Virus record (IMG/VR): IMGVR_UViG_3300001782_000005
Location: 186,001 to 250,000 of that record
DNA: 64,000 bases
Source of the DNA: a virus
Direction: 5' to 3' (one strand)
Shown here piece by piece: positions 1 through 64,000 of the stretch; the first letter of the stretch is position 1, and each line of letters starts with the position of its first letter. The position numbers were made by a program, and so were the translations under genes. The notes beneath the pieces were generated by a model that did not search any database, was not told the origin of the DNA, and saw only the letters and a program-made list of their open reading frames with translations.

Positions 1-299
1 AGAACTTTGGCTGTATATACTAACGGATTTGTCTTCAACTCCTCTGGTTCTAGTTCTTTGGCTTTCTTACCAAACATCTTTCCCAAGGTTTCAAAGAAAC
101 CTGTTCTTTTGGTGAAGGCCACTTTTTCTTCAATCTCGGCAAGTTTGGAACTAATTTCAACTAGCTCCTCTTTAGCCTTAAGCAACCTTGCTTTGTCACC
201 ATCGGTGGCTACTCCTTGGGTGATCCGATCCTCAATTGCTGCACATTCTCGCATCAATGATGCTCGGTTTTGACGAAGTTGCTTTTCTTTTTCGTCCAT
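1..299 (-). CDS. Small charged coiled-coil protein, C-terminus outside window
   Basis: An open frame of about 99 codons runs from an ATG at 299 off the left edge, so the C-terminus is missing. An AAGGAGG ribosome site (309-315) lies 9 nt before the ATG. The product begins MDEKEKQLRQNRASLMREC and is rich in Lys and Glu. Residues about 5-65 look like one long amphipathic helix or coiled coil. No signal peptide or known domain is seen, and the function is unknown. It is the last visible gene of a minus-strand unit that begins at 521. Confidence 0.75.
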   Translation of the reverse strand, partial: MDEKEKQLRQNRASLMRECAAIEDRITQGVATDGDKARLLKAKEELVEISSKLAEIEEKVAFTKRTGFFETLGKMFGKKAKELEPEELKTNPLVYTAKV

Positions 300-332
300 A
301 AGTAACATCCTCCTTTTTTCTTCGTTCGGTAA

Positions 333-521
333 TTATACTATTTCTTCCCTTTCAATTTCCGAACTTCCATAACCTTTAATGATTTTGAAACCATATGCGG
401 GAAATGCTACTAATCCCACAAGACCTCCTGCCGCCATTCCAAAGAAGAAGCCTATTACTGCTAAGGCTATCAAAATTAGAACGAACCCGACCACCGTCAT
501 TACGTCGATCGCCAATTGCAT
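333..521 (-). CDS. Small membrane protein (62 aa)
   Basis: A 62-residue protein with one or two hydrophobic segments (residues about 8-28 and 30-46, rich in Gly, Ala, Val and Ile) and a charged tail ending EIEREEIV. A strong GGAAGGAGG site sits just upstream of the ATG. It is probably an inner-membrane protein of unknown role. It is the first gene of the minus-strand unit behind the promoter-like motif at 575-590. Several similar tiny membrane proteins occur on the minus strand of this window. Confidence 0.7.
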   Translation of the reverse strand: MQLAIDVMTVVGFVLILIALAVIGFFFGMAAGGLVGLVAFPAYGFKIIKGYGSSEIEREEIV

Positions 522-574
522 CTGCTAGCCTCCTTCCACAAGTAAATTTTCGACGCACAATAATTATATTCCAG

Positions 575-590
575 TAATTAATATATATAG
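575..590. promoter_or_regulatory. Intergenic AATTAATATATATAG motif, copy a
   Basis: TAATTAATATATATAG lies in the divergent spacer between the gene starting at 521 (minus) and the one at 671 (plus). Nine near-identical copies occur in this window, all in the same orientation and nearly all 20-60 bp before a minus-strand start. The core is nearly palindromic, so its direction is unclear. It probably acts as a phage promoter. A second element resembling GAGAACATATATTAAAA follows at about 637-655, before the plus gene. Confidence 0.6.
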
Positions 591-670
591 ACACAGATGA
601 TTAACCAAGAATCATGTGAGATAAAATTTTTGGATATGAGAACATATATTAAAAATGAAGGGAGAAACGA

Positions 671-1270
671 ATGGTGAATATTGGACCAATAAGTGAAGAA
701 GTTAGGGATCTATTGATACTTTATAGTGGCGGAGCAGACAGTCGATTGATGTTAGAAATTGCTCTTAGATTGGGCAGAAAACCACATTGCCTATTAATTC
801 ATTATGGTCAACTACATAAAGAGGAACTTGATTTTGCAATAAATCAACTTGATAAACTTAAGGTTCCGTGGCAGATGGTTACGGTCCAAGGACTTTTGTA
901 TGAGAGTGCATTAACAGGTAGTGGCGAGCAAGGTACATTCGGAGATAAAGACGAGATTAGTATATGGCATGTTCCTGGTCGAAATACAATGTTCGCTGGA
1001 ATTGCATTGGGAATTGCTGAAAATAAAAGGATTGATGAAATATGGCATGGGGCTGATTTTTCAGATCGTCTAAATTTATTTCCAGATTGTTACCAAGAAT
1101 ATGTTGTCAAAGTAAATGAATTATTTGCAATTGCTGGCCCAAAACCAATTAAATATATGGCACCTTTAGCCGGTATGACAAAAGAGATGATAATAGGTTT
1201 GTTGAAAGAGTATGAAATTTCTGAGCATGAAATCTTTTCAGGATATGGGGATATACAGGCAGAAGTTTAG
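671..1270 (+). CDS. queC: QueC-like 7-cyano-7-deazaguanine (preQ0) synthase, short form
   Basis: A 199-aa PP-loop ATPase. QueC enzymes turn 7-carboxy-7-deazaguanine into preQ0 using ATP and ammonia. Visible motifs are the PP-loop SGGADS (residues 19-24), the QueC-type HYGQLHKEEL (about 44-53), HVPGRNTMF and PDCYQEYV, then APLAGMTKEMI. The C-terminal zinc-binding Cys cluster of standard QueC (CxxCxxC, about 220 aa in all) is absent: the protein ends GYGDIQAEV. An AAGGGAG site precedes the ATG. With the QueE-like gene at 13698 and the DpdA-like gene at 16723 it suggests 7-deazaguanine DNA modification. Activity without the zinc site is uncertain. Confidence 0.85.
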   Translation: MVNIGPISEEVRDLLILYSGGADSRLMLEIALRLGRKPHCLLIHYGQLHKEELDFAINQLDKLKVPWQMVTVQGLLYESALTGSGEQGTFGDKDEISIWHVPGRNTMFAGIALGIAENKRIDEIWHGADFSDRLNLFPDCYQEYVVKVNELFAIAGPKPIKYMAPLAGMTKEMIIGLLKEYEISEHEIFSGYGDIQAEV

Positions 1271-1295
1271 ACAAAAAAATAAATCGAAGAAAAAC

Positions 1296-1325
1296 AAAAA
1301 GGCATTAGAGTTAATATGCCTTTTT
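1296..1325. terminator. Bidirectional intrinsic terminator
   Basis: AAAAAGGCAT and ATGCCTTTTT form a 10-bp hairpin with a 10-nt loop. The stem ends in T or A runs on both strands, which suits the convergent genes ending at 1270 and 1363. Confidence 0.85.
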
Positions 1326-1362
1326 GACTATCTGGTTCATTGGAAGATTTCAACAGATAGTT

Positions 1363-1923
1363 TTAGTAGAATTCTCGCCAACGATTATTTTTCCACATAA
1401 GTTGACGATCAGCCTGGATGCTTGTATTTTTGGTTTTGGCAACATTTGCTGCCATCAGACCGATTGAATCATGACGATGGTGTGTGAAAGTATGACCAAG
1501 TTCATGAGCAGTGACAATACCACTACCTCTCATGGTCGACCTAATCAGAATATAGCGACCAGCACATTTTGCCATGAATGGTCTATTTGGAAGGTTCAGA
1601 TAGGCGATTGCAACATCAAAAGGATATTTCTTCTCGAAGCGTTTGGCCTTATGCTTAAGTTGGACCATTAACCTTGATCCCACTTTTTTGTTCCAATGAA
1701 CCTTCTTGACCGCCACGATTTCGAGATCCATATAGACTTGACCTTCCATGATTCTACTTGCATTTGAAATCGCTTGGTAAATCCGATCTTGTTTAAATAC
1801 ACCATCAGTCAGTACCAGAACCTTTAAGGTTCGGACATTGAAGTTCTCAGCGAGCACTGGACTTGCTAAACTAAGAACTAACACTATAGCCAATAGCCAC
1901 CTTAACATTGTTTTTTGTTTCAT
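1363..1923 (-). CDS. Secreted HExxH zinc metalloprotease
   Basis: A 186-aa protein with a classic Sec signal peptide: MKQK, a hydrophobic core at residues about 7-20, and a likely cut after SPVLA (residue 25). The zinc motif is HELGHTFTHHRHD at residues 140-152 (H140, E141 and H144, with H151 a possible third ligand in an HExxHx6H spacing). GLM a few residues later may be a Met-turn. The pattern resembles small metzincin-like proteases but the exact family is not recognised. It would act in the periplasm or outside the cell, which is unusual for a phage gene away from lysis. A good ribosome site lies before the start. Confidence 0.75.
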   Translation of the reverse strand: MKQKTMLRWLLAIVLVLSLASPVLAENFNVRTLKVLVLTDGVFKQDRIYQAISNASRIMEGQVYMDLEIVAVKKVHWNKKVGSRLMVQLKHKAKRFEKKYPFDVAIAYLNLPNRPFMAKCAGRYILIRSTMRGSGIVTAHELGHTFTHHRHDSIGLMAANVAKTKNTSIQADRQLMWKNNRWREFY

Positions 1924-1955
1924 GATATTATCCTCCTTTTAGGTCATGGCCTGAC

Positions 1956-2363
1956 CTATTTCTTTTTCTTTTTTGCAGGTTTACAACTTCCTTTACCTTT
2001 CTCAGCTGTTACATTACCAGTTGATTGATCGTATAGGAAAGAATATCCTTGACCATCAATATCAGCAGTTGCACAATTACCACTATCTACCCAATTGAGT
2101 TCTAGACCAGAAAGACTTATACGATTCTTTAAGTCTGAAGTTTCTGGGTAGATTGGAGGGCTGTTGCCCTTTACAGCACTCTCGATATATCCGAAAGATG
2201 CAGCGGTGGTTATTGTTACAATTATTTGGTTTACCTTTCCTTCTCTAACTTCGTCTCTTAAATCAAGATATGCAGGAAAGGCTATAGCTGCTAACATGCC
2301 AAGGAGTGCAATCACTAAAACGATCTCGAGAAATGTGAAACCATTTTTGTTTCTTATATTCAT
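1956..2363 (-). CDS. Type IV pilin-like pseudopilin
   Basis: A 135-aa protein with a prepilin N-terminus: a short basic leader, then G|FTFLEIVLVIALLG (cut between G8 and F9, Glu at position 5 of the mature protein). A 20-residue hydrophobic helix and a globular domain follow. Two Cys residues (about C97 and C126) could form the loop disulphide typical of pseudopilins. The C-terminus is a run of Lys. It needs a prepilin peptidase, presumably from the host. It shares the minus-strand unit with the secreted metalloprotease and has a GGAGG site. A phage-borne pseudopilin could alter host pili or type II secretion (inference). Confidence 0.8.
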   Translation of the reverse strand: MNIRNKNGFTFLEIVLVIALLGMLAAIAFPAYLDLRDEVREGKVNQIIVTITTAASFGYIESAVKGNSPPIYPETSDLKNRISLSGLELNWVDSGNCATADIDGQGYSFLYDQSTGNVTAEKGKGSCKPAKKKKK

Positions 2364-2407
2364 CTTAATTACCTCCTTTCAAAAACACCAAACATTTCGC
2401 CCTATCA

Positions 2408-2424
2408 TTAATTAATATATATAG
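2408..2424. promoter_or_regulatory. Intergenic TTAATATATATAG motif, copy b
   Basis: TTAATTAATATATATAG between the pseudopilin (minus, start 2363) and the SLOG gene (plus, 2441). TTTATATATGG follows at 2433-2443, like the -10 region and start of the second plus-strand element used elsewhere. Confidence 0.6.
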
Positions 2425-2440
2425 TAGTGAATCTTTATAT

Positions 2441-2827
2441 ATGGTGGCAAAAATGGACCCAACTAAACCAGGAAAGATCATTGGTATTATTGGTACAAGA
2501 CGAAGAAATAGTTTCAATGACTATAAAGCGGTCGAAGAAGCATTCTTTAAAATCTATGAAGAAGGAGATTGGATTTGCTCAGGGGGATGTCCGAGGGGTG
2601 GAGATAGATTTGCTGAGAAGATTGCAAAAAAATATGGGATACCAATTCTTATATTCTACCCAAATTGGACAAAGTATGGTAGAGGTGCGGGTATTGTGAG
2701 GAATACATATATTGCAGCAATATCTAATATTCTTATTGCTTGTGTTGCAGAAGATCGGACTGGTGGTTCTGAAGACACCATTGAAAAATTTGAGAGACAT
2801 AGAAAAAGAAAGGCAGTATTGGTATGA
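2441..2827 (+). CDS. SLOG-fold (DUF2493-like) nucleotide-binding protein
   Basis: A 128-aa Rossmann-like protein. It has an N-terminal strand with a Gly-rich turn (KIIGIIGTRR), then CSGGCPRGGDRFAEKIA (residues about 47-63), the DUF2493/SLOG signature, and YPNWTKYGRGAGIVRNT with the family W-x(2)-YG-x-AG-x(2)-RN motif. SLOG proteins bind nucleotides, nucleotide-derived ligands or nucleic acids. The start may be 2441 or the in-frame ATG at 2453. Neither has a ribosome site, and the TTTATATATGG promoter-like element overlaps 2441, so the message may be leaderless. The stop overlaps the next gene. Confidence 0.75.
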   Translation: MVAKMDPTKPGKIIGIIGTRRRNSFNDYKAVEEAFFKIYEEGDWICSGGCPRGGDRFAEKIAKKYGIPILIFYPNWTKYGRGAGIVRNTYIAAISNILIACVAEDRTGGSEDTIEKFERHRKRKAVLV

Positions 2828-3645
2828 GATTAAGAGTGTATCTAGCTGGTCATGCCCTTGAGGAAGAATATAGAGAAATTGTCAAGAAGCAATATGGAGA
2901 ACAGTTTGACCTTATTGATCCGGTTTTAAAAGCTAAGTTAGAAGAAACTGATCCAATGGATATTCCCCCAATAGATAAAGCATTAATTCTTACTTGTCAT
3001 GTTCTTGTTGCATATATTAGAAAAGCAACTTTTGGGACAGCTATGGAAATCATATTTGCTTATATGCACGGAATACCTGTCATATTAATAGACGTAACTA
3101 ACGGGGAAATTGCAAAAGATATCTGGGTTGCCTATCATATAAGAGGAGTATTTTATTCAATCCGATCTTGCTTTGATTACTTATTGAGTCATCAATTAGA
3201 ATATATAGAACAAAAAATAAAAAAGGAGTCGGTAATGGAACCTAAAGTTGCAACGAAACTGTTGGGCAAAGAACATTCACCAATGATTATTAGAAAGACA
3301 AACAAATTTGGTTTTCCTTTATTTGTTAGTCTTATTTGTGATGCTGATTTATCTAATTTAGATGAGATTATTATGGTGAGTATTAGTAATGCTATCCATG
3401 AGAGGTTTAATGGTGAAGAAGAAAAAGTTTATGAGAATCCCCAGAATTTAAGAAATCTTGTCGGTGAAATATCAGAAAGAATTAAGAAGAATTATGAGAA
3501 GGTAAAAGAAGGTTGTGTTGAAGGAATTGCTGTCATTCTTTATGCTGATAAGTGTTTTATCTCCTCGTTATGGGGAGATTTTATGAATCATGGTATGTGC
3601 AGAGAAGAACTTTACTTTGCTCTAAACTTTATGACTGGAGTTTAG
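2824..3645 (+). CDS. Nucleoside 2-deoxyribosyltransferase-like protein with extra C-terminal domain
   Basis: A 273-aa protein. Residues 1-125 resemble nucleoside 2-deoxyribosyltransferases: VYLAGHALEEEYRE at the N-terminus, a DP motif near residue 37, and RKATFGTAMEIIFAYMHG with the conserved Gly-Thr-x-x-Glu pattern. This family swaps bases on deoxynucleosides or hydrolyses nucleotides. Residues about 135-273 are a separate unrecognised domain. The ATG overlaps the stop of the SLOG gene (GTATGAG), so the two are probably translationally coupled and may process the same nucleotide pool. Catalytic activity is not certain. Confidence 0.65.
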   Translation: MRLRVYLAGHALEEEYREIVKKQYGEQFDLIDPVLKAKLEETDPMDIPPIDKALILTCHVLVAYIRKATFGTAMEIIFAYMHGIPVILIDVTNGEIAKDIWVAYHIRGVFYSIRSCFDYLLSHQLEYIEQKIKKESVMEPKVATKLLGKEHSPMIIRKTNKFGFPLFVSLICDADLSNLDEIIMVSISNAIHERFNGEEEKVYENPQNLRNLVGEISERIKKNYEKVKEGCVEGIAVILYADKCFISSLWGDFMNHGMCREELYFALNFMTGV

Positions 3646-3646
3646 T

Positions 3647-4006
3647 ATGGAAATTGAAGTGAATACAGTAGAAGGTGCAGAATTAAAACCTGTTAAATAT
3701 AATGTACCTGATGGGTTAGTTCCTGGAGAAATTGCTAACCATCTTGAGTTTACTGAAAATGTCCATCAATTTATTGAACCTCCGTTTCCATTTGGTATAC
3801 TAATTAGCAGGAGAGAAGATAGGAATGAATTCTTTATTTCGATTGAGGCCTTTGGAACTTGTGAGTATTTCAAAGTATACTCAGTTAAAGATCTGATGAT
3901 TCTATTTGCTAAAACATTAAGTCCTTTTCTTGTTCCTTTCTATCTTGAGCATTTTTATAGAGCATTGAGGGGGATACAGCAACAAGGCAATAGACCAGGG
4001 AGATAA
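3647..4006 (+). CDS. Hypothetical protein (119 aa)
   Basis: Not recognised. It is a soluble, mildly acidic protein with no signal peptide or Cys cluster and a basic tail (QQQGNRPGR). It starts 2 bp after the preceding stop and ends 3 bp before the next gene, so it belongs to the four-gene plus-strand unit 2441-4296. Confidence 0.6.
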   Translation: MEIEVNTVEGAELKPVKYNVPDGLVPGEIANHLEFTENVHQFIEPPFPFGILISRREDRNEFFISIEAFGTCEYFKVYSVKDLMILFAKTLSPFLVPFYLEHFYRALRGIQQQGNRPGR

Positions 4007-4008
4007 TA

Positions 4009-4296
4009 ATGGCGAGAGAACATATCAGAGATTTAGTTAAAGATCCTCAATGGCAAAAAGTACGAGAGAGTTTGTTAGGTCAGTGGAAGGAGAGACCAGA
4101 GTGGTGTTGTGCCCAATTAAACAAATACTTGGGTTCAATTTCGAGTGCCTCTAATAAGAAAATTAGAATAGTCATGAATTATCTAACTGGAACCGGGTTC
4201 CGTACAGGCAGAATCACTCACTCCTGTATAACCAAAATAAGGACTCAATTATCTGCTGAAGTAAAGAAGAGAAAAGCAAAGAGAACTTGGGAATAA
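4009..4296 (+). CDS. Hypothetical basic protein (95 aa)
   Basis: Not recognised. A GGGAG site precedes the ATG. The protein is strongly basic towards its end (EVKKRKAKRTWE) and contains two adjacent Cys (EWCCAQLNKYLG), so nucleic-acid binding is possible but unproven. It is the last gene of the plus-strand unit; the terminator follows at 4324. Confidence 0.6.
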   Translation: MAREHIRDLVKDPQWQKVRESLLGQWKERPEWCCAQLNKYLGSISSASNKKIRIVMNYLTGTGFRTGRITHSCITKIRTQLSAEVKKRKAKRTWE

Positions 4297-4323
4297 AACA
4301 AAAAAAATAATTGGGTTTAAAAA

Positions 4324-4346
4324 GAAAAAGGGTCAAATCCCCTTTT
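4324..4346. terminator. Bidirectional intrinsic terminator
   Basis: AAAAAGGG and CCCTTTTT form a hairpin with a short TCAAATC loop between the convergent genes ending at 4296 and 4366. Confidence 0.7.
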
Positions 4347-4365
4347 TCCCCTGGTGGTTCCAGGA

Positions 4366-4536
4366 TTAGATTTTTAGAGTCTCTGCGACTTCTATGACCC
4401 AGTCAGGTAGTTCATCCCTGTTGATTATCTGTCCATCAAGGTTCCACTTGACTGTGTATCCTCCAATATTACCCTTGAGGTAGTCGCCGCAGAAATCTAG
4501 AGAAATGGATTCTCCGCTCTCAAATACTGCTTGCAC
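4366..4536 (-). CDS. Small hypothetical protein (56 aa), GTG start
   Basis: The frame could extend further upstream, but an AGGAGGTGAG ribosome site lies 4 nt before a GTG at 4536, which gives a 56-aa protein beginning VQAVFESGESI. It overlaps the end of the zinc-finger gene at 4520 by 17 bp. No domain is recognised. Confidence 0.6.
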   Translation of the reverse strand: MQAVFESGESISLDFCGDYLKGNIGGYTVKWNLDGQIINRDELPDWVIEVAETLKI

Positions 4537-4732
4537 GACTCTCACCTCCTTTGAATTTGTCAAAGGCCTTTTCAAAGAGGAAGTCGTCACACTTCTTACA
4601 GGAGCATACATGATCACGAATGAGTTGAGAAACTTCGTCGTCGAGTTCTCCGTTGAGATAACTCTCCATCTCAACTTTGATAAGTTGGCAACCAGCGTTT
4701 TGATCTAATTCTCCATCTAGTTCAAAAACCAT
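4520..4732 (-). CDS. zf-HC2-like protein, possible anti-sigma factor
   Basis: A 70-aa protein whose start at 4732 is fixed by AAGGAGG. Residues about 21-50 read MESYLNGELDDEV, then HVCSCKKCDDFL. The H-x3-C-x2-C ligands after a YLxGEL helix match the putative zinc-finger (zf-HC2) domain of anti-sigma factors. It has no membrane segment, so it would be a free zinc-binding regulator. An anti-sigma role in redirecting host transcription is inference. Confidence 0.6.
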   Translation of the reverse strand: MVFELDGELDQNAGCQLIKVEMESYLNGELDDEVSQLIRDHVCSCKKCDDFLFEKAFDKFKGGESRASSI

Positions 4733-4742
4733 GATAACCTCC

Positions 4743-4958
4743 TTATTTTTGATTTCCGTAATGTTTCTTGGTACTTTCAATTTGCTGCCAATAACCAGCA
4801 CCCTCTAGTGTCATTTTGAATTCTTCTTCTCTCTTCCTTCTCTTTCTTTTAGATTCGAATGGGTCACTATTTCTCCACATCCAAACTAAGTAGTAGAGGA
4901 TTGAGAGTGCTAGAAACGATACCACGATAATATCAAGCAAACTCATTCCTTTAAACAT
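4743..4958 (-). CDS. Single-pass membrane protein (71 aa)
   Basis: The start at 4958 is chosen because AAGGAGG lies 8 nt upstream of it. The N-terminal hydrophobic helix (residues about 8-27, LDIIVVSFLALSILYYLVWM) is followed by a strongly basic cytoplasmic stretch (KRKRRKREEE). Function unknown. It sits in a minus-strand unit of small proteins that starts at 5877. Confidence 0.65.
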   Translation of the reverse strand: MFKGMSLLDIIVVSFLALSILYYLVWMWRNSDPFESKRKRRKREEEFKMTLEGAGYWQQIESTKKHYGNQK

Positions 4959-4972
4959 GGCCGTGTCCTCCT

Positions 4973-5230
4973 TCACTTTCTGTAATAAGATTTGATTCTT
5001 TGTTGACGTTCTTGTTCTTGTATTTCTCTTTCTATGACTTCTGCCTTTCTCTTCTTCTCATGTTTCCGGTCAAGAATGAAGAACTTTACCATTATGATCC
5101 AAGCGGTAATCATTATCAAAAGCGCAGGAATCTTCGTAAAGAGACTTGTTGACTGTGAGTGAGTATATATTGCTATTATCATTATTAGTGAATATAATAT
5201 GCTCCACCTAAGAAATTTTTCTGATTTCAT
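4973..5230 (-). CDS. Small membrane protein (85 aa)
   Basis: Two hydrophobic segments (residues about 9-24 and 33-52) are followed by a long basic/acidic helix (KHEKKRKAEVIEREIQEQER). A CAAGGAGG site lies upstream. Function unknown. It resembles the neighbouring gene in having a membrane N-terminus and a charged tail. Confidence 0.65.
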   Translation of the reverse strand: MKSEKFLRWSILYSLIMIIAIYTHSQSTSLFTKIPALLIMITAWIIMVKFFILDRKHEKKRKAEVIEREIQEQERQQRIKSYYRK

Positions 5231-5248
5231 AGCCCTAAACCCTCCTTG

Positions 5249-5653
5249 TTAGTAATTAGAATTGTCCTCGACTTCTACTTTTCTAAGTTTGGCGATAGCA
5301 AGGACAATCTCTTTGAAAGCAATTAATTGACCCTCTCCCCAGTATTTGTGCTTTATAGTTATTGTGAAGAATTCTCCCTTTACTCTATGGTAAGTCCAGC
5401 AGTCATTCAACTCTTCATCACCGTACTCATTGATATCCATAAAAGCATAAGTGGGAGAAAGTAAGGATACTATTGCTCTCAAAGTATTTGTAGTTACATA
5501 AATCTGATATGGCTGATTTATATATTTCTTAAATATGAAGGTAGCTATTTCTCCTCGGCGATCATACTTATCCTGAATCTCATGAAAAACTACCTTCACC
5601 AAATCAGCTAGAGATGATGATAAAGAAACCTTAATCCCTTGTGGTAGTCCCAT
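5249..5653 (-). CDS. Hypothetical protein (134 aa)
   Basis: Not recognised. It is a soluble mixed alpha/beta-looking protein with no Cys cluster or signal. A GGAGGGG site precedes the ATG, which overlaps the last base of the upstream zinc-ribbon gene's stop. Confidence 0.6.
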   Translation of the reverse strand: MGLPQGIKVSLSSSLADLVKVVFHEIQDKYDRRGEIATFIFKKYINQPYQIYVTTNTLRAIVSLLSPTYAFMDINEYGDEELNDCWTYHRVKGEFFTITIKHKYWGEGQLIAFKEIVLAIAKLRKVEVEDNSNY

Positions 5654-5877
5654 TATTTACCCCTCCAGTTTGGTGGAATTTTGCCTACTGGAATTACGCT
5701 TGAACAGACATGGCATTTAACCTGGTCATCTCCAAGATGTGTGAAACCCCAATAGTTACACTCTAATTTTTGAGCATCAACTATTGATAAACAACATGGG
5801 CATTGAACCTCATTGAGATCAGTATGATTTCTGGAATGAAATGTCTGTGTGGTTCCATAAGTATCATACCTATCCAT
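5653..5877 (-). CDS. Zinc-ribbon protein (74 aa)
   Basis: Two Cys pairs, CPCC (residues about 26-29) and CHVC (about 55-58), suggest one zinc ribbon. The C-terminus is basic. GGAGG precedes the ATG. It is the first gene of the minus-strand unit behind promoter-like copy c. Possibly a nucleic-acid or protein adaptor; no family recognised. Confidence 0.65.
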   Translation of the reverse strand: MDRYDTYGTTQTFHSRNHTDLNEVQCPCCLSIVDAQKLECNYWGFTHLGDDQVKCHVCSSVIPVGKIPPNWRGK

Positions 5878-5915
5878 TATCTATCCTCCTCTAAAAGTAT
5901 AAAATCATTACCCGA

Positions 5916-5966
5916 TAATTAATATATATAGACACTTTTTTTATATATGGTAACAAAATAAAAAGG
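5916..5966. promoter_or_regulatory. Divergent promoter region, copy c
   Basis: ATAATTAATATATATAG (5915-5931) is followed by TTTTATATATGGTAACAAAA at about 5939-5958 and then AAGGAAAGG. The second part is the plus-strand element (a -10-like TATATAT, then GG-AACAAAATAAAA) found upstream of several plus-strand genes. Confidence 0.6.
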
Positions 5967-5982
5967 AAAGGAGTCACAGAAA

Positions 5983-6453
5983 ATGGCTGGAGATCAAATT
6001 ATTATTGCTCCTCATTGTGACGATGAGATCATCGGTTGTTTTGAAATTCTAAATAAGAATACTATAGTTGTTTATACTGAACCCGCTGATCAAAAGAGAA
6101 GAGATGAGGCGGCGAAATTATTAAAAGATCACCAATTAGTTAAGGGTCAATTATTCTTTAAAGATATTCCCAGTACTATTATGTCACCTAAGAATATTTT
6201 TTATTTCCCTGATCCAGCCTATGAAATTCATCCTGCCCACAGAAAATGGGGATCAGTAGGTGAAGCGATGCTTAGAAGTGGATTCGATGTTATTTTCTAT
6301 TCTATTCAAATGAACGCTCCGTATATTCATGAAACCAAAGAACCTGGCGAGAAGAAAAGATTGTTAGATTTAGTTTATCCAAGTCAAATTAATCTATGGT
6401 TGAATGATGCAAAATATTATCTTTTTGAAGGAAGATGTAAATGGATAATGTAG
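5983..6453 (+). CDS. PIG-L (LmbE-like) family deacetylase
   Basis: A 156-aa protein. APHCDDEIIGC at residues 9-19 is the PIG-L/LmbE zinc motif (H11, D14) and HPAHR near residue 85 matches the distal HxxH ligand. The family removes acetyl groups from N-acetylglucosaminyl compounds such as GlcNAc-PI or mycothiol precursors. It is shorter than usual (about 220 aa). It is the first gene of a unit with the dCMP deaminase and a glycosyltransferase, which suggests a sugar added to DNA or the surface (inference). AAGGAG precedes the start. Confidence 0.75.
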   Translation: MAGDQIIIAPHCDDEIIGCFEILNKNTIVVYTEPADQKRRDEAAKLLKDHQLVKGQLFFKDIPSTIMSPKNIFYFPDPAYEIHPAHRKWGSVGEAMLRSGFDVIFYSIQMNAPYIHETKEPGEKKRLLDLVYPSQINLWLNDAKYYLFEGRCKWIM

Positions 6454-6908
6454 AGAGACCTAGTTGGAATAAATACTTTATGGAAATGGCCCATTTAGCT
6501 AAGAGCCGTTCAACTTGACTAAGGAGAAAAGTTGGAGCTGTCCTAGTTAAGGATCGGCAAGTAATAGCGACAGGGTATAATGGAGCACCGACTGGACAAA
6601 AGCATTGTCTCGATATAGGGTGTTTAAGAGAAGAGTTAAATATTCCATCTGGTGAAAAGCATGAGTTATGTAGAGCTGTACATGCCGAGCAAAACCTAAT
6701 CGCTCAAGCATCAAAACGTGGCATATCCAGTGAAGGTGCGACTGTTTATTGTACAACATTTCCATGTTTTATATGTTCTAAACTTCTAATAAACTCAGGT
6801 ATATCAGAGATATACTATGAAGAGTACTACAATGCTCCAGAGACAAAAGAGATGCTCGAAGAAGCGAATATTAGGTTAATTCATTGGAAAGGAGAAGAGG
6901 GTGAGTAG
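6441..6908 (+). CDS. dCMP deaminase with in-frame UGA at codon 26 (putative recoding)
   Basis: Converts dCMP to dUMP. The frame is full length (155 residues) if TGA at 6516-6518 is read through. Upstream of it: [16 protein letters not shown]. Downstream: [12 protein letters not shown] and [10 protein letters not shown]. The catalytic zinc motifs are intact: HAEQN (H81, E83) and TTFPCFIC (C109, C112). A second Cys/His cluster (KHC, GCL, ELCR) is typical of this family. Relatives carry RSTC-x-R-R/L-x-VGA, so UGA sits exactly at the conserved Cys. Options are selenocysteine, Cys suppression, or a point nonsense mutation or sequencing error (TGT or TGC to TGA). UGA is an ordinary stop in neighbouring genes. 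Start: ATG after GGAAG, overlapping the PIG-L gene. Confidence 0.75.
6519..6546 (+). promoter_or_regulatory. Hairpin immediately after the UGA codon
   Basis: CTA-(A)-GGA (6519-6525) pairs with TCCTAG (6541-6546) around a 15-nt loop that can itself form a short AGT/GCT stem capped by TGGA. It starts directly after the in-frame UGA at 6516-6518, where bacterial SECIS or readthrough elements lie. It is only about 6 bp with one bulge, and the region is also coding, so it may be chance. Confidence 0.35.
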
Positions 6909-7848
6909 ATTATTTTTTGTTCCACAATTGCCAATAAAGATGAGATATCAGGAATGGTGGTTCACACAGATTCCAGAGCAATTATCTAAGTATTTTGATA
7001 AAATTATTGTAGTGGGTGAACAATATGCTTTTACTGAGGGTGTTTCTAGCGGCAAGGATTTCTCAAATATTGAAAGAGCAATTAAATTTGAATGTAAACA
7101 AGTCAATGAGTTTTTAAATTATGACTTAGGAGATAGCGATTTTCTACTTCACGCGGATCTTAGTTTTCCTGGTATATTTCATAACGTATTGCATCATAAA
7201 CAGGTCAAGAACGCATTTGTGATGTGTCACGCCACTTCAAAGAACAAACTTGATTACTTTACCCCAGTCAGAAACAGTAAAGAGGCAGTTGAGTGTGGTC
7301 ATGCGAGATCATATAAAAAAGTATTTGTTGCTAGTGAATACCATAAGAAAAAATTGGGGTGGACAAATGTTGTAAATTTAGGAGCATTACCTAATCCTTC
7401 ATTTAAGGGTTGTAACTCCGAGAAGGTTTATCCTATTGTCTCAGTTGCTAGACACTCTGTTCAAAAAAGGACTAAGTCAATTGAAGACGCCGTAAGAAAG
7501 AGATATGGAGAAATAATTGATGCTCCTCAATTTTTAGAATGGTATGGTTATTATGATTTTCTAGGGAGCTCGGAGTGTATGTTAATTACTAGTAAGGAAG
7601 AGTGTTATGGTTACCAAGTTATTGATGCGGTAATAAATAATTGTATACCAATTGCTCCTAGAGGTTTTTCATATCCTGAGCTATTACCAGATGAATATCT
7701 TTATAGTGGAATAGATGAGTTATTCGAAATTCTAAGATGGACTGATGGGAAGGGAGTTAGAGGTTTAAAAGTTCCCAAGCTTCTTAATCAAGAAAAGATT
7801 GACAACTTTTATCAAAACCTTGTAATGGAGATGAAAGATGCCGTTTAA
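6901..7848 (+). CDS. GT-B fold glycosyltransferase-like protein
   Basis: A 315-aa protein with GTG start overlapping the deaminase end by 8 bp. The C-terminal half resembles GT4-type transferases: [13 protein letters not shown], then [17 protein letters not shown] and [16 protein letters not shown], an acidic motif followed by a helix and loop as in the nucleotide-sugar site. The N-terminal half is divergent. The substrate is unknown. Its position after PIG-L and deaminase genes allows a role in DNA hypermodification or surface glycosylation. Confidence 0.6.
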
Positions 7849-8347
7849 GATATTCAATAAATGGCTCTTCGATGGAAATAAAAAATCAAAAATTGATCCC
7901 AGTTTATTGAAATATAATTCACCAATTACTAATATGTATGTTATGGGTCTATTTCAGAGAAGTGGGAAATTAAATCATTATTTAGATAAGTATTTTAATA
8001 ATATGGGTCTATATTATTTAGATAAGGAGGAGTTCTTTAACTTCATTAAGAAGTGCGTAATAGACTTTAGGATTAATCGAAGGAATATAACATTCTTTCC
8101 CAGAAAACCAAGCGATGATTTATTTAATGCACTAAGGAATCGAGTGGCTACATTGAAAAGTGATGACCTTGATTTATTAACTCAATTGGTAAATAAATCT
8201 GATGATAAAGAAGCAATCTATAGTTCTCTTGGTATTGATAAAAAACCAAAAGCATGTAAAATTCCAAACCGTTCAATGAAGCAAAAAAATAAAGTTAGTT
8301 TAGAAGAGTTTATGGAGAATTTCACCACCATAGAGATAGGAAAATAG
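7838..8347 (+). CDS. Hypothetical protein (169 aa)
   Basis: Not recognised. It overlaps the glycosyltransferase gene by 11 bp, so it is probably coupled to it. It is basic and mostly helical, with the central motif RINRRNITFFPRKP. No signal or metal motif is seen. Confidence 0.55.
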   Translation: MPFKIFNKWLFDGNKKSKIDPSLLKYNSPITNMYVMGLFQRSGKLNHYLDKYFNNMGLYYLDKEEFFNFIKKCVIDFRINRRNITFFPRKPSDDLFNALRNRVATLKSDDLDLLTQLVNKSDDKEAIYSSLGIDKKPKACKIPNRSMKQKNKVSLEEFMENFTTIEIGK

Positions 8348-8359
8348 TACCTATCTCTA
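8331..8359. terminator. Strong hairpin between convergent genes
   Basis: TAGAGATAGG and CCTATCTCTA form a perfect 10-bp stem with a 9-nt loop, overlapping the stop of the plus gene. No T-run follows, so it may protect or stop transcripts in some other way than classic intrinsic termination. Confidence 0.55.
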
Positions 8360-8373
8360 CGGCGGGACAGAGT

Positions 8374-9003
8374 TTAAATATCTGTCAACTTTTTTGCAAT
8401 ATCTTCTGTTAAGACTGGAGTAGAAACTGTTATTGGTTTTTTTCCCACTCCTTTGCACCTTTTGCACCTAATTACCTCCTTGATTTTTCCTGTATTTACT
8501 GGTCTTGATTTATTACCAGATCCTAAGCAAGACTTGCATTTTATTACTCTTTTTCTTTTGATAGTTTTTCTGTACTCGTATATTCCTTTACCCTCACAGG
8601 TTCGACAAGTCTTTGTACCAACCTTACCTGTGCCTTCACACCTCTTACATTTACTTCTGGCTATACCTGTGCCATCACATAATTTACATGGAAGCACAAG
8701 GATATCATAATGAAAATCGGGTCTGAATCCTTTTCCCCTACAATTCGGGCAAGGATTATTTATGGGGATTCTAATGTAATATCTAGATTTTTCAGCTAGT
8801 TGATCCTCGATTATTGCTGCTATTAGTGTATTTTTTGCAGTGATAATCTTCTCTGTCCCGTCCTTGTCTCCTTTTAGATCTTCGAGTAAATTGACAAAGG
8901 ATGCTATAATGATTTTCTCATCAAGTTCATCAATTTTATTAACGAGATCTAATGCCCATATAGCATTGTCTATCATATCTTGCTCAATACATGATTTAAT
9001 CAT
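8374..9003 (-). CDS. DnaJ-type zinc-finger protein (no J domain)
   Basis: A 209-aa protein. The N-terminal ~90 residues are helical. The rest holds CxxCxGxG-type pairs as in the DnaJ central domain: CPNCRGKG, CKLCDGTG, CKRCEGTG, CRTCEGKG, CKSCLGSG and CKRCKGVG. There is no HPD J-domain. It could be a chaperone-like or adaptor zinc protein. It stands alone after a terminator and is distantly like the CxxCxGxG family at 18-20 kb. An AGGGGGG site precedes the ATG. Confidence 0.75.
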   Translation of the reverse strand: MIKSCIEQDMIDNAIWALDLVNKIDELDEKIIIASFVNLLEDLKGDKDGTEKIITAKNTLIAAIIEDQLAEKSRYYIRIPINNPCPNCRGKGFRPDFHYDILVLPCKLCDGTGIARSKCKRCEGTGKVGTKTCRTCEGKGIYEYRKTIKRKRVIKCKSCLGSGNKSRPVNTGKIKEVIRCKRCKGVGKKPITVSTPVLTEDIAKKLTDI

Positions 9004-9044
9004 GACCCCCTCCCCCCTCTATTCCATATTGTTACCTCCCATTC

Positions 9045-9067
9045 AAAAAAAGTTGCCCGAAGGCAAC
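9045..9067 (-). terminator. Intrinsic terminator (minus strand)
   Basis: On the minus strand GTTGCC-TTCG-GGCAAC is followed by seven T. It separates the membrane-protein gene at 9084-9296 from the zinc-finger gene. Confidence 0.85.
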
Positions 9068-9083
9068 ATACTATTCTGGAGCT

Positions 9084-9296
9084 CTAGAATATATAATCTA
9101 GAGTCTTCTTTCTCCCTTTATAGAATTTATAAATTGACCAACCAACCCAGATTACAGGTATGATATATACTGCGCGTCTGAAATGGTTTAGGAGGAGAAG
9201 GTCTATCATACATAGTATCCATATTACTATGCTGAGCAAAGCAATTGCACGTATTAGCGGATTAAATATTGTAAGTAATCTGAAAAATCTTCTCAT
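9084..9296 (-). CDS. Small membrane protein (70 aa)
   Basis: Two hydrophobic segments (about 13-33 and 43-57) with basic ends (MRRFFR, YKGRKK). It is an orphan gene between the terminator at 9045 and the promoter-like motif at 9349. Function unknown. Confidence 0.6.
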   Translation of the reverse strand: MRRFFRLLTIFNPLIRAIALLSIVIWILCMIDLLLLNHFRRAVYIIPVIWVGWSIYKFYKGRKKTLDYIF

Positions 9297-9348
9297 TTTA
9301 CTAACCCCCTTTCATAATTTTTAAAAACACAAACCCACCGCCTTCAAA

Positions 9349-9419
9349 TATTTATATATATAGAAAAATTCTCAATTCTAAATGGGTATCTATTTTTATA
9401 GAAGGGAACAAAATAAAAA
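9349..9419. promoter_or_regulatory. Divergent promoter region, copy d
   Basis: ATATTTATATATATAG at 9348-9363 is a variant of the recurrent motif, upstream of the minus gene at 9296. TTTTTATAGAAGGGAACAAA starts at about 9393 and continues AATAAAAA, the plus-strand element upstream of the polymerase gene. Confidence 0.55.
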
Positions 9420-9442
9420 TTGATTTGTAATGGAGTATGTTT

Positions 9443-12400
9443 ATGTTTAGCATTAAGAACTCTTTTGCTGACTGTATGTCTTGCCCTCTCCTTGATGCCC
9501 CATCATGTATTCTTGAAACTAATTGTTCAGATAACCTAAAGGATATTGAAGTTGTATTTGTATCCGAAAATCCCGGAAAAAATGAGGTCAAGAAAAAGAG
9601 ACCTTTAATAGGAAGAGCGGGAAGAACATTCAGGAAACCATTTGATTTATATATTAGAGATAAATTCAAGTGGTTATTAACAAATTGTGTTTTATGTTGT
9701 ACGTTATTACCAGACGGTAAGACAGGTAACCCAACGCCAGAAATTATTGAGAGATGTAAAGAGAATGCTTTTAATATAATCGAAGCGTGTAGTCCGAAAT
9801 TGATTGTGGCTATGGGTGCAAGTCCAATGTCTGCTTTTGGTTTTGCAAAAACAGGTATAACTGATTTGAGAGGCCAAGTATTTAAATGGAGAGATTATGA
9901 TGTTCTCCTAACTGTTCATCCATCTTTTGTAAATAGAAATCAAAGTTATAAAGGTAAGTTTGAAAGGGATATACAAACTGCTGCAGTAATGCTTGGTGCA
10001 GAACTTGAAGTGAAAGCAGAGAAAGGGATGAATGCTGTAGGAACAGGAAAATATCGTTATAAAATTCCAGAGGAATTCTATAGTCCAGACTATAGACTTG
10101 TTGATGTCCAATTTTTACATAAGACAAATGAAGTTATACATATCTTTAGAGATAAGGATAATAATAAAATTTATCATAAGGAAAATGATGATTATTTCTG
10201 CTATAGAGTTCCAGAAGGTATTGAGAATAAACATCTTGTAGAATATGATAAATTGGAGATAATCAAAGTTCCATATAAACAAAAATCAGCACTAGATCCA
10301 GAAAGAACATACGAAGGTGATATAAGAATATCAGTAAAGTATGCCCAAGATTACTATCACTTTAGTAAGGGCGAACCATCAGAAAAAGAATTAAATATAA
10401 TGTTCTTGGATATTGAGACATACAGTAAAACAAAGGAATTTCCAAATGTTGAAGATGCGGATCATCCGATTTGTCTTATAACATACTATTATCATGGAAA
10501 ATACATAACATATGTAGTCGATAACAAGATTCTATTAAATGATAGAAATGCTCCAGATATTATAACAACTAAAGAGGATCCTATTCATATTTTTAAATCT
10601 GAGCGTGAAATGATCCTTAAATTTATAAAAGATTTGAGAACATTGGAACCAGACTTTCTCGTGGGTTGGAATGTAATTGGGTTTGACCTTTATTATATTT
10701 ATAACAGATGCAGAAAACTAAGAATAAAGCAAGAATCACTCTCAAAATTTAATGAAGTATCATTCTCAATTGATGAGAAAAGACAATATTGTGAGATTGC
10801 TGGGTTAGTAGTTCTTGATCTGCTTAGATTATATAGAAGCTTCACATTTACACAGAAAGAAAATTATCGTCTTGGAACAATCGCTCAGGAGGAGTTGGGA
10901 GAAGAGAAAACAGATGTTGGTGAGAACTTCTCGGAGAAATATGAGAAAGATATTAATGGAGCAATTGACTATAACATAAAAGACGTTGAATTGATTCTAC
11001 GAATAGATAATAAACTCCGACTTATAGTTTTAGAAAATGAAATTAGAAAAATTGGTAGCTCTAGTTTTGCTGGAGCATTTAGTAATCTTGGGAAACTTGA
11101 CAGCTTAGTGATTTCATTTTTGAAAGATAAAGGTTTTGCTTCAAGGAATGCAAATGTCCATAAAGTAAAAGAAGCTTCAATTCCTGGAGCATTTGTCAAG
11201 GAACCGAGAACAGGTATACATGAGTATATTGTTGATTTTGATTTCACATCCCTATATCCAAGTCTAATCTTAACCTATAACATTGGGATAAACACATTTG
11301 TTGCAAAGTTTAAAGATCATACGTTAGGATATGACTTTGTATATCAACTGGATAATCTCCCGGAAGAGTTCACTATAATCTATGATCCTGGTTTTCTTAA
11401 TAAAGAAATGACAGTCAAGAAAGAGGATTTTATTAAGAAGGTCAAAGATGCAAACCTTACATATACAATAAATGGATGTTTCTATAAACCACATGATAAA
11501 GAGGTTTCCGTTTATTCGGAGGTTTTGGACCATTTACTGATTTCTAGAAAAGAATATAAAGACAAAATGTTTGATGCCAAACAAGCAGGGGAAGATCATT
11601 TACATGATATGTACTATGGTCGTCAATTAGTTTACAAAGTTTTAGCTAACGCTTTATATGGAATTCTTACAAACCATTTCTTTAGATTCTACCATGACGA
11701 TCTCGGAAGTAGTATCACTCTAAGTGGTCAAGAAGCTTTGAAAACCTCAATCATTCATGGAAATAATTATGTTGATATGATTAAAAAGAAAGCTTCTAAA
11801 TACGAAGCTCCTGAACCACTGACAAAGCAAGAAATGTATGGTGATGTTACAAGAGATACTGAGTTTATCATTACGGGAGATACTGATAGTTTATTTGTAT
11901 CATTTGATGATATTGTAGATAAAAATAAATCAGAAGATGAGTTAATGAAGCAAATTGAAAGTTGGTGTGATGAAATTCAATTATTTTTGAACAATAAGAT
12001 CATTATGCCATTAGTTACTAATCATAATGTTCCTCTAGAAAGAAATCGTCTTGAGTTAAAGAATGAGCTAGTTATTAAGAGAGGTTTGTTTTTAGCTAAG
12101 AAACATTATGCAATTTATGTAACTTCGCAAGAGGGAAGGAAAACAGATGAAATAGTAAATATGGGTATTGCAACGAAACGAAGTGATTATCCGAGCTATA
12201 CAAAACAATCTCTAAGTGATTTATTGGATCTAATTCTGAAGTCAGAAGAAGTATCATTAAAGAAAATTATGGATTTTATTCACTCAAGAAAAACTTCATT
12301 TATTCATAAGATAAGAGCAGGTGATAAAAGAGTCGCTCGCCCTTCTGCATTTACGAGGAGATTAGATCATTATAAAAAAGTACCTCCTGGAGTAATCTCA

Positions 12401-12700
12401 ATGTTAAATTGGAATGAATTGGAGTATAAGATTTTTGATGTTGGTTCAAAAGGTTATCTATTCAAATTAAATGGCATAGACCTCATGAAAGCTCCTCCAG
12501 ACGTAGCTGAAAAATATAACCAAAAATTCTTAGCAAATGGTAGGAAATTGGACTATATATCTCTTCCAGATGAGGAAATATCTCTACCGTCATATTATGT
12601 AGTTGATGTTAGTGCAATGTTAAAATTTGCATGGGAGGATAGATTTAGTTTAATATTAGAACCAGTAATGAGTCCGAAGCAGGAACTAATGACAATCTAG
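9443..12700 (+). CDS. Uracil-DNA glycosylase / family B DNA polymerase fusion
   Basis: A protein of about 1085 aa. Residues 1-200 are a UDG-superfamily domain: CMSCPL near the N-terminus, VSENPGKNE, RPLIGRAGRTF, and TNCVLCCTLLP, with Cys spacing like the Fe-S-containing family 4/5 enzymes. HPSFVNRN may be the distal active-site loop. Then comes family B polymerase: exonuclease FLDIET (about residue 322), motif A DFDFTSLYPSLI (about 598), motif B KVLANALYG (about 731) and motif C GDTDSLF (about 812). It replicates phage DNA and may sense or remove uracil in the template. Start 9443 has better spacing to GGAGT than the in-frame ATG at 9437. The gene forms its own unit. Confidence 0.9.
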   Translation: MFSIKNSFADCMSCPLLDAPSCILETNCSDNLKDIEVVFVSENPGKNEVKKKRPLIGRAGRTFRKPFDLYIRDKFKWLLTNCVLCCTLLPDGKTGNPTPEIIERCKENAFNIIEACSPKLIVAMGASPMSAFGFAKTGITDLRGQVFKWRDYDVLLTVHPSFVNRNQSYKGKFERDIQTAAVMLGAELEVKAEKGMNAVGTGKYRYKIPEEFYSPDYRLVDVQFLHKTNEVIHIFRDKDNNKIYHKENDDYFCYRVPEGIENKHLVEYDKLEIIKVPYKQKSALDPERTYEGDIRISVKYAQDYYHFSKGEPSEKELNIMFLDIETYSKTKEFPNVEDADHPICLITYYYHGKYITYVVDNKILLNDRNAPDIITTKEDPIHIFKSEREMILKFIKDLRTLEPDFLVGWNVIGFDLYYIYNRCRKLRIKQESLSKFNEVSFSIDEKRQYCEIAGLVVLDLLRLYRSFTFTQKENYRLGTIAQEELGEEKTDVGENFSEKYEKDINGAIDYNIKDVELILRIDNKLRLIVLENEIRKIGSSSFAGAFSNLGKLDSLVISFLKDKGFASRNANVHKVKEASIPGAFVKEPRTGIHEYIVDFDFTSLYPSLILTYNIGINTFVAKFKDHTLGYDFVYQLDNLPEEFTIIYDPGFLNKEMTVKKEDFIKKVKDANLTYTINGCFYKPHDKEVSVYSEVLDHLLISRKEYKDKMFDAKQAGEDHLHDMYYGRQLVYKVLANALYGILTNHFFRFYHDDLGSSITLSGQEALKTSIIHGNNYVDMIKKKASKYEAPEPLTKQEMYGDVTRDTEFIITGDTDSLFVSFDDIVDKNKSEDELMKQIESWCDEIQLFLNNKIIMPLVTNHNVPLERNRLELKNELVIKRGLFLAKKHYAIYVTSQEGRKTDEIVNMGIATKRSDYPSYTKQSLSDLLDLILKSEEVSLKKIMDFIHSRKTSFIHKIRAGDKRVARPSAFTRRLDHYKKVPPGVISMLNWNELEYKIFDVGSKGYLFKLNGIDLMKAPPDVAEKYNQKFLANGRKLDYISLPDEEISLPSYYVVDVSAMLKFAWEDRFSLILEPVMSPKQELMTI

Positions 12701-12730
12701 AAAAAAAAGGGAGTGGGCATCGTCACTCCC
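12701..12730 (-). terminator. Intrinsic terminator (minus strand)
   Basis: On the minus strand GGGAGTG and CACTCCC close a hairpin followed by eight T (12708-12701). It ends the minus unit from 13578 and abuts the polymerase stop. Confidence 0.8.
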
Positions 12731-12731
12731 T

Positions 12732-12774
12732 ATACTGAGTTGGGGGAAGGTAATTAAAATGCCTAACTCAGTAT
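12732..12774. terminator. Second intergenic hairpin
   Basis: ATACTGAGTT (12732-12741) and AACTCAGTAT (12765-12774) form a perfect 10-bp stem around a 23-nt loop. It follows the polymerase gene and has only a weak T-run on the plus side. Confidence 0.55.
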
Positions 12775-12785
12775 TTCGATAATCA

Positions 12786-13028
12786 CTATTTTAGAAATTG
12801 TGGGATAAAGGCTATCACAATAATCGCACCTGCTAAATATCCACCAATTCCTATAAAGGTTCTGGTAAATGTTTTCCATGTAAAACCCTCTTTTATATCT
12901 GCTGCAAACAAACCAATTGCTAGTGCTGATATAATTAAGCTAGTAATTGCTAAACCAGAAGTTTTACATGATAATAGAGAAATCATTCCAATCAAACCTG
13001 TTAAAAAACATAAGAGATTTCTTTTCAT
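12786..13028 (-). CDS. Small membrane protein (80 aa)
   Basis: Three hydrophobic segments separated by short charged loops (residues about 5-20, 25-42 and 58-76). It is third in a minus-strand trio of small membrane proteins (13578 to 12786). It is weakly similar to the next gene in its ending (GGYLAG versus GGYLIA). Function unknown. Confidence 0.6.
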   Translation of the reverse strand: MKRNLLCFLTGLIGMISLLSCKTSGLAITSLIISALAIGLFAADIKEGFTWKTFTRTFIGIGGYLAGAIIVIAFIPQFLK

Positions 13029-13037
13029 GCTCTTCTC

Positions 13038-13253
13038 CTATATTACTACGTAAGCAATAAGGTATCCGCCCATGAAGGATATGAACTCAACACCTTTACT
13101 TTTTACACCGATAAAAATACCTATCATAAGGAGAATAATCATTATTGGAACTTGAGAAACTCCAAACTTTGACCTGGCTATATTAATAATCAGAAAAATA
13201 ATTACTCCAGCAGCAAACGATAGTAAATTTCTAAAAATTGTTTTTATATCCAT
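13038..13253 (-). CDS. Small membrane protein (71 aa), paralogue of neighbour
   Basis: Hydrophobic segments at residues about 10-28, 34-48 and 56-71. The pattern RNLLSFAAGVIIFLI, then a loop and IGIFIGVKSKGVEFIS, can be aligned with RNAIAFALGVSVFLV and VLVARMNKTAEVFS in the protein at 13315-13578. They are probably paralogues. Role unknown; possibly holin-like or envelope proteins. Confidence 0.6.
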   Translation of the reverse strand: MDIKTIFRNLLSFAAGVIIFLIINIARSKFGVSQVPIMIILLMIGIFIGVKSKGVEFISFMGGYLIAYVVI

Positions 13254-13272
13254 TTATCTTCTCCTGAAGTAA

Positions 13273-13307
13273 TGGAATGGAGAGGATATCAATCCCTCTC
13301 CATTCCA
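13273..13307. repeat. Intergenic inverted repeat
   Basis: TGGAATGGAGAGG and CCTCTCCATTCCA form a perfect 13-bp stem with a 9-nt loop between two minus-strand membrane genes. No T-run follows, so it may be an mRNA stability or processing hairpin rather than a full terminator. Confidence 0.6.
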
Positions 13308-13314
13308 TCTGGTT

Positions 13315-13578
13315 TTACAACATGACGAAGATGTAGGTAAGAACGAAACCACTTACGGTTGAAAAGACCTCAGCGGTCTTATTCATTCTTGCTACAAGGA
13401 CCCCTGTTCCTATGAGTATTACAGGACCAAAGAGTTCCGGAAACGGAACACCTTTCATTCCCATGTAGACAATCACTAGAAACACTGATACGCCAAGTGC
13501 AAAAGCAATAGCGTTCCTGAGAAGACCGCCTATGAAAATGAAAATGCTTTTGAAAAGTTTCTTTAGAAAATTCTTCAT
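13315..13578 (-). CDS. Small membrane protein (87 aa), paralogue of neighbour
   Basis: A basic amphipathic N-terminus (MKNFLKKLFKS) is followed by hydrophobic segments at about 18-41, 48-64 and 70-87. It is the first gene of the minus unit behind promoter-like copy e, with AGGAGG upstream. See the paralogue at 13038. Confidence 0.6.
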   Translation of the reverse strand: MKNFLKKLFKSIFIFIGGLLRNAIAFALGVSVFLVIVYMGMKGVPFPELFGPVILIGTGVLVARMNKTAEVFSTVSGFVLTYIFVML

Positions 13579-13617
13579 GATTATCCTCCTTTAAAAGACA
13601 TAGCCAATTTCTCTTTA

Positions 13618-13680
13618 AAATTAATATATATAGCAACTTTAGATATGAGAAAAAGAACTTGAGATTGAGAACAAAATAAA
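13618..13680. promoter_or_regulatory. Divergent promoter region, copy e
   Basis: AAATTAATATATATAG (13618-13633) lies 40 bp before the minus gene at 13578. GAGAACAAAATAAAA at 13667-13681 is a clear copy of the plus-strand leader element, just before the QueE-like gene. Confidence 0.6.
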
Positions 13681-13697
13681 AAACAGAAAGGAGTCAA

Positions 13698-14369
13698 ATG
13701 AAACGGAGAATCAAAGCAATCGAATGTATTCAAACATGGCAGGGCGAAGGACCAGATACTGGTAAATCAATGCTTCTTATCAGATTTAAACATTGCGATC
13801 GAGTTGATCATAAGAACCCTTGTAATTGGTGCGATACATTAGTTAAGATGAGAGTTAGTCCAGAAGCAGAATATTCCTTACAAGAATTACAAAATATAAT
13901 AGATGATCAGAAATGTGGTTTGATGATAACTGGTGGAGAACCCACATGGGATCCACATTATAAAGATACGATTCTATTATTGAGGATGTTAAAGTATAAA
14001 TCTGCAAACGTTGAAACAAATGGTTATCGCTTAAGAGACCTCTATAAACAAAGTACACAAGATAATATCAACTATATTTACTCTCCTAAGATGTTTTATC
14101 CACATGAAGTAGATGATGCAGTTGAGATGACTAAATGGGCTAAAACTCGTAAAAATGTTTATATAAAAGTTGTATATAACAGGACTCGTGAGGATTATAA
14201 TTTTATTGAAAAGATTTCTGATATGGATATCAATGATAGGATCTATTTGATGCCACAAGGATGCAATAGAGAAGAACTATTAAAGAATACACCATTTGTA
14301 TTGGATATGGCTGAAAAGTTTAAAGTAAACATTTCAACGAGAATGCATTTAATGTTCGAATTTATCTAA
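13698..14369 (+). CDS. queE: QueE-like 7-carboxy-7-deazaguanine synthase (radical SAM)
   Basis: A 223-aa radical-SAM protein that makes 7-carboxy-7-deazaguanine, the QueC substrate. TWQGEGPDTGKS (13-24) is the QueE N-terminal motif. The Fe-S cysteines are C33, C42 and C45 (C-x8-C-x2-C, a longer loop than the usual CxxxCxxC), followed by DT. ITGGEP binds SAM and YLMPQG lies near the C-terminus. An AAAGGAG site precedes the ATG. It leads a unit that includes GroES-like, ThyA-like and macro-domain genes, with the DpdA-like gene following on its own promoter. Confidence 0.87.
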   Translation: MKRRIKAIECIQTWQGEGPDTGKSMLLIRFKHCDRVDHKNPCNWCDTLVKMRVSPEAEYSLQELQNIIDDQKCGLMITGGEPTWDPHYKDTILLLRMLKYKSANVETNGYRLRDLYKQSTQDNINYIYSPKMFYPHEVDDAVEMTKWAKTRKNVYIKVVYNRTREDYNFIEKISDMDINDRIYLMPQGCNREELLKNTPFVLDMAEKFKVNISTRMHLMFEFI

Positions 14370-14383
14370 GAGAGGAGAAGAGA

Positions 14384-14647
14384 ATGATTCAAGCAGTGAT
14401 GGATAAAGTGGTAGTTGAAGTTCTAAAAGAAGAACCAAAAACTGAAGCTGGAATAATTGTTCCTGATACAGCCACTAAAAATCCACAAATTAATGGAAAA
14501 GTAATGTCTGTTGGAGAAACAATTGAGACGATTAAACCCAATGATATTATTATGTGCCATAGGGCCGGAGGGCAAGATATTCTTTATAAAGGAAAACTTT
14601 ATAAAGTATTAGCATATGGTGAAATCTATGGAGTTGTAAGAGAGTAA
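14384..14647 (+). CDS. GroES-like co-chaperonin
   Basis: An 87-aa protein. It has the co-chaperonin core: MDKVVVEVLKEE, then the mobile-loop region TEAGIIVPDTATKNP (residues about 22-36, with the hydrophobic tripeptide IIV), GKVMSVGE and KPNDIIMCHRAGG. Phage co-chaperonins such as T4 gp31 partner host GroEL to fold the capsid protein, which fits a phage with a large head. GAGGAGA precedes the start, and the stop overlaps the next ATG. Confidence 0.85.
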   Translation: MIQAVMDKVVVEVLKEEPKTEAGIIVPDTATKNPQINGKVMSVGETIETIKPNDIIMCHRAGGQDILYKGKLYKVLAYGEIYGVVRE

Positions 14648-15195
14648 TGCTTAAGAAAGTAAAAGAGAAGATTAGAAAAGCAAAAGAGGCCCTTAATGGA
14701 GGACCAGTAAATTCCCAAGTGGTTTCTCATAACCATAGTATGGGTCATGGTCATTCCTATACTGGAGTTACGCAAGGTCATACTCATGCGGTACCGGGGC
14801 ATAGTCATAGCCATAGTTTTAGTACAGCATGGCCTTATGATCCTTCTACTGGACCTCTAGCAGAAACCCTTGAATGGTTTCACAAAGTTTTTTGTCCTTG
14901 TGGCAGTATTGAATGGATAGAAGTTGTGCGTAAATGGTCATGGAGTCATATAAAGGGTGATAATGTAAATAAAAAATTGGTTATTTGTAAGGAGTGTGAA
15001 AAGGTTACAATAGTTGATGATGACGAGATTGTTGAGCAAAGAGACCCAATTGATATAGATGATAAGTTTGAATTCTTTGAAAAAATACAGGAATTAAGAA
15101 TAGATTTTGAGAAAAATCAGTTTCCCAGAACAACTACCACATGGCCTGCTACTTCAACAACGAGTACAACTCCACCGCCTAGGAGCTGGCGATGA
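14647..15195 (+). CDS. His-rich and Cys-containing protein with Thr-rich tail
   Basis: A 182-aa protein with no recognised family. Residues about 20-65 hold a dense His region (HNHSMGHGHS, GHTHAVPGHSHSHS) that could bind metal. CPCG and CKEC pairs may form a zinc site. An acidic helix follows and then a Thr/Pro-rich tail (TTTTWP, TTSTTPPP) like the linkers in the tail proteins at 52937 and 54047. The ATG overlaps the GroES stop. It might be a virion accessory protein. Confidence 0.6.
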   Translation: MLKKVKEKIRKAKEALNGGPVNSQVVSHNHSMGHGHSYTGVTQGHTHAVPGHSHSHSFSTAWPYDPSTGPLAETLEWFHKVFCPCGSIEWIEVVRKWSWSHIKGDNVNKKLVICKECEKVTIVDDDEIVEQRDPIDIDDKFEFFEKIQELRIDFEKNQFPRTTTTWPATSTTSTTPPPRSWR

Positions 15196-16055
15196 ATATA
15201 GTGAAAATAGAAGCAACAACACTCGAAGATGCATGGTTTAGAACATTATTTGAAATGATTGAAAATGGGCGAGTTTTCAAGATTGACCAAGGCTCATATG
15301 CTGGTCAGAAGCGACTTGAATTTGATTATGTTGTAGTTGGAATAAAAGATCCAGGAAATAAAGAACATATGTATTTACCCGATAGTAGTAGATTACTCCC
15401 TAGGATACCAGAGCAATATGGGATACCTAATCCTGTTGCTGATGATTATTTAGATGACTACTTACCATATTTAATGACTGATTTAGTTTCTGAGAAAGAA
15501 TCATATACTTACGGACAGAGAATAAATAAAGTCTCTATGCCTCTTGATTACTACTATAGAAGAAAAGAGTTTTTAGACGGTCATAAAACAGATGAAGAGT
15601 GTTTAGTCTATACTGATGCTTGTTGGGATAATCGAGAGGTTGTTCCTTTAGAATTTGATTCTCGAGGAAATGAGATGTGGTTTTTGAGTCAAGTTAATTG
15701 GGTAATATGGACTTATAAAAATAAAGGTCATAGAAATAATCAGATGGTTTTACAGGTTGCTAGTCCAAGTGATATTGTTTTAAAAGATCCACCGTGTTTA
15801 AGACATATTGATACAAGAGTTCAAGACAATAAGTTACATTTTTTCCCTTATTTTAGATCGTGGGATTTATGGAATGGTTTCCCTGCAAACTTAGCAGCGA
15901 TCCAATTATTGAAAGAATATATGGCAGCAGAAATTGGAGTTGACGATGGAGAAATAGTTTGTGCATCTAAAGGTCTCCATATTTATGATTATGCTTTTGA
16001 TCTGGCCAAATGCGTCAGAATGAAAGAAGAGGGTTTTATGTTTAAGGGGGAATAA
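15192..16055 (+). CDS. Thymidylate synthase-like (ThyA superfamily) protein
   Basis: A 287-aa protein of the ThyA fold. C-terminal landmarks: PPCLRHIDTRV (catalytic Cys), FRSWDLWNGFPANLAA (the RSxD phosphate and Asn positions) and GLHIYDYAFD (the His-x-Tyr sugar site). The Asn in GFPANLAA is the residue that favours dUMP; dCMP hydroxymethylases carry Asp there. The N-terminal half is divergent. It would methylate or hydroxymethylate dUMP, using product of the dCMP deaminase at 6441. The ATG overlaps the previous stop. Confidence 0.8.
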   Translation: MNIVKIEATTLEDAWFRTLFEMIENGRVFKIDQGSYAGQKRLEFDYVVVGIKDPGNKEHMYLPDSSRLLPRIPEQYGIPNPVADDYLDDYLPYLMTDLVSEKESYTYGQRINKVSMPLDYYYRRKEFLDGHKTDEECLVYTDACWDNREVVPLEFDSRGNEMWFLSQVNWVIWTYKNKGHRNNQMVLQVASPSDIVLKDPPCLRHIDTRVQDNKLHFFPYFRSWDLWNGFPANLAAIQLLKEYMAAEIGVDDGEIVCASKGLHIYDYAFDLAKCVRMKEEGFMFKGE

Positions 16056-16057
16056 TT

Positions 16058-16222
16058 ATGATTAAAGGCACAATGTTACAAAGATTAATTGCACCACATT
16101 TAAGCGGCCCTCCTTATTTGCTTAAAGAGATTGAAGAGAATATTCAAAAGTACAACGAAAGGAAAAAGAATGAACGAAATAGTGGCAGACATGTTCAGCG
16201 AAAAGGTGGTCAAACTCGCTGA
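16058..16222 (+). CDS. Small basic protein (54 aa)
   Basis: Starts 2 bp after the ThyA-like gene with a GGGGGAA site. The product begins MIKGTMLQRLIAPHLSG and ends with a very basic tail (RHVQRKGGQTR). It overlaps the macro-domain gene by 53 bp in another frame. No family is recognised; it could be a real coupled gene or only a leader frame. Confidence 0.4.
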   Translation: MIKGTMLQRLIAPHLSGPPYLLKEIEENIQKYNERKKNERNSGRHVQRKGGQTR

Positions 16223-16631
16223 TGCAATATGTCTTACCACAAATGGATTTGTAAAAAAGAATGGTTGTTGTGTAATGGGAGCTGGAAACGCTAAACAAGC
16301 AAGAGATAAATTTGATGGTATTGATAAATCCTTGGGAGGTTTAATTAAAGAGAAAGGAAATATAGTTCAGATTATTTGGAAATTAGAGAATACATTCATT
16401 TTATCTTTTCCAGTTAAACATAATTGGTGGGAGAAAGCAGATATAAATCTGCTTGAATCTTCAGCAAAACAACTTGTAAAATTGACCGATGAAATGGGTT
16501 GGCAAAAAGTGATCCTACCAAGACCTGGTTGTCACAATGGAAAACTTAAGTGGCTTTCCGAAGTGAAACCGATCCTTAGGAAATATCTCGACAATAGGTT
16601 CTATATTATAAATCTTCCTGGTAAGTACTAA
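16170..16631 (+). CDS. Macro-domain protein
   Basis: A 153-aa macro domain, which binds ADP-ribose or its phosphate. Landmarks: ADAICLTTNGFVKKNGCCVMGAG (about 17-39; the last part is the Gly-rich ligand loop), then KQARDKF, and LPRPGCHNGKLKWLSEV (about 110-126) resembling the second ligand loop. The start at 16170 follows AAAGGA; an upstream TTG is less likely. Phage macro domains may remove ADP-ribose or intercept NAD-derived signals (inference). Confidence 0.75.
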   Translation: MNEIVADMFSEKVVKLADAICLTTNGFVKKNGCCVMGAGNAKQARDKFDGIDKSLGGLIKEKGNIVQIIWKLENTFILSFPVKHNWWEKADINLLESSAKQLVKLTDEMGWQKVILPRPGCHNGKLKWLSEVKPILRKYLDNRFYIINLPGKY

Positions 16632-16657
16632 CCCGTTAAACCTATTCCATTTTATGC

Positions 16658-16705
16658 TTGACTTACCAAGAATATTTTTTTATAATATGGAACAAATAAA
16701 AAAAT
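16658..16705 (+). promoter_or_regulatory. Sigma70-type promoter with AACAAATAAAA leader
   Basis: TTGACT (16658-16663), a 17-bp spacer, then TATAAT (16681-16686). ATGGAACAAATAAAA follows at once. This is the clearest -35/-10 promoter in the window. It shows that the recurrent GGAACAAAATAAAA element probably marks the transcript start region. It serves the DpdA-like gene. Confidence 0.75.
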
Positions 16706-16722
16706 CGAGATAGGAGTGTAAT

Positions 16723-18129
16723 ATGCGGTCAGATTATATTTGTGCGGGTGTCCAAACTCTAAATAATATATTAGAGAATTTCTATAGGGACCCTGAGAGA
16801 GGTTTTGATAATCATTTCACTCGTGATACTTTATCCGATTTCTTTGATAAAACCTGCAATACATTTCTGCATTCTTTTGGTCAAAACCTTCGAAAAAGAA
16901 AGAATATGAAGGGATATGCTGATAATGAAGCAGAAATGTTAAGAGGTATGAAACAGGGTACAATATTTGGCCACTCTGAATTAGTTGTAGACTCTGGTGG
17001 ATTTCAGGTTAGTGTGGGAGATTTGGATTTAGAGCAAACGAAAGGACTTTTTGAGATATATCATGACTTCTTAGAAAGACATCAAGATGTCTATGATCGA
17101 GCATTTGTATTAGACCTACCTCCTGGTCAAGGGGGTCATCCAAAATTCTTTGAGACGTTTGATGATATCTATAAGTGGAATTATATGTCTTATACTAAGG
17201 CCGCCAGTTTTCCAAAGGCTATAAGAAATAAGTTAATTTATATTCACCATTTTAGAACTCCTGCTCTTTGGGATATATTTATGAAAATTATGCGGGATGA
17301 TAATTTATTTGTTGAATTTGAGCACCATGGAACTGGAGGTATGGTTGCAAACCTTTCATCTGATTCTGTCACTCCATGTATCACTTATATTATTCCTTTA
17401 ATTCCTCTACTAAACGAAGCAAAAAGAAATAAAAGGAATTATTTACATTTTCATGTTCTTGGAATTGGAAATCCTAGAGATATATTTTTCTATGAGTTCT
17501 TCAAAACTCATGTTAAGAAGGTTCATAATATAGATCTAACTATATCATACGATTCAGCTGGAGCGGCCTTTAAACAGTTGAATAGAGCAAGGTATATATT
17601 AGTTTATGATAGGGTTAATGATATGGTTGTAAAGATGTATATAAAAACATCCTATCTCAATAGAAGATTCGGTAGGAATAACAGACGAGTAATTGATGCT
17701 TATAGTACAGAATTAAATAATATGGCCAATAGATATGGTTTCAAACAATTATCTCTAAATGAAGCCTCAGATATTTATCAAAAAGATGGAGAGGGAACTT
17801 TTCACGACGTTGTAAAAATCTACTCTATGTTGTACTCCTTAGAATCAATGAGACAAATACAAGAAGTTTCAAAACAACGCACAGATGAATTATATCCACT
17901 ATATGAGGCCAGACAGTTGGAAGAGTTTAATAGGGGTGTAGAATTAGTAACGAGAAAGTTTAATCATGAAAGAATAACAAGAAAGCAGAAAGCAAAGACA
18001 AACAGTTTAATAAGGTCTCTAGATATGCTAACAACTCTTGATGAAGAATATTGTGAATACGTAGTCAAAAGATTTCTAGCAAAAGATGAATTTATTCACC
18101 TAGATTCATCTTGTCCATTGAGGTTCTAA
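16723..18129 (+). CDS. dpdA: DpdA/TGT-like 7-deazaguanine transglycosylase
   Basis: A 468-aa protein related to queuine tRNA-ribosyltransferases. VVDSGGFQVS holds the TGT acid-base Asp (D90) and base-binding loop. FVLDLPPGQGG and HFHVLGIGNPRD match later barrel strands. SYDSAGAAFKQLNRAR has D277 at the place of the nucleophilic Asp. No CxCxxC zinc site of tRNA-TGTs is seen. DpdA enzymes exchange guanine in DNA for a 7-deazaguanine. With the QueC-like and QueE-like genes here, guanine modification of phage DNA is likely. The gene has its own sigma70-like promoter and a TAGGAG ribosome site. Confidence 0.82.
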   Translation: MRSDYICAGVQTLNNILENFYRDPERGFDNHFTRDTLSDFFDKTCNTFLHSFGQNLRKRKNMKGYADNEAEMLRGMKQGTIFGHSELVVDSGGFQVSVGDLDLEQTKGLFEIYHDFLERHQDVYDRAFVLDLPPGQGGHPKFFETFDDIYKWNYMSYTKAASFPKAIRNKLIYIHHFRTPALWDIFMKIMRDDNLFVEFEHHGTGGMVANLSSDSVTPCITYIIPLIPLLNEAKRNKRNYLHFHVLGIGNPRDIFFYEFFKTHVKKVHNIDLTISYDSAGAAFKQLNRARYILVYDRVNDMVVKMYIKTSYLNRRFGRNNRRVIDAYSTELNNMANRYGFKQLSLNEASDIYQKDGEGTFHDVVKIYSMLYSLESMRQIQEVSKQRTDELYPLYEARQLEEFNRGVELVTRKFNHERITRKQKAKTNSLIRSLDMLTTLDEEYCEYVVKRFLAKDEFIHLDSSCPLRF

Positions 18130-18512
18130 TGAGACCTTTTGTAGATAAAGTAAACCCAAATATAAATCTCCAAAAGGGTGAATATTTGTGTAAACCATGT
18201 AATGGTTGGGGGCGTATTCTAAATGAGGATGAATTGCTTCGTACTCCTTTCCTTAAATGTCCAGTGTGTCTTGGACACGGGAAACTCGATTGGATTGAAA
18301 ATATAGTTGGAAAAAGAGAAGAGAATAGAAGTGATGATTGTGATTGGAGACCAAGAGCAGTAACCGGTATCATAGCTGGAGATCCCCCACCAAAACTAGA
18401 GGAGGGGACAGCATTCTATGATAAGGATAAGGACGTTCTTAAAATCTATAATGGAAAAACTTGGTTTACGCTCGCAAACCCAAAAGAAGGAGCAAAAAAT
18501 GGCAGATTTTGA
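18129..18512 (+). CDS. CxxCxGxG / LDWxENxVG zinc protein 1
   Basis: A 127-aa protein; the ATG at 18129 overlaps the DpdA stop. Two Cys pairs, CKPCNGWGR and CPVCLGHG, are followed by KLDWIENIVGK. This is the first of five similar proteins in 18.1-20.7 kb. It carries an extra C-terminal part (FYDKDKDVLKIYNGKTWFT). The pairs are DnaJ-like and probably hold one zinc. Similar CxxCxGxG/DWxEN proteins occur among phage structural genes, but the function is unknown. Confidence 0.65.
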   Translation: MRPFVDKVNPNINLQKGEYLCKPCNGWGRILNEDELLRTPFLKCPVCLGHGKLDWIENIVGKREENRSDDCDWRPRAVTGIIAGDPPPKLEEGTAFYDKDKDVLKIYNGKTWFTLANPKEGAKNGRF

Positions 18513-19086
18513 CAAGGCATTTGAAGTGACAATGGGTCACGAAGGCGGATATGTGCATGATCCAGATGATCCAGGTGGAGAGACTTATAAAGGTGTTGCA
18601 AGAGATCGTCATCCAACTTGGAGAGGTTGGGCAGTAATTGACAAGAAGAAAAATGAACCCAACTTCCCAAAGAATCTAGATGGTGATGAAGATTTACAAG
18701 AATGCATCAAAGAATTTTATAAGATAACTTTCTGGGATCATCTTTGTGGAGATTTGATTCCAGATGATGATATTGCAATTGAGATGTTTGATACTGGGGT
18801 GAATATGGGAGTTTATTGGGCATCAATGTTTCTACAACAGACTCTTAACCTTCTAAATAGAGAAGGTCATCTTTATGCAGATATTTCTGAAGATGGAGAT
18901 GTTGGCAAGAATACAATTAAGGCTCTTAAAACTCTTTTAAGTTATGATCCGCCTGAATTAGTTCTTCTGTGGTTGAATGTATTTCAGGGAGCTAGATACG
19001 CAAGCATATCCAAGAATAATCCAAAGTTGGAAAAATATATGAGAGGATGGTCTAAGCGCCTTAAAGTAGCGAAACAATATGGTTAA
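18499..19086 (+). CDS. GH108-type endolysin
   Basis: A 195-aa peptidoglycan hydrolase. The start at 18499 follows GAAGGAG. The GH108 N-terminus is FEVTMGHEGGYVHDPDDPGG; E15 in the HEGGY motif is the likely catalytic acid. IEMFDTGVNMGV fits the second conserved region and residues about 120-190 look like the C-terminal peptidoglycan-binding part. No signal peptide, so release would need a holin. It overlaps the zinc-protein genes on both sides. Confidence 0.88.
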   Translation: MADFDKAFEVTMGHEGGYVHDPDDPGGETYKGVARDRHPTWRGWAVIDKKKNEPNFPKNLDGDEDLQECIKEFYKITFWDHLCGDLIPDDDIAIEMFDTGVNMGVYWASMFLQQTLNLLNREGHLYADISEDGDVGKNTIKALKTLLSYDPPELVLLWLNVFQGARYASISKNNPKLEKYMRGWSKRLKVAKQYG

Positions 19087-19372
19087 AGTAAAAAAGTATC
19101 GAGTAAAAAGGATAAGACCTCGCCTAGAAATAGGCGAGGTTTTTTGTGATCATTGTGATGGTAGTGGTTTGGTAAAGGAGAAGCAATTCCGTTCTCCTCT
19201 TACAGATGGTCTATGTAAATTTATTGAGGAAGATTGCTATATAGTTGATAAACAATGCCCTACTTGTAAGGGGGAGGGTAAATTAGATTGGGTTGAGAAT
19301 GTTGTGGGGAAACATGATAGTGACAAACCAAGAAGAGTCAAAAAACGATTTAAGATTATCTCAGAATCATAA
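19079..19372 (+). CDS. CxxCxGxG / LDWxENxVG zinc protein 2
   Basis: A 97-aa protein with CDHCDGSG and CPTCKGEGKLDWVENVVGKH. It starts 8 bp inside the endolysin gene. A perfect intrinsic terminator (19118-19145) lies in its codons 14-23. The encoded residues there (RPRLEIGEVF) still align with LEEGELI of the paralogues, so the frame is probably real. Function unknown. Confidence 0.6.
   Translation: MVKVKKYRVKRIRPRLEIGEVFCDHCDGSGLVKEKQFRSPLTDGLCKFIEEDCYIVDKQCPTCKGEGKLDWVENVVGKHDSDKPRRVKKRFKIISES
19118..19145 (+). terminator. Intrinsic terminator embedded in a coding sequence
   Basis: CCTCGCCTA-GAAA-TAGGCGAGG followed by six T: a 9-bp GC-rich stem with a GNRA-type tetraloop, 32 bp after the endolysin stop. 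It would end transcripts behind the endolysin and make expression of the downstream zinc proteins conditional on read-through. Confidence 0.85.
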
Positions 19373-19382
19373 AGAAAATAAG

Positions 19383-19664
19383 ATGGAGTCAGTTTGCTCA
19401 CTTAAAGCAACTGGACTTGATTTAGAAGAAGGTGAATTAATATGTGATACTTGTAATGGTTGGGGAGTTATCCAAAAAAGGAAAGGTGAATGGCCGTATA
19501 CTCAACCATATGTTAGAAGTTACTGGGTCAAGGATTGTGAGAAATGTAATGGAGCAGGAAAACTAGATTGGGTCGAGAATGCTGTAGGTAAGAGGCAAAG
19601 ACCCAAATATGGGAGTGTTTTTAAATATGACAGAGAAACAGGAAAAGTCAAAAGAGTCGATTAA
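19383..19664 (+). CDS. CxxCxGxG / LDWxENxVG zinc protein 3
   Basis: A 93-aa protein (ATG at 19383 preferred; the frame is open upstream). It has LDLEEGELICDTCNGWG and CEKCNGAGKLDWVENAVGKR, closely like the other family members, with a short tail (VFKYDRETGKVKRVD). Ribosome site weak. Function unknown. Confidence 0.6.
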   Translation: MESVCSLKATGLDLEEGELICDTCNGWGVIQKRKGEWPYTQPYVRSYWVKDCEKCNGAGKLDWVENAVGKRQRPKYGSVFKYDRETGKVKRVD

Positions 19665-20085
19665 GGACGATGCCGCTAGATATTTTGCAGAAAAGATAGC
19701 CGGGTCAAAAAATTATGATAATCCCTTCTACTATTTATGGTCAGAATTCCTTGGAGGTCTTGCTTTAGTATCTTTCAAATTCTGGATTATGTACTTGACA
19801 AATGAAGAAGGGTTTAGAGAAGGTCTTGAAGATAGTCCAAAAGCTATTATAGATGCAGTATTGCAAATGTGGAGGGTAAGAGTTATAAGTGAAATTGATA
19901 AAGAGATGGAAAAGCATGAAGAAATGATGAAAACTCCATACGCAAAAATATTTGGAAATTTAATGACTCCTCCTGATGAAGCACGAAAAGAGATATATAA
20001 AACCATAGAAGAAGTAGAGGCGAAAGCGAGGCAGGCTCTTTATGATGGTATCGTTGTGGCGGTGGATAAAGTTAAAACTGAATGA
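19627..20085 (+). CDS. Hypothetical helical protein (152 aa)
   Basis: Start at 19627 (or the in-frame ATG at 19609). No known domain. The middle is moderately hydrophobic (FLGGLALVSFKFWIMYLT) and the C-terminal half is a charged helix. It sits among the zinc-protein family members, overlapping both neighbours, and may be their partner. Confidence 0.55.
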   Translation: MTEKQEKSKESIKDDAARYFAEKIAGSKNYDNPFYYLWSEFLGGLALVSFKFWIMYLTNEEGFREGLEDSPKAIIDAVLQMWRVRVISEIDKEMEKHEEMMKTPYAKIFGNLMTPPDEARKEIYKTIEEVEAKARQALYDGIVVAVDKVKTE

Positions 20086-20317
20086 GGGCGAACTTATCTG
20101 CCCGTATTGCAAAGGTTCCGGTTATATATATCGAAAACCCAAATGGGGAGTTAAGGAAACACTTTCTTGTCCCCTTTGTGGTACTGCTGGAAAGGTTGAC
20201 TGGATTAGAAATATAGTTGGACCTGATCCTAGAATGCCTCAGCAATATTGGCGAGACAAATCATACGCAAGAAAGATCTTCGACTGGTTACATAGGATGA
20301 TATATGAACGAGTATGA
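20042..20317 (+). CDS. CxxCxGxG / DWxxNxVG zinc protein 4
   Basis: A 91-aa protein with KLNEGELICPYCKGSG and CPLCGTAGKVDWIRNIVG, a more divergent family member. It overlaps the previous gene by 44 bp; the start could be a later codon. Function unknown. Confidence 0.55.
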   Translation: MMVSLWRWIKLKLNEGELICPYCKGSGYIYRKPKWGVKETLSCPLCGTAGKVDWIRNIVGPDPRMPQQYWRDKSYARKIFDWLHRMIYERV

Positions 20318-20663
20318 GAGATATAAGTGTGATAAATGTGATGGTACAGGAATGTACTACCGCTGTAATAAGAATAATCAAGCTTTTCTATCTATGTGTC
20401 CAAAGTGCGACGGAGATGGACATCTGGATTGGGTCGAGAATATTGTTGGAAAGAGAAGAAAGGTAAATATAGATACTTCCGGAGTCATTGATATAAAGAC
20501 AAAAGGAGTTGCTATTAATTATCCAAGGATGCACGGAAAAACAACGTTTCTAAAAGCACAAGTAGATATTGAAAAAGAAATTATTCAAGCAATGAGTAAC
20601 AAAATTGCAATGGAGATTGATGAAATGATAATTTCAGAATTGCTTGGGAAGGAGAAAGGATGA
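20304..20663 (+). CDS. CxxCxGxG / LDWxENxVG zinc protein 5
   Basis: A 119-aa protein with CDKCDGTGMYY and CPKCDGDGHLDWVENIVGKR, then an extra helical tail (residues about 60-119). It overlaps the previous gene by 14 bp, and its stop overlaps the helicase start. It is the last of the five-member family. Confidence 0.6.
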   Translation: MNEYERYKCDKCDGTGMYYRCNKNNQAFLSMCPKCDGDGHLDWVENIVGKRRKVNIDTSGVIDIKTKGVAINYPRMHGKTTFLKAQVDIEKEIIQAMSNKIAMEIDEMIISELLGKEKG

Positions 20664-22171
20664 TAACAGAGGCATTTCTTAATGTTTGCTTCTCAGTATT
20701 ATTTTGCAAATCTCCCGAAGGAACAAAAGTTAGAAGAGATAATACAATATCTCGAGACATTTTAGAGATTCTCGATTTCTTCGAAGGGAAAGATAATACG
20801 GGTATCCCAGTTACCTCAAGAAATAAATGGGATTGTCTTAAGAGAGTTTGCTCACTTAGACTTGAAGGAAGGAGTAATGATGCAATAATCTCTAGCCTGA
20901 CTGGTATGGGTAAGAAATATTCAGGTTTAAAAGATTTTCTCGAAGCAAAGTCTAGTGAAGAACTGGTTAGTCAAGAGATTGCAAGAAATATAGATCATAT
21001 AAGAATACATAGAAAAGCAGCCTCAATGTTTTCAAATTATAATGAACTAGTTAGATTAGTTGAGTTAATTAAAGATGGTTCTTTCGAAGCAATTGATGAT
21101 TTAGTAACGAATTATGAGGGTGAGATAAAAAGATTATATGTAAATGTAATGGAACACAGTCGAAGTTCAGATATTGAAGCATCTGCTTCTCTAGATTTTA
21201 TTAAAGATGATCATACTCCTATCTTAGAAGAGATAGTTGATAAATATACAAGTAAGAATAAAGTTTCAACTGGTTTTAGAGTTTTTGATGCTGATGTTAT
21301 GAATGGAGGTTTTGAGACAGAAAGATTATATATTTTTGGTGGGGGGACCAGTGCAGGGAAATCAACTTTAATAAATAACATGATAATTAATTCTGCAACC
21401 ATATTTGATCCCGTATTAGATGGATGTTATCAAGGAGATGAGATCGAAAGGGTTTATATTTATATCACTCTTGAGAATTCTTTGAGTGATGCATATTTAA
21501 GAACATATCAACCATTATATGATAGAACAACTGCGCAAGCAGTTGATGATGTGAAGAAGGGGATGGATATAAGGAAAGCAATAATTGAAAAACTCAAGCA
21601 AAAAGGCAGTACAATAATTATGAAATTCTTTCCTGCATATTCAATTACCCCTAATGATCTCATGCCTATTGTGAATGATGCAATTTCTGAATATGGTCAG
21701 GAATCTATTAAAGGTTTATATGTTGATTATCTTGATTTGCTCAGACCAGATCGTAGACATGAATATTATAGGATAGAGTTAGGTCACATTGCTCTATCTC
21801 TTAAAGGTATCTCAAGTTATTATAAAATTCCAGTAATTACAGCTAGTCAATTGGGTCGTCAAGTTTATGATGGAATAAACAATGCAAGAGAGCTTCATCT
21901 TGGTATGATATCTGAGTCAATCAAGAAAGTCGAGCATGCTGATTTTGTGGCATTACTTGCTAGAAATGTTACAGAGGAAAGCAAAGTTCATGTATTTGTT
22001 GGAAAAAACAGAAGTGGAAAATCAAATGTAGCTATAGACTTTCATGCTAATTTTGATAAATATAAATTTGTAAATGGAAACGTTGTTGCTGTATCAAAGG
22101 AAGAAAGAGCAGAATCTCGTATTGGTACAACTCCTATGGATGACATTGCTTTCCAGGGTATGACAATATGA
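20660..22171 (+). CDS. DnaB-like replicative helicase
   Basis: A 503-aa RecA-fold hexameric helicase. The N-terminal ~190 residues are helical. The C-terminal ATPase has Walker A GGGTSAGKST (about 228-237), Walker B YVDYLDLL (about 353) and ITASQLGRQ, the DnaB H3-type motif with Gln sensor. It would unwind DNA ahead of the polymerase at 9443. The start overlaps the preceding gene, after GGAAGGAG. Confidence 0.88.
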   Translation: MITEAFLNVCFSVLFCKSPEGTKVRRDNTISRDILEILDFFEGKDNTGIPVTSRNKWDCLKRVCSLRLEGRSNDAIISSLTGMGKKYSGLKDFLEAKSSEELVSQEIARNIDHIRIHRKAASMFSNYNELVRLVELIKDGSFEAIDDLVTNYEGEIKRLYVNVMEHSRSSDIEASASLDFIKDDHTPILEEIVDKYTSKNKVSTGFRVFDADVMNGGFETERLYIFGGGTSAGKSTLINNMIINSATIFDPVLDGCYQGDEIERVYIYITLENSLSDAYLRTYQPLYDRTTAQAVDDVKKGMDIRKAIIEKLKQKGSTIIMKFFPAYSITPNDLMPIVNDAISEYGQESIKGLYVDYLDLLRPDRRHEYYRIELGHIALSLKGISSYYKIPVITASQLGRQVYDGINNARELHLGMISESIKKVEHADFVALLARNVTEESKVHVFVGKNRSGKSNVAIDFHANFDKYKFVNGNVVAVSKEERAESRIGTTPMDDIAFQGMTI

Positions 22172-22194
22172 GATTATATCTTACTGCAAATACC

Positions 22195-22262
22195 AACCAA
22201 ATAAAGAACAAAAAATAAACAATTTGAGAAGATAATAAAACCTTTGAGGAGGAAAAAAAGAT
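22195..22262 (+). promoter_or_regulatory. Leader region with GAACAAAAAATAAA element
   Basis: The spacer before the head module has AAAGAACAAAAAATAAACAA (about 22204-22223), a copy of the recurrent plus-strand leader element, followed by GAGGAGGA. It likely begins the late head transcript. Confidence 0.45.
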
Positions 22263-22277
22263 TAGGGAGGAATTATT

Positions 22278-23159
22278 ATGAGCGAGAAAAAAACTAAAAA
22301 GGTATCGTATGCTAACTTACTGAAGGAGGCTCTTTCGGATTATACCGATACTCCGAAAAATGTAGATACGTTGGGTCCATTCCTCGATCCTATACTCAGT
22401 TATAAGGGCGATGGCGAACTACCCACCCACAAAGATGCCGCATCAATCCTTGAAAGGTATTATTTTAAGCAGGAACAGGATGAAGGCGTTACCATATCCC
22501 TTGATGAAGAAGAGTCTGTCGTCAATAAGGATATTGTGACTGTGGGCAAGGACAAAGCTGCTCTTGCCGATGAACCAGAATCAGTCAAAAAGTCCAAAGA
22601 TGATACTGAAGATGCGATGGCTATGGAGCAGGAAGAAATGGATGTGGAAGAGGAAGAGGAAGAGACTGAGGAAGTAGAAGAGCAAATGGTTCCCGAGGAG
22701 CCTGCTGGTCTTTCTGGAGATGAAAAAGAACTTCCGCCACGTAAAGGTAAAGATGGTGAGGGGCAAGTTGAGCCTGCAAAACTAGAGTCACAGGTCGTCG
22801 AGGAAGATGACTCAGTTGAAAATGCAGTTATCGAAAAGCTGATCTCTGAGATGGAAGAGGAAGAAGCAGACGAGGAAGCAGAGGAAGAGGAAGCTGCACC
22901 CGTCGCTGAGCAGGATGAAGAAGCGGAGGAAGAGAAAGAAGAGGAAGAAGAAGAGTTAGACGTCGACAAAGAAATGGAAGAAGAAGAGGAAGAGGAAGAG
23001 GAAGCTATTGAAGAGCAAATTCCTATTCAAAAGATAGCTGGTGCAGGCGGATTGGATAAAGAAGAGATGGAAGAGATGTATGAGTCCTTTCAAATCTTCA
23101 AAGAGCAAATTGAGGAAGATGACACTCCTGACATTAGCTCAGATGAAGTAATTGTCTAG
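22278..23159 (+). CDS. Glu-rich acidic protein at head of structural module
   Basis: A 293-aa protein. The N-terminal ~65 residues are ordinary (VSYANLLKEALSDYTDTP), then residues about 70-260 are dominated by runs of Glu. The tail FQIFKEQIEEDD looks helical. Extreme acidity and its place before the portal suggest a prohead core/scaffold or internal protein, perhaps removed by the protease at 28022 (inference). The SYxNLLKE motif recurs at the C-terminus of the protein at 57017. GGGAGG precedes the start and a strong terminator follows. Confidence 0.6.
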   Translation: MSEKKTKKVSYANLLKEALSDYTDTPKNVDTLGPFLDPILSYKGDGELPTHKDAASILERYYFKQEQDEGVTISLDEEESVVNKDIVTVGKDKAALADEPESVKKSKDDTEDAMAMEQEEMDVEEEEEETEEVEEQMVPEEPAGLSGDEKELPPRKGKDGEGQVEPAKLESQVVEEDDSVENAVIEKLISEMEEEEADEEAEEEEAAPVAEQDEEAEEEKEEEEEELDVDKEMEEEEEEEEEAIEEQIPIQKIAGAGGLDKEEMEEMYESFQIFKEQIEEDDTPDISSDEVIV

Positions 23160-23171
23160 AACTTAAATAGA

Positions 23172-23219
23172 ACTCAACAGTGGAGGTCAGTCTTCCTTCA
23201 CTGTTGAGTCTATTTTTTT
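23172..23219 (+). terminator. Intrinsic terminator
   Basis: ACTCAACAGTG and CACTGTTGAGT form an 11-bp stem (the loop can pair further as GGA/TCC), with TCTA and seven T after it. It separates the acidic protein from the portal gene cluster. Confidence 0.85.
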
Positions 23220-23237
23220 GGATTTTTGGAAAATGCC

Positions 23238-23534
23238 ATGAAAAAAGAAAAACGAAGAGTGAAGATTCATGAAGCGAATCATGTAATAATATTTAGAGGT
23301 CGGCCAGTAAGAACTCCAGTTACTTTGGATGTTACCGATAAAGAATTCGATTTTATTATGATGAATATACAGTCTAGAGGAATTATGAAATATGAAGTTG
23401 AAGACATAATTAAGAATGAGGCGCCTTTCGAAGAAAGTTTAGTTATGAAAGTCCCTCAGGATATTGAAGAAGTAGTTGGTGTCGAAGAGTTCGAGGGCCA
23501 GTCAACCCTTGATAGAATTTTGGAAGAAAAATGA
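23238..23534 (+). CDS. Small head-module protein with VRTP domain
   Basis: A 98-aa protein; ATG at 23238. RGRPVRTPVTLDV, then IMMNIQSRGIMKYEVEDI, aligns with VRTPCIIEL and FNQLRSAGISNYIIDIP at the N-terminus of the papain-like protein at 27012, so both carry the same ~45-residue domain. It may be a virion binding module. Function otherwise unknown. Confidence 0.6.
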   Translation: MKKEKRRVKIHEANHVIIFRGRPVRTPVTLDVTDKEFDFIMMNIQSRGIMKYEVEDIIKNEAPFEESLVMKVPQDIEEVVGVEEFEGQSTLDRILEEK

Positions 23535-23809
23535 AGGTTATTAAAATAATCCACGAAAATGCGGACCCTATTGAAGTTCACGACAACGATGAAAGAGATT
23601 TGGTATCATATGCCGAGAACCTTTCAAAACTTCTTGAAGCTAGTAATGTAACAATATTAGAGACCACTTCGGGGTCAGTTATAGTTAGGCCATCGCGAGT
23701 GTGCTCAATTGTAGTCTCCGAAGTAAATGATGAAGGTGAACTAGTTAAAGAAACTGTGACTGAAACCGAAAGTATAGAAAGCGAGGACGTCGTTACTGAC
23801 GGAGAATAA
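23531..23809 (+). CDS. Small acidic protein (92 aa)
   Basis: Not recognised. The N-terminal part looks beta-rich (MKVIKIIHENADPIEV) and the C-terminal quarter is acidic with Thr/Glu repeats (ETVTETESIESED). It overlaps the previous gene by 4 bp. It is in the head module, so a structural role is likely. Confidence 0.55.
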   Translation: MKVIKIIHENADPIEVHDNDERDLVSYAENLSKLLEASNVTILETTSGSVIVRPSRVCSIVVSEVNDEGELVKETVTETESIESEDVVTDGE

Positions 23810-23810
23810 T

Positions 23811-24254
23811 GTGTCACCATACATCCCTGTAGGTTTAGCTTCTATAGCATTTTGTGCACTATTGTTTCTATTCAATAGATATCAAGATTCAAGAAAGAGA
23901 ATGGAGGCAATAAAAAATTTCCCATCGTATGCTACTACACTTGGTTATCATTTAGAAAAAGCATATGAGATAATTCATAAAGACAGAATGCTTGTCTATT
24001 CTCTTGAAGCAACGAGAGTTCCAGATGAGCAGTTTAATGTTATTACAAAAGATTTTATAGGTTTAGTACTTAAATTAATGGGCCCTAAATTGACAAAAGA
24101 GTTCACTTATATTTATGGAAATCTCGATACTCTTATCTTTAATATAACTGAGTTCTTTAATACTAAATATGAAGATGATGAGATAAGGCGAGATGCCATG
24201 ACAGCAATGATTGAAAAAGAAATTGACGAGGGCGAGGAAACTACCGGAGAATAA
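23811..24254 (+). CDS. N-terminally membrane-anchored protein (147 aa)
   Basis: GTG start right after the previous stop. A single hydrophobic helix (residues about 5-22, VGLASIAFCALLFLFNRY) is followed by a helical soluble domain and acidic tail (EIDEGEETTGE). It immediately precedes the portal gene and could anchor the prohead initiation complex at the membrane, as in T4 (inference). Confidence 0.6.
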   Translation: MSPYIPVGLASIAFCALLFLFNRYQDSRKRMEAIKNFPSYATTLGYHLEKAYEIIHKDRMLVYSLEATRVPDEQFNVITKDFIGLVLKLMGPKLTKEFTYIYGNLDTLIFNITEFFNTKYEDDEIRRDAMTAMIEKEIDEGEETTGE

Positions 24255-24256
24255 AT

Positions 24257-26158
24257 ATGCCACTCAGTGATACATTTGATAAATTAAAATCGTCAGTCCT
24301 TGGAGTAAAAACTACAAAGATTGATAAAACATTAGATAAAGCGGTTCGAGACATTTCAATGTATAAGTCTCAATCCGGAAGAAATGGATATATAGACTTA
24401 GTGCGTTCTGTTATTGCTAAGAGTGGTCAAATAGATATTGGTACTGGTGGACAAGGTTTATTTGGACAAGCAGCAACTCCTGCAATGATGGGTCAAGGTG
24501 GGAGGTTAATGCGCTATAGAACATATGAAGCAATCGTCTCAAATATAAGTTATTGTTTCAGGGCCCTAAGTGTTTTAACAGATAATATTCTTTCACCAGA
24601 TGACATTACAAAAATTTCTCTTGATATTAAACCAATTGAACAAATAACAGATGAAATATCGACTGAGACAATAGTGAATCTTGTAGAGGAGATTATCAAG
24701 AGGGTAAAACTTGAGCAACATTTAACTAGGATAGTTAGAAACACTTTAAAGTTTGGTGATTATTTTTGCGAGATTGCAGATACAAAAACAGCATTGACAT
24801 CTAGAGCCATAATTGCAGAATATCACCAGTATTTAGATGCAAATAAGATAAATACAGATAAGGAAACTATAGTAATAGAAAGTGATGAATTTAAGAAGTC
24901 TGATTTTAATACAAAAATTACTATTGATTATTCTGCCTTTACAGAAGCAGAAGTATCAGAAGAGGGAGAAAAAAGTAAAGATGATGATGAAGAAGATGAA
25001 ATGAATTTAAATGATGTACATTTAGTTTACCATGAACCAAAATTTGTAGTAAAACTTCAAAGCGATCTTTTTCCTCTCTGTTTTGGTTATTTAATATTTC
25101 CTAGAGCACTGTCAATTCCTCAATTAGCAATTCAAGATCAAATAGTTAATAACATCTGTCTTGCAATCCTAAAAAACATTGAGAAAAGAATTCCTCAAGC
25201 AAAAGAATTACAAGATAACGAGGACTTGAAAGATATTATTAGAACAATGATAAAAACCTCAGATTTTTCTAGATCGTTAAATATTAGGTTTGTACCTGCT
25301 GACAAAATAGAACACTTTCATATTCCATCAGATAAATATTTTCCATACGGAGAATCCATATTTGATGCATGCCAATATAATGCAAAAGTCTTGATTGCTT
25401 TGGAAACTGCTTTAGCAATCCACAGATTAACAAGATCTATTGAGAAGAGAAAAGTTGCAATAGAGATTGGATTGCCGCGTGATGCTAAGAAAGCAATTGA
25501 GAAAATGAAAGAGGAGTTTAGAAAGAGAAAAATTAGTTTAGATTCATTTGGTACAGTTGATACTATTCCAAGCATGATTACTACATTTGAAGATATTTAT
25601 ATTCCTCAGAAAGATGGGAAAGCATTCGTTGACGTTAGTACTTTTAATGAAGGTGGTGTGGATGTTAGGGGTAAGGTTGATGAGTTGAAGTTTATGAGAG
25701 ATAGTATTGTTGCGTGTCTTGGAGTTCCTGCTAGTTTTCTAAATATTGAGGAAAATCTCTCAAGTAAAGCTGCTCTATCAGAAGAGAATATTTTATTTGC
25801 GAGGACGATTGTTGGTCATCAAAAATATTTTACTCATCAAATAAATAACTTGTTATATAAGGTCATAACTCTTGTTAAACCGGATATTGCACTGGAGTTA
25901 TTAGATACAGTTCTAATAGCTCTCGCTCCACCCAAATCTCTACAATTTGAAAGAGAAGCAAGGTACCTAAGTGATCTAGCGAATATGATTGATACAATGG
26001 ATAGAATAGGCATACCAAAAGAATATGCCAAGAAGAAATATCTTAGTCAAATTGACTGGTCTGAAATTGAGAAATATAAGGTTGATGAGGATATTGATAA
26101 AGGGATGGGTACTGAGAAAGAAGAGGAAACTCCAGGATTTGGTGGAGGCGCATTCTAA
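24257..26158 (+). CDS. Portal vertex protein (T4 gp20-like)
   Basis: A 633-aa protein. Features of myovirus portals: RLMRYRTYEAIVSNISYCFRAL near residues 80-101; a later helical stem with DQIVNNICLAIL and HRLTRSIEKRKVAIEIG; and the FNEGG-x-VDVRGKVDELKFM region with GVPASFLNIEE. A ring of these proteins forms the DNA entry channel. The acidic insert around residues 235-250 and the C-terminal EEETPGFGGGAF tail are phage-specific. It begins 3 bp after the previous gene. Confidence 0.85.
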   Translation: MPLSDTFDKLKSSVLGVKTTKIDKTLDKAVRDISMYKSQSGRNGYIDLVRSVIAKSGQIDIGTGGQGLFGQAATPAMMGQGGRLMRYRTYEAIVSNISYCFRALSVLTDNILSPDDITKISLDIKPIEQITDEISTETIVNLVEEIIKRVKLEQHLTRIVRNTLKFGDYFCEIADTKTALTSRAIIAEYHQYLDANKINTDKETIVIESDEFKKSDFNTKITIDYSAFTEAEVSEEGEKSKDDDEEDEMNLNDVHLVYHEPKFVVKLQSDLFPLCFGYLIFPRALSIPQLAIQDQIVNNICLAILKNIEKRIPQAKELQDNEDLKDIIRTMIKTSDFSRSLNIRFVPADKIEHFHIPSDKYFPYGESIFDACQYNAKVLIALETALAIHRLTRSIEKRKVAIEIGLPRDAKKAIEKMKEEFRKRKISLDSFGTVDTIPSMITTFEDIYIPQKDGKAFVDVSTFNEGGVDVRGKVDELKFMRDSIVACLGVPASFLNIEENLSSKAALSEENILFARTIVGHQKYFTHQINNLLYKVITLVKPDIALELLDTVLIALAPPKSLQFEREARYLSDLANMIDTMDRIGIPKEYAKKKYLSQIDWSEIEKYKVDEDIDKGMGTEKEEETPGFGGGAF

Positions 26159-26170
26159 GGAGATAATGTT

Positions 26171-27097
26171 ATGTCCGAAAGACTTCAAAAAATACTCGAT
26201 GAATTAACAACTACGATGAATAGTACAATGTTCTGGGGTCCACATGGTTTTAGGCGTCAATCACAAGATGTAATAACTTATTATGACCCTAGAGCAGCTA
26301 CTGGATGGGAAGATTATGCAACTTATACTGCGATTGGACCTATTGTGCCCCCTACAACTGCAATTGGTAGTACAATACCAGTAGAAGGTTATGGTCTGAC
26401 AAATAAAAAAGTTGAAGAACAAGAAGAGGAAGAAAAGGAGCATGAAAAATTAGCAACTGAGCAACCCGTTCCTTTACAGCAGCCTCCTTCTGTTGGTGAG
26501 TTTGATGAAGATACTGAGGATAAAGAAAAGGAAGAAAAGATAAAAAAGGTTGATATATTACCAAGAAAGATAAGTGAACAACCCGAAGAAGAGGAAGAAC
26601 CTGTCGAAGAACCTGCGGGTGGTGAAGAAGATATACCAGGTATGCCGGGAGAAGAGATGCCAGGTGAAGAAGAAGGTATACCGGGTATGCCAGGTATACC
26701 AGGTATGCCAGGTGAGGAAGATACAGGACCTGAAACACCAGGAGAAGTTGGTCGTATTTATGAATTAAAGAAGATATATGCGAGATTAATTTCTCTTGAT
26801 CATCATCTGTCTTCATCTACTGATGAAGTTCTCCTAAAGTTACGTCATATAGTATCTCAATCAATTGAAGTCTTCCGAGTTATGATTGCAAATGTTGATT
26901 TGTTTAAGGATAAGATGAATAGTATAATTGTTCTATATTATGAATTTCTTGAGAGAGTATATACTCTACTAAAGAAATATTATAATGCAAAGACTAAAGA
27001 GGAGAGACGGGATGCCAAGATTGAGGATAAACCAGAGAGGGTTTCTCCTGAATACGGGCCACAGTCAAGTGAGAACCCCCTGTATAATAGAGCTTAA
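26171..27097 (+). CDS. Acidic protein with collagen-like segment
   Basis: A 308-aa protein. The N-terminus (MFWGPHGFRRQSQDV) precedes a long acidic stretch. Residues about 155-185 hold G-x-P-G repeats (GMPGIPGMPGEE) like a short collagen triple helix, then a helical C-terminal domain (about 195-285). It is between portal and protease-like genes, so it is likely a head or core component. Its end overlaps the next gene by 86 bp. AAGGAG precedes the start. Confidence 0.6.
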   Translation: MSERLQKILDELTTTMNSTMFWGPHGFRRQSQDVITYYDPRAATGWEDYATYTAIGPIVPPTTAIGSTIPVEGYGLTNKKVEEQEEEEKEHEKLATEQPVPLQQPPSVGEFDEDTEDKEKEEKIKKVDILPRKISEQPEEEEEPVEEPAGGEEDIPGMPGEEMPGEEEGIPGMPGIPGMPGEEDTGPETPGEVGRIYELKKIYARLISLDHHLSSSTDEVLLKLRHIVSQSIEVFRVMIANVDLFKDKMNSIIVLYYEFLERVYTLLKKYYNAKTKEERRDAKIEDKPERVSPEYGPQSSENPLYNRA

Positions 27098-28010
27098 TGA
27101 TTTTAACCGAGATTTAATTTTTAATCAATTGAGATCAGCAGGTATTTCAAATTATATTATTGATATTCCTGTGGTAATTCAAAGACCTGGCGAGAAAAAA
27201 AGAACACAGTCATTTCCATACTCTCTCAATTATAAACCAGACCCTCTTGACATGAGAGATTATAGAATTTCTAAACTTATTGATAAACCACTCTCTTATT
27301 CTCTATCCGTAGATCACACAAGTAAAATGTCTCCAGTAAAAGATCAAGGTCAAAAAGGTTCTTGCGTTGGTTTTGCAGTTGTTGCGATGAAAGAATGGCA
27401 AGAACAAAAAGAACATATTAATGAAATAATAAAGGGAAAGGTATATAGAAGGAAAGCTAAACACTACGATTTATCAGAGCAATGGTTATATCATAAGACA
27501 AAAGAAATTGATGCTTGGCCAAACCAAGAGGGTACAAGTTTTAGATATGCTCTTAAGATTCTTCAAAAAATGGGAGTTCCGCCTGAAAAAGCATGGCCAT
27601 ATAGTGATAGAACTTTAGGTAGTCCAAAAAGGTGGGCTAAAATGATTGCCCTTTGGACTATGTGTGGTCACTATTATAGACTAGAAGGCATAAAGCAGAT
27701 TGAATGGACATTGAGTAATATTGGACCATGTGTTGCTGGGATTGGTTGCTATGAAGAGATATTCTTCGTTGGTAATGATGGATATGTGCCATATCCAGCA
27801 AGATCAGATATCCTCTATGGTGGTCATGCCATATGTCTCGTTGGTTATGATTCTAAAAAGAAATTAGTTAAATTTAAGAATTCATGGGGAACAAATTGGG
27901 GAGAAAAGGGTTACGGTTATCTCTCTTATGATTATATCAATGATTTCTGTTGGGATGCTTGGGCGGTAAAAGATATTAATGTTACAAAGGAGATGCTTAA
28001 AAGCAAATAA
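27012..28010 (+). CDS. Papain-like (C1) cysteine protease in head module
   Basis: A 332-aa protein; ATG at 27012 after GAGGAGAG. Residues 1-50 are the VRTP domain shared with the protein at 23238. The peptidase part has VKDQGQKGSCVGFAVV (oxyanion Gln; nucleophile C118), YGGHAICLVGYD (H272) and FKNSWGTNWGEKGYGYL (N290): the full C1A triad. No signal peptide. C1 proteases are rare in phages. It may mature virion proteins, or act on the host at infection if packaged (inference). Confidence 0.85.
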   Translation: MPRLRINQRGFLLNTGHSQVRTPCIIELNDFNRDLIFNQLRSAGISNYIIDIPVVIQRPGEKKRTQSFPYSLNYKPDPLDMRDYRISKLIDKPLSYSLSVDHTSKMSPVKDQGQKGSCVGFAVVAMKEWQEQKEHINEIIKGKVYRRKAKHYDLSEQWLYHKTKEIDAWPNQEGTSFRYALKILQKMGVPPEKAWPYSDRTLGSPKRWAKMIALWTMCGHYYRLEGIKQIEWTLSNIGPCVAGIGCYEEIFFVGNDGYVPYPARSDILYGGHAICLVGYDSKKKLVKFKNSWGTNWGEKGYGYLSYDYINDFCWDAWAVKDINVTKEMLKSK

Positions 28011-28021
28011 GAGGTGCTGCT

Positions 28022-28690
28022 ATGTCACACTTTTTTATTGAAAGTGCAATTATGCAAGAAGCTAAGTTAATGAGAGAAGAACCGGGTAAAGCAATATTTC
28101 GTATGGTTCTTCAAACTGCCGATCAAGTCAACCAGAATAAGAGGTTATATCCACAAGCTGTCCTAGCTGAGGGAATGAAAGAAGTTGAGAATCGTATGAG
28201 TCGACGCGCATTTTTGGGCGAGTTAGATCACCCGGTTCCTACAGGAAATCAGTTTGATGAAGTCAGACAAACAACAGTTATGCTAAAAGAGGTATCTCAT
28301 CTAATTCGTGATTATGATTGGAGGGGGAAGCAACTAATAGGAGAATTAGAGACGACCAATACTCCCAACGGAGCAATCCTTTTAGGTCTATTAAAAGATC
28401 GTTCTGGTATTGGAATGAGTATGAGGGGAATGGCATCCTTAAAAAGGATGAGAGAATATAATGAGGTTGAAGGTCCGTTAATGATCATTACTTATGACTC
28501 CGTATCCCTACCTAGTCATTCATCTGCAGTAGTTGACTTTAAAGAGATGAAGTTTGAGAATAAATCTTTGTTAATTGAAAACTGTGATTGTGAAACTGTC
28601 TGTACAGCAGACGGTACTTGTTATTTAGCAAATTATTTTGATAAATTAGTTGAGACTCGAATGATTCAATTCTTCAAGACTTGGGTATAA
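28022..28690 (+). CDS. Prohead protease (T4 gp21-like, S77 type)
   Basis: A 222-aa protein. QNKRLYPQAVLAEGM, RRAFLGELDHPVP (likely catalytic His in GELDHP) and MSMRGMA, followed by YDSVSLPSHSSAVV, match T4-type prohead core proteases, which cleave scaffold and head proteins before packaging. A GAGGTG site precedes the ATG. It lies before the core proteins and the capsid gene, as in T4-like phages. Confidence 0.85.
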   Translation: MSHFFIESAIMQEAKLMREEPGKAIFRMVLQTADQVNQNKRLYPQAVLAEGMKEVENRMSRRAFLGELDHPVPTGNQFDEVRQTTVMLKEVSHLIRDYDWRGKQLIGELETTNTPNGAILLGLLKDRSGIGMSMRGMASLKRMREYNEVEGPLMIITYDSVSLPSHSSAVVDFKEMKFENKSLLIENCDCETVCTADGTCYLANYFDKLVETRMIQFFKTWV

Positions 28691-28729
28691 GATTCTATCT
28701 TCCTACTGTTTTCCGCTTAGATAGAATCT
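28690..28729 (+). terminator. Intergenic hairpin after protease gene
   Basis: AGATTCTATCT and AGATAGAATCT form a perfect 11-bp stem with an 18-nt loop. It is followed by GGGGATTTAG rather than a T-run, so it may be a processing or partial-termination site setting core and capsid expression. Confidence 0.5.
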
Positions 28730-28742
28730 GGGGATTTAGCTT

Positions 28743-29057
28743 ATGCAAATTAAAAAAACTAGTTTAGGTAAAAAGTTAGAACAAAACAAAAATCCATCCT
28801 CCGAGAACTTTATCTCGGAAGTCGTAGACAGAATTTTCCTAATTTGTATGAATGATGAAAATTTTCAAGCACGGGAAAAACTGCAGTCAGTTGAAAACCA
28901 AGTTGAAATTCAACAAAAGAAGGTTACTAAACAAGAGAACCTTCTAAAAGAAGCAACGAAAATTAGAACCGAAGTAACTGAAAAAATATCTAATATCGAA
29001 GAAGAGACGATGAGTCTCAGAGAAATGCTTCTCGAATCTTTAGGAAGTGAACTATGA
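28743..29057 (+). CDS. Coiled-coil protein, probable prohead core component
   Basis: A 104-aa protein. Residues about 40-100 are a heptad-like coiled coil (QSVENQVEIQQKKVTKQENL). It lies between the prohead protease and the capsid gene, the place of scaffold/core genes in T4-like phages, and overlaps the next gene by 4 bp. The role is inferred from position and composition. Confidence 0.6.
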   Translation: MQIKKTSLGKKLEQNKNPSSENFISEVVDRIFLICMNDENFQAREKLQSVENQVEIQQKKVTKQENLLKEATKIRTEVTEKISNIEEETMSLREMLLESLGSEL

Positions 29058-29470
29058 AAATAGTTGAAACTTCAATTCCTGACGTTGATCTAAAAAACAT
29101 CAATAAATCGAAATTACATCTTGCTGAAAAAATAGTTGAGGGCGTTCATCCTTTACTCGACGATATTTATCGAGAAAAGGCAAATCAACTTGAGGAATTG
29201 AAGGAGCGTTATAAAAACCTCAGAAAAAGAATTTATAAAGAAAAAGAAGAACTAGAACAATTAATGAAGGAGCACAAGAGAAAGAAGAAGGTGAAAACTC
29301 TAGTTGAAAGAATTGCAAAATTGGTTTCAACTGGGTTAGTTCATGAAGGGGCTATGAGGAACCAGATGGTGGTTCTTTTAAAAATAGTCGATAATTTATC
29401 AGAGGAAAAGTTAAATCATCAGTTGAGAGAAATAACAAATATGGTAAGTAAGAGATTTTCAAGAGTGTAG
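29054..29470 (+). CDS. Coiled-coil scaffold-like protein
   Basis: A 138-aa protein with a long charged helix (residues about 30-85, NQLEELKERYKNLRKRIYKE) and a helical C-terminus. It is the likely main scaffold/core protein by position just before the capsid gene. Ends with SKRFSRV. Confidence 0.6.
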   Translation: MKIVETSIPDVDLKNINKSKLHLAEKIVEGVHPLLDDIYREKANQLEELKERYKNLRKRIYKEKEELEQLMKEHKRKKKVKTLVERIAKLVSTGLVHEGAMRNQMVVLLKIVDNLSEEKLNHQLREITNMVSKRFSRV

Positions 29471-29500
29471 GACTACATTAATGAGACAAGGAGGTAGTAT

Positions 29501-30955
29501 ATGAAAGAACTCTTAATGGAATGCTACAGGACTACGAAGAAGATTTCCGGTATTGATCCATCAAAACCTGGAAATCTGAAGGCCGTACTTGTAGATGATT
29601 CCGCGTTTGAGGCTTATGTTACAAGTCTTGCTGAGTCCATTGAGGATAAGAAAGACCGCAAGAACTTCCTACAATTGGCTGAGAACACCAGGATCAACCT
29701 CCTGGAAAATTCAATGTTTCAGATCAACCCATATGAAACTTTGACTCTGCCAATTCTGCGCGTGTTTTATCCGAAGCTGATCGCTAAGGAACTTATCACT
29801 GTTTCGCCGATGGACAAACCGGAAACAATCAAGGCCTTCTTGACCGCCACCTTTTACAGACATGGTGACGCAACTGGGTACCCAGCACCCGCGCAGGCCA
29901 CTGATATTTCGCAGGGTCCAGCTGTTGGTACTCCTGTGGCAGCCACGATGCCTGTTCCAAGTAAGGCATACGATGTCCTGGCATTGATCGGTCTAACCAG
30001 CACAGAAGTTCACATTGAACGTGACTTCGAAATCACCGCTGTTAGCGCGGATGGTACTGCTTGGACCGAAGTTTCAATCATCCCTGCCGTTGAGGGTCAC
30101 TTCTCTGGCGGAGTAACAGTCACTGGTGTTGGTGATGACGTAATCTCCGGTAAAGTTGACTATCTCAATGGTACTGTTGACATTTCCAGTGCTACTGGAG
30201 TTGTCACCGTTATCAGGTTTACCTGCACTACTTCACTTGAAGAGAATAGGGTAAATCCATACGTCAAGCTGAATGTTGACAAGGTACGCCTCTATGCTAG
30301 GGATCGCCAGATCTCTGCAAACTGGACGATTAATATGGAGCAGGACATGAGAGCTCTGTTTGATCTGTCCATGCAGGCTGAAATCGTCAATATCCTTGGT
30401 CAACAGATCGCCCTTGACATTGATAGGGAGATTATCAATGCCTTGATTACGGGCAACACAAGGCTGAACCCAGCAACTCACCAGGATACCTTCAACCGTA
30501 CTCCACCTGTAGGATATACTTGGGGTACTAAGTATTGGCATGAGAATATTATTCCAGTTCTGAATGTGCTGTCTGCCCAGATCTACACAGACACTAATAT
30601 TGAAGCAGGTAACACCATTGCGGCCAACCCGCTTGATGTTGCTATTCTGGAAGATATTCAGACTTTCAATTACACTGGAACCTCAACTGTTGACGGTGAC
30701 TTCGGCTATCGCTCTGCTACTGTTGCAGGTGGCAAGTGGCGAGTTCTAACCAGTGCCGTTGTTCCACAAGGTACCATGGTCATCGTTTACAAACCAGTGG
30801 AAGAACTGAAGGTTGTCTACTACTACTGTCCATACGTTCCTGCCGTGTTGCATCCATACCCACTTGGATATACTCCATCTCTGACCATCTTGAGTCGTTA
30901 TGCGACTTCGTTGGTCAGGCCACTGGGTATTGCTACACTGACAATTGGAGCGTAA
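29501..30955 (+). CDS. Major capsid protein (T4 gp23-like, HK97 fold)
   Basis: A 484-aa protein. RKNFLQLAENTRINLLEN, PYETLTLPILRVFYPKLIA and the C-terminal region with VYKPVEELKVVYYYCPYVP and LGYTPSLTILSRYA match myovirus capsid proteins. A beta-rich insert lies at about 150-240. Base composition is clearly more GC-rich than neighbours and codons look selected, as expected for the most abundant protein. AGGAGG lies 6 nt before the ATG and a very strong terminator follows. Confidence 0.88.
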   Translation: MKELLMECYRTTKKISGIDPSKPGNLKAVLVDDSAFEAYVTSLAESIEDKKDRKNFLQLAENTRINLLENSMFQINPYETLTLPILRVFYPKLIAKELITVSPMDKPETIKAFLTATFYRHGDATGYPAPAQATDISQGPAVGTPVAATMPVPSKAYDVLALIGLTSTEVHIERDFEITAVSADGTAWTEVSIIPAVEGHFSGGVTVTGVGDDVISGKVDYLNGTVDISSATGVVTVIRFTCTTSLEENRVNPYVKLNVDKVRLYARDRQISANWTINMEQDMRALFDLSMQAEIVNILGQQIALDIDREIINALITGNTRLNPATHQDTFNRTPPVGYTWGTKYWHENIIPVLNVLSAQIYTDTNIEAGNTIAANPLDVAILEDIQTFNYTGTSTVDGDFGYRSATVAGGKWRVLTSAVVPQGTMVIVYKPVEELKVVYYYCPYVPAVLHPYPLGYTPSLTILSRYATSLVRPLGIATLTIGA

Positions 30956-30975
30956 TTCGACAAAAAAATAACAAC

Positions 30976-31017
30976 AAAAATAACCCTCGGGTGATTCACA
31001 CTCGGGGGTTATTTTTT
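30976..31017. terminator. Strong bidirectional terminator
   Basis: AAAAATAACCC..CGGGTG pairs with CACTCG..GGGTTATTTTTT around ATTCA. T-runs occur on both strands, between the convergent capsid gene and the minus gene ending at 31024. Confidence 0.9.
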
Positions 31018-31023
31018 CGTTTT

Positions 31024-31203
31024 TTAGTCTTTCCATGTTCCTCCCTGTCTCCTCCAAGGAATCATACTCTCTTTAATGAAGGCGACTTTAGGGGAAATTG
31101 GTTTTTCCTCAACCTCTTCCTTTTTCTCCTCTGTAGAAAACCAGGCCAATAGAAAGCAGCACACCATTAATATTAAAGGAAGATAAACTGCAAGATACTT
31201 CAT
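31024..31203 (-). CDS. Small single-pass membrane protein (59 aa)
   Basis: Start at 31203 chosen by AAAGGAGG and overlap with the upstream stop. The N-terminal hydrophobic segment MKYLAVYLPLILMVCCFLLA is followed by an acidic/basic cytoplasmic or periplasmic tail. Function unknown. It is the last gene of the minus unit from 31999. Confidence 0.6.
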   Translation of the reverse strand: MKYLAVYLPLILMVCCFLLAWFSTEEKKEEVEEKPISPKVAFIKESMIPWRRQGGTWKD

Positions 31204-31343
31204 TAGATCCTCCTTTCTATTTCTGAAATTTCGATTTCTGGGGGACTTGCATCCCAAAACCAGGTTATTAATCTAAAACCCAAGATGATAAGGATAAGGA
31301 GGAGGGAAACCAAAGTGGCAATTAATCCCTTTAATGTTTTCAT
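31203..31343 (-). CDS. Tiny membrane protein (46 aa)
   Basis: ATG at 31343 after GGAGGG. It has one hydrophobic helix (residues about 6-28, LIATLVSLLLILIILGF), then WFWDASPPEIEISEIERRI. Its TAA overlaps the next ATG and its ATG overlaps the previous stop, so it fits an operon of four coupled genes. Function unknown. Confidence 0.55.
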   Translation of the reverse strand: MKTLKGLIATLVSLLLILIILGFRLITWFWDASPPEIEISEIERRI

Positions 31344-31693
31344 TTGATATCCCTCCATCTGATAACACCGGTCTCCTTATCGGGTTTGACGTTTTTCCAT
31401 TCAATTTTTGATTTCTTGTTATCCTCGGGTAAGAGATCGAAGATTTCTCTAAAACTTAGAGTCTTTACACCGCTGTCTGAAAAGTAATATAGGACCACCT
31501 TATCTAGAGTTCCTCCACGAGTTGCTGCATGCTTCTTTGCTTCATCGCTTTTAATTAAATTGAGGTACTCCATAGCAACAGCGAGTTTTGACGATAAATA
31601 TACATGCTCATCTGTTAAGTCCTCAGGTCCCATTCTTTTATTGAGACAGAATTCACCAACGACTGCCAAAGCGGCTTCTTTTTTTGTAAGCAT
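31340..31693 (-). CDS. Hypothetical protein (117 aa)
   Basis: Not recognised. Mostly helical, soluble. FREIFDLLPEDNKK and EWKNVKPDKETGV lie near the C-terminus. Coupled by a 4-bp overlap to the downstream tiny membrane protein. Confidence 0.6.
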   Translation of the reverse strand: MLTKKEAALAVVGEFCLNKRMGPEDLTDEHVYLSSKLAVAMEYLNLIKSDEAKKHAATRGGTLDKVVLYYFSDSGVKTLSFREIFDLLPEDNKKSKIEWKNVKPDKETGVIRWRDIK

Positions 31694-31696
31694 AGG

Positions 31697-31999
31697 TTAC
31701 CCCTCCTTTTTCCCTAACCCACGACAGCAAAGATCGTGGTAGTTACAATCATCTCTTCCACACACCTCGACAGCTCGTTTGAAGCAATCTTCGAATCCGT
31801 TCTTTATCTGCTTTGCTCGTACATAGTCAGTGATACATTGATCACAGAGACCTCCTGATAGATGGTGGTTATTATTGCCTTTGGTAAAAATCTTATTTAT
31901 CCATTTTTCTTGCAGATTAAGAAGGAATATTTTGACGAGGCTATGATTCTCAACGTTAACCGACCAAGTATATTTACATTTTACACATACGTACTTCAT
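31697..31999 (-). CDS. Cys-rich zinc-binding protein (100 aa)
   Basis: Start at 31999 chosen because AAGGAGG lies upstream. CVKCKYTW, then CDQCITDY, suggests a split zinc ribbon. The C-terminus has another cluster (CGRDDCNYHDLCC). First gene of its minus unit behind promoter-like copy f. Function unknown. Confidence 0.6.
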   Translation of the reverse strand: MKYVCVKCKYTWSVNVENHSLVKIFLLNLQEKWINKIFTKGNNNHHLSGGLCDQCITDYVRAKQIKNGFEDCFKRAVEVCGRDDCNYHDLCCRGLGKKEG

Positions 32000-32035
32000 A
32001 AATAATAACCTCCTTTCCAAAATGTTTTATCTTAA

Positions 32036-32051
32036 TAAGTTATATATATAG
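32036..32051. promoter_or_regulatory. TATATATATAG motif, copy f
   Basis: AAGTTATATATATAGC about 37 bp upstream of the minus start at 31999. On the plus side there is only the terminator of the next minus gene and no plus gene, so at this site the motif most likely fires on the minus strand. Confidence 0.6.
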
Positions 32052-32082
32052 CAGGAGGTTTTTTATATAACCAAAAAAAAGA

Positions 32083-32112
32083 CCTCAAGTATATTAATAA
32101 CTTGGGGTCTTT
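32083..32112 (-). terminator. Intrinsic terminator (minus strand)
   Basis: On the minus strand AAGACCCCAAG and CTTGAGGTCTT (11 bp, one G-T) are followed by a run of T. It ends the Transposase_20 gene transcript. Confidence 0.85.
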
Positions 32113-32134
32113 AAGGAAAGTGAGAAATGGTGAC

Positions 32135-33298
32135 TCACCTAGAATGTACGATACCCAATTTTTCTTCTTCATATGGAGCGGATATCGGTAGTCCTTCTAA
32201 CTCCCTCCACTTCCTCCAGAAGTCAAGAAGAAATATTTTGAGCATATAGCGAATACTCATATTCTTTATATGGTTATCGCTTATGATATTACTCAAGACA
32301 AACTTCTTTGCTTCTTTTAGAGTTGGTTGTTTTTTCTGTTTTGCCAACCATTTCTTACATAACTCATATTTCTCAGAGTTAATGGTCAGGGTTCCCTCAG
32401 AATCATGGGGGTCTTTTTTATAGAGGATTTGTTTTTGCCTTAGAGCTCTTATGAAGAACTCCCTTCTTCCCTGCATTCTAGTTCTGTAATCATAGAAAAT
32501 AGGTGAATAAATATTATCTTGCTTACGAAGGAAACTGGTTGCCAGGACATGGAGTTTTGTTTTTAGGTATGGGGAATATGTTATACTCTTCTTTGTTTTG
32601 GTTTTACCAGACTTATCTGTATATTCCCTATCGACTAAGTGGTGAGATTTCTTACTTCTACCTTCTCCTCTGACAACCTCTTCACCTTCGATCTCATCTA
32701 GAGTCCATACCACGTCAAGACCAGCATAACTCCAAAATGCGGTGACATGGTTTGCCCTATGAGGATCAAGTTCGCTCACAAGAACGCCGCCCATTGTAGG
32801 ACCAACTCCTTCAAGTCCTTTCAGGAATTCTGTCCAGATTGGAAACTCATCAAGAAATTTCTCAATTTGCTTATTGATCTTGTACTCCTGTTTGACAAGA
32901 GATATATAGGTGTCAACAAATATAAACATAATTTCACCAGAGATTATACCAGGGTGTGCATCCTTCATAATCTTAGGAATCTCTTTCATGTTTATCACAA
33001 CACCGTCAGTGATTCTCTTGTATTCTCTAGAGATAAGTCCCATTAACTCTTTTGGGAGACCATAAAGACCTTCTTTCTTTTCTCCCGGTTTTAGTCCAAA
33101 GCGACGATATAGATTACCAAGAATCCTATTTCCCATCCTGATCCTATCCCTCTGAATATCGTCATATCCTCTAATTAATCCTCTCAATTCAATCTTTGGA
33201 CTCCACAACTCAGGTACAGGTTGCACAGGTATGCTAAAACCTCTGCCCTTGAAAACATCTGCGATTGATTTTATAGGTTCTAAAACTTCCTTAGCCAT
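32135..33298 (-). CDS. Transposase_20 (IS110/IS116-type C-terminal domain) protein
   Basis: A 387-aa protein. Residues about 160-200, GLEGVGPTMGGVLVSELDP and AFWSYAGLDVVW, match the helix-hairpin-helix-like Transposase_20 domain of IS110 transposases. The basic SKKSHHLVDREYTDKSGKTK segment and a long helical tail follow. The N-terminal DEDD RuvC-like catalytic domain of IS110 is not evident. No inverted repeats or second ORF flank it. Its ribosome site (AAGGAG) directly abuts the first unit of the 36-bp-period array at 33312. A DNA-binding or RNA-guided role is possible but not shown. Confidence 0.7.
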   Translation of the reverse strand: MAKEVLEPIKSIADVFKGRGFSIPVQPVPELWSPKIELRGLIRGYDDIQRDRIRMGNRILGNLYRRFGLKPGEKKEGLYGLPKELMGLISREYKRITDGVVINMKEIPKIMKDAHPGIISGEIMFIFVDTYISLVKQEYKINKQIEKFLDEFPIWTEFLKGLEGVGPTMGGVLVSELDPHRANHVTAFWSYAGLDVVWTLDEIEGEEVVRGEGRSKKSHHLVDREYTDKSGKTKTKKSITYSPYLKTKLHVLATSFLRKQDNIYSPIFYDYRTRMQGRREFFIRALRQKQILYKKDPHDSEGTLTINSEKYELCKKWLAKQKKQPTLKEAKKFVLSNIISDNHIKNMSIRYMLKIFLLDFWRKWRELEGLPISAPYEEEKLGIVHSR

Positions 33299-33311
33299 AA
33301 CACTTCTCCTT

Positions 33312-34837
33312 GGTTCACTATATATATATGGGATTCTTTAATTCGATGGTTCACTCTACGTGCCGGTACGTCTCGATTCTTTGGAATCGGAAACACGCTT
33401 CTCTTGGTACACTACAATTTATTGATTTTTCTTATTCCTTGGTACACTTTTTCTTCTAGATTTTTTAAGAGATATAGGTTCACTCATGTTCGTTGGATAC
33501 TGCGGACTTCTGGTTCACTCCGGATGTTTGAATTTTATCAAATGATGGTTCACTGCCAACAAATGGTTTTTCCTTGCCAATACGGTTCACTTTTGAGTTC
33601 TGATTTTTTTGTGCTTGAAGGTCCACTTTATAGAAATGGGTTGCTGTAATTACATGGTTTACTAACACCCACAGGATTTCTCCCAATTCTAGGTTCACTT
33701 TTTTCTTCGGAATATTCTCCCCCACCTGGTTCACTTATCGTCTTAGGTTGTTTATCCATTCCGGGTTCACTCGGCAATTGGGTTTTTACTACGTAACTTG
33801 GTCCACTCCAACGCGCTGGGTTTCTGCGAGAGGACGGTTCACTCTTTTTTCAGGTTAATCTCCCCCACTTGGTTCACTCAAATTTTTGGGTTTCTGACAT
33901 TTTATGGTCCACTCCGTGTCGCTGGATTCCTCTGCTCCCTGTTGGTTCACTATTCAAAAATTGGTTTTTTTCCTTAGATTGGTTCACTCCGGCGCACTGG
34001 GTTTCTGTTGCTGGGTGGTTCACTTGGTGAATGTGAATTATTACAGGGGAATGGTCCACTTTATCATATTAGATTTTTTTCGTCGTTGGTTCACTTTGAA
34101 AAATGGGTTTGCATGACTTTTTGGGTTCACTCAGTCATCATGAATAACTGCCTTCAACTGGTTCACTGCAGCTCCCAGGTTTTCTCCGGGCTTATTGGTT
34201 CACTGGACTATAATGGTTTAGCTGTAGACTTTGGTTCACTTTCATGTACGGGATTTTCTAGCCAACGTAGGTACACTCCTTGCATCGGTTACCTGATATG
34301 CTATGGTTCACTTAACAATGATGATTTTTTGTGTCTTTATCTGGTTCACTTTCCAACGATGGGTTACTTCGCCAAAACGGTCCACTCAAAAATCCTGGTC
34401 TTCTGGCCTCGCTTGGTTCACACTAATTTCGGATTGGTACACTCTAAGGTGCCCTGCACCGACTGGTTTTTTACACTTTCCTTGAATGGTTTTCTCGCCC
34501 AGACCGGTTCATTCCCGTTTTCTGGTTATTATCCTCACTTCTGATTCACTCGCCACGTCTGAGTTTTTTGATCACTACTGGTTCACTTTCGTCATTTGAT
34601 TTCTGCTCAATTTTGGTTCACTTAAGATTCTTAGATACTTCTTTATCTTGGTTCACTAGACTGATTGGATTAATTGTACCACAGGTTCACTCGGCGGGTA
34701 TGAATTTTTCTGGATGCATGGTTCACTCATTCTGTTTAGATACTGATAAAGTTAGGTTCACTGAGGTTAGGAGGGTTCCTATTTCTCTCCTTTGGTTCAC
34801 TCTCTCGCTCAGGTAATCTGTTTCACGATGGTTCACT
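33312..34837 (+). repeat. Array of ~42 GGTTCACT units, 36-bp period
   Basis: About 1.5 kb without a believable gene. GGTTCACT (or GGTCCACT, GGTACACT) recurs at 33312, 33348, 33406, 33441, 33477, 33512, 33547, 33584, 33620 and so on to 34830. Spacing is 34-39 bp, mostly 35-37; exceptions are 58 at the left, one short 21-bp step (34415-34436) and one missing unit near 34471. A weaker second motif, TGGRTTT or TGATTTT, sits about 17-18 bp into most units. Other positions differ between units and are pyrimidine-rich on the plus strand. Frames shift between units, so it is not coding. Confidence 0.9.
33317..33331. promoter_or_regulatory. ATATATATAT motif in first array unit, copy g
   Basis: ACTATATATATATGGG lies within the first array unit, 19 bp before the start of the Transposase_20 gene. 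It resembles the recurrent phage motif and could drive that gene on the minus strand or the array on the plus strand. Confidence 0.45.
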
Positions 34838-34854
34838 TTGCAGAATAAATTACT

Positions 34855-34887
34855 AAAAAAAAGTACTCATAACGAGTACCTTTTTTT
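34855..34887. terminator. Bidirectional terminator after the array
   Basis: Eight A, GTACTC-ATAAC-GAGTAC, C and seven T. It closes the array in plus direction and also the tRNA-like gene on the minus strand. Confidence 0.85.
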
Positions 34888-34896
34888 CTAAAGGGT

Positions 34897-35038
34897 GGTA
34901 GGGGGTGGGAATCGAACCCAAAGACGGTATTGGCAGTTGAAAGGAGGAAAGACCGCCAACTTTGGAAAAGAGTCCTCCCGACCGTCTTGGATGGTGGTAG
35001 AACAACCATCCAGCATTCCGGTTGCCATTCCCCCTACC
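34897..35038 (-). ncRNA. 142-nt tRNA-like RNA
   Basis: Read on the minus strand: a 9-bp acceptor-like stem GGTAGGGGG/CCCCCTACC, a T-arm TGGG-TTCGATT-CCCA with canonical T-loop, a GGCA/TGCT D-like arm, an 8-bp hairpin TGGATGGT/ACCATCCA, and an insert closed by AAGACGGT/ACCGTCTT (8 bp) holding GGAGGA/TCCTCC and a possible GTTGGC/GCCAAT pairing. 9+4 acceptor/T-arm pairing recalls tRNA-Sec, but the length, the missing normal anticodon loop (GTTCTAC at best, TCT) and the absence of encoded CCA do not. No tmRNA tag frame is seen. It may be a tRNA mimic or an intron-bearing tRNA. Confidence 0.6.
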
Positions 35039-35076
35039 ATTAGAGTTTCCTGTGTATCTCTCATATGCGCCTCTCT

Positions 35077-35385
35077 CTAATTATAGGAAGAACGGCCTTC
35101 GGATTTGCTGTCTATTAGTCCGATATCCGAAAGTTCCAAATCAATCTCTGCTTCGATTCTTAATAATTCTAACTTATTATGGTACTTTATGTACACTTTT
35201 GTGGAAACAATTATTAGTGATATTCCACATAATATCGAAATGACTGTAATACTATACCAATAGTATCCCAGTCTACTTACATGGATAAGGAGACCAATGA
35301 CTGAACCAACAAACATTGATAACAGTCCAGTTATCCATGCGGCAACAGCTACTGCTGTGAGCACCACGTGTCTAAGTTTAAACAT
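35077..35385 (-). CDS. Membrane protein (102 aa)
   Basis: Hydrophobic segments at residues about 8-35 and 42-62, then a charged cytoplasmic tail (HNKLELLRIEAEIDLELS). GGAGAGGAT precedes the ATG. Function unknown. Follows the 57-aa gene at 35576 in the same minus unit. Confidence 0.6.
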   Translation of the reverse strand: MFKLRHVVLTAVAVAAWITGLLSMFVGSVIGLLIHVSRLGYYWYSITVISILCGISLIIVSTKVYIKYHNKLELLRIEAEIDLELSDIGLIDSKSEGRSSYN

Positions 35386-35402
35386 AACATCCTCTCCCCT
35401 CC

Positions 35403-35576
35403 CTAGAAAACGGAGAAGCCCCCGTCTGTCTCCTTAGTTATTGTAAAAGTACCATGGTCTCTGGTACCGACTAACCAACTGTTAGAGGTCTTGAGATCAA
35501 TTTTAATTACTTCAACTTTCTCGTTAAGATGTCTCCCTATCACATCTTCAAAGACTTTTCTCATGTTAATTAGCAT
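35403..35576 (-). CDS. Small hypothetical protein (57 aa)
   Basis: ATG at 35576 after AGAGGAA. The product begins MLINMRKVFEDVIGRHLNE and ends KETDGGFSVF. No domain recognised. It fills the spacer between two other minus genes with intact frame and ribosome site, so it is probably real. Confidence 0.5.
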   Translation of the reverse strand: MLINMRKVFEDVIGRHLNEKVEVIKIDLKTSNSWLVGTRDHGTFTITKETDGGFSVF

Positions 35577-35592
35577 ATTATTCCTCTACAAA

Positions 35593-35961
35593 TTAGATGT
35601 TGACTCTTGCTTCTCTGATCTTCTTTGACAAATATTCCTTATTATTTGTTCTAAAGAAGATATCGAACCATTCATTGTCCAAATTTAAATTACTATAAAA
35701 ATGACAGACAGTAAGGTTGTTTTGTCTTGCTCTCATGAGAAATCCACCAAGACTTGTAAGCAACCCTGAGGTTCCAAATGCTTTAGCAGCTTCTTCATCT
35801 GTAGTAGGCCACATTTCATTCTTTAATGCCTCTATTGTAAGTCTGACATTCTCAACATCATCTTCTGTATAGGTAAATACAGAATCAACATGATAAATCA
35901 ATTCTCCTGTTTCAAGACTTTTACGTTCGTTAACTCGTAAACCAATTAGGTAGTGATACAT
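35593..35961 (-). CDS. Hypothetical protein (122 aa)
   Basis: Not recognised. Soluble; the N-terminal beta-strand [14 protein letters not shown], acidic middle and basic C-terminus are unremarkable. GGAG precedes the ATG. First gene of the minus unit divergent from the endonuclease-like gene at 36014. Confidence 0.55.
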
Positions 35962-36013
35962 AGCTAACTCCAGAACAAAATATAAATGCTCAAATCGAGA
36001 AAGGAGAAACTCA

Positions 36014-36718
36014 ATGAAATATCCCGAATTTAGCGAGAAGGGTGAAGTAATTTGTCAAGAGTGTGGAGGAGCCTACAAAGTATTAACTGGATCCCACACT
36101 CGGAGAAAACACAACATGTCTATTGATGAATATAAGGCGAAATATCCTGATGCACCAACTTCTGGAAAGATGTTCTCCTTAACAATGTCACAGGTACAAT
36201 CTAAACCTGAGATTTTCAAAGAGAAACCTGTTGAAGTTGATTTAAACCAAACCGGTGAAGACGACGTAATTACTGACGACGAAGTATTAGATGATGAGCA
36301 TGCCCCGACAATTGAAGAAATTCAAGAAAAACTTCAAGATACAGATCTAAGCGATCTCTTCCAAAGTGATGAAGTTAAGGATCCTGAACCATATAATGTT
36401 GAGGATGAAGATGTTCGAAGTCCAAGAGATAAAATTCAAATTCTCAAATTTTTGAGACAGAAGTATCCCTTTATTCAGAACAACTATCTGATAAAGAAAT
36501 TCCTCATGACAAATCATCTTGAATATGAATTTATCACAGATATGGCTGACCCTATAAATAAGATCGACTTTGAATTCCCAAATGCCTTTTGGCACAACAG
36601 GATGGCCTTTGAAGATCCTCGTAGAAATGAAAAATTGAAACGAGATGGTTGGAAGATTATCACTGTCAACTCAAGGGTTCCAAAGGTTAGTGAGGTTCAG
36701 AAACTAATTTCCAAATAA
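36014..36718 (+). CDS. MucR-type zinc finger / Vsr-like endonuclease
   Basis: A 234-aa two-domain protein. Residues 12-50 match MucR/Ros: CQEC (C14, C17), H28, H33 and [14 protein letters not shown]. After an acidic linker, residues about 140-234 look like a Vsr/DUF559-type nuclease: [19 protein letters not shown] and [17 protein letters not shown], with an acidic residue then the W and the D-x-x-R...L-x-x-x-GW pattern. Could be a homing or DNA-degrading nuclease. The leader CAGAACAAAATATAAATG (35971-35988) is the recurrent plus element. Confidence 0.65.
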
Positions 36719-36778
36719 GTGTAGAACAAATAACAAATTACTATCTCACTTAACGAGAAGAATTTACCACTCAGTTAC

Positions 36779-36813
36779 GGGGTGATGCTAAAAGGGCGTC
36801 ACCCCAATTTTTT
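36779..36813. terminator. Intrinsic terminator
   Basis: GGGGTGA..GC and GCG..TCACCCC hairpin followed by AATTTTTT. It ends the plus gene at 36718 and overlaps the stop of the minus gene at 36799. Confidence 0.8.
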
Positions 36814-37374
36814 CGTTATCACGTTGTTAGCTTTAGTATGTTTTAATTTCTTATGACTCTCAATGGCAGAGTCTATACATGCCTCTTTTGTTTCCTTATC
36901 TATAAGTTCAAGAACCTCTGTTTCCTTCAATATGAGTTCATCCGAATTAGAAGCTGTATTTACAGAATAAACCATTGAGAGGTTCTGAATCGTTATATAC
37001 CTTGCTACCTCAGGATCTTGTTCTACTTCCCTGCAATAAATGTATGCCCAGTAAGAGTCCGTTATATACTTTCTTACCTCTGGGCGATTTTCGATCTCTT
37101 TACAATAATAGTATGCATCCTCTGGTTCGGTTATATATTTTCGTATGGTTGGATAATCCACACAGAACCTACAATAGAAATAGGCATATTCGGAGGCAGT
37201 TATTCGACGCCTGATTCTAATATCATCTTTAACCCACCTACAGTATTCATATGCCCACTTTGGAGATGTAATTAAATTAGCGACTTCAAATAGGTTCTTT
37301 ACATCTCTGCAATATTCATATGCCCACTTAGAAATCTGTTCTTCTTCTAACCAAAGGTTCATAATGTCGTCCAT
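36799..37374 (-). CDS. Protein with five 23-residue WAYxYCR repeats
   Basis: A 191-aa protein. Residues about 14-130 are tandem 23-aa repeats with consensus WAYEYCR-x-V-(5)-R-(2)-I-T: WAYEYCRDV, WAYEYCRWV, YAYFYCRFC, DAYYYCKEI and WAYIYCREV, each followed by a helix ending in I or YIT. They look like paired helices of a solenoid. The C-terminal 60 residues are helical and charged. No family name recognised; likely a protein-binding scaffold. Confidence 0.65.
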   Translation of the reverse strand: MDDIMNLWLEEEQISKWAYEYCRDVKNLFEVANLITSPKWAYEYCRWVKDDIRIRRRITASEYAYFYCRFCVDYPTIRKYITEPEDAYYYCKEIENRPEVRKYITDSYWAYIYCREVEQDPEVARYITIQNLSMVYSVNTASNSDELILKETEVLELIDKETKEACIDSAIESHKKLKHTKANNVITKKLG

Positions 37375-37381
37375 AAAAAAA

Positions 37382-37426
37382 ATTAAAGTTGCCCTACTGA
37401 CGAGCAGAGAAGACTCGTCAGTAGGG
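37382..37426 (-). terminator. Intrinsic terminator (minus strand)
   Basis: CCCTACTGACGAG (37392-37404) and CTCGTCAGTAGGG (37414-37426): 13-bp perfect stem. On the minus strand CAACTTTAATTTTTTTT follows. It ends the exported-protein operon. Confidence 0.85.
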
Positions 37427-37448
37427 GTTAATTGTCATATGAAGCTGG

Positions 37449-38231
37449 TTACTCCGCTAAAGGCTTCAGAGCAAACATTTGAATCCAGGGTTTACTCCTA
37501 TATCCAGCCTCACCGCCGGAGAATCCGAAACCACCGGAACCAACACCACCACTGTTCTGATTGTTTTTGGCAGTCTCAATCCATGCCTGAGTGTAGCTAA
37601 AACCAACGCCCCACCCGAAGGCCTTGATTACACGAGAATAACCTTCTGCAGTCAGAAACAACGTTTTGGCTCCCATGTCTAGAGCGGAAAGAGCAGCAGC
37701 CGCCAATACCTCCATTGAGGTTGAGTCTACATTCTTGCTTGATACATAAATAAGACCAACCTGCTGAACGGGGTATGAAGGTCGCTTAATTATAATCTCA
37801 ATGGTATCCTCAGCAGCTTTCTCGTCCTTCTTCTTTATAGGAACTAAGGATTTCGCATTGATCTTGATCCTACCGCCTGCCATGGCCTCCAGTTCAGCAC
37901 GAGTCCACACCTTCTTGAAGAGCAACATAACGCCTGCTTTCTGGAAGTTGTAGTCCTCTGTGGGCTGACCGAAGTACTGTGGATATCCGGGGTAATTAAC
38001 ATCGCCCGGTACCGGGAAGCTTCTGGGAATCTCCGAACCATACGTAGTGATGGTTGCACTAGGACTCCCACCTATCTGAAGTTGCGACTGCTCATTGTTG
38101 CTAAGGTTCTGGTTATCAACTTCATTAGCGTTGGAGTTGTCACCATTTGCAATAGCATCAGCGAAAACAGCAGGCGCACTCAGCACCAAGCAGGAAAGTA
38201 GTGCGACCAGAATGAATAGCTTACGCCTCAT
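37449..38231 (-). CDS. Exported protein (260 aa)
   Basis: Start at 38231 after AAAGGAGG. Signal peptide MRRKLFILVALLSCLVLSAPAVFA, cut before DAIANG. The mature part has a polar N-terminus, KVWTRAELEAMAG and the long conserved-looking helix EVLAAAALSALDMGAKTL, and a Gly-rich stretch (GGVGSGGFGFSGGEAG). Family unknown. It is the last gene of a higher-GC operon of exported proteins (37.4-40.6 kb). Confidence 0.7.
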   Translation of the reverse strand: MRRKLFILVALLSCLVLSAPAVFADAIANGDNSNANEVDNQNLSNNEQSQLQIGGSPSATITTYGSEIPRSFPVPGDVNYPGYPQYFGQPTEDYNFQKAGVMLLFKKVWTRAELEAMAGGRIKINAKSLVPIKKKDEKAAEDTIEIIIKRPSYPVQQVGLIYVSSKNVDSTSMEVLAAAALSALDMGAKTLFLTAEGYSRVIKAFGWGVGFSYTQAWIETAKNNQNSGGVGSGGFGFSGGEAGYRSKPWIQMFALKPLAE

Positions 38232-38253
38232 AGGGTCTTTCCTCCTTTCCTGC

Positions 38254-39120
38254 TTAGAGACCGCCGAGTCCCTCATTATAGGTGATGGACCCGTCCAATA
38301 CCGGGACCGATCCTGCGCTGTTGATGGTGAGTTTGGTATATGACTGAGATGCCTGTTGCTGGACTCCAGAAGCTCCAACAAGGACACCTTCGCCATCAAA
38401 CACTGGCCGCTGTACCTGCTCTTGTATGAACACATTGTTCGCTTCAAGATCAAGATCAGCATCACCAACCATGCTTACTGCAGCGCCGACACATGACTCA
38501 TGACCACCACTCTGCTGCATGGCCAAGAGAACAACATTTTCCATCAACAGTTCGCCAGCTATTCCATAAGTTGGCATCCAGTCAATGTCAATGTCTATGT
38601 CAGTGTCAGAATCGAAGTCAGCCTCGACCTCGGTTTCTGATTCTGCTTCTGCTTCAGAATCGGACATAGCAAGGGCACCAGCGCCAGCAACGGCTCCTGA
38701 ACCGCTCAGGGCACCAGCACCAGCTATTTCAATAGCTTCGCCCTCTCCGCTAGTATTTGCATTAGCGGTTGCATCACTGTCTCCAGTAGCGTTTGCATTT
38801 GCATCCGCATCCGAATCAGAAGTTGCGGTAGAGTCTGCAGTGGCATCGCTGCTAGCACTGTAACTCTCGTCGATGTTGATGTCTACAATCAACTGATCAT
38901 TGAACACAGGATTCCAGCTGAGACTGAGACTCTCAATTGAGAGATCAATCATGGACTGTTCGGCACAACAGGTTTCATGGTTGTTCCAAACAATACCATC
39001 AACTCCACTGGGTTGACCAATTGTCAGAGATGCATCGAGATCCTTGGGCGGATCAGCGAGAGACGGTACCGCAAAGGAGACCAGTGCAACAGCCAACAGT
39101 ATAGCTAAGACTTTCTTCAT
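38254..39120 (-). CDS. Exported Ala/Ser/Asp-rich protein (288 aa)
   Basis: Signal peptide MKKVLAILLAVALVSFAVPSLA. The middle (about 85-180) is low-complexity Ala-Ser-Asp-Thr, with runs such as SDSDADANANATGDSDATAN; then DTDIDIDIDW. A two-Cys motif (HETCCAEQ) is near residue 50. It looks like an extracellular fibre or adhesin-like protein. AGGAGG-like site upstream. Confidence 0.7.
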   Translation of the reverse strand: MKKVLAILLAVALVSFAVPSLADPPKDLDASLTIGQPSGVDGIVWNNHETCCAEQSMIDLSIESLSLSWNPVFNDQLIVDINIDESYSASSDATADSTATSDSDADANANATGDSDATANANTSGEGEAIEIAGAGALSGSGAVAGAGALAMSDSEAEAESETEVEADFDSDTDIDIDIDWMPTYGIAGELLMENVVLLAMQQSGGHESCVGAAVSMVGDADLDLEANNVFIQEQVQRPVFDGEGVLVGASGVQQQASQSYTKLTINSAGSVPVLDGSITYNEGLGGL

Positions 39121-39150
39121 GTCTTTTGCCTCCTTAATGTTTATGTAGGG

Positions 39151-39603
39151 TTAGTTAGTTGACGTTGATACAACTGAACTGGTGGATGTTTGTGTACTAG
39201 TTCCCGTTTGAACTCCGATATATCCGTTAGCTGCAAGACCAACTTGATTCTGCACATTGGTCTGATAAGCGTTAGCACCACCGGATGTAAACACACGAGT
39301 CTTATCTGTACAGTTGAGATCAGTTGTTGATTGGATTACCTGAATGACTTCCTGATCGGAAATCTGACTCATTTCTGCATCAGCGGGCATGGCCCAATAC
39401 TTAGCATCATAATCCAAACCGACATCTTCAGCTGTTACCGTAAGACCCTGAGCACGATTTTCAAGACGTGTGCTCTGATCGTACTCTTGATATATGACCT
39501 GCTTAGCATCCGTATTGGCATTGGTGGCACCATCGTCCGCATAGACGGAACTAGTGAGTACGAAGACCAACACGAGAACTAGAAAGACTATTGTCTTCCT
39601 CAT
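39151..39603 (-). CDS. Exported protein (150 aa)
   Basis: Signal peptide MRKTIVFLVLVLVFVLTSSVYA. The mature part is Asn/Thr/Gln-rich (GATNANTDAKQVIYQEYDQS) and ends in a Thr/Ser tail (TSTQTSTSSVVSTSTN). Composition recalls secreted amyloid- or fibre-forming proteins but no repeat is seen. Function unknown. Confidence 0.65.
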   Translation of the reverse strand: MRKTIVFLVLVLVFVLTSSVYADDGATNANTDAKQVIYQEYDQSTRLENRAQGLTVTAEDVGLDYDAKYWAMPADAEMSQISDQEVIQVIQSTTDLNCTDKTRVFTSGGANAYQTNVQNQVGLAANGYIGVQTGTSTQTSTSSVVSTSTN

Positions 39604-39635
39604 GTGGTCACTCCTTTCTCAGTGATCGGAGGTTC

Positions 39636-40622
39636 TTATCGAGGGACGTTACATTCTAACACACCAGCTGCAGTGAAACTGCTAACTGACCCTGCTTGGT
39701 AACCGCCTTGAACCTGGCCAGCCACAACACCGTCTCCAGCCCAACTAAGGGTGGTACCACGGTGAGTTTCGAAAGAGCAGTTTTCAGCATAGGATCCGCT
39801 CATGGCCAAGGTTTCTGACTTAGTCTTGGTCTCATCCTTGGTCTCGGTCACACTCTTGTCCCAGCTCTCTGACTTATCTTTGGTCTCAGTTACACTTTTA
39901 TCCCAAGATTCAGATGAGCTACCGGAACCTGAGAGATCGCCGGAGAAGGTGTGAGTATCTGTCTCGGTGACTGACTCTGACTTATTATAGTCACAGTCAG
40001 GGCAGTCAGAGTCTTCCTGAGTGTCGTTGTCAGTGAATGTCCCAGTTGAGGTTTCTGTCACAGTTTCCTCATCCGTACACTCTGCATTCGCAGCGATTTC
40101 AAATGAACCCTCACTGGAGGAGTCCTCATCGACTACTTTGGTCTCAGTCTTTGACTCGACGTAATCTTCATCGACAACCTTGGTCTTTTCCTTGGACTCG
40201 GTCTTCGTTTCATCATACTGCTTGTCGAACGACCAAGTACCATCTTTGGAACTTTCCATGGTGAAGTATTTGTCAATGTTGATTGAACCCTCACCCAAAG
40301 TGGCAAGTTGACCTTGACCATCAAACTGCATGGCCTCACCCTGAGCGCTCTGCATGGTGAAACCACCCACAACAGCATCTTCACAGTCTTCACAGTCGAT
40401 GGTTGCGGAGGTATCAGCCTCAAGCAGCATCTCTTTCTTGGATGATTGGAGCATTTCTCCACCGATAGTATCTCCACCCTCATTCTGAATGGCCTGGGCA
40501 CCCTGGAATTGCTCATCAGTCATGCCCTGGTAGAGTTCGGCCGAACCACTGATATCTGCCAGCGCCGGGCCGGCAAAAATCAGCAGAACGATGGAAAGTA
40601 ATACAATAACTTTCGTCTTCAT
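39636..40622 (-). CDS. Exported repeat-containing protein (328 aa)
   Basis: Signal peptide MKTKVIVLLSIVLLIFAGPALA. A Lys/Glu/Thr/Ser-rich centre holds imperfect repeats: KVVDEDYVESKTETK and KVVDEDSSSEGS; SWDKSVTETKDKSE twice in a row. CxxC pairs (CEDCED, CPDCDY) may be disulphides. First gene of the exported operon; likely surface or extracellular. Function unknown. Confidence 0.7.
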   Translation of the reverse strand: MKTKVIVLLSIVLLIFAGPALADISGSAELYQGMTDEQFQGAQAIQNEGGDTIGGEMLQSSKKEMLLEADTSATIDCEDCEDAVVGGFTMQSAQGEAMQFDGQGQLATLGEGSINIDKYFTMESSKDGTWSFDKQYDETKTESKEKTKVVDEDYVESKTETKVVDEDSSSEGSFEIAANAECTDEETVTETSTGTFTDNDTQEDSDCPDCDYNKSESVTETDTHTFSGDLSGSGSSSESWDKSVTETKDKSESWDKSVTETKDETKTKSETLAMSGSYAENCSFETHRGTTLSWAGDGVVAGQVQGGYQAGSVSSFTAAGVLECNVPR

Positions 40623-40735
40623 GTCTTTGTTCCTCCTTTCAAAGGGGAATTTAATTAGTTTGAAAAGTAAATACCTCTACCTCTAAAACCTACTTATGAC
40701 CACCCCCTTCCATGTTTAGATTTGATCGCTGTTGA
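40623..40735. other. Intergenic spacer in exported-protein region
   Basis: 113 bp. Contains the AAAGGAGGAAC ribosome site of the gene at 40622 and otherwise no gene or clear hairpin. It may hold the promoter for the operon below. Confidence 0.4.
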
Positions 40736-41278
40736 TCATTGAGAGAAGGATTGTTCCTTCTTGGGTTGTCTTACTTTATAATATGCATCACCAATAGCAA
40801 CTAAAGGAAGCCCTTGGTTATCATAAAGGATGGCTCTCAATTTTACAGTAGAACCAGGATCAACAGGACCATAGATGGTGACATAATTATTAAGTTTGCT
40901 AGTGGGTCCACTAACATACTCAACCTTCCTGGTGCGCCCCTTAAAGGGTTTAGACACGTCTAGCCACGATTGAACTTTATACTCAATGTTTTTCGGATTT
41001 TTGATCCAGGCATTGAGTGTTACGCCCTTGACATTCTCAGGAAGATACATTTTTTCGTTGACCTTGAAATAGATTGGATATGGTTCTAACTCCTCTCCTC
41101 CAAGATCTTTCATTATCCACCCTGCAGCATAATACTGAACCCTTATATCTACCTCTGGATCCGGGACCCTTAGATATTCTTGCTCATTACTCATAGGGTA
41201 TCCGTCGACCAAAACAGTCATATTTGGCGCACAGGAGACAGCAACAAAAATAAGTAACACATACATCTTACGCCACAT
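40736..41278 (-). CDS. Lipoprotein (180 aa)
   Basis: N-terminus MWRKMYVLLIFVAVSCAPN has a lipobox (AVSC, lipid on C16). The mature part looks beta-rich: VNEKMYLPENVKGVTLNAWI and YVTIYGPVDPGSTVKLRAI. It would be anchored in a cell membrane facing the periplasm or outside. AAGGAGG upstream. Function unknown. Confidence 0.7.
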   Translation of the reverse strand: MWRKMYVLLIFVAVSCAPNMTVLVDGYPMSNEQEYLRVPDPEVDIRVQYYAAGWIMKDLGGEELEPYPIYFKVNEKMYLPENVKGVTLNAWIKNPKNIEYKVQSWLDVSKPFKGRTRKVEYVSGPTSKLNNYVTIYGPVDPGSTVKLRAILYDNQGLPLVAIGDAYYKVRQPKKEQSFSQ

Positions 41279-41302
41279 AGGCGTCCTCCTTCCATTTTTT
41301 TG

Positions 41303-41932
41303 CTATCTCGGTTGTACTTCGTTTCTTGGACTACCCGTTGATGGTGAGGATGCATAAGAACCGTTGCTGCCCTGGTTTGGTTGAGATGAACTATTTACAG
41401 ATTGACCATTAGATGGTCCACTACCCGGGTAACCTTTTGGGCAACCTGGACATACTACTTGTACTTGTGGGCAACAGGTAGTATGGCGTTCAAGCCAAAT
41501 TTTGGTTATTCCTCCAACCTCTTGATGATCGGTTTTGGGATATTGAAGAGAAAACAGTTCATCCCTTGATTCTTCAACCTCGTCGTCATCTTCGGATTTT
41601 GGTTGATCTATGCATCTCGCTCGCATTGCTTGATCATATTGAGAGAGTGCAACCCCAGCCTTTTCTTTCTTGTCAATCGCTGCGAAGACTTGATCGCAGG
41701 TTGGAGTATTGTCAACGACAATCTTAGTGTCGATATCCGGGTCTTTGGTGTCATATTTGCCTGGTGGCAAACTTATGTTCTCGCCCGGATTGTCCATGGT
41801 AGGACTGTCTGCTTTCAATGGCAACTCAATCAACTCTATACCTGGGTCATGTACATTGTCTTCGGCTAAGGTAAAAGTTGATATTAATGCAATTGAAAGA
41901 ATGATAAAAAATACTAGTAAGATTCTCCTCAT
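41303..41932 (-). CDS. Exported Cys-containing protein (209 aa)
   Basis: Signal peptide MRRILLVFFIILSIALISTFTLA. The mature part has Cys motifs (TTCCPQVQVVCPGCPKG) and a low-complexity Ser/Asn/Gly tail (SSSQPNQGSNGSYASSPS). First gene of the exported cluster in this stretch. AGGAGG site present. Function unknown. Confidence 0.65.
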   Translation of the reverse strand: MRRILLVFFIILSIALISTFTLAEDNVHDPGIELIELPLKADSPTMDNPGENISLPPGKYDTKDPDIDTKIVVDNTPTCDQVFAAIDKKEKAGVALSQYDQAMRARCIDQPKSEDDDEVEESRDELFSLQYPKTDHQEVGGITKIWLERHTTCCPQVQVVCPGCPKGYPGSGPSNGQSVNSSSQPNQGSNGSYASSPSTGSPRNEVQPR

Positions 41933-41966
41933 ACACTACCTCCTTTCATTTGTGGAAAAACTATAT

Positions 41967-42045
41967 AAAAAATTGGGTGGGGTAACTCCAATGGCGCGGT
42001 GCCGGAATTAATGGTTATGAATCGGGGAGCCCCCACCAATTTTTT
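41967..42045. terminator. Large bidirectional terminator
   Basis: AAAAAATTGGGTGGGG pairs with CCCC(C)ACCAATTTTTT, closing a loop of about 47 nt. On the minus strand it ends the gene at 42048; T-runs are present on both sides. Confidence 0.75.
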
Positions 42046-42047
42046 CG

Positions 42048-42239
42048 CTACTTACAAGCGTCTTTTACAGCCTGGTTGATGATGTCTGTTGGTGTCATAA
42101 AAGACATCGTTGTGATAGGTTTCTCGATACCTGGGCTGTAGAACTCAATACATTCCCTTTCAAAATTTACTTTGATTAAATCATTTGATTTAATCATCTC
42201 AATGATCTCAGGATCAAGATCTTGAATGTATGGTGACAT
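42048..42239 (-). CDS. Small hypothetical protein (63 aa)
   Basis: Not recognised. Acidic, mostly helical (DLDPEIIEMIKSNDLIKV). A weak AAAAAGAGAGG site. Lies between promoter-like copy h and the terminator, so it is its own minus unit. Confidence 0.5.
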   Translation of the reverse strand: MSPYIQDLDPEIIEMIKSNDLIKVNFERECIEFYSPGIEKPITTMSFMTPTDIINQAVKDACK

Positions 42240-42298
42240 CGTATAACCTCTCTTTTTACGGTTTTTAAAGAAAACATCAACCCTGGTCTAATTATTAG

Positions 42299-42314
42299 TA
42301 ATTAATATATATAA
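42299..42314. promoter_or_regulatory. TAATTAATATATATAA motif, copy h
   Basis: Copy of the recurrent motif, 60 bp before the minus start at 42239 and 30 bp before the hairpin and structured RNA on the right. Confidence 0.55.
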
Positions 42315-42343
42315 GGATTAATTTAATAATAAAAAGAGAAGGT

Positions 42344-42378
42344 AGGCGAAGAGAGTAAAAACTAGTCCCTCTTCGCCT
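42344..42378 (+). terminator. Hairpin before structured RNA
   Basis: AGGCGAAGAG and CTCTTCGCCT: 10-bp stem with 15-nt loop, then TTTAGTTTG. It may be a terminator, or the 5' domain of the RNA that follows. Confidence 0.5.
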
Positions 42379-42385
42379 TTAGTTT

Positions 42386-42507
42386 GTGTGGAACTCTGGA
42401 GGCCACGACTCCCCCGCCGAATGCCCATTATGGCGGGCGCACCACTTCCCAGCGGCAGGTTCCTCCCACCGATTATGTGCATCCTACTGCACCACCTCCA
42501 GAGACAC
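42386..42507. ncRNA. GC-rich structured RNA candidate (~122 nt)
   Basis: GC-rich island in an AT-rich spacer. A long closing stem GTGT-(GGAA)-CTCTGGAGG / CCTCCAGAG-ACAC (13 bp with one bulge) encloses CCCGCC..GGCGGG (42413-42437) and GTGCA..TGCAC (42477-42492). A short frame crosses it but has no ribosome site and would be Pro/Thr-biased, so RNA is favoured. No known family recognised. Strand is uncertain since motif copies flank it on both sides. Confidence 0.6.
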
Positions 42508-42537
42508 TAAAAAAACGAAACAAACCCACTACTCTAG

Positions 42538-42553
42538 AAATTAATATATATAG
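42538..42553. promoter_or_regulatory. AAATTAATATATATAG motif, copy i
   Basis: Copy of the recurrent motif 105 bp before the tail-fibre gene. TTAGAACAAATTTTAAAA (42602-42619), the plus-strand leader element, follows. Confidence 0.55.
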
Positions 42554-42659
42554 AACATATACTAAATACAAAAAATTAGATTATGCTGACAATAGATATT
42601 AATTAGAACAAATTTTAAAACCACAATAGACTTTATCCTAAGAGGGGAGATTAGGTAAG

Positions 42660-43907
42660 ATGGGTAATCCGACTCCAAGTCAAGAGAGAATAGTTGACCC
42701 TTATGCATCTTATCATAGCAATGTTGTAAACAGACTAACCCGGATGATAACTACCGGACTCAATTGTTTATTTGGTACACATTCAATTGAAGTCACACAA
42801 TTATCAACCACGGAAGTCGAATGCTCAGAGGGTCAATGTTTTAAGGATGACGTACTGATTCAAACGACTGCTACCCTAACAGTTGATTTTGAAGATGAGG
42901 ATTTTTATGTTGATCCATCTGGAGGGTGGTGGAACGAAATAGGATATTACTATGTTGTCCTTGATTATGTTTATACAAAATCTAGACCCGCCCCAGAAGC
43001 TACCATCAAAATTATCCTACCAAGTCAAACTGCAACATTATTTAATTCTGATAGATATTTATTTCTAAAAGCAGTTGAAGTATCATGGAGCGGATCCGCA
43101 TTTGAAATTGATGATGTGTGGGATTTTGACCCAGCAACTCCAACAAATAGACGAGTCTATGCTCCTCTCTTTGCAGGTGTTCAAGATACAGTTCCGGCAT
43201 TTGATCAGGATGAACATGAGGCTAGAATTATCTACGTAAGGTCGACTGACAGATTATATTGGGGCACGTCTGCTCGTTGGGAAACATTTAATGCAATTAG
43301 AGATAATATTGATACAATTGGAATGACTGTTGGTCAATTAGGTTATGTTGATGCAGGTGGTGCTATGCAACCTGCTATTGCCGATTCTATTGACCATCAA
43401 GCAGACGCAGTTATTATTCAAGTTGGTTATGAGGCCGATGGCAGCGGTAAAGTTAGAATGGCCGGTCGTGCTGATGACGTACCAGTTGAAACTGGAGTTA
43501 CAGTTGCTATTGGTGATACTCTTTATTTATCTACAACCGAAGCAGGTACAGTCACAAATGTTGTACCGCCTGCTTTTCGCCAGACAGTTGGAACAGCAAT
43601 AAGTGCAGCAACAGGTCCAAGTACAATTAGTATATGGTTTTTCCCTGGTAATATGTATTTCGTTGCTGGTGCAAGTATTGTTAGAGATAACATTACTGCA
43701 CCAGGTGATTGGACCCTAAGCGCTGGGAATTATTATTATGATGTTGATATTTCTTCCCTTGGAGGTCTACAGGTAACTAGTGCATTTTTTGATGGGGTTG
43801 ACAAAATCTATCCCATGCATGAAGAACTCATCACTGTCCCGCCTTATAAACTCAGAGTATGGATGCCAGTGAATACCGTATCTCTCGACGCTATCATAAT
43901 AGGTTAA
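42660..43907 (+). CDS. Virion/tail structural protein (415 aa)
   Basis: First gene of the tail-fibre module. Mixed beta-rich protein; VGQLGYVDAGGAMQPA and AIGDTLYLSTTEAGTVT resemble the loop-rich repeats of phage fibre and decoration proteins. C-terminal ~90 residues form a separate beta domain. No catalytic motif. GAGGGGAGATTAGG site upstream. Confidence 0.6.
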   Translation: MGNPTPSQERIVDPYASYHSNVVNRLTRMITTGLNCLFGTHSIEVTQLSTTEVECSEGQCFKDDVLIQTTATLTVDFEDEDFYVDPSGGWWNEIGYYYVVLDYVYTKSRPAPEATIKIILPSQTATLFNSDRYLFLKAVEVSWSGSAFEIDDVWDFDPATPTNRRVYAPLFAGVQDTVPAFDQDEHEARIIYVRSTDRLYWGTSARWETFNAIRDNIDTIGMTVGQLGYVDAGGAMQPAIADSIDHQADAVIIQVGYEADGSGKVRMAGRADDVPVETGVTVAIGDTLYLSTTEAGTVTNVVPPAFRQTVGTAISAATGPSTISIWFFPGNMYFVAGASIVRDNITAPGDWTLSAGNYYYDVDISSLGGLQVTSAFFDGVDKIYPMHEELITVPPYKLRVWMPVNTVSLDAIIIG

Positions 43908-43920
43908 CGGAGGATTCTAA

Positions 43921-45123
43921 ATGAGTAAAAATTATGGAACCCAGATGGAAGGTCCGTTTATTGGACAACGAGTACCAACTCTTCCAGTATGGACTCCAGC
44001 AGATGAAGGAAGAGAAATCTATACAGAAGATACTAGATTAAGATACTACGGTACTGATACAGGTTGGAGAGAGTACGGTGCAGGTGGAGGCGGCGGTTCT
44101 GAGTTTGATATGTACGCCGATATGCTTGGTCGGTCGATATATCTTAATTGTGGTTGGGATGGGTTTCTTGATGAATCATTTGTTGACCTTTTAAACTCTA
44201 CAATGACATATGATGCCACAGACAATAAGTATACTTTTACTCCTGGTCAAGTATTACAGAGTTTAAATTTCTATGATCCTTTACTAGGAATAACAATAAC
44301 AGAATGTATGGTTTATATTGATTATGACGACACAGTATCTCCTACAATAGAAGTTACAGCAGATGGTGGAGCAAATTGGGAAACTACTGCTAATGGAGGA
44401 GTTCATATATTTTCAAACACTGGAACAGATCTAAGAATGCGAATTACTGGGGGCGGAAATGGAGAGGTTAGGAGTTGGGGTGTATTCTATAATCCAGACC
44501 CAACAGCAAACCAATTACTTAATGTAGTCCCCTCTGGTACAGTTACGATGTTTGCTGGAATCGCCGCTCCTCCTGGTTGGTTATTATGTGATGGCAGTCC
44601 ATATCTTGTAGCAGATTATCCGGAGCTACACTCAGCCATAGGTTATATTTGGGGTGGGGCGGGAGCAACCTTTAATGTACCCGATCTTCGCCAAAGAGGT
44701 CCATATGGTCCTGGTGGTGGTCGAGCTGTAGGTGATACAGGCGGCAGCGAAACAAAAGATGTATCACATACTCATTCCTTCGATGATGGTGGTCATACAC
44801 ACACAATTGCGAGTGACGGCGATCATACACATGACGTTACTGTTTACGCAAGTGATAAAACTGGAGTTATTGTTCCTCATAAACCTGAGCCTCTAACAGT
44901 ATTTCAGGATAGTATTAGCGTTGATCAAGATTGGGCTGGTTTGTCAAAACCTGGTGTTTTTTCTGGAGTAGGAAAGATTGAAACAAGCGACGTAGACGGT
45001 GATCATGATCACGGCGGATCAACAGGATCAGCAAATGCTTCTGGAACAACCGATTCAGGTGGATCTGCAAGTCAAGATGTCTTAAACCCGATTGCAGTTG
45101 TTAATTTTATTATTAAGTTCTAA
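43921..45123 (+). CDS. Tail fibre protein with phage collar domain
   Basis: A 400-aa protein. GTVTMFAGIAAPPGWLLCDG (about 203-222) and the following FNVPDLRQRGPYGPGGG are the phage tail collar domain found at fibre tips. After it come HxH motifs (SHTHSF, HTHTI, HTHDVT) as in metal-bound fibre trimers. HxH motifs and the TVYASDK text recur in the next protein, showing shared modules. Role: receptor contact. Confidence 0.8.
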   Translation: MSKNYGTQMEGPFIGQRVPTLPVWTPADEGREIYTEDTRLRYYGTDTGWREYGAGGGGGSEFDMYADMLGRSIYLNCGWDGFLDESFVDLLNSTMTYDATDNKYTFTPGQVLQSLNFYDPLLGITITECMVYIDYDDTVSPTIEVTADGGANWETTANGGVHIFSNTGTDLRMRITGGGNGEVRSWGVFYNPDPTANQLLNVVPSGTVTMFAGIAAPPGWLLCDGSPYLVADYPELHSAIGYIWGGAGATFNVPDLRQRGPYGPGGGRAVGDTGGSETKDVSHTHSFDDGGHTHTIASDGDHTHDVTVYASDKTGVIVPHKPEPLTVFQDSISVDQDWAGLSKPGVFSGVGKIETSDVDGDHDHGGSTGSANASGTTDSGGSASQDVLNPIAVVNFIIKF

Positions 45124-45141
45124 TATGAGGGAGTATACCAA

Positions 45142-45963
45142 ATGTCAATTGTCAAAGAAACGTCTAGTGGAGAGCACTATTTAGAGAAAATTACGACGGA
45201 AGGAGATGCACCTTATATCTCTGGTCTTCAATTGTATCAGAGAAATGTAGGTTCTGATGGAGCATCTGGTAATACTGTCTTTACTCTCACTAAACCTTAT
45301 TCTCCAGGATCAAATACTCTTTTTGTCTATTTAAATGGTCAGAAATGTACTTTGGAAGCAGCTCCAAGTCTTCCAAATGAGTATGAAGAAACTGATCCAG
45401 TTACAGTTACATTTGGTGCTTCCCTTCTTGCAAGTGACATTATTGAGTTTATTGTAGTTGGTGCTTATGTACTTGACGAAACTGAGGCAGAAAATATTCT
45501 TGGTATTGTAACAGGAACTAAAATGTATTTTTATCAGGCTGCTGCTCCAACTGGTTGGACAATTGACGCTACCCTTGGAGATGCAGTATTGGCAGTTCAT
45601 GGTTCTTCAAGTTATGCTGGTTCAGGTAGTGGTGGAGTGCAAGCAGGCACATGGACCCAACCGAATCATAACCATTCAATCACTGGTGAATCTGACCATA
45701 CTCACGATGTTACAATCTATGCAAGTGATAAAACTGGAACTATTGTCACTCATAAAGCAGAATCAGTAACAGCTATTATAACTGACGCGGTTGATGTTGC
45801 TTGGATCTCTACCTCAGGTCCAGCTAGTTATACTGGAGCAGGTAAAATTGAAACGAGTGAGGCGGAAGGTGCACATGATCATGGTGGAGTAACAGGAAAT
45901 GCAGCAACAACAAGTACCTGGCGCCCATTTGCTAATGTAGGTATTATAGCAACCAGAAATTAG
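45142..45963 (+). CDS. Tail fibre protein, paralogue with HxH tip
   Basis: A 273-aa protein. The C-terminal half, YFYQAAAPTGWTIDATLGD, then WTQPNHNHSI, HTHDVTIYASDKTG and WRPFANVGIIATRN, is shared with the protein at 46655 and in part with 43921. The N-terminal half has NTVFTLTKPYSPGSNTLFVY, a fibre-shaft-like beta region. Likely an alternative or accessory receptor-binding protein. Confidence 0.75.
   Translation: MSIVKETSSGEHYLEKITTEGDAPYISGLQLYQRNVGSDGASGNTVFTLTKPYSPGSNTLFVYLNGQKCTLEAAPSLPNEYEETDPVTVTFGASLLASDIIEFIVVGAYVLDETEAENILGIVTGTKMYFYQAAAPTGWTIDATLGDAVLAVHGSSSYAGSGSGGVQAGTWTQPNHNHSITGESDHTHDVTIYASDKTGTIVTHKAESVTAIITDAVDVAWISTSGPASYTGAGKIETSEAEGAHDHGGVTGNAATTSTWRPFANVGIIATRN
45529..45669 (+). 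repeat. Direct repeat within fibre genes, copy 1
   Basis: About 141 bp nearly identical in DNA to 46724-46864, at a fixed offset of 1195 bp, encoding the same collar-like segment. Recent duplication or gene conversion is likely. Confidence 0.8.
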
Positions 45964-45973
45964 GAGAATCTAG

Positions 45974-46306
45974 ATGACTGTTTATTATAAGGTTTTTGAT
46001 GAAGAAGGAAACTTTTCCCACTTCTCAAAATTTCCTACAAAAAAAGGGGATGAACCATATGCTTCTGATCACCCTGAAGTTATAACTGAGAGAAAGAGAT
46101 CTATCAAAGATACTCTAAATCCTGATGAGAATTTATTTACTCACAGGGAGAAGAGGGGACCTGAATATCCTAATCATAAAGATCAATTAGATTATATTAT
46201 GAAAGGGTTTAAATATCTGTATGACCAAGGGATTGATGTCGGGCCAGATATTAAAGAGTGGCTCAATAAGTGTTTGGCAGTAAAGGAGAAATATCCAAAG
46301 GAGTAA
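45974..46306 (+). CDS. Hypothetical protein (110 aa)
   Basis: Not recognised. Charged, soluble; HKDQLDYIMKGFKYLYDQGI near the middle looks helical. Located between two fibre paralogues, so it could be a small fibre chaperone or hinge. TTAGGAGAAT site. Confidence 0.5.
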   Translation: MTVYYKVFDEEGNFSHFSKFPTKKGDEPYASDHPEVITERKRSIKDTLNPDENLFTHREKRGPEYPNHKDQLDYIMKGFKYLYDQGIDVGPDIKEWLNKCLAVKEKYPKE

Positions 46307-46310
46307 AAGG

Positions 46311-46655
46311 ATGTACTGCGATGGAGTCTGTGAAAAGGATGGGAAGAAATGTGGTCATTATATAACCCTTACTATGCATGATACTCAGACCACGAAGACA
46401 AGTGTTATTGATCTATGTAGATTTCAAGCTATACTTGATTCTCTTCTTAGGATGGAAAAAAATCACTTAGGTATTCAGCAAGCGGTTGAGAGTCAAAGAA
46501 ATGAAGAAGTCAAAACCGGTGACAAACTTGCACAAGCAATGGATACTGGATTTAGACGAGTTGCAAAAGCAACAAAAGATTCTATAGTTTCGTTAAAACC
46601 AGAGAAGAAAAAAGTTAGCCAAAAATTACTAAGTTTTTTAAAGGGAGATAGTTAA
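46311..46655 (+). CDS. Hypothetical protein (114 aa)
   Basis: Not recognised. Three Cys near the N-terminus (MYCDGVCEKDGKKCGHY) and a helical C-terminus. Coupled to the next fibre gene by 1-bp overlap. Confidence 0.5.
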   Translation: MYCDGVCEKDGKKCGHYITLTMHDTQTTKTSVIDLCRFQAILDSLLRMEKNHLGIQQAVESQRNEEVKTGDKLAQAMDTGFRRVAKATKDSIVSLKPEKKKVSQKLLSFLKGDS

Positions 46656-47077
46656 TGGCTGATCTAAGTTCATCAAATTTTCCACCCGAAGTAGTTCAAT
46701 TTGCATCTGGTGTAAAGCAATACTTTTATCAGGCTGCTGCTCCAACTGGTTGGACAATTGACGCTACTCTTGGAGATGCTGTACTAGCTGTCCATGGTTC
46801 GTCAAGTTATGACGGTTCGGGTAGTGGTGGGGAACAGAGAGGAACATGGACCCAACCAAATCATACTCACCCTTTCAATGCCGGAACTCACGTTCATACA
46901 GGTGTGACCTCGTCAGAACTTGGCCTTGGTCCGAATTTAAAGAGTAGTGGTGATGATAGTCACTATCACACATTTACTACTGACCCCACGGGCGTTTCTG
47001 GTACGACTTCTGGTGGAGCAACTGCAAGTTCTTGGCGTCCATTCGCCAATGTAGGTATTATAGCAACAAAGGACTAA
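46655..47077 (+). CDS. Short tail fibre tip protein
   Basis: A 140-aa protein with the collar-like YFYQAAAPTGWTIDATLGD, HxH motifs (NHTHPF, THVHTG, SHYHTF) and WRPFANVGIIATKD. It is a free-standing tip, a paralogue of the C-terminal half of 45142-45963 without its shaft. Confidence 0.7.
   Translation: MADLSSSNFPPEVVQFASGVKQYFYQAAAPTGWTIDATLGDAVLAVHGSSSYDGSGSGGEQRGTWTQPNHTHPFNAGTHVHTGVTSSELGLGPNLKSSGDDSHYHTFTTDPTGVSGTTSGGATASSWRPFANVGIIATKD
46724..46864 (+). repeat. Direct repeat within fibre genes, copy 2
   Basis: Partner of 45529-45669; differs mostly at third codon positions. Confidence 0.8.
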
Positions 47078-47079
47078 TT

Positions 47080-47337
47080 ATGCCCATACCAGATATAAGG
47101 ATCGCTATTAAAATATTAAAGGATTTTCAGATTGGCGTAAGTGATCCTAAAGTTTTAGAAAATGCAGCATCAATTATTTATGCAAATGATATTAAACCTA
47201 TGTATGTAGTAAATGCAATTAGAAATCTGATTGACCCACCAGAAGAGGGTGGTTATGCTTATGCACAAGAATATATTGATCAGCAAATTGAAGATATAGT
47301 AAGAAGTTTACACAGACGAAAAACAGGAGTCTATTGA
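47080..47337 (+). CDS. Small helical protein, tandem paralogue A
   Basis: An 85-aa protein starting at 47080 after AAAGGA. IRIAIKILKDFQIG, then ENAASIIYANDIKPMYVVNAIRNL and QEYIDQQIEDI, are closely like the next gene. Two adjacent copies suggest a duplicated small structural or regulatory protein. Function unknown. Confidence 0.6.
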   Translation: MPIPDIRIAIKILKDFQIGVSDPKVLENAASIIYANDIKPMYVVNAIRNLIDPPEEGGYAYAQEYIDQQIEDIVRSLHRRKTGVY

Positions 47338-47591
47338 TGCCAGTTCCCAACCTTGAAGATGCTATTAATATCTTAAAAACTTTTAATGTTGAGACATCAC
47401 CAATTACTTTGCTGCAACAAGCAGCATCTATTGTCATGGCCAACGATATTAGACCTGTTGATATTATAAGGGCAATTCGGATCCTTAATGTCTCTGAAGA
47501 TGAAGATGATGAAGATGATGCACAAGAATATATTGATCAAGCAATTCAGGATTTAGAAAGAATAAGGGATGAGAGGCAAGGGTCTAGTTGA
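47337..47591 (+). CDS. Small helical protein, tandem paralogue B
   Basis: An 84-aa protein. LEDAINILKTFNVE, QQAASIVMANDIRPVDIIRAI and QEYIDQAIQDLERI mirror the previous gene; it differs by an acidic insert (EDEDDEDDA). The ATG overlaps the preceding TGA; CAGGAG upstream. Confidence 0.6.
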   Translation: MPVPNLEDAINILKTFNVETSPITLLQQAASIVMANDIRPVDIIRAIRILNVSEDEDDEDDAQEYIDQAIQDLERIRDERQGSS

Positions 47592-47622
47592 TATAAATAA
47601 AACTTATTTTCGGGAGAGGTTA

Positions 47623-47922
47623 ATGGAAAAGACAGGGAAAATGGCTCACAAGTTTCTTCAACAACTAACTTCTGAAGATTCCAGGGAAATGTTTGAGGGT
47701 CTTGCGGATCTTGTGGAGGTATTAGAAAACAAAAATGACCCAGAACAAACCGAGATGTATCTAGTTCAAAATATCTATCATTTTTTCGAGAAATTGAAAG
47801 CTCTTGAAAATAACTTACATAGTTATGTAAGAGAGTCGGCAGGAGAACTCCCTGGAAATAAGTTGGATATGTTGTATGATGAGACTAAAAGTACTGGGTC
47901 TAGTATCCTCTATGAAGATTAA
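47623..47922 (+). CDS. Hypothetical helical protein (99 aa)
   Basis: Start at 47623 chosen by GGGAGAGG. Helical (KMAHKFLQQLTSEDSREMFE), no known family. Sits in the fibre module. Confidence 0.55.
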   Translation: MEKTGKMAHKFLQQLTSEDSREMFEGLADLVEVLENKNDPEQTEMYLVQNIYHFFEKLKALENNLHSYVRESAGELPGNKLDMLYDETKSTGSSILYED

Positions 47923-47936
47923 ACAAAAGGATCGAA

Positions 47937-48389
47937 ATGTTACGAGATACATTTGTTGGACCCGGAGCCCAATTTAGGCAGGACAATGGTTTATTATTAT
48001 TCTATGACCTCTTTAGGTTGAAATGGATAAGTGCTGCCAGAGAAAATGTGGCTTTTGGAATCGACCATCGAAACATATCAAGTGATAGATGGATGTCCCT
48101 TATCTCTAGTATATATTCAAATGTTGTAGGTTATCGAATTCCTCGAAACGCAACAATCACTGCCGTGACCATCCAAACACAAAATCTAACTACCTGTACA
48201 TTTAGAATCCGAAAGAACAACTCACCGGCGAACATTATGAGTATAAATTTAGCAGCAGAATCAGGAAAATCGAATGACGATCTTGATATTGATCTATCTG
48301 AAAATGACTTCTTACAATGTTATTTAGAGAATATAACAGGAAATGTTGATTATCCTACTTTATTATTAGAATTGGCATGGAGAGAATAA
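47937..48389 (+). CDS. Fibre-module beta-domain protein (150 aa)
   Basis: GYRIPRNATITAVTIQTQ, CTFRIRKNNSPANIMSI, DLSENDFLQCYLENI and ending LLLELAWRE. The same domain ends the next protein, and weaker versions end those at 49688 and 50374. Looks like a trimeric tip or head-binding beta-sandwich. Receptor-binding role inferred. Confidence 0.6.
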   Translation: MLRDTFVGPGAQFRQDNGLLLFYDLFRLKWISAARENVAFGIDHRNISSDRWMSLISSIYSNVVGYRIPRNATITAVTIQTQNLTTCTFRIRKNNSPANIMSINLAAESGKSNDDLDIDLSENDFLQCYLENITGNVDYPTLLLELAWRE

Positions 48390-48405
48390 ATAGGAGGTAT
48401 TAACT

Positions 48406-49680
48406 ATGGCAGAAATGTGGACATTACAAATTAGAAATGACTCCACTGCCGATGTGTTTATCGAAGACCTTGGCATAAATGTTCCTGCTGGGGACACAAT
48501 ACCTTTTGCTGATCAATTTACATATCCAGAAATTGCAGCATCTGACGATCTTCGAACAGCAGTAGGAGGGGGTGAATTAGTTCTCTATGGTTATGATGGA
48601 GACTTATCTGCTGCAGATGGACAAGAATATCTTGAGATGGTTCATATTTATTATCTCAAAGATAACTATTATTCTAAAACTGAATTGCAAACGTCTGGTC
48701 AAGCTGAAGTTCATTGGGACAATCTTACTAATGTTCCACCATTTGGTTTCTTTACATGGACGGAACCAGTTCAAGCTAGAGTTCTTGTAATTCAAGCAAC
48801 CCCTCCAGCAAATCCAGATACAGGTGATTTCTATGTAGATACTGATAATGATTACCTATATAAATGGGATGGTACTGCATGGATTGATATGAAGCACCTG
48901 ACTGAGGGTGATAGAGTAATCAACCTTGATTCAACTTCTGAGAACATCTTTGAACTCACAACTGGAACATGGACTGATCTTGGTCAACCAGCAGATAATA
49001 CTGCAGTCATTGTAAACTTTGATTACAATGATTTGCCAGCACTATGGGTTTATGATGACGAGATCTTGCTTGGTTGGATAAGAATAGCTGACTCTGAAAT
49101 GTTTACCGGCAATACACTAGACCAAGCATATGATCAAGGTGGACCTGGAGCAGGTAGAACCATCTATGTCGACTCTGGTGCAGTTCAATTAAGTGCTTCT
49201 GGTGGTTATGCTCCTCTTGAATTAACTGATCTAGCTTCTGCTCCAACTACTGGACTTGCTGATGGTCAATTGGCAGTGATTAATGGTCTGCTCTATGAGT
49301 ATGACGATGTTCGGACAAAGTGGTTGAGTGTCCAAAAAATAAGTCTTTTCTTTGGTCGAAGTGGTAATACAAAGAATCAATACCTTAGTTTCGGCGTTGG
49401 TACTCTAGCATCAAATAATTCAGGTTTCCGTATTCCACGTAACGCAACTATAGTTTCACTTTCTGGACAACTAGATGCATCTGGAACTTGTGATATGAGA
49501 ATAAGAAAGAATGGTACAGCAACGAATATAGCCACACTATCAATTGCCGCTGCTCAAGGTGCCCACGATAATACAATAAACGTTGACCTGTCTGCTGGAG
49601 ATTTTCTCCATTCTTATCTTGATGCTGTTGCTGGTGTTCCTGATCCAGTACTTATTGTTGAGATCGCTTGGAGAGAATAG
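48406..49680 (+). CDS. Tail fibre protein with C-terminal RIPRNAT domain
   Basis: A 424-aa protein. N-terminus TADVFIEDLGINVPAGD is shared with the proteins at 49688, 50374 and 51183 (a likely attachment domain). Central DTGDFYVDTDNDYLYKWDGT resembles fibre repeats. The C-terminal FRIPRNATIVSLSG and VEIAWRE domain repeats the gene before. AGGAGG site. Confidence 0.65.
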   Translation: MAEMWTLQIRNDSTADVFIEDLGINVPAGDTIPFADQFTYPEIAASDDLRTAVGGGELVLYGYDGDLSAADGQEYLEMVHIYYLKDNYYSKTELQTSGQAEVHWDNLTNVPPFGFFTWTEPVQARVLVIQATPPANPDTGDFYVDTDNDYLYKWDGTAWIDMKHLTEGDRVINLDSTSENIFELTTGTWTDLGQPADNTAVIVNFDYNDLPALWVYDDEILLGWIRIADSEMFTGNTLDQAYDQGGPGAGRTIYVDSGAVQLSASGGYAPLELTDLASAPTTGLADGQLAVINGLLYEYDDVRTKWLSVQKISLFFGRSGNTKNQYLSFGVGTLASNNSGFRIPRNATIVSLSGQLDASGTCDMRIRKNGTATNIATLSIAAAQGAHDNTINVDLSAGDFLHSYLDAVAGVPDPVLIVEIAWRE

Positions 49681-49687
49681 GTGAATA

Positions 49688-50374
49688 ATGACAACATGGA
49701 AAGATATAATTGCGATCAACGATACAACGAGCGATATATTCCTGGAGGACCTGGGAGTAACTATCCCAGCGTCCTCCCAAGTTTCGCTACATGAGCAGTT
49801 CGAGTTTTCAGAAATAGCGAATGCTGATCCATTAAAAGTTGAAGTAGCAGCAGGAAATATAATCATAAATAATGGTACCTCAAATCTTTCAATATCAGAT
49901 GCTTTATACTATATAGACTATTGGGGTAAATATGAGTATAACTCTGAACAAGCATTTATTGAGGGTTATGTTTATGCGACTCAAACTTTAGTAGCGGATG
50001 ATACTTATAAGGATTTAGAAATATCAAGTTTATCAGTTACACCCAAGAATGCTGAATTAAATAGTAATACAGAAGTTAAGGCATTAATAGGAGGAATCTA
50101 TTCGATAAGTTATAAAGTTGCTTTCCTCTATACTGGTAATGCTGCAATTATTCAATATACTACAATCGCCTCTAAGAATGCAGTTGATATATCTAGGTCA
50201 AGAAGAAATGACTGGTCTCAATACTCTAATACTCGGGTTACTCTTGATTCAGGGAGGTTTTTGACAAGACTTAATGCAGATGATTTAGTAAAGATCAGAG
50301 CGAAGGTTAGTTGGAAATATGATAACGTAACTATTGAATATGCTAGCTTATTACTACAAAGGTTATATGAATAA
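49688..50374 (+). CDS. Tail fibre protein (228 aa)
   Basis: N-terminal TSDIFLEDLGVTIPASSQVSL is the shared attachment domain. The C-terminal half is a beta-rich domain ending VKIRAKVSWKYDN. Likely an alternative receptor-binding protein. Confidence 0.6.
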   Translation: MTTWKDIIAINDTTSDIFLEDLGVTIPASSQVSLHEQFEFSEIANADPLKVEVAAGNIIINNGTSNLSISDALYYIDYWGKYEYNSEQAFIEGYVYATQTLVADDTYKDLEISSLSVTPKNAELNSNTEVKALIGGIYSISYKVAFLYTGNAAIIQYTTIASKNAVDISRSRRNDWSQYSNTRVTLDSGRFLTRLNADDLVKIRAKVSWKYDNVTIEYASLLLQRLYE

Positions 50375-51186
50375 TGGCAGTATACTACTACAATATAACG
50401 AATAATACTAGTAATCCAATTAGGTTGCCTAGTAATCAAGTAGTAGATGCCACTTCTACAGTTAGTTTAACTTTACTTGAGTTTAGAACTTATTGTGAAC
50501 AAGATGATGAATTTTTGGAGTATGTATATAATGGAGATATAAGTGTAAGTTTTGGTCCTGGATATCAATCAGTCCATATACCAATACCTTCAGATGGAAT
50601 TCATGAAGTATTGAGAAATACTGATAAGATAAAAGGAATTGAAGTTGATGATTCTGGTATAAACCCTAGTTATTTCTTAACCTATAGAAGTGGTAGTGGG
50701 AAAATAGAATATCAACCCGTTGCTCAGTCATCCCTAACAACTCCTGACACAACAGCGGTTCTTTGGATTGATACTTTAAATTCTCTCATATGCTTTTGGG
50801 ATGAGGCAAGAGGTAAATGGTTAGCAACAGTCAAGAACGTTTTTGCATTTGGTAAAGCTTCTCTATCAAGAAATACTTATTTGAATGTATCTGGTATTGC
50901 ACCCAGTTCAGCAAATGTGGGTTATTTTGTATTTAGGTACGCAACTATAACAGGAGTATGGTGCAAAGTAGCGAGTATGACTGGCGCTTCAGATCCCTAT
51001 ATGGAAATAAGGACTATATTAGATGGAACGTTGTTCACTTTTGAAATACCAGACCCAGGTCTTGTATATTATAATAATGAGTTGAATATTGATATAGATA
51101 AAGGGAGGGTTCTTCAATGTTGGGTTAGAGATAGGTTTGTAGACCCTGTTGTTCAAGTTGAAATGTCGTGGAGATGTGGAATATGA
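50374..51186 (+). CDS. Tail fibre protein (270 aa)
   Basis: N-terminal SNPIRLPSNQVVDATSTVSL is a divergent attachment domain; DTTAVLWIDTLNSLICFWDE is a shaft-like repeat; the C-terminus (VFRYATITGVWCKV, VQVEMSWR) resembles the RIPRNAT domain. Coupled to neighbours by overlaps. Confidence 0.6.
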   Translation: MAVYYYNITNNTSNPIRLPSNQVVDATSTVSLTLLEFRTYCEQDDEFLEYVYNGDISVSFGPGYQSVHIPIPSDGIHEVLRNTDKIKGIEVDDSGINPSYFLTYRSGSGKIEYQPVAQSSLTTPDTTAVLWIDTLNSLICFWDEARGKWLATVKNVFAFGKASLSRNTYLNVSGIAPSSANVGYFVFRYATITGVWCKVASMTGASDPYMEIRTILDGTLFTFEIPDPGLVYYNNELNIDIDKGRVLQCWVRDRFVDPVVQVEMSWRCGI

Positions 51187-52919
51187 GGAAATTCTTAAAA
51201 AATCCGGGAGCATCTGATTTCTTGATAGATGATATGGGTCAAGCGCTTCCTCCTGGAGATGAACTTGAGATTCTTCAACACCAACTTCATGCATATTTAA
51301 ATAGTGAAGATTTAATACAAGCAATTAGAAATGGAGATATATTAGCTGGAGATGGTTGGACATACTATACAAACCCAGTAGAGGGTGAGTTATATTTTAG
51401 AACTAGATTCGATGATGATACTTATATTGTAGATGGCACATCAGTTACACAAATTACTCCTGCAGTTGTTCAAGATCAAACAACTGGAAAAAAGGGTACA
51501 ACTCTTTATATGAATCTCATAGGCATTATGAGGGAATTATATAATGCCCCTGAGAATCCTATATACGATCCTGACTTTCAGAAGTTTATTGGTCCTGGTG
51601 GAAGAGAAGTTGAGCATCTAGCACGAACTCTGAACCTTGAAGAAATACATGATAAAACTGGGTTTCATTGGATAGAATTACATAAAGGTGGTTATTATAA
51701 ACCATTTGATCTATTAACGTATTATGGATGGTTGAATTCCTTTAACTATTCGGATAATAGCTGGAATAACGAAAGTGTTGCAAAAGATATGGCCAGATAT
51801 AATTTGATTATATTTGGTGACGGTATACAAGATCCTGGTCATGGAGATTATTCAAATACTGAGATTATAATACCAAGGGTAAAAGCATTAAATCCGTGCG
51901 CTCTTATCTTTGGATATGTAACTGCAAATCAATCTCAAGCAAATTTTGAAACCAAAGTTGATCAATGGAATGATCTTGAGGTACATGGGATCTTCATGGA
52001 TGAGTGTGGTTATGATTATGGAATAGATCGTTCCGAATTTAATACTTTAGTTGACTACATTCATTCACAGACTAGTGCAAATTTAGTTATGACAAATGCT
52101 TGGACCACGGATCATATTATTGGTACGGCTAATGATCCTTCATATCCAAATTCAACTTATAATCCAGGTTTGGTTGAATCTCATCTAACAGCAGATGATT
52201 GGATACACCTTGAAAGTTTTCCAATCAATACAACTGAATATTCAGGAAATAACGGTTATGAATCTAGAACTGAATGGGCGAGTAGAGGTGTAAAAGCAAT
52301 AGGACATAGAGATACATACGGTATTAATTTAGTTGCAGGTGGAATAATTAATAACGATAATTCGAATGGACAAGACTTATTTGATTTTGGTTTTATCTCT
52401 GCCTGTATGTTTGCTTTAGATGGATATGGAACTTCAGATACAGGTTATGGAGCAAGTTCAGCAACTGTTGAATTCTGGAATCGACCAGATGTCAAAGGAG
52501 CTGGAAGAGTATGGGCCCCTGCTCCATCTGTTCAGAATGATATTAGTGATAACCAGATCTACTGGAGATATACCGATTTTGCTAAATTTATGTTAGATTT
52601 CTCTAGTGGAGCAGAAGATAGTTCAATAACTATTTTTGGTCAAGTGACTGCTACAGCACCTCCTGGTAGCGGTCCAACTATGAAAACAGGAACAACTACA
52701 ACTAATAATCAAGGAGATGGATCGGTTACCTTTAATACCGCATTTCCGGATATGAATTATTCTATTGTGATGTCTGCACAATATCCAAACGATGTTGCTG
52801 TTTGTATGTGGCAAAATAAGACAGCTGGTGGTTTTGATATAAGAACTGAGAATGATCAAGGGAATAATGAACCAAATGTTACTGTCGACTGGGCTGCTAC
52901 TGCTCATTATGATCCTTAA
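51183..52919 (+). CDS. Tail spike with spherulin-4/GH114-like TIM barrel
   Basis: A 578-aa protein (ATG at 51183 overlapping the previous TGA). N-terminal attachment domain (SDFLIDDMGQALPPGDEL), then residues about 175-470 resemble spherulin-4/GH114-like TIM barrels: LLTYYGWLNSFNY, LIIFGDGIQDPGHGDY, ALIFGYVTANQ, and HGIFMDECGYDYG with the acidic catalytic-type residues. The C-terminal ~80 residues are a beta domain. Relatives of GH114 cut galactosamine-rich polysaccharide. Likely a host-capsule depolymerase (inference). Confidence 0.7.
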   Translation: MRKFLKNPGASDFLIDDMGQALPPGDELEILQHQLHAYLNSEDLIQAIRNGDILAGDGWTYYTNPVEGELYFRTRFDDDTYIVDGTSVTQITPAVVQDQTTGKKGTTLYMNLIGIMRELYNAPENPIYDPDFQKFIGPGGREVEHLARTLNLEEIHDKTGFHWIELHKGGYYKPFDLLTYYGWLNSFNYSDNSWNNESVAKDMARYNLIIFGDGIQDPGHGDYSNTEIIIPRVKALNPCALIFGYVTANQSQANFETKVDQWNDLEVHGIFMDECGYDYGIDRSEFNTLVDYIHSQTSANLVMTNAWTTDHIIGTANDPSYPNSTYNPGLVESHLTADDWIHLESFPINTTEYSGNNGYESRTEWASRGVKAIGHRDTYGINLVAGGIINNDNSNGQDLFDFGFISACMFALDGYGTSDTGYGASSATVEFWNRPDVKGAGRVWAPAPSVQNDISDNQIYWRYTDFAKFMLDFSSGAEDSSITIFGQVTATAPPGSGPTMKTGTTTTNNQGDGSVTFNTAFPDMNYSIVMSAQYPNDVAVCMWQNKTAGGFDIRTENDQGNNEPNVTVDWAATAHYDP

Positions 52920-52936
52920 TTCTACCGGAGGATAAT

Positions 52937-54022
52937 ATGCCAAAAAAACCAAAACCGACAGAACCACCACCACAAACAACTACTAGCACGACGACATCAA
53001 CTGTAACAACTAGTACTTTGACAACTACTATACACGCTGATTTATTTACAACCACAACTTACTTTTTTGAGGAGGAAGAAGATATGTACTTTCGACCGAA
53101 AAACCTTTTGATTTATTATGGTTGGTTGAATGCTTTTAATTCTGCCCAGAATAGTTGGGATAATGAGAAGGTTGCTAAAGACCTTGCTAAATATAATTTG
53201 ATTGTATTTGGAGATGGAGTACAAGATCCAGGTCATGGTGATTTTGCCAATACACAAGTAATCATTCCTCGAGTGAAAGAATTGAATGCTGATGCCCTCA
53301 TCTTTGGTTATGTAACTGTAAATCAGGATTATTCTGTTTTTACTACAAAAGCAAGTCAATGGAATAGTCTTGCTGTCCATGGAATCTTTATGGACGAAGC
53401 AGGATATGACTATGGGAAAAATAGACAAGAGTTTAATCAAAGAGTAGATTTTGTTCATAATCAATCAGAAGCGAATGTTTGTTTTGCAAATGCATGGAAT
53501 ATTGATCATGTCCTTGGAACTGATGAAGATGCTTCTTATCCAAACTCAACTTATAATCCAGGTTTAGTCGAATCTAACCTAGATGAGAATGACTGGTACT
53601 TGATGGAGAGTTTTCCAATCAATACAGATGCATATACGGGTGGTTATGAACCACGAGCAGATTGGAAAGTTAGAGGCGAGAAAGCAGTTGATAAGAGAAA
53701 TCAGTGCCTTATAAACCTAGCTGCTTGTGGAATTATAAATGATGATAATGTTAACGGTCAAGTAATGTTTGAGTTTGGTTTTACTTCTGCCTGTATGTTT
53801 GCTCTTGAGGCATTTGGAACTTCAGATTCATTTTATGGAGCGAGTTCTGCAAAATCTCAGTTCTGGGCAAGACCACCTACCCTTGGTATAGGAATAATCT
53901 CAAAATATGACATAACAATTGCAGATGATACTGGAGATGTCTATTGGAGATATGTCGAATTTGGAAAGTTTATGCTTGACTTTACAAGTGGAGCCGAATC
54001 AAGTAGCATAACAAAATGGTAG
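52937..54022 (+). CDS. Second spherulin-4/GH114-like spike protein
   Basis: A 361-aa paralogue of the previous protein's barrel (LLIYYGWLNAFNSAQ, FGDGVQDPGHGDF, HGIFMDEAGYDYG). Its N-terminus is different: a Pro/Thr-rich linker (TTTSTTTSTVTTSTLTTT) instead of the attachment domain. Cys of DECGYDYG is replaced by Ala. Possibly a partner enzyme on the same spike. Confidence 0.7.
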   Translation: MPKKPKPTEPPPQTTTSTTTSTVTTSTLTTTIHADLFTTTTYFFEEEEDMYFRPKNLLIYYGWLNAFNSAQNSWDNEKVAKDLAKYNLIVFGDGVQDPGHGDFANTQVIIPRVKELNADALIFGYVTVNQDYSVFTTKASQWNSLAVHGIFMDEAGYDYGKNRQEFNQRVDFVHNQSEANVCFANAWNIDHVLGTDEDASYPNSTYNPGLVESNLDENDWYLMESFPINTDAYTGGYEPRADWKVRGEKAVDKRNQCLINLAACGIINDDNVNGQVMFEFGFTSACMFALEAFGTSDSFYGASSAKSQFWARPPTLGIGIISKYDITIADDTGDVYWRYVEFGKFMLDFTSGAESSSITKW

Positions 54023-54046
54023 AGTGTGGATCAAGGGGAATAATAA

Positions 54047-55162
54047 ATGCAGATTGGTCGTGTGGGAGATGTTATTCATGAAGATTTCACGGTTACTGAT
54101 ACTGCTGGTAATCGAATCCCCGGAATTGATTCCACTGCGTTTACATATCATATATTCGATGATACGGGGGCCGAAGTAAGTGCAACGGTCCCTGTATCTT
54201 TTACGGAATTAGGGTTTGGAAATTATAGATCTAGCTTTATCCCAAACGCAACTGGTGATTGGTATCTTATTGCTTATCATGATACCTATTTCCCTTGGGG
54301 TAAAGCGGATACTATTCAAGTGTTTGAGAATACATTTGATACTTTGGTACCTTTGCTTCAGAGGATTCTTGGCCTTGTTCAGGAAAACTTTTATATTGAT
54401 CAGACGACATTCAACGAATTTGGATGTATGATAACTGGCCGAATTAGAATCTATGACGATGCTGGAGATGTTGGAACTGATATTGGGGTAATTGAGACAT
54501 ATTGTATTACAGCAACTTATGATGCCGAGGGAAGACTGGAAACATATGAGGTTGTAACTTGTGGAAATCCCGGAAATCCAGGAAACCCTCATGGAATGCC
54601 GGTTCCACCAACTATAACTACAGTAACAACTACTACTGCTCCACCAGTAACTACAAGCACGTCAACTACAACAAGTACAACGACTACAACCACAACAACC
54701 TCAACAGCAACTACAACGAGTCCAGACTGGAGACTTTCAAAATCAATTCTTTTAAGTTCAGGAACTATTAATTCTGGAACAATTGTTAATACCTATACTG
54801 AAAATAATACATACCTTATATTAAACGAGATAGCCGGAAATCCTGGATTTGATTTTAGATTTGATTTTAATGATGTACCAACATCTAATATTGATATTTG
54901 TCTTGCTGGTTACTATCAAGGAAACCCAGCACATAATGTTAAAATTAGAGCATGGAACTTTAATACTTCTGTCTTTGACGACTTAACTGCTGCTACCACT
55001 GATTTTCCAAGTATAGTGGTGAAGAGTAGCTATAAATTTACAATTCAAAATGCTAATTATGTAAGTGGAGTTGGGCAAGCAATTATACAGATTATTCATA
55101 CATCGAATGGGTCAGCGGGTCACTTGTTCCATATTGATCATCTCTATTTGTGTGACCCATAA
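54047..55162 (+). CDS. Fibre protein with long Thr-rich linker
   Basis: A 371-aa protein. N-terminal beta domain (IHEDFTVTDTAGNRIPG; an Ig-like or attachment module), PGNPGNPHGMP and then a ~40-residue Thr/Ser run (about 195-228), and a C-terminal beta-sandwich (residues about 230-371). Such Thr-rich linkers are often O-glycosylated. No catalytic motif. Confidence 0.6.
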   Translation: MQIGRVGDVIHEDFTVTDTAGNRIPGIDSTAFTYHIFDDTGAEVSATVPVSFTELGFGNYRSSFIPNATGDWYLIAYHDTYFPWGKADTIQVFENTFDTLVPLLQRILGLVQENFYIDQTTFNEFGCMITGRIRIYDDAGDVGTDIGVIETYCITATYDAEGRLETYEVVTCGNPGNPGNPHGMPVPPTITTVTTTTAPPVTTSTSTTTSTTTTTTTTSTATTTSPDWRLSKSILLSSGTINSGTIVNTYTENNTYLILNEIAGNPGFDFRFDFNDVPTSNIDICLAGYYQGNPAHNVKIRAWNFNTSVFDDLTAATTDFPSIVVKSSYKFTIQNANYVSGVGQAIIQIIHTSNGSAGHLFHIDHLYLCDP

Positions 55163-55179
55163 GTTGAGGGAACAAATAT

Positions 55180-55398
55180 ATGAATGCTACTAGTGTTGCT
55201 ACAAAGGGGATAATTTGTTGTCCCTGTCCTGGTCTTATTCCCCCAGTAGGCGGCGCGGAAGTTTTGCGTATTGAAGAAGAAGAGATTAAAAGACCTTTGG
55301 TCATGGTTAAGAAAGTTGAATTAGAAGAAACTAAAGAAAGGGAAGACCTTACAGTAATTGAAGTGACCAAAGTAAAGTTTGATAATAATAATGATTAA
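55180..55398 (+). CDS. Small protein with Cys motif (72 aa)
   Basis: N-terminal CCPCPGLIPPVGG then an acidic/basic helix rich in Glu and Lys. Not recognised. GAGGGAAC site. Confidence 0.5.
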   Translation: MNATSVATKGIICCPCPGLIPPVGGAEVLRIEEEEIKRPLVMVKKVELEETKEREDLTVIEVTKVKFDNNND

Positions 55399-55415
55399 TT
55401 AGAGAGGATATTGCT

Positions 55416-56195
55416 ATGGCACTTAAATTAAAAGTCAATGAGAAAAGAACCCTTCAATTTGAAGTTCAAATTGGCGGCATTGATTATAAGGAACTGGTCG
55501 GGACACTTCGAGTTGTAGTAGATGATATTGAATATGGATTTCCGGCCGAAGTGCGTAGTGAATCTATCTCTGTTGACTTGCCAGCATTAAATAGAGTCGT
55601 CAAGAGATCTCTAAAAGACGATGAACTGCTAATGACTAAATTAGAGATCATAGGAAATGGTTTTTATATGGATCCTTGGAGAAGTGAATTTAGGGTAGTG
55701 AACCCTGTAAAAATAGAAGCAAAGGTTATTACCGAAGAAGATGAAGAAATCAAGAAAGAGAAAAAAGAGGTTAGTGTTAAATTAATAGAAGATGAAACTG
55801 TTATCCCTAAGAAGGGAGATAAGAGAAAGATTATAATTGACGACGATGAAGATGAAGCAAGTAAGATGGTTGAGCAAAGACTAAAAAGAATGCAAAATGC
55901 TGTTGATCGCTTTCTGACTGAAGGATTTCCTTCACCAAAAAAGAGACCTGTGAAAAAGAAGAGGACTTTAAAGAAAGAAGCCAAAACGCATATTCGGCCG
56001 GATCAAATTACTGAACAAGAAGTTTATAATTTAATGGAAGAAAAGGGTATGAAGAATTCTAAAGCACAGGAGGCTCTACTTGAGAGAGCAAAAGCAATGT
56101 GTCTCAGAGAAGATATGACATCTGAACCAGATCCCTCAGATGTCTATGAGGTTATAGAGAAGATGCTCTCTCCGAGGGATATAATAGATGGATAA
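55416..56195 (+). CDS. Structural or scaffold-like protein (259 aa)
   Basis: N-terminal beta domain (MALKLKVNEKRTLQFEVQIG) to about residue 95, then a strongly charged Lys/Glu/Asp linker (about 100-195) with KKRPVKKKRTLKK, and a C-terminal helical domain. Domain layout resembles phage core or neck proteins, but no family is recognised. GAGAGGAT site. Confidence 0.55.
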   Translation: MALKLKVNEKRTLQFEVQIGGIDYKELVGTLRVVVDDIEYGFPAEVRSESISVDLPALNRVVKRSLKDDELLMTKLEIIGNGFYMDPWRSEFRVVNPVKIEAKVITEEDEEIKKEKKEVSVKLIEDETVIPKKGDKRKIIIDDDEDEASKMVEQRLKRMQNAVDRFLTEGFPSPKKRPVKKKRTLKKEAKTHIRPDQITEQEVYNLMEEKGMKNSKAQEALLERAKAMCLREDMTSEPDPSDVYEVIEKMLSPRDIIDG

Positions 56196-56607
56196 ATTCA
56201 CGTTCTATGACTTTCTGCACGTGATTATTGCAGCGATTGCTACAGGTAGTATTGCATTACTGATATGGTTGGTTCAAGACTATTTCAAATTTAAATTTAA
56301 TTATGCAAAAGAATCTCTTACAATAGAAAGGTGGGAAGAACTTTGTAAGCAGTATAGAATTACTTGTGATGCAAGAATTTGTAGAAAGTTAGAAAATTTA
56401 GTCAAGACAATGGATGGGTGTTCAATTACTTTATCTGACCTCACTCGAGAAGTGTCTATAGTTCAAACTAAAATGGAACCACAAGCAGAGAAAATAAAGG
56501 AGATAGATGCTTTAAAAGTAAATTTAGTCCGCTTAGAAACTGAATTTGAGAGATATAAGCGTGAGGTTAATAATGCTAAGAAAAATATTAGAGGTGCTGA
56601 AACCTAG
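56188..56607 (+). CDS. Membrane-anchored coiled-coil protein (139 aa)
   Basis: One N-terminal membrane helix (residues about 8-29, LHVIIAAIATGSIALLIWLV), a Cys-containing middle, and a C-terminal coiled coil (KIKEIDALKVNLVRLETEFE). Overlaps both neighbours. Function unknown. Confidence 0.55.
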   Translation: MDKFTFYDFLHVIIAAIATGSIALLIWLVQDYFKFKFNYAKESLTIERWEELCKQYRITCDARICRKLENLVKTMDGCSITLSDLTREVSIVQTKMEPQAEKIKEIDALKVNLVRLETEFERYKREVNNAKKNIRGAET

Positions 56608-56962
56608 TAAACAGAAAACTATTTTTAGCGGAGGGAAATCTCTCATAGGAGAAATTCTAGTAATGAGAGACAAGTGTACGAATGAGCAAGTTTTGGAAGC
56701 ATTGGAGCAACAGAGAATAGAAGGTGCAGGAAGGAGAATAGGAAATTTGTTGTTACTAACTTGTAACCTTAGTCAAGATGATATTAGAGAGGCCCTTGAG
56801 ATTCAGTCATATCTCCGAGAAGAAGTTTGTGCAAATAAATCTATGAAGAAACTTGAAGAGGCCACAAAGAACTTCATAATGCAGAAAGAGATTTTTCTAG
56901 AATCTCTACAAAATGTTCATAATACTCTCGATGAAGCAAATGGTACATTGGACAATATATAA
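56573..56962 (+). CDS. MshEN / GspE-N-like domain protein (129 aa)
   Basis: Start at 56573 after GTGAGG. Two halves of the domain are visible: SLIGEILVMRDKCTNEQVLEALEQQ and RIGNLLLLTCNLSQDDIREALEIQ, the pattern of the N-terminal (MshEN) domain of type II secretion/type IV pilus ATPases, some of which bind c-di-GMP. No ATPase follows. It could interfere with pilus or secretion ATPases, in line with the pseudopilin at 1956 (inference). Confidence 0.55.
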   Translation: MLRKILEVLKPSKQKTIFSGGKSLIGEILVMRDKCTNEQVLEALEQQRIEGAGRRIGNLLLLTCNLSQDDIREALEIQSYLREEVCANKSMKKLEEATKNFIMQKEIFLESLQNVHNTLDEANGTLDNI

Positions 56963-57016
56963 GTGATTTTATTGTTCAAACAGAACATATTATAAATTAA
57001 GATAGGAGTACAGATA

Positions 57017-57385
57017 ATGAAACTTGACAAGTATCTAAATCAGCTCAATGAGCAAAAGGTAAAGATTCCGGTTGAGCACCCTGGTATTCTTGAAGTTCCT
57101 GAGGGAAAGAATGTTGAAGATCTTCCAATGTCCCATTTTCAGGATCTAATTAAGAAAAAAGGATGGGTAGAAATTTCAAAAGCTCTTATTAACTTGAAAG
57201 TCTGGAATCGTGAAAGAGATAAACCCCTTTCTAGCTGGGCTGATGGCATGCAAGAGAAACTTGCAAAGTGGGTTGAGAGTCAGAGAGAAAAGGGAGAGAT
57301 GAAAGAAGATGTTAAGCTTTCAACCTTCTCATATGTTAACTTGCTTAAAGAGCAAGCTAAGAGACAATTAAAACGTCCTCGCTAA
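57017..57385 (+). CDS. Hypothetical protein with C-terminal SYVNLLKE motif (122 aa)
   Basis: Basic-acidic protein; N-terminus MKLDKYLNQLNEQKVKIPVE. The end KLSTFSYVNLLKEQAKRQLK repeats the SYxNLLKE motif found near the N-terminus of the acidic head protein at 22278. The leader has AGAACATATTATAAATTAAG (56980-56999), similar to the recurrent plus element. Function unknown. Confidence 0.55.
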   Translation: MKLDKYLNQLNEQKVKIPVEHPGILEVPEGKNVEDLPMSHFQDLIKKKGWVEISKALINLKVWNRERDKPLSSWADGMQEKLAKWVESQREKGEMKEDVKLSTFSYVNLLKEQAKRQLKRPR

Positions 57386-57396
57386 CGGAATCAGAT

Positions 57397-57681
57397 ATGA
57401 ATCCGATAGTCGAAAGGTATTTGAAAATAATACAAAGATTGCCCTCCACATACAATCGCTTGAAGGAGATTGAGAAGGATGTAAGTGGTAGGATAGTTAG
57501 AAGTTTGACTAATCCTCAATTAATTGAGTTACATAGAAAATGTCATATGCTTTATGGAGCATGGACAAAGAAGGGAAATGTGAAGAGAGAAGCATTTGAA
57601 TTTCTTTTCAATGTACATGAAAAAATAGTAGAAGAAATGCTTCGTCGAAAAATAAATCACAATACTCCGCTGGAGATTTAA
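57397..57681 (+). CDS. Hypothetical helical protein (94 aa)
   Basis: Not recognised; basic, helical (VERYLKIIQRLPSTYNRLKE). 11 bp after the previous gene and 12 bp before tRNA-Gly. Confidence 0.5.
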   Translation: MNPIVERYLKIIQRLPSTYNRLKEIEKDVSGRIVRSLTNPQLIELHRKCHMLYGAWTKKGNVKREAFEFLFNVHEKIVEEMLRRKINHNTPLEI

Positions 57682-57693
57682 AAATGAATACAC

Positions 57694-57761
57694 GCGGAGG
57701 CCGGGTGGCCGGGATGGACCTTCCAAGTCCAGAAGGGGTTCGACTCCTCTCCCCCGCTCCA
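57694..57761 (+). tRNA. tRNA-Gly (anticodon TCC), short D-arm
   Basis: GCGGAGG/CCCCCGC acceptor (one A-C mismatch), anticodon arm TGGAC-CTTCCAA-GTCCA with anticodon TCC (reads GGA), T-arm AGGGG-TTCGACT-CCTCT, discriminator T and encoded CCA. The D-arm is a short CCGG-GTGG-CCGG, so the whole is only 68 nt with CCA. Confidence 0.85.
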
Positions 57762-57771
57762 AAAAATCTCT

Positions 57772-57811
57772 CCACTATGCTACAAAAATCCCTCCGATCT
57801 CAGCATAGTGG
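57772..57811 (+). ncRNA. 5' hairpin of structured RNA A
   Basis: CCACTATGCT (57772-57781) and AGCATAGTGG (57802-57811) form a perfect 10-bp stem with a 20-nt loop. The loop text CCTCCGATCT is echoed by CCTCTGATCT before RNA B, so it probably belongs to the same RNA. Confidence 0.6.
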
Positions 57812-57813
57812 TT

Positions 57814-57956
57814 GGTGCGAGTCCAGCCCATGCCGTCTGCGAATCTGCGGCCCTAGACACAGTTCGCACCAGAAAATCCTGACTGTGACTAGCCGACTCC
57901 GAGGGAAGATGTGGTTTGAGGAGCCCACCCCTTTTTAACAAGATTCGCATCTCCTC
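57814..57956 (+). ncRNA. Structured RNA A, paralogue of RNA B
   Basis: GGTGCGA (57814-57820) pairs with TCGCACC (57864-57870). CACAGT (57858-57863) pairs with ACTGTG (57882-57887), crossing that stem as an H-type pseudoknot. GAGGAG (57918-57923) pairs with CTCCTC (57951-57956) around a loop with five T. RNA B has all three helices with different bases (compensatory changes), plus identical TCTGCGGCCCT and GATGTGG-x-TTGAGG-like text. No known family recognised. Confidence 0.7.
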
Positions 57957-57999
57957 GATGCTATTGCCGCTGCCTTTACCTCTGATCTGCCGGGGGTTT

Positions 58000-58161
58000 G
58001 TGTGGTGTTTTGAGTCATGTCAATTCGTGTCTGCGGCCCTGCACGTGGTAGAGTTCGGTCCACACTAGAAAAAGGCCGCTGAACTCGTCCTCCTTTGGGA
58101 TAGATGTGGCTGAGGGGGTCCACTCCTTTTTTAAAAGGGTCGCAACCCCCTCAATTTTTTT
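58000..58161 (+). ncRNA. Structured RNA B, paralogue of RNA A
   Basis: GTGTGG (58000-58005)/CCACAC (58060-58065); GAGTTC (58051-58056)/GAACTC (58081-58086) pseudoknot; TGAGGGGGT (58111-58119)/ACCCCCTCA (58145-58153) followed by seven T, an intrinsic terminator for both RNAs. Shares TCTGCGGCCCT (58030-58040), TAGAAAA and GATGTGGCTGAGG-type text with RNA A. GCGGCC can also pair with GGCCGC (58074-58079). Confidence 0.7.
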
Positions 58162-58182
58162 CGTTTATAGAAGGAGTGAATG

Positions 58183-58608
58183 ATGAATAAAATTGATGAG
58201 TTGAAAAAATGGTTCGAAGAAATTGCTAGATACTGTCGAGTTGATAGGTTTCTAGAAGTCGTTGAAGATGAGGGAGAAGGAGATGGGAAAGGTTATGAGC
58301 ATCGACTACGAGTTAGGTTATATACAAATGATCATAAATATGCCATAGTTGCTCATGACCGCAGTAAGGACAAAGGTTACCTTGGTTGTGTAGTATCCAC
58401 AAGAAAACCAAGAGCTGGAGAAGACTGGACTCGTGGTAACGATTTAGCGGATGGCCCTTTTGAGAAGGAGACGTGGGAAAGAATTAAGAATGATATTATT
58501 GCTTATGAATTGGTTCCTATTACACTAAAAGTTGAAGCTAAGGCAGATATTCCAGTAGAGGGGCCTTCAATTGAACCAGGAAATGAGGTTCAGGATGTTG
58601 GATGCTGA
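58183..58608 (+). CDS. Hypothetical protein (141 aa)
   Basis: Start at 58183 (or ATG 58180) after AAGGAG. Resembles small soluble phage proteins: VRLYTNDHKYAIVAHDRSKDKGYLGC then TRGNDLADGPFEKETW. Family not recognised. Confidence 0.55.
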   Translation: MNKIDELKKWFEEIARYCRVDRFLEVVEDEGEGDGKGYEHRLRVRLYTNDHKYAIVAHDRSKDKGYLGCVVSTRKPRAGEDWTRGNDLADGPFEKETWERIKNDIIAYELVPITLKVEAKADIPVEGPSIEPGNEVQDVGC

Positions 58609-58780
58609 AACGTGGGTAAAATTCTGTGAGAAACTTTTTCCAGGATATAGGAATCTTACGAAAGAGGAAGCAGAGACCCACCATAACTTTCTATACAATT
58701 TCTTTGAGGAACAGAAAGATCCTGATCCAGAAATTCAGGAGGTTATCAATAATCATTTTTGGGAATTATTTGAGGATTAA
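58595..58780 (+). CDS. Small acidic protein (61 aa)
   Basis: Start at 58595 chosen by GAGG-x5 spacing; overlaps the previous gene by 14 bp. Helical, acidic (EEQKDPDPEIQEVINNHFWE). Not recognised. Confidence 0.5.
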   Translation: MLDAETWVKFCEKLFPGYRNLTKEEAETHHNFLYNFFEEQKDPDPEIQEVINNHFWELFED

Positions 58781-58783
58781 CAA

Positions 58784-59038
58784 ATGAAAATTGTAAGGTG
58801 TTTATTTCGACATAGGTTTGTTAGCCTCAATATGTGTGAGAGAGAAATAGCAACCTGTAGATACCGTGGATCAAGAGTATGGGGAACTATATATGAGTTG
58901 TCTGGGCAATTGTCAAAGAATCCTAGTGAAGTAGATGTTATCAAACCAATGAAATGTAGAAACTTTATAAAACTAGAGGGTTATAAGAGGAATAGAAATG
59001 ACAGGAACTATGATCTTAGGCACGTGCGCAAAATGTGA
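58784..59038 (+). CDS. Basic Cys-containing protein (84 aa)
   Basis: Not recognised. Basic with scattered Cys (MKIVRCLFRHRF; LNMCEREIATCRYRGSR; MKCRNF), possibly metal-binding. Overlaps the next gene by 41 bp. Confidence 0.45.
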   Translation: MKIVRCLFRHRFVSLNMCEREIATCRYRGSRVWGTIYELSGQLSKNPSEVDVIKPMKCRNFIKLEGYKRNRNDRNYDLRHVRKM

Positions 59039-59231
59039 TGACCATGAAGTAAGGAGCGATCGGAGTTATTGTAAAAAAGAAAGTTGTTACTCTGAGATCT
59101 CGAAGTGTATTACAGTTGAGGCATTGAGGTTATTTTTAAAACAAGACAGAATTCTATCGGTACATATAATCAATGAAATCAAAAAAGGCAAAAAATATAT
59201 ACCAAAACAAGGCATTGCTCAAGTCGATTAG
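58998..59231 (+). CDS. Small Cys-rich protein (77 aa)
   Basis: CAKCDDHEVRSDRSYCKKESC near the N-terminus suggests a zinc-binding site; the rest is a basic helix (LKQDRILSVHIINEIKKGKK). Not recognised. Confidence 0.5.
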   Translation: MTGTMILGTCAKCDDHEVRSDRSYCKKESCYSEISKCITVEALRLFLKQDRILSVHIINEIKKGKKYIPKQGIAQVD

Positions 59232-59254
59232 AAAAGGTCGGAGGCAAATGCGAA

Positions 59255-60229
59255 ATGGCGAAAAGTGGAGAACTCACAAACAAGTCTTTGGCAAAAAGAA
59301 TTGATAAATTTATAGATAACCGAATTTTAGTTGTTGGTGATATAATAGTAGATGAATTTATATGGGGTCATGTCAAAAGAGTTTCCCCCGAAGCTCCAGT
59401 CCCAATAGTTAATGTTGAAAGGCGATCCATGATGCTCGGAGGCGCCGGAAACGTAGTACATAACATTATTTCTTTGGGGGGAAATGCTACAATCTGTGGA
59501 GTAATCGGGAGTGATTCTACAGGATGGAAGTTACGAGAAATGCTTATAAGCATAAGCAGCCCTACCGACTATATTATAATAGATGAAGGAAGACCAACTA
59601 CTGTAAAAACTAGAGTAGTAGCTCACTCTCAGCAAGTTGTTCGAGTCGACCTGGAAGATACAAAACCTATTAGCTCAGAATATACCAAGAAAATTCTAGA
59701 TGCAATTACTGACCAATTACCAATACTACACGCTATTATAATTGCTGATTATGGAAAGGGTGTTGTTACTCAAGAGCTTATGGACGGAATTCGCTCAATT
59801 ATACCTAATGATCTTATTTTAGCAGTAGATCCTAAGGTACAGAATATAGAATTATATAAAGGGGCCACACTAATTACTCCTAATTCTTATGAAGCTAAAC
59901 TTATGGCAAATACAGATACTATAGATGAAGCTGGTCGATTACTACTCGATAAACTTAATTGTAAGACAGTATTAATAACACGTGGGGAAAAGGGAATGAC
60001 CCTTTTTGAAGATAATCAAATTATCCAAATACCTACAATAGCAAGAAAGGTTTTTGATGTATCTGGAGCGGGTGATACTGTAATTAGTACCTTTACTCTA
60101 TCGTTAGTCTCTGGACTAAACTCAAAGCAGGCAGCAATACTTGCAAATGCTGCAGCCGGTTTGGTGGTTGCAGAGGTTGGTACTGCTGCTATATCAGCAA
60201 CTAGATTAAAACAATTTTTATTGGAGTAA
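59255..60229 (+). CDS. PfkB-family kinase, HldE/RfaE domain I-like (heptose 7-phosphate kinase)
   Basis: A 324-aa sugar kinase. ILVVGDIIVDEFIWG (24-38) and VSPEAPVPIVNVE (43-55), followed by MLGGAGNVVHNI, are typical of RfaE/HldE kinase domains; the C-terminal VFDVSGAGDTVISTFT holds the catalytic Asp. HldE phosphorylates D-glycero-manno-heptose 7-phosphate for ADP-heptose. Length fits the kinase domain alone (about 320 aa) with no nucleotidyltransferase half. It leads the kinase/sulfotransferase island. Confidence 0.8.
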   Translation: MAKSGELTNKSLAKRIDKFIDNRILVVGDIIVDEFIWGHVKRVSPEAPVPIVNVERRSMMLGGAGNVVHNIISLGGNATICGVIGSDSTGWKLREMLISISSPTDYIIIDEGRPTTVKTRVVAHSQQVVRVDLEDTKPISSEYTKKILDAITDQLPILHAIIIADYGKGVVTQELMDGIRSIIPNDLILAVDPKVQNIELYKGATLITPNSYEAKLMANTDTIDEAGRLLLDKLNCKTVLITRGEKGMTLFEDNQIIQIPTIARKVFDVSGAGDTVISTFTLSLVSGLNSKQAAILANAAAGLVVAEVGTAAISATRLKQFLLE

Positions 60230-60272
60230 GAGATGGATTATTATGAGACAATAATTGAAAAAGGATTAGAGA

Positions 60273-60773
60273 ATGCTGAACGATCAAGAAAAGAGAAGTC
60301 CGAAGATGGTGATAATGTGCGGACTACCGAAGAGCGGGAAATCGACAATAGTGGACCGAGAATTGCGGGAGTACCAAGTCATTTGTGGTGATGATATTAG
60401 ACTTGCACTTGGAGTTGAATTTGATCCAAGACTAGAAGAATTTGTGTGGGGTACATTTAATACAATGGTAAGAGCTAGTCTAATTAGAGGATTAGATGTA
60501 GTTCTTGATGGAACACATACAACAAGATTTAGAAGAGAAAGAGTTATTAATTTAGGGAAAGAATATGGAGCAGATATAACAATCATCCATGTAAAAACTC
60601 CATATGAAACTTGTATCAAAAGAGCAATCGAATCAGACTTTCCACTAGCTGTCATGGAAAGGATGCGAGCTAATCTAGAGCTTGAACCTCCATCGGAAGA
60701 AGAAGGTGTAGAAGTAGTTGAGAAGAGTGTTGAAATTATTCACGGAGCTGTTGTAATAACTGGATACAATTAA
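60273..60773 (+). CDS. P-loop kinase (AAA_33 / polynucleotide kinase-like)
   Basis: A 166-aa protein. Walker A MCGLPKSGKSTIV (about 15-27), then CGDDIRLALG and VLDGTHTTRFRRE, the DxTxxxxxxR pattern of T4 Pnk-like and related small kinases. Could phosphorylate an end of nucleic acid or a small metabolite. In the island with the sugar and APS kinases, a sugar or metabolite substrate is possible. Confidence 0.7.
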   Translation: MLNDQEKRSPKMVIMCGLPKSGKSTIVDRELREYQVICGDDIRLALGVEFDPRLEEFVWGTFNTMVRASLIRGLDVVLDGTHTTRFRRERVINLGKEYGADITIIHVKTPYETCIKRAIESDFPLAVMERMRANLELEPPSEEEGVEVVEKSVEIIHGAVVITGYN

Positions 60774-60790
60774 TTAATTAGAGGATTATA

Positions 60791-61126
60791 ATGGTATATT
60801 GGATTACAGGTAGATCTGGGGCTGGTAAAACAACTTTAGCAAAGCGTATTGCAAAACAAACAAATGGAATTATTTTAGATGGAGATAAAATAAGGGAATA
60901 TTTTCCCTCTGATTTTACAGACGAGGGAAGAGAAAACAATATAATGCTTATAGCAAAATTTGCTACGTTATTAGAGGAACAGGGGTTTACAGTTGTAGTC
61001 GCTTGTGTTAGCCCAAAAAGAGAATGGAGGAGGAAGGCACAATCATTACTTAACGAATGTCTTGAAATTTGCCTTCCCTTTGGAGAATTATGGGAAGGAA
61101 CTGACTATGAAGAACCAGAATATTAA
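60791..61126 (+). CDS. Adenylylsulfate (APS) kinase-like protein, short
   Basis: A 111-aa P-loop protein. ITGRSGAGKTTLAKRI (5-20), ILDGDKIREYF (27-37), GRENNIMLIAKFATLLEEQG and VACVSPKREWRRKAQSLL match APS kinase (CysC). The C-terminal third is shortened but keeps GTDYEEP, like the usual end. APS kinase makes PAPS, the sulfate donor used by the next three proteins. GAGGAT site; overlaps the next gene by 20 bp. Confidence 0.75.
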   Translation: MVYWITGRSGAGKTTLAKRIAKQTNGIILDGDKIREYFPSDFTDEGRENNIMLIAKFATLLEEQGFTVVVACVSPKREWRRKAQSLLNECLEICLPFGELWEGTDYEEPEY

Positions 61127-61778
61127 AGTAGTAATTGCACCGTGGGGTGGTCATGCGACATCCCATATCCGTAGATTCATGGATGCGTATATGCGACCTG
61201 ATGTGGTTCTTGGTGCTAATGGTGACATATGTCATATGCCAAAACCGACCATGCAAAAAGCATGGAAACATCGTACAGGAACCGATCTTGATATGAGTAT
61301 CACTCTTAATGACAATTTAGTAAGATTTATTCATAACTCAAAAAAGCCAATTTTATTGAGTGGCGGAGTTTCCAAATTTAGTCCGTTTCTAACAATAAAC
61401 TCAGTTAAAGCAATGTGTATTGTACGCAACCCTGTATATGCTTATTGTTCAATGTATAGTCGAAGGCATCCAGAAAAAGCTGAACCTTTTGGGGGAATAG
61501 ATACAAAAGAATTAGCTATTTGGTATACAACTAGATGGAATAATATCGTGTATGACTTTCTTGAATCAGGAAATCCTATTATCAGGTTTGAGCATTGGAC
61601 TGATGATATGAAGCGCCAAGACGTTGGCCAATTTAGAAAACTAATAAATTCTATAGATCATAGGAGAGCATCTACTAAAAAACCAATAAGTAAAGAAATA
61701 GAAGATTTAGTTATTAAAAGAACCAGAGAATTATATGGAGAAATTAATAAATTTCATAAGCGCCTAAGAGGGAGATAA
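61107..61778 (+). CDS. Sulfotransferase-like protein 1
   Basis: A 223-aa protein; start at 61107 after GAAGGAA. CIVRNPVYAYCSMYSRRHP (about 110-128) resembles the 3'-phosphate (PAPS) site RxPxxxxxS. The 5'-phosphosulfate loop is unusual (APWGGHATSHIRRF near the N-terminus). Probably a divergent member of the same family as the next two. Acceptor unknown. Confidence 0.6.
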   Translation: MKNQNIKVVIAPWGGHATSHIRRFMDAYMRPDVVLGANGDICHMPKPTMQKAWKHRTGTDLDMSITLNDNLVRFIHNSKKPILLSGGVSKFSPFLTINSVKAMCIVRNPVYAYCSMYSRRHPEKAEPFGGIDTKELAIWYTTRWNNIVYDFLESGNPIIRFEHWTDDMKRQDVGQFRKLINSIDHRRASTKKPISKEIEDLVIKRTRELYGEINKFHKRLRGR

Positions 61779-61780
61779 TA

Positions 61781-62476
61781 TTGGGAGTAAAGATATTAGT
61801 AGTTGGTTTTCCAAGGAGTGGAACTACCCTTACATACAGAGTTTGTAAGAAACATCCCCAAGTGGCGGGCATGTTTAATGAAGAACATATTCTAAGAAGT
61901 AGATCTTTACCGGGATTTCGATTTGTGAATAAGCAGTATTTATATAATAGGTACCCGAAATTCAAACTTAATTATGGAGAAAAACTAATTTATGAGAAAG
62001 GAGTTTTGGGTAAAAGGCATATATCAAATGTTACTGTAGTTGACTATTGTAAACAGTGGAATAAAACATTTGGAAAAGATTCAAGAATAATTCAAATAGT
62101 GAGACACCCCTTTGATTCTTGGAATTCAATTATAAGGTTTAAATATAGGAGTCGAAGAATAGAGAAAGAAATACCAAGAATGTTTGATCAGTATCTTAAA
62201 TGTATACCTAATTATACACAAGAAATTTCAGAATTGAAGACATGCTTAACTATCAAGTACGAGAATTTAGTTTTAAATTTTAAAGAGATCACTGCAAATA
62301 TATATAAGCACTGTAATCTAGATCCCTTTAATTATAGCGAAGTTGTAAGGACAGGAAGAGCCTTTAACTACAAGAGAAATGGTTTTGGACTAAAGGTTGA
62401 TTCAAGACTTAATAAAGTTATTGATGTATTCAATAGATTCGATGGACCAAAATATGAGTTAGGAGATTCATCTTGA
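61781..62476 (+). CDS. Sulfotransferase 2
   Basis: A 231-aa protein, TTG start after GGGAGAT. VGFPRSGTTLTYRV (8-21) is the PAPS 5'-phosphosulfate loop and IVRHPFDSWNSIIR (about 108-121) the 3'-phosphate motif of Sulfotransfer families. Acceptor unknown. Confidence 0.8.
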   Translation: MGVKILVVGFPRSGTTLTYRVCKKHPQVAGMFNEEHILRSRSLPGFRFVNKQYLYNRYPKFKLNYGEKLIYEKGVLGKRHISNVTVVDYCKQWNKTFGKDSRIIQIVRHPFDSWNSIIRFKYRSRRIEKEIPRMFDQYLKCIPNYTQEISELKTCLTIKYENLVLNFKEITANIYKHCNLDPFNYSEVVRTGRAFNYKRNGFGLKVDSRLNKVIDVFNRFDGPKYELGDSS

Positions 62477-63261
62477 AATTTCCAGACTTTATAATAGCAG
62501 GTTTTATGAAATGTGGAACAACACAACTATTTCTAAATTTAAATAAACACCCTGACGTAACAATGTGCAAACCAGCAGGGCCAATAAGACCAGGAGTCAG
62601 TGGTGGTACAGAAATGAGATTCTGGGGTTTAAATAATTGGAAGAGAGGAGTCGACTGGTATAAAAGTAGATTTCAGGGTGATATTTGTGGTGAGAAAAGT
62701 CCAGATTATGCAGGTTATAAAAAGTGTATGAGACTTATGTCTCAACATTCTCCAGACACTAAGCTATTAATAGGTATTAGAAACCCAATTGATCGAGCAT
62801 ATTCACATTATCAGATGAATCTCCAGCAGAGAAAATTAAGTTGGCCATTTAGTCTTGATAATTGTAAAAGTCAACCTAGGGGAAAACTCTATTTACAGTT
62901 GGGTATGTATCATAAGCTACTTACAAATAATGTTCTATTATTTTTCCCAAGAGAACAGATTTATATATACATTTGTGAGAGGATGAAAGTTAATTTAACT
63001 GAGGAGATGAAAAAGATATATAATTTTATTGGAGCTAAACTAATTGAATTGCCAACTGAGAGAATACCTACGTCTAAGAGGTATAATAAAAAGACAGATG
63101 ATATGTACGAGGATAGTCAGGAAAAAGTATATAAAGTTTGGTCAAGAAAATATGAACCTATAAAGAAAAAGGATAAAAGAGAGTTTAATGATTTTTATAA
63201 AGAACATAATGAAAAGTTATTTGACCTTCTAGGATACAGAATAGAGGAATGGGAGAATTAA
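62473..63261 (+). CDS. Sulfotransferase 3
   Basis: A 262-aa protein, TTG start overlapping the previous stop. IAGFMKCGTTQLFLNLNKHP (8-27) and IGIRNPIDRAYSHYQMNLQQ (about 100-119), with GEKSPDY between, match heparan/chondroitin-type sulfotransferases. It is the most canonical of the three here. Acceptor unknown. Confidence 0.85.
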   Translation: MKFPDFIIAGFMKCGTTQLFLNLNKHPDVTMCKPAGPIRPGVSGGTEMRFWGLNNWKRGVDWYKSRFQGDICGEKSPDYAGYKKCMRLMSQHSPDTKLLIGIRNPIDRAYSHYQMNLQQRKLSWPFSLDNCKSQPRGKLYLQLGMYHKLLTNNVLLFFPREQIYIYICERMKVNLTEEMKKIYNFIGAKLIELPTERIPTSKRYNKKTDDMYEDSQEKVYKVWSRKYEPIKKKDKREFNDFYKEHNEKLFDLLGYRIEEWEN

Positions 63262-63262
63262 T

Positions 63263-63634
63263 ATGGAAACAATGGCTAAAATTATGACCTTTATAAAAGA
63301 TTTTGGGATTGTCATACTAGCAGTCATCATAGGTATTATATTCTTCAGCATGAGAACTGAAACGTCAGAAATGTTAAGAAATCAATTCGAATATAATATG
63401 AGGCAACAGGAGAATATATATAAGCTAGTTGACAGTCTACAAAATTTGGCTAAAGCACAGCAAGATTTTGTGACCAAATTCGAACAAAGAAAAGAAGTGG
63501 TACAAGAAATAAAAGTTGACTTAGGTAGATCAATACGAACGCTTAACAGAAGTGTTAAGGAGCTAAAAAATGTTCAAGATCCTAAAGAATCCTATACTCT
63601 TCTTGCTAATTCTTGGAGTTGGAGTCCTAACTAG
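63263..63634 (+). CDS. Inner-membrane coiled-coil protein, possible i-spanin
   Basis: A 123-aa protein with one N-terminal membrane helix (residues about 12-30, FGIVILAVIIGIIFFSM) and a long periplasmic coiled coil (EMLRNQFEYNMRQQENIYKL). A lipoprotein gene starts inside it at 63570 in another frame: the Rz/Rz1-like overlapping layout of spanins, which disrupt the outer membrane at lysis. Identity rests on layout. Confidence 0.6.
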   Translation: METMAKIMTFIKDFGIVILAVIIGIIFFSMRTETSEMLRNQFEYNMRQQENIYKLVDSLQNLAKAQQDFVTKFEQRKEVVQEIKVDLGRSIRTLNRSVKELKNVQDPKESYTLLANSWSWSPN

Positions 63635-64000
63635 TTGTGCAGGAGCACAAAAATTCGAACCTCCTGATGAATTTAAACCAATTGAAGTAGAGGAAAGATT
63701 TACTAAACCATTTAAACTTAGAATAGACAAATTAGCTGAAATTTTGGAGAAGGTTCACAAGATGGATAAACCTGTTCCAATCTATCTTGTGAGAAAGGGG
63801 AATACTAGTGACTTTGATTGGGAAGGGGAAATTCCCGATGATGCTCAGATAATCGGTTACCTTGTGAAAGAGCATAATAAGATAGTTGCTAAAATAGAGC
63901 AAGGTAAGATGATGACTGAGATTGCTGACCTTCTTGTACAAAGAGTTCAAGTTGAAGTAGAACTTTATAACTCAATGCTAGAACTAGTCAAACTCCAAGA
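63570..64000 (+). CDS. Lipoprotein, possible o-spanin, runs off right edge
   Basis: ATG at 63570 after TTAAGGAG. Signal MFKILKNPILFLLILGVGVL and lipobox LTSC|AG (lipid on about C23). The mature part is open to the window end (over 140 aa) with charged helices. It overlaps the membrane coiled-coil gene by 65 bp. Longer than the usual small o-spanin, so another outer-membrane lipoprotein is possible. Confidence 0.65.
   Translation, partial: MFKILKNPILFLLILGVGVLTSCAGAQKFEPPDEFKPIEVEERFTKPFKLRIDKLAEILEKVHKMDKPVPIYLVRKGNTSDFDWEGEIPDDAQIIGYLVKEHNKIVAKIEQGKMMTEIADLLVQRVQVEVELYNSMLELVKLQ

Follow-up and report, generated by a model that had tools for sequence, protein, structure and literature searches.

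An in-frame UGA at a conserved cysteine position of a phage dCMP deaminase gene, a candidate for selenocysteine decoding

The locus studied here raises the question of whether a dCMP deaminase gene with a UGA codon at the place of a conserved cysteine is translated across that codon and, if so, which residue is inserted there. The gene lies in a stretch of 64,000 bp (hereafter, the window, to which coordinates refer unless stated otherwise), corresponding to positions 186,001 to 250,000 of the IMG/VR virus record IMGVR_UViG_3300001782_000005. The whole record has 277,131 bp and a 94-bp exact direct repeat common to both ends; on the basis of this shared terminal repeat, it is probably the complete and apparently closed genome of a giant phage. 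It encodes a T4-type family B polymerase, a gyrase, a ribonucleotide reductase, and an RNA polymerase beta-like protein, and its capsid protein is nearest to that of phiR1-37, a phage whose DNA contains uracil. The family B polymerase (window 9437–12700) carries a fused N-terminal uracil-DNA glycosylase domain (residues 36–173, E 2e-14). In addition, a weak match to thymidylate synthase (43 bits, C-terminal part only) was found at window 15192–16055, and its product could possibly act with the deaminase to produce dTMP or a modified nucleotide.

The deaminase gene and its internal UGA

The features that define the gene and its immediate neighbours are the following:

5983–6453, plus strand: upstream ORF from the ORF list, overlapping the start of the deaminase gene, without a Pfam match
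6441–6908, plus strand: dCMP deaminase gene, read through its internal UGA, 155 codons plus TAG, assigned from its translation, Pfam PF00383, fold match, and synonymous drift
6516–6518, plus strand: in-frame UGA, codon 26, at the Cys of R-S-T-C, with the same TGA in two near-identical contigs and a diverged relative
6681–6689, plus strand: catalytic H-A-E motif, whose His81 and Glu83 do not vary across 80 homologues
6765–6776, plus strand: catalytic PC-xx-C motif, cysteines 109 and 112, present in 78 of the 78 homologues aligned there
6901–7848, plus strand: downstream ORF from the ORF list, whose GTG start overlaps the deaminase stop as GTGAGTAG

Translation of the 6441–6908 frame showed a single internal TGA, at 6516–6518, in a sequence otherwise open from its ATG to the TAG, with HAEQN followed by PCFIC and a C-terminal GEEGE before the stop. 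The match to PF00383 reached 92.8 bits (cut-off of 25), with the catalytic HAE and PCxxC both present. The first-pass annotation had described a frame intact on both sides of codon 26 and a full set of zinc and catalytic residues, and both descriptions hold. A predicted model of the protein (pLDDT 87.8) gave 2hvw_A as its best PDB match (E 5.7e-18, TM 0.83/0.88), and the closest solved structures were 2hvv, 1vq2, and 4p9c. By family profile, motifs, and fold, the product is a dCMP deaminase, with its activity predicted. A check for a second functional deaminase found none, PF00383 having no match outside the 6441–6908 gene in the 277,131-bp record. The overlap GTGAGTAG between its stop and the downstream GTG is the same in the diverged relative, IMGVR_UViG_3300029827_000001.

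Conservation of the UGA and selection around it

A base error or a nonsense mutation was the alternative considered in the first-pass annotation, and indeed a single substitution is enough to turn a Cys codon into TGA. Against it, the same TGA was found in the IMG/VR contigs 3300027888_000004 and 3300027893_000003, the DNA of which is identical to the record over 10.4 kb and which are probably the same virus in other assemblies, and also in the diverged contig IMGVR_UViG_3300029827_000001, with 73–79% DNA identity and conserved gene order. The deaminases of these two viruses share 90% of their protein sequence at a dS of about 1. Along the 129 codons located 3' of the TGA, 51 differ between them, 44 synonymously and 7 nonsynonymously (dN 0.033, dS 1.04, dN/dS about 0.03), and 47 of the 58 substitutions fall in third positions (p 1e-13). 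Neutral simulations gave a mean of 38 nonsynonymous codons, and a number as low as seven appeared in 0 of 2000. On the 5' side, codons 1–11 are free to vary, and codons 12–25 showed five synonymous changes and one nonsynonymous change; zero changes were detected in codons 23–32, which flank the UGA. A base error at 6516–6518 is excluded by the presence of the TGA in three near-identical assemblies and the diverged virus, and a recent nonsense mutation in a decaying gene is very unlikely, given a second virus with the same codon, the low dN/dS beyond it, and a frame otherwise undamaged. The alternative can thus be taken as refuted, with a negligible probability left to decay or error.

Between the TGA and codon 138, the window gene lacks any in-frame ATG, GTG, or TTG, and the gene of the relative has one in-frame TTG past the UGA, at codon 76. 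These start codons bear on a translation in two pieces, namely a 25-residue peptide and a restart after the UGA aided by AAGGAG, a motif that does appear shortly past the stop, within CTAAGGAGAAAAGTTG. However, the TTG behind this AAGGAG is out of frame, the window gene offers no in-frame start before codon 138, and the changes in codons 12–25 show an N-terminal helix preserved along with the rest of the enzyme, so that we regard this alternative as very improbable. The retention of the TGA in a second virus, the purifying selection on both sides of it, and the lack of a restart codon in the window gene lead to the conclusion that the UGA is decoded. The simplest conclusion from these comparisons is that ribosomes pass UGA26, and readthrough is very probable.

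With respect to its distribution, strict and relaxed patterns for other TGA-containing deaminases recovered the same three viral contigs and no others, and a search of the GTDB collection (84,980 bacterial and archaeal genomes) with the strict one gave no match; such patterns presuppose the usual spacing and core motif, and unusual relatives could escape them. Among Cys-type proteins, those closest to the product of the UGA gene are 55–60% identical to it and encoded in other viral contigs, and the members of the phage family found through the capsid protein have a more distant deaminase (about 40% identity), with Cys where readable. A TGA in the relative G011 was rejected as a recoded codon, as it is located upstream of the ATG of that gene. 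From this pattern, Cys was probably replaced by UGA in a single event that preceded the split of the two UGA viruses. As a separate observation, the 171-kb contig IMGVR_UViG_3300035034_002798 contains the same deaminase locus twice in opposite orientations, corresponding either to a palindromic assembly or to a long inverted repeat.

A host search through an IS110-like ORF and the capsid gene gave no usable host link. The former (window 32135–33298, minus strand) was present only within the phage family, with 100% and 83% identity, and had no match in phage or plasmid collections. Capsid genes of the family (70–85% identity) were detected in three unrelated MAGs, labelled as Thermoplasmatales, Woesearchaeota, and Heimdallarchaeota, and these three archaeal cases are probably mis-binned phage contigs.

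Decoding of UGA26

UGA is a normal stop in this phage, as the first-pass annotation had stated, since TGA terminates 66 of the 281 ORFs that reach 100 aa or more. No second recoded in-frame TGA was detected in the phage genome, either by comparison with the contig IMGVR_UViG_3300029827_000001 and with two other relatives or in a scan of all TGA extensions, the in-frame-stop scans having been filtered against antisense frames. A single recoded UGA is what would be expected for selenocysteine and not for a reassigned code. Bacterial codes in which UGA specifies Trp or Gly exist, and a host using one of them would read the codon as normal sense; nonetheless, reassignment across the whole genome was rejected on the basis of the TGA stops and the single recoded codon, and such a host is scarcely credible on the same grounds.

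Regarding the phage's own decoding capacity, ARAGORN, run with and without introns, found only tRNAs for Pro, His, Cys(GCA), and Trp(CCA), with no UCA-anticodon tRNA in the phage genome; a phage-encoded suppressor tRNA was rejected accordingly. The selB, selD, and tRNA-Sec genes are also absent from the phage genome, and therefore the decoding must come from the host.

Several tRNA-like sequences were noticed in the course of these searches. One of them, of 104 nt (record 80243–80346, minus strand), adjoins the RNA polymerase gene and presents a 7-bp acceptor stem, a long variable arm, and a good T arm; its D arm is not clear, and the place of the anticodon is taken by an odd 14-nt loop without UCA there. 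Its best family is tRNA-Sec, at 29.8 bits, below the cut-off; it is also present in a near-identical contig, and relatives gave no clear counterpart. Two additional elements, tRNA-like or degenerate tRNAs, scored against the tRNA-Sec model at window 34897–34983 (minus strand, 22.3 bits), with a long loop in the anticodon position, and at window 57699–57758 (plus strand, 16.5 bits). Separately, the related phages G007 and G026, which carry 23–29 tRNA genes, encode a CUA-anticodon tRNA (Pyl according to ARAGORN) at 66784–66860 in G007 and at 168062–168133, minus strand, in G026. TAG still ends 22 of 180 long ORFs in G007 and 15 of 172 in G026, and amber suppression in this phage family is possible.

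As for the residue that the UGA replaces, the first-pass annotation had placed it at the Cys of an RSTC motif and had pointed to UGA or Cys variants in related viruses as evidence to look for. Both were found: codon 26 across 80 viral homologues is TGT in 45, TGC in 31, TGA in 2, and an Ala codon in 2, so that the aligned residue is Cys in 76 of the 78 UGA-free homologues and Ala in the other two, or Cys in 78 of 80 if the two UGA copies are counted as Cys. Three other cysteines would act together with this position:

6606–6608, plus strand: Cys56 codon, putative secondary-zinc ligand, Cys in 23/23 homologues of at least 50% identity and in 78/80 overall
6621–6623, plus strand: Cys61 codon, putative secondary-zinc ligand, Cys in 63/80 homologues and His in 13/80
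6669–6671, plus strand: Cys77 codon, putative secondary-zinc ligand, Cys in 23/23 close homologues and in 50/80 overall

Cys26, Cys56, Cys61, and Cys77 do not vary among the 23 homologues that reach 50% identity or more, and 76 of 80 homologues carry Cys or His at position 61, an alternation expected of a zinc ligand. In the T4 dCMP deaminase, the equivalent of residue 26 is Cys19, which we take to be used at a secondary zinc. From this conservation, UGA26 very probably stands for one of four putative secondary-zinc ligands. A secondary zinc near loop 3 has been described for dCMP deaminases (PMC4683357).

Downstream of the UGA, a candidate signal was identified:

6537–6558, plus strand: SECIS-like hairpin with a 4+4 bp stem and one bulge, -9.4 kcal/mol by RNA folding
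6545–6549, plus strand: apical loop AGUUA of the hairpin, with G second and then U, 26 nt past the UGA

A hairpin starting directly after the UGA had been proposed at first pass, and the structure at that place turned out to be weak (-2.7 kcal/mol here and about 0 in the relative). The stable and conserved stem-loop corresponds to 6537–6558 and begins 18 nt past the UGA. In IMGVR_UViG_3300029827_000001, the hairpin has a continuous stem of 8 bp (-10.3 kcal/mol), with the same AGUUA loop and the same spacing; 4 of its 22 bases changed between the two viruses, which left a stable stem and an identical loop. The constraints of the bacterial SECIS (bSECIS) model were taken from PMC13188914: a loop of 3–9 nt with G within its first two bases, a stem of at least 4 bp, a spacing of 16–37 nt, and an energy of at most -7.5 kcal/mol. 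The hairpin lies within all of them in both UGA viruses.

As a natural control, 275 orthologous Cys codons shared by the two genomes were examined; one passed in both and none did so with the same loop. In a larger set of 1943 identity-matched control codon pairs, 1.2% passed in both viruses, 14 (0.72%) passed with the same loop, and 0.26% reached -9.4 kcal/mol or below in both. The stability of the hairpin is modest compared with dinucleotide shuffles (z of -1.0 in the window and -1.5 in the relative). Compliant hairpins were also present in 16 of the 78 Cys-type deaminases, mostly GC-rich, and in 3 of the 41 AT-rich ones, and we consider these as chance occurrences. The hairpin thus favours selenocysteine as supportive evidence and not as proof.

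A leaky readthrough by near-cognate host tRNAs (e.g., those for Trp or Cys), which would yield little full-length enzyme and make the UGA a throttle on expression, was also weighed. UGA followed by C is a known leaky context, and both viruses retain UGA CUA; furthermore, the phage carries its own tRNA-Trp(CCA) and tRNA-Cys(GCA), and phage Q-beta is a known case of readthrough at an in-frame stop (PMC8310308). However, leakiness leaves unexplained the precise placement of the stop at an invariant Cys and the conservation of a SECIS-like hairpin downstream of it. An alignment of the phage tRNA-Trp showed no G24A (Hirsh-type) change, and Trp in place of a zinc ligand should damage the enzyme. We consider this explanation rather unlikely.

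Insertion of Cys by a host opal tRNA-Cys, for instance of the selC* type with a UCA anticodon, would produce an ordinary Cys deaminase, in keeping with a residue that is Cys in nearly all homologues, as a zinc site expects. A gene decoded in this manner would show the same features as a selenoprotein gene. These tRNAs have been proposed to act together with a second SelB (SelB*) and a dedicated CysRS (PMC7609411), and SelB* too would be expected to require a hairpin. Opal tRNA-Cys has been reported in anaerobic Firmicutes, Thermodesulfobacteria, Nitrospirae, and Proteobacteria, and selB* in Syntrophobacterales and Desulfobacterales (PMC7609411). On the other hand, this decoding is rarer in nature than that of selenocysteine, the phage has a normal tRNA-Cys(GCA) and no UCA tRNA, and there is no evident gain over retaining a Cys codon, which makes it quite unlikely in our view.

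A lone UGA at a Cys position, a compliant hairpin past it, and UGA used otherwise as a stop give the locus the appearance of a selenoprotein gene, and we judge it probable, with a confidence moderately above even, that UGA26 is decoded as selenocysteine by host machinery. The initial proposal, in which a conserved Cys position is subject either to insertion of selenocysteine or to Cys suppression, is in this way supported by the conserved TGA, the purifying selection, and the SECIS-like hairpin. Several points count against selenocysteine: tRNA-Sec, selB, and selD are lacking in the phage, the hairpin is modest and has chance counterparts among the Cys homologues, the deaminase UGA is found in two lineages only, and selenocysteine as a structural zinc ligand, instead of a redox site, would be unusual. 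Under the selenocysteine reading, a host SelB loaded with Sec-tRNA-Sec would bind the hairpin at 6537–6558 and deliver Sec to UGA26, giving rise to a deaminase of 155 residues in which Sec26 would replace one of four cysteines that bind the secondary zinc close to the active-site loop, and the catalytic zinc site (H81, C109, C112) would stay ordinary. In this scheme, we infer the identity of the residue, the role of the hairpin as a signal, the supply of the machinery by the host, and the binding of zinc by residue 26.

Comparison with known systems

We give a slightly better than even chance to the proposal that this gene represents the first phage selenoprotein backed by comparative evidence and founds a new family of selenoproteins, a Sec-containing dCMP deaminase with Sec as a secondary-zinc ligand, which would make the DNA-precursor synthesis of the phage dependent on host selenium and on the host machinery for Sec. 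No tailed-phage selenoprotein was named in the literature searched, and "first" is therefore used with reserve; likewise, neither a deaminase nor a phage appeared in the reviews of prokaryotic selenoproteins and the recent prediction study consulted. If true, phages can evolve a dependence on the expanded code of their host through a recoded UGA in a gene of core metabolism, the host range would be tied to selenium metabolism and offer a marker for host prediction, and the enzyme would provide a system for testing Sec as a structural zinc ligand. Since gene callers truncate UGA-recoded genes, more of them may be hidden in viral metagenomes.

Compared with bacterial selenoprotein genes that use a bSECIS, such as those of the E. 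coli formate dehydrogenases, the locus shares an in-frame UGA at the Cys position of homologues and a hairpin within the coding sequence past it, with G in the loop and a spacing in the published range. It differs in being encoded by a phage that lacks selB, selD, and tRNA-Sec, and in that Sec would occupy a probable structural zinc ligand and not a redox centre. Selenoproteins have been found in many bacteria, and the known viral selenoproteins are the glutathione peroxidases of poxviruses (molluscum contagiosum and fowlpox), which are also virus-encoded and in need of the Sec machinery of the host (PMC8310308); in contrast, they belong to eukaryotic viruses, use a eukaryotic SECIS, and are redox enzymes taken from the host. 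In huge phages, tRNA-Sec genes have been annotated with no selenoprotein named (PMC10747093), which likewise points to Sec use in large phages; those are cases of a tRNA without a named selenoprotein, whereas here there is a candidate selenoprotein without the tRNA. The selC* tRNA-Cys/SelB* system also decodes UGA via a SelB-like factor (PMC7609411), although it would insert Cys, and no sign of selC* or SelB* was found in this phage. Finally, the dCMP deaminases of Streptococcus mutans (2hvw), phage T4 (1vq2), and cyanophage S-TIM5 (4p9c) have the same fold and catalytic motifs as the protein described here and differ from it in carrying an ordinary Cys at the position that matches residue 26.

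What the first reader, a model, noticed from the sequence alone, without database searches (positions are those of the whole stretch)
33312..34837. A 1.5-kb array of ~42 short-motif units with a 36-bp period beside a Transposase_20 gene
GGTTCACT (with GGTCCACT and GGTACACT variants) recurs about 42 times, mostly every 35-37 bp, with a second TGGRTTT-like motif about half-way in each unit and otherwise variable sequence. The array is non-coding and starts at the ribosome site of an IS110-type Transposase_20 protein. It has a TATATATATAT motif at its left end and a strong terminator at its right end. It is too degenerate for a CRISPR array. It could be an RNA array used by the neighbouring protein (IS110 enzymes use a structured guide RNA), a centromere or iteron-like binding array, or a packaging or replication site. 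Spacer variability with a conserved short motif is the intriguing part.
Basis: partly seen in the sequence, partly recalled or inferred. Interest (0 to 1): 0.92.

Follow-up and report, generated by a model that had tools for sequence, protein, structure and literature searches.

The report
Phage TIGR guide-RNA array with TasA
A large bacterial virus carries two long arrays of paired 9-base guide sequences and one small RNA-binding protein; this is a TIGR-Tas system (an RNA-guided DNA-targeting kind first described in 2025), and comparison with related viruses shows that the guides are kept by selection although what they aim at is still unknown.

Summary
The array is real, and it is a TIGR array (Tandem Interspaced Guide RNA): 42 edge repeats (AGTGAACCA on the minus strand) alternate with A-rich loop repeats (AGAAAYCCA), separated by 9-nt spacers, with a 36-nt period. 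The neighbouring protein is not an IS110 transposase. It is a nuclease-less TasA: it has a Nop-type fold, its best solved relatives are TasR, TasH and then IS621, and it lacks an N-terminal nuclease. The RNA strand is the tas strand, so the array is the 5' leader of tas, and its last edge repeat touches the ribosome-binding site. The 277-kb phage record holds one tas gene and a second, orphan array 144 kb away; that orphan locus is syntenic in three related phages. 95 fetched loci carry arrays with this edge; 56 have an adjacent tas, always on the same strand. Units are inherited whole. In retained units the spacers (85-94% identical) exceed loops (71%) and third codon positions (63%), which indicates selection on guide sequence. 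No target was found in the phage, held relatives, rRNA or searched collections. Targets, the DNA-binding step and function are therefore inferred. Verdict: a new member of a known kind, with notable features.

The parts
32135..33298 (-). tas gene, 387 aa TasA-type Nop protein (no nuclease domain; extra ~36-aa N-terminus and two inserts)
33312..34837 (-). TIGR array W: 42 edge repeats AGTGAACC(A), 41 units, loop AGAAAYCCA, 9-nt spacers A and B
33306..33319 (-). last edge repeat (33312-33319) directly joined to the Shine-Dalgarno AAGGAG (33306-33311) of tas (ATG at 33298)
   Evidence: sequence; same layout in L012 and L205
33348..33405 (-). extended unit: loop repeat replaced by a hairpin (CGATTC-CAAA-GAATCG); in relative L012 the stem changes to CAATTC-TTCG-GAGTTG
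34415..34505 (-). second non-canonical, hairpin-bearing stretch (GGTGC-AGG-GCACC), the best conserved part of the array between the two phages
34855..34887 (-). bidirectional terminator-like hairpin just upstream of the array RNA

Best explanation
This is a phage TIGR-TasA system. The minus-strand transcript of 33312-34837 is the precursor of about 41 tigRNAs. A dimer of the 387-aa Nop protein would bind each 36-nt tigRNA through its edge and loop repeats (box D 'AG', box C 'CCA'). Spacer A would pair with one DNA strand and spacer B with the other, placing the protein on an 18-20 bp target. With no nuclease, the RNP would bind and bend or unwind DNA rather than cut it, most likely to block genes or replication of a non-self target (host genes or competing elements). 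One TasA would serve two arrays, array W in its own 5' leader and the orphan array X 144 kb away. Because the last edge repeat abuts the tas Shine-Dalgarno, TasA binding or array processing there would couple TasA synthesis to guide supply. Shown here: array anatomy, strand, protein family and fold, absence of a nuclease domain, association across phages, orphan-array synteny, and constraint on spacers. Inferred: transcription, processing, DNA binding, what is targeted, and the autoregulation. The confidence given is for the identification as TIGR-TasA; the non-self silencing role alone is about 0.5.
For: Protein: phmmer and profile hits to TasR 9mty (3e-13; 7e-40 with the family profile) and TasH 21kl (1e-5; 2e-54), then IS621 and ISCro4. 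The AlphaFold model (pLDDT 79) matches TasR and TasH first, then IS621, then box C/D Nop5. The alignment of 25 Tas proteins shows no N-terminal nuclease in this one. Array: 9-9-9-9 edge-A-loop-B layout, as defined for TIGR. On the minus strand both repeats read AG...CCA, as in the characterised Salicola phage TIGR array (AGCGAGCCA/AGACAACCA). Association: 56 of 95 loci with this edge have tas, 56/56 on the AGTGAACC strand. Trans use: one tas and two arrays in the record; the X locus is syntenic in L057, L086 and L059. Selection: retained orthologous units have spacer identity of 94% (A) and 85% (B), against 71% in loops and 63.5% at third positions of tas. When pairs are chosen on an identical spacer A alone, spacer B matches in 41/41 pairs with 0-3 mismatches. 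Mismatches avoid the spacer centre (2 of 17 at positions 4-7, P=0.005), where the published seed lies. Non-self: no 18-bp target in the own genome (95 kb with gaps allowed).
Against: No target was found anywhere searched, so DNA targeting by these guides rests on homology. No transcript data exist. Loop repeats are ragged here (8-10 nt) compared with the crisp relative in L040, so some units may be inactive. The spacer-conservation figures for W versus V come partly from units recognised by spacer similarity; reduces that bias but does not remove it.
Confidence: 0.93

Rival explanations
1. An IS110-family transposon with a bridge RNA; the array is decayed bridge-RNA or transposon debris.
For: Pfam Transposase_20 hit; IS621 and ISCro4 appear as more distant sequence and fold matches.
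Against: No DEDD/RuvC N-terminal domain in the protein; TasR and TasH match far better; a bridge RNA is a single two-loop RNA, not 41 units; the locus keeps the same position in diverged phages.
Confidence: 0.02
2. A TIGR array that is decaying and no longer functional in this lineage.
For: Loop length varies from 8 to 10 nt and some edges are mutated, whereas the L040 array is crisp.
Against: Spacers are more conserved than loops and third codon positions, edges are nearly invariant, and tas is 83% identical with an intact frame.
Confidence: 0.07
3. A DNA-level site array (iteron, centromere or packaging site) bound by the protein as DNA.
For: Regular spacing, an adjacent binding protein, and a second array elsewhere in the genome; parB-like neighbours of some TasA genes are reported.
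Against: Variable 9-nt spacers are individually conserved between phages, which a fixed-motif DNA site would not need; edges and loops match RNA repeats of characterised TIGR systems; the strand is fixed relative to tas in 56/56 loci.
Confidence: 0.02
4. A TIGR-TasA system whose guides act on the phage's own genome (gene regulation, genome organisation or bending).
For: The protein lacks a nuclease, so self-binding would not be lethal; two arrays are long-term residents of the genome.
Against: No guide has a full match in the 277-kb record, and in 95 kb with gaps of 0-2 matches do not exceed shuffled spacer pairs.
Confidence: 0.08

Closest known systems
TIGR-TasA dual-repeat systems (Faure et al. 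2025, PMC12045711)
   Same: Solo Nop-domain protein, alternating edge and loop repeats, 9-nt spacers, ~36-nt units, box C/D-like motifs shared by both repeats, located in phages, tas-linked arrays
   Different: About 41 plus 27 units instead of the usual 5-15; a second orphan array 144 kb away; array upstream of tas with its last edge joined to the ribosome site; hairpin-extended units inside a dual-repeat array; N-terminal extension and inserts in TasA
SpTIGR-TasH of Salicola phage CGphi29
   Same: Nearly the same repeat logic (AGCGAGCCA / AGACAACCA versus AGTGAACCA / AGAAAYCCA) and the same strand relation to tas
   Different: TasH carries an HNH nuclease; the array is short, lies downstream of tas and ends in a terminator
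IS110/IS621 transposase with bridge RNA
   Same: Related Nop-like RNA-binding domain
   Different: No DEDD nuclease/recombinase domain here, and an array instead of a single bridge RNA
Stem-loop TIGR arrays
   Same: Two units here carry a hairpin in place of a simple repeat
   Different: The rest of the array is dual-repeat

Membership tests
TIGR-Tas | Nop-domain protein of the Tas family next to the array | tested here: met
TIGR-Tas | Two alternating 8-12-nt repeats separated by ~9-nt spacers | tested here: met
[quoted passage not shown]
TIGR-Tas | Array followed by a truncated edge and a rho-independent terminator (reported as typical, so not a strictly defining feature) | tested here: not met
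   Array W runs into the tas ribosome site instead; relative array Y (L040) does end in a terminator
TIGR-Tas | Transcript processed to 36-nt tigRNAs bound by Tas | not testable with these tools
   needs RNA sequencing
TIGR-Tas | Guides bind a DNA target by A on one strand and B on the other | tested here: inconclusive
   no targets found; constraint on spacers fits guide use
TasA (subtype) | No nuclease domain fused to the Nop domain | tested here: met
IS110 transposase | N-terminal DEDD RuvC-like domain | tested here: not met
CRISPR array | One repeat type of about 25-36 nt with similar-sized spacers | tested here: not met

The most novel reading that the evidence does not exclude
A two-array, one-effector phage TIGR-TasA system in which a nuclease-less TasA works in trans on an orphan array conserved across jumbo-type phages, is autoregulated through the terminal edge repeat fused to its own ribosome site, and silences a fixed set of non-self DNA targets. 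The guides are inherited as whole dual-spacer units under purifying selection and are replaced unit by unit.
Probability: 0.4. Interest if true: 0.75.

Novelty: new member of a known kind. Interest (0 to 1): 0.55.

Why it matters
The natural targets of TIGR systems, the origin of their spacers and the job of nuclease-less TasA are stated open questions in the founding paper. This phage group gives material to answer them. It offers several related phages whose arrays share some units and have replaced others, a measured constraint on spacers, whole-unit inheritance, an orphan array that should work in trans, and a possible feedback link between array and tas translation.

Tried and rejected
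Self-targets: none beyond shuffled spacer pairs. rRNA: no enrichment. Cross-phage targets in all held loci: one AT-rich match only. IMG/VR scan for the W12/V13 target: 10 hits, reducing to 7 independent ones in unrelated genes, as expected by chance. IMG/VR scan for the guide that is identical in four phages: 0 hits; 393 Spirochaetota genomes: 0. The idea that spacer changes follow codon third positions of a coding target was attractive and was rejected: under the A / reverse-complement-B geometry the two halves would need opposite strands, and in-frame stops are not depleted. A residual excess of changes at spacer positions 3, 6 and 9 (60 of 128, P=0.001, found after the fact, with groups that may include chance pairs) is left unexplained. 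AlphaFold with two sequences failed. Tas scan of GTDB with the two-sequence alignment found nothing. Plasmids: none. Tas in the fragments carrying L057, L086, L059 and L040: none found, but those records are partial.

Full report
Observation. The array is real: 42 edge-like 8-mers in 1.5 kb against about 1.3 in shuffled sequence, 34 of 41 spacings of 35-37 bp, and no such pairs anywhere else in the 277-kb virus record except a second cluster at C1:75526-76508. Unit alignment shows four blocks of about 9 nt: invariant edge, variable spacer, semi-conserved loop, variable spacer. That is the definition of a TIGR dual-repeat array (PMC12045711).

Strand. On the minus strand both repeats start AG and end CCA (AGTGAACCA, AGAAAYCCA), as in the characterised TIGR array of Salicola phage CGphi29 (AGCGAGCCA, AGACAACCA). 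In all 56 loci where a Tas ORF lies beside an array with this edge, tas is on the AGTGAACC strand; some of these loci are redundant. In the extended unit 33348-33405 the minus-strand stem CGATTC/GAATCG becomes CAATTC/GAGTTG with a UUCG loop in L012, which pairs with one G-U on the minus strand but would have a mismatch on the plus strand (sequences; inference). The array of the relative L040 ends, in that direction, at a terminator.

Protein. Pfam gives only a weak Transposase_20 match. Against solved structures the sequence hits TasR and TasH. The family profile built from 25 Tas proteins found beside such arrays hits TasH at 2e-54, TasR at 7e-40, and IS621 at 1e-8. The AlphaFold model (pLDDT 79, pTM 0.74) matches TasR and TasH, then IS621, then box C/D Nop5. 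Its N-terminus is a ~36-residue extension followed at once by the coiled-coil, so there is no nuclease: it is a TasA.

Context. In array W the last edge repeat touches AAGGAG, the ribosome site of tas. The same fusion occurs in L012 before tas and before a 91-aa gene lodged inside the array, in array X before a 164-aa gene, and in a Spirochaetales contig (L205) before its own tas. This suggests coupled control, an inference. The record holds a single tas. The orphan array X is flanked by the same genes in L057, L086 and L059 at about 46-77% amino-acid identity. The records are linear fragments, so a missing second tas cannot be excluded.

Evolution. Two IMG/VR records carry the identical array. 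L012, with tas 83% identical in protein, has about 57 units. Nine units of W and X have a partner in L012 within 3 mismatches of 18, none has 4-5, and the rest look like chance. Spacers of retained units are 94% (A) and 85% (B) identical, loops 71%, third codon positions of tas 63.5%. Chosen on an identical spacer A alone across six arrays, spacer B matches within 0-3 mismatches in 41 of 41 pairs. Some guides are identical in four arrays while their loops differ. So units are inherited and lost whole, and guide letters are under constraint. Changes avoid the spacer centre, as expected if pairing matters.

Targets. None were found: own genome, relatives, rRNA, viral collection for two guides, Spirochaetota genomes for one. 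These tests are limited. Only exact or near-exact sites were sought, the whole-genome self search needs contiguous matches, and the host is unknown.

Novelty. TIGR-Tas in phages is published. New here are this family's size in IMG/VR (95 array loci, most of them viral, from a truncated scan), the long double array with one TasA, the edge-ribosome-site fusion, hairpin units inside a dual-repeat array, and a comparative measure of guide constraint. The founding paper does not mention an orphan array, jumbo phages or a Shine-Dalgarno link (word search only).

Noticed in passing
window 34895-35043 (-): tRNA-like element with acceptor and T arms and a very long variable region (MFE -61.5, z -3.8; weak Rfam tRNA-Sec score), not called by ARAGORN; a similar sequence lies at the same place in L012.
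   Followed up: partly
window 26985-28010 (+): Papain-family (Peptidase_C1) cysteine protease gene between the portal-side genes and the head maturation protease.
   Followed up: partly
window 37449-40622 (-): Run of ORFs with signal-peptide-like starts and long Asp/Ser/Thr-rich low-complexity stretches, unusual for a phage.
   Followed up: no
window 36799-37374 (-): 191-aa protein built of ~27-residue repeats with a WAYxYCR motif; conserved in L012.
   Followed up: no
L040 10101-10688 and L012 4390-4665: Small genes (195 aa, 91 aa) lodged inside TIGR arrays, joined tightly to edge repeats; no confident family.
   Followed up: partly
L184, L205, L214, L219, L223: Arrays with the same edge repeat in GTDB contigs labelled Thermoanaerobaculia, Spirochaetales (two), Yanofskybacteria and Lachnospiraceae; whether phage or host DNA was not determined.
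   Followed up: partly
window 33692-33727 and 33836-33870: Two units of array W share similar spacers (TCCCCCAC and T-rich), perhaps an old duplication within the array.
   Followed up: no
all lineages, spacer positions 3, 6, 9: Substitutions between orthologous units are in excess at every third spacer position in both spacers (60 of 128, P=0.001, post hoc); codon origin excluded, cause unknown.
   Followed up: partly
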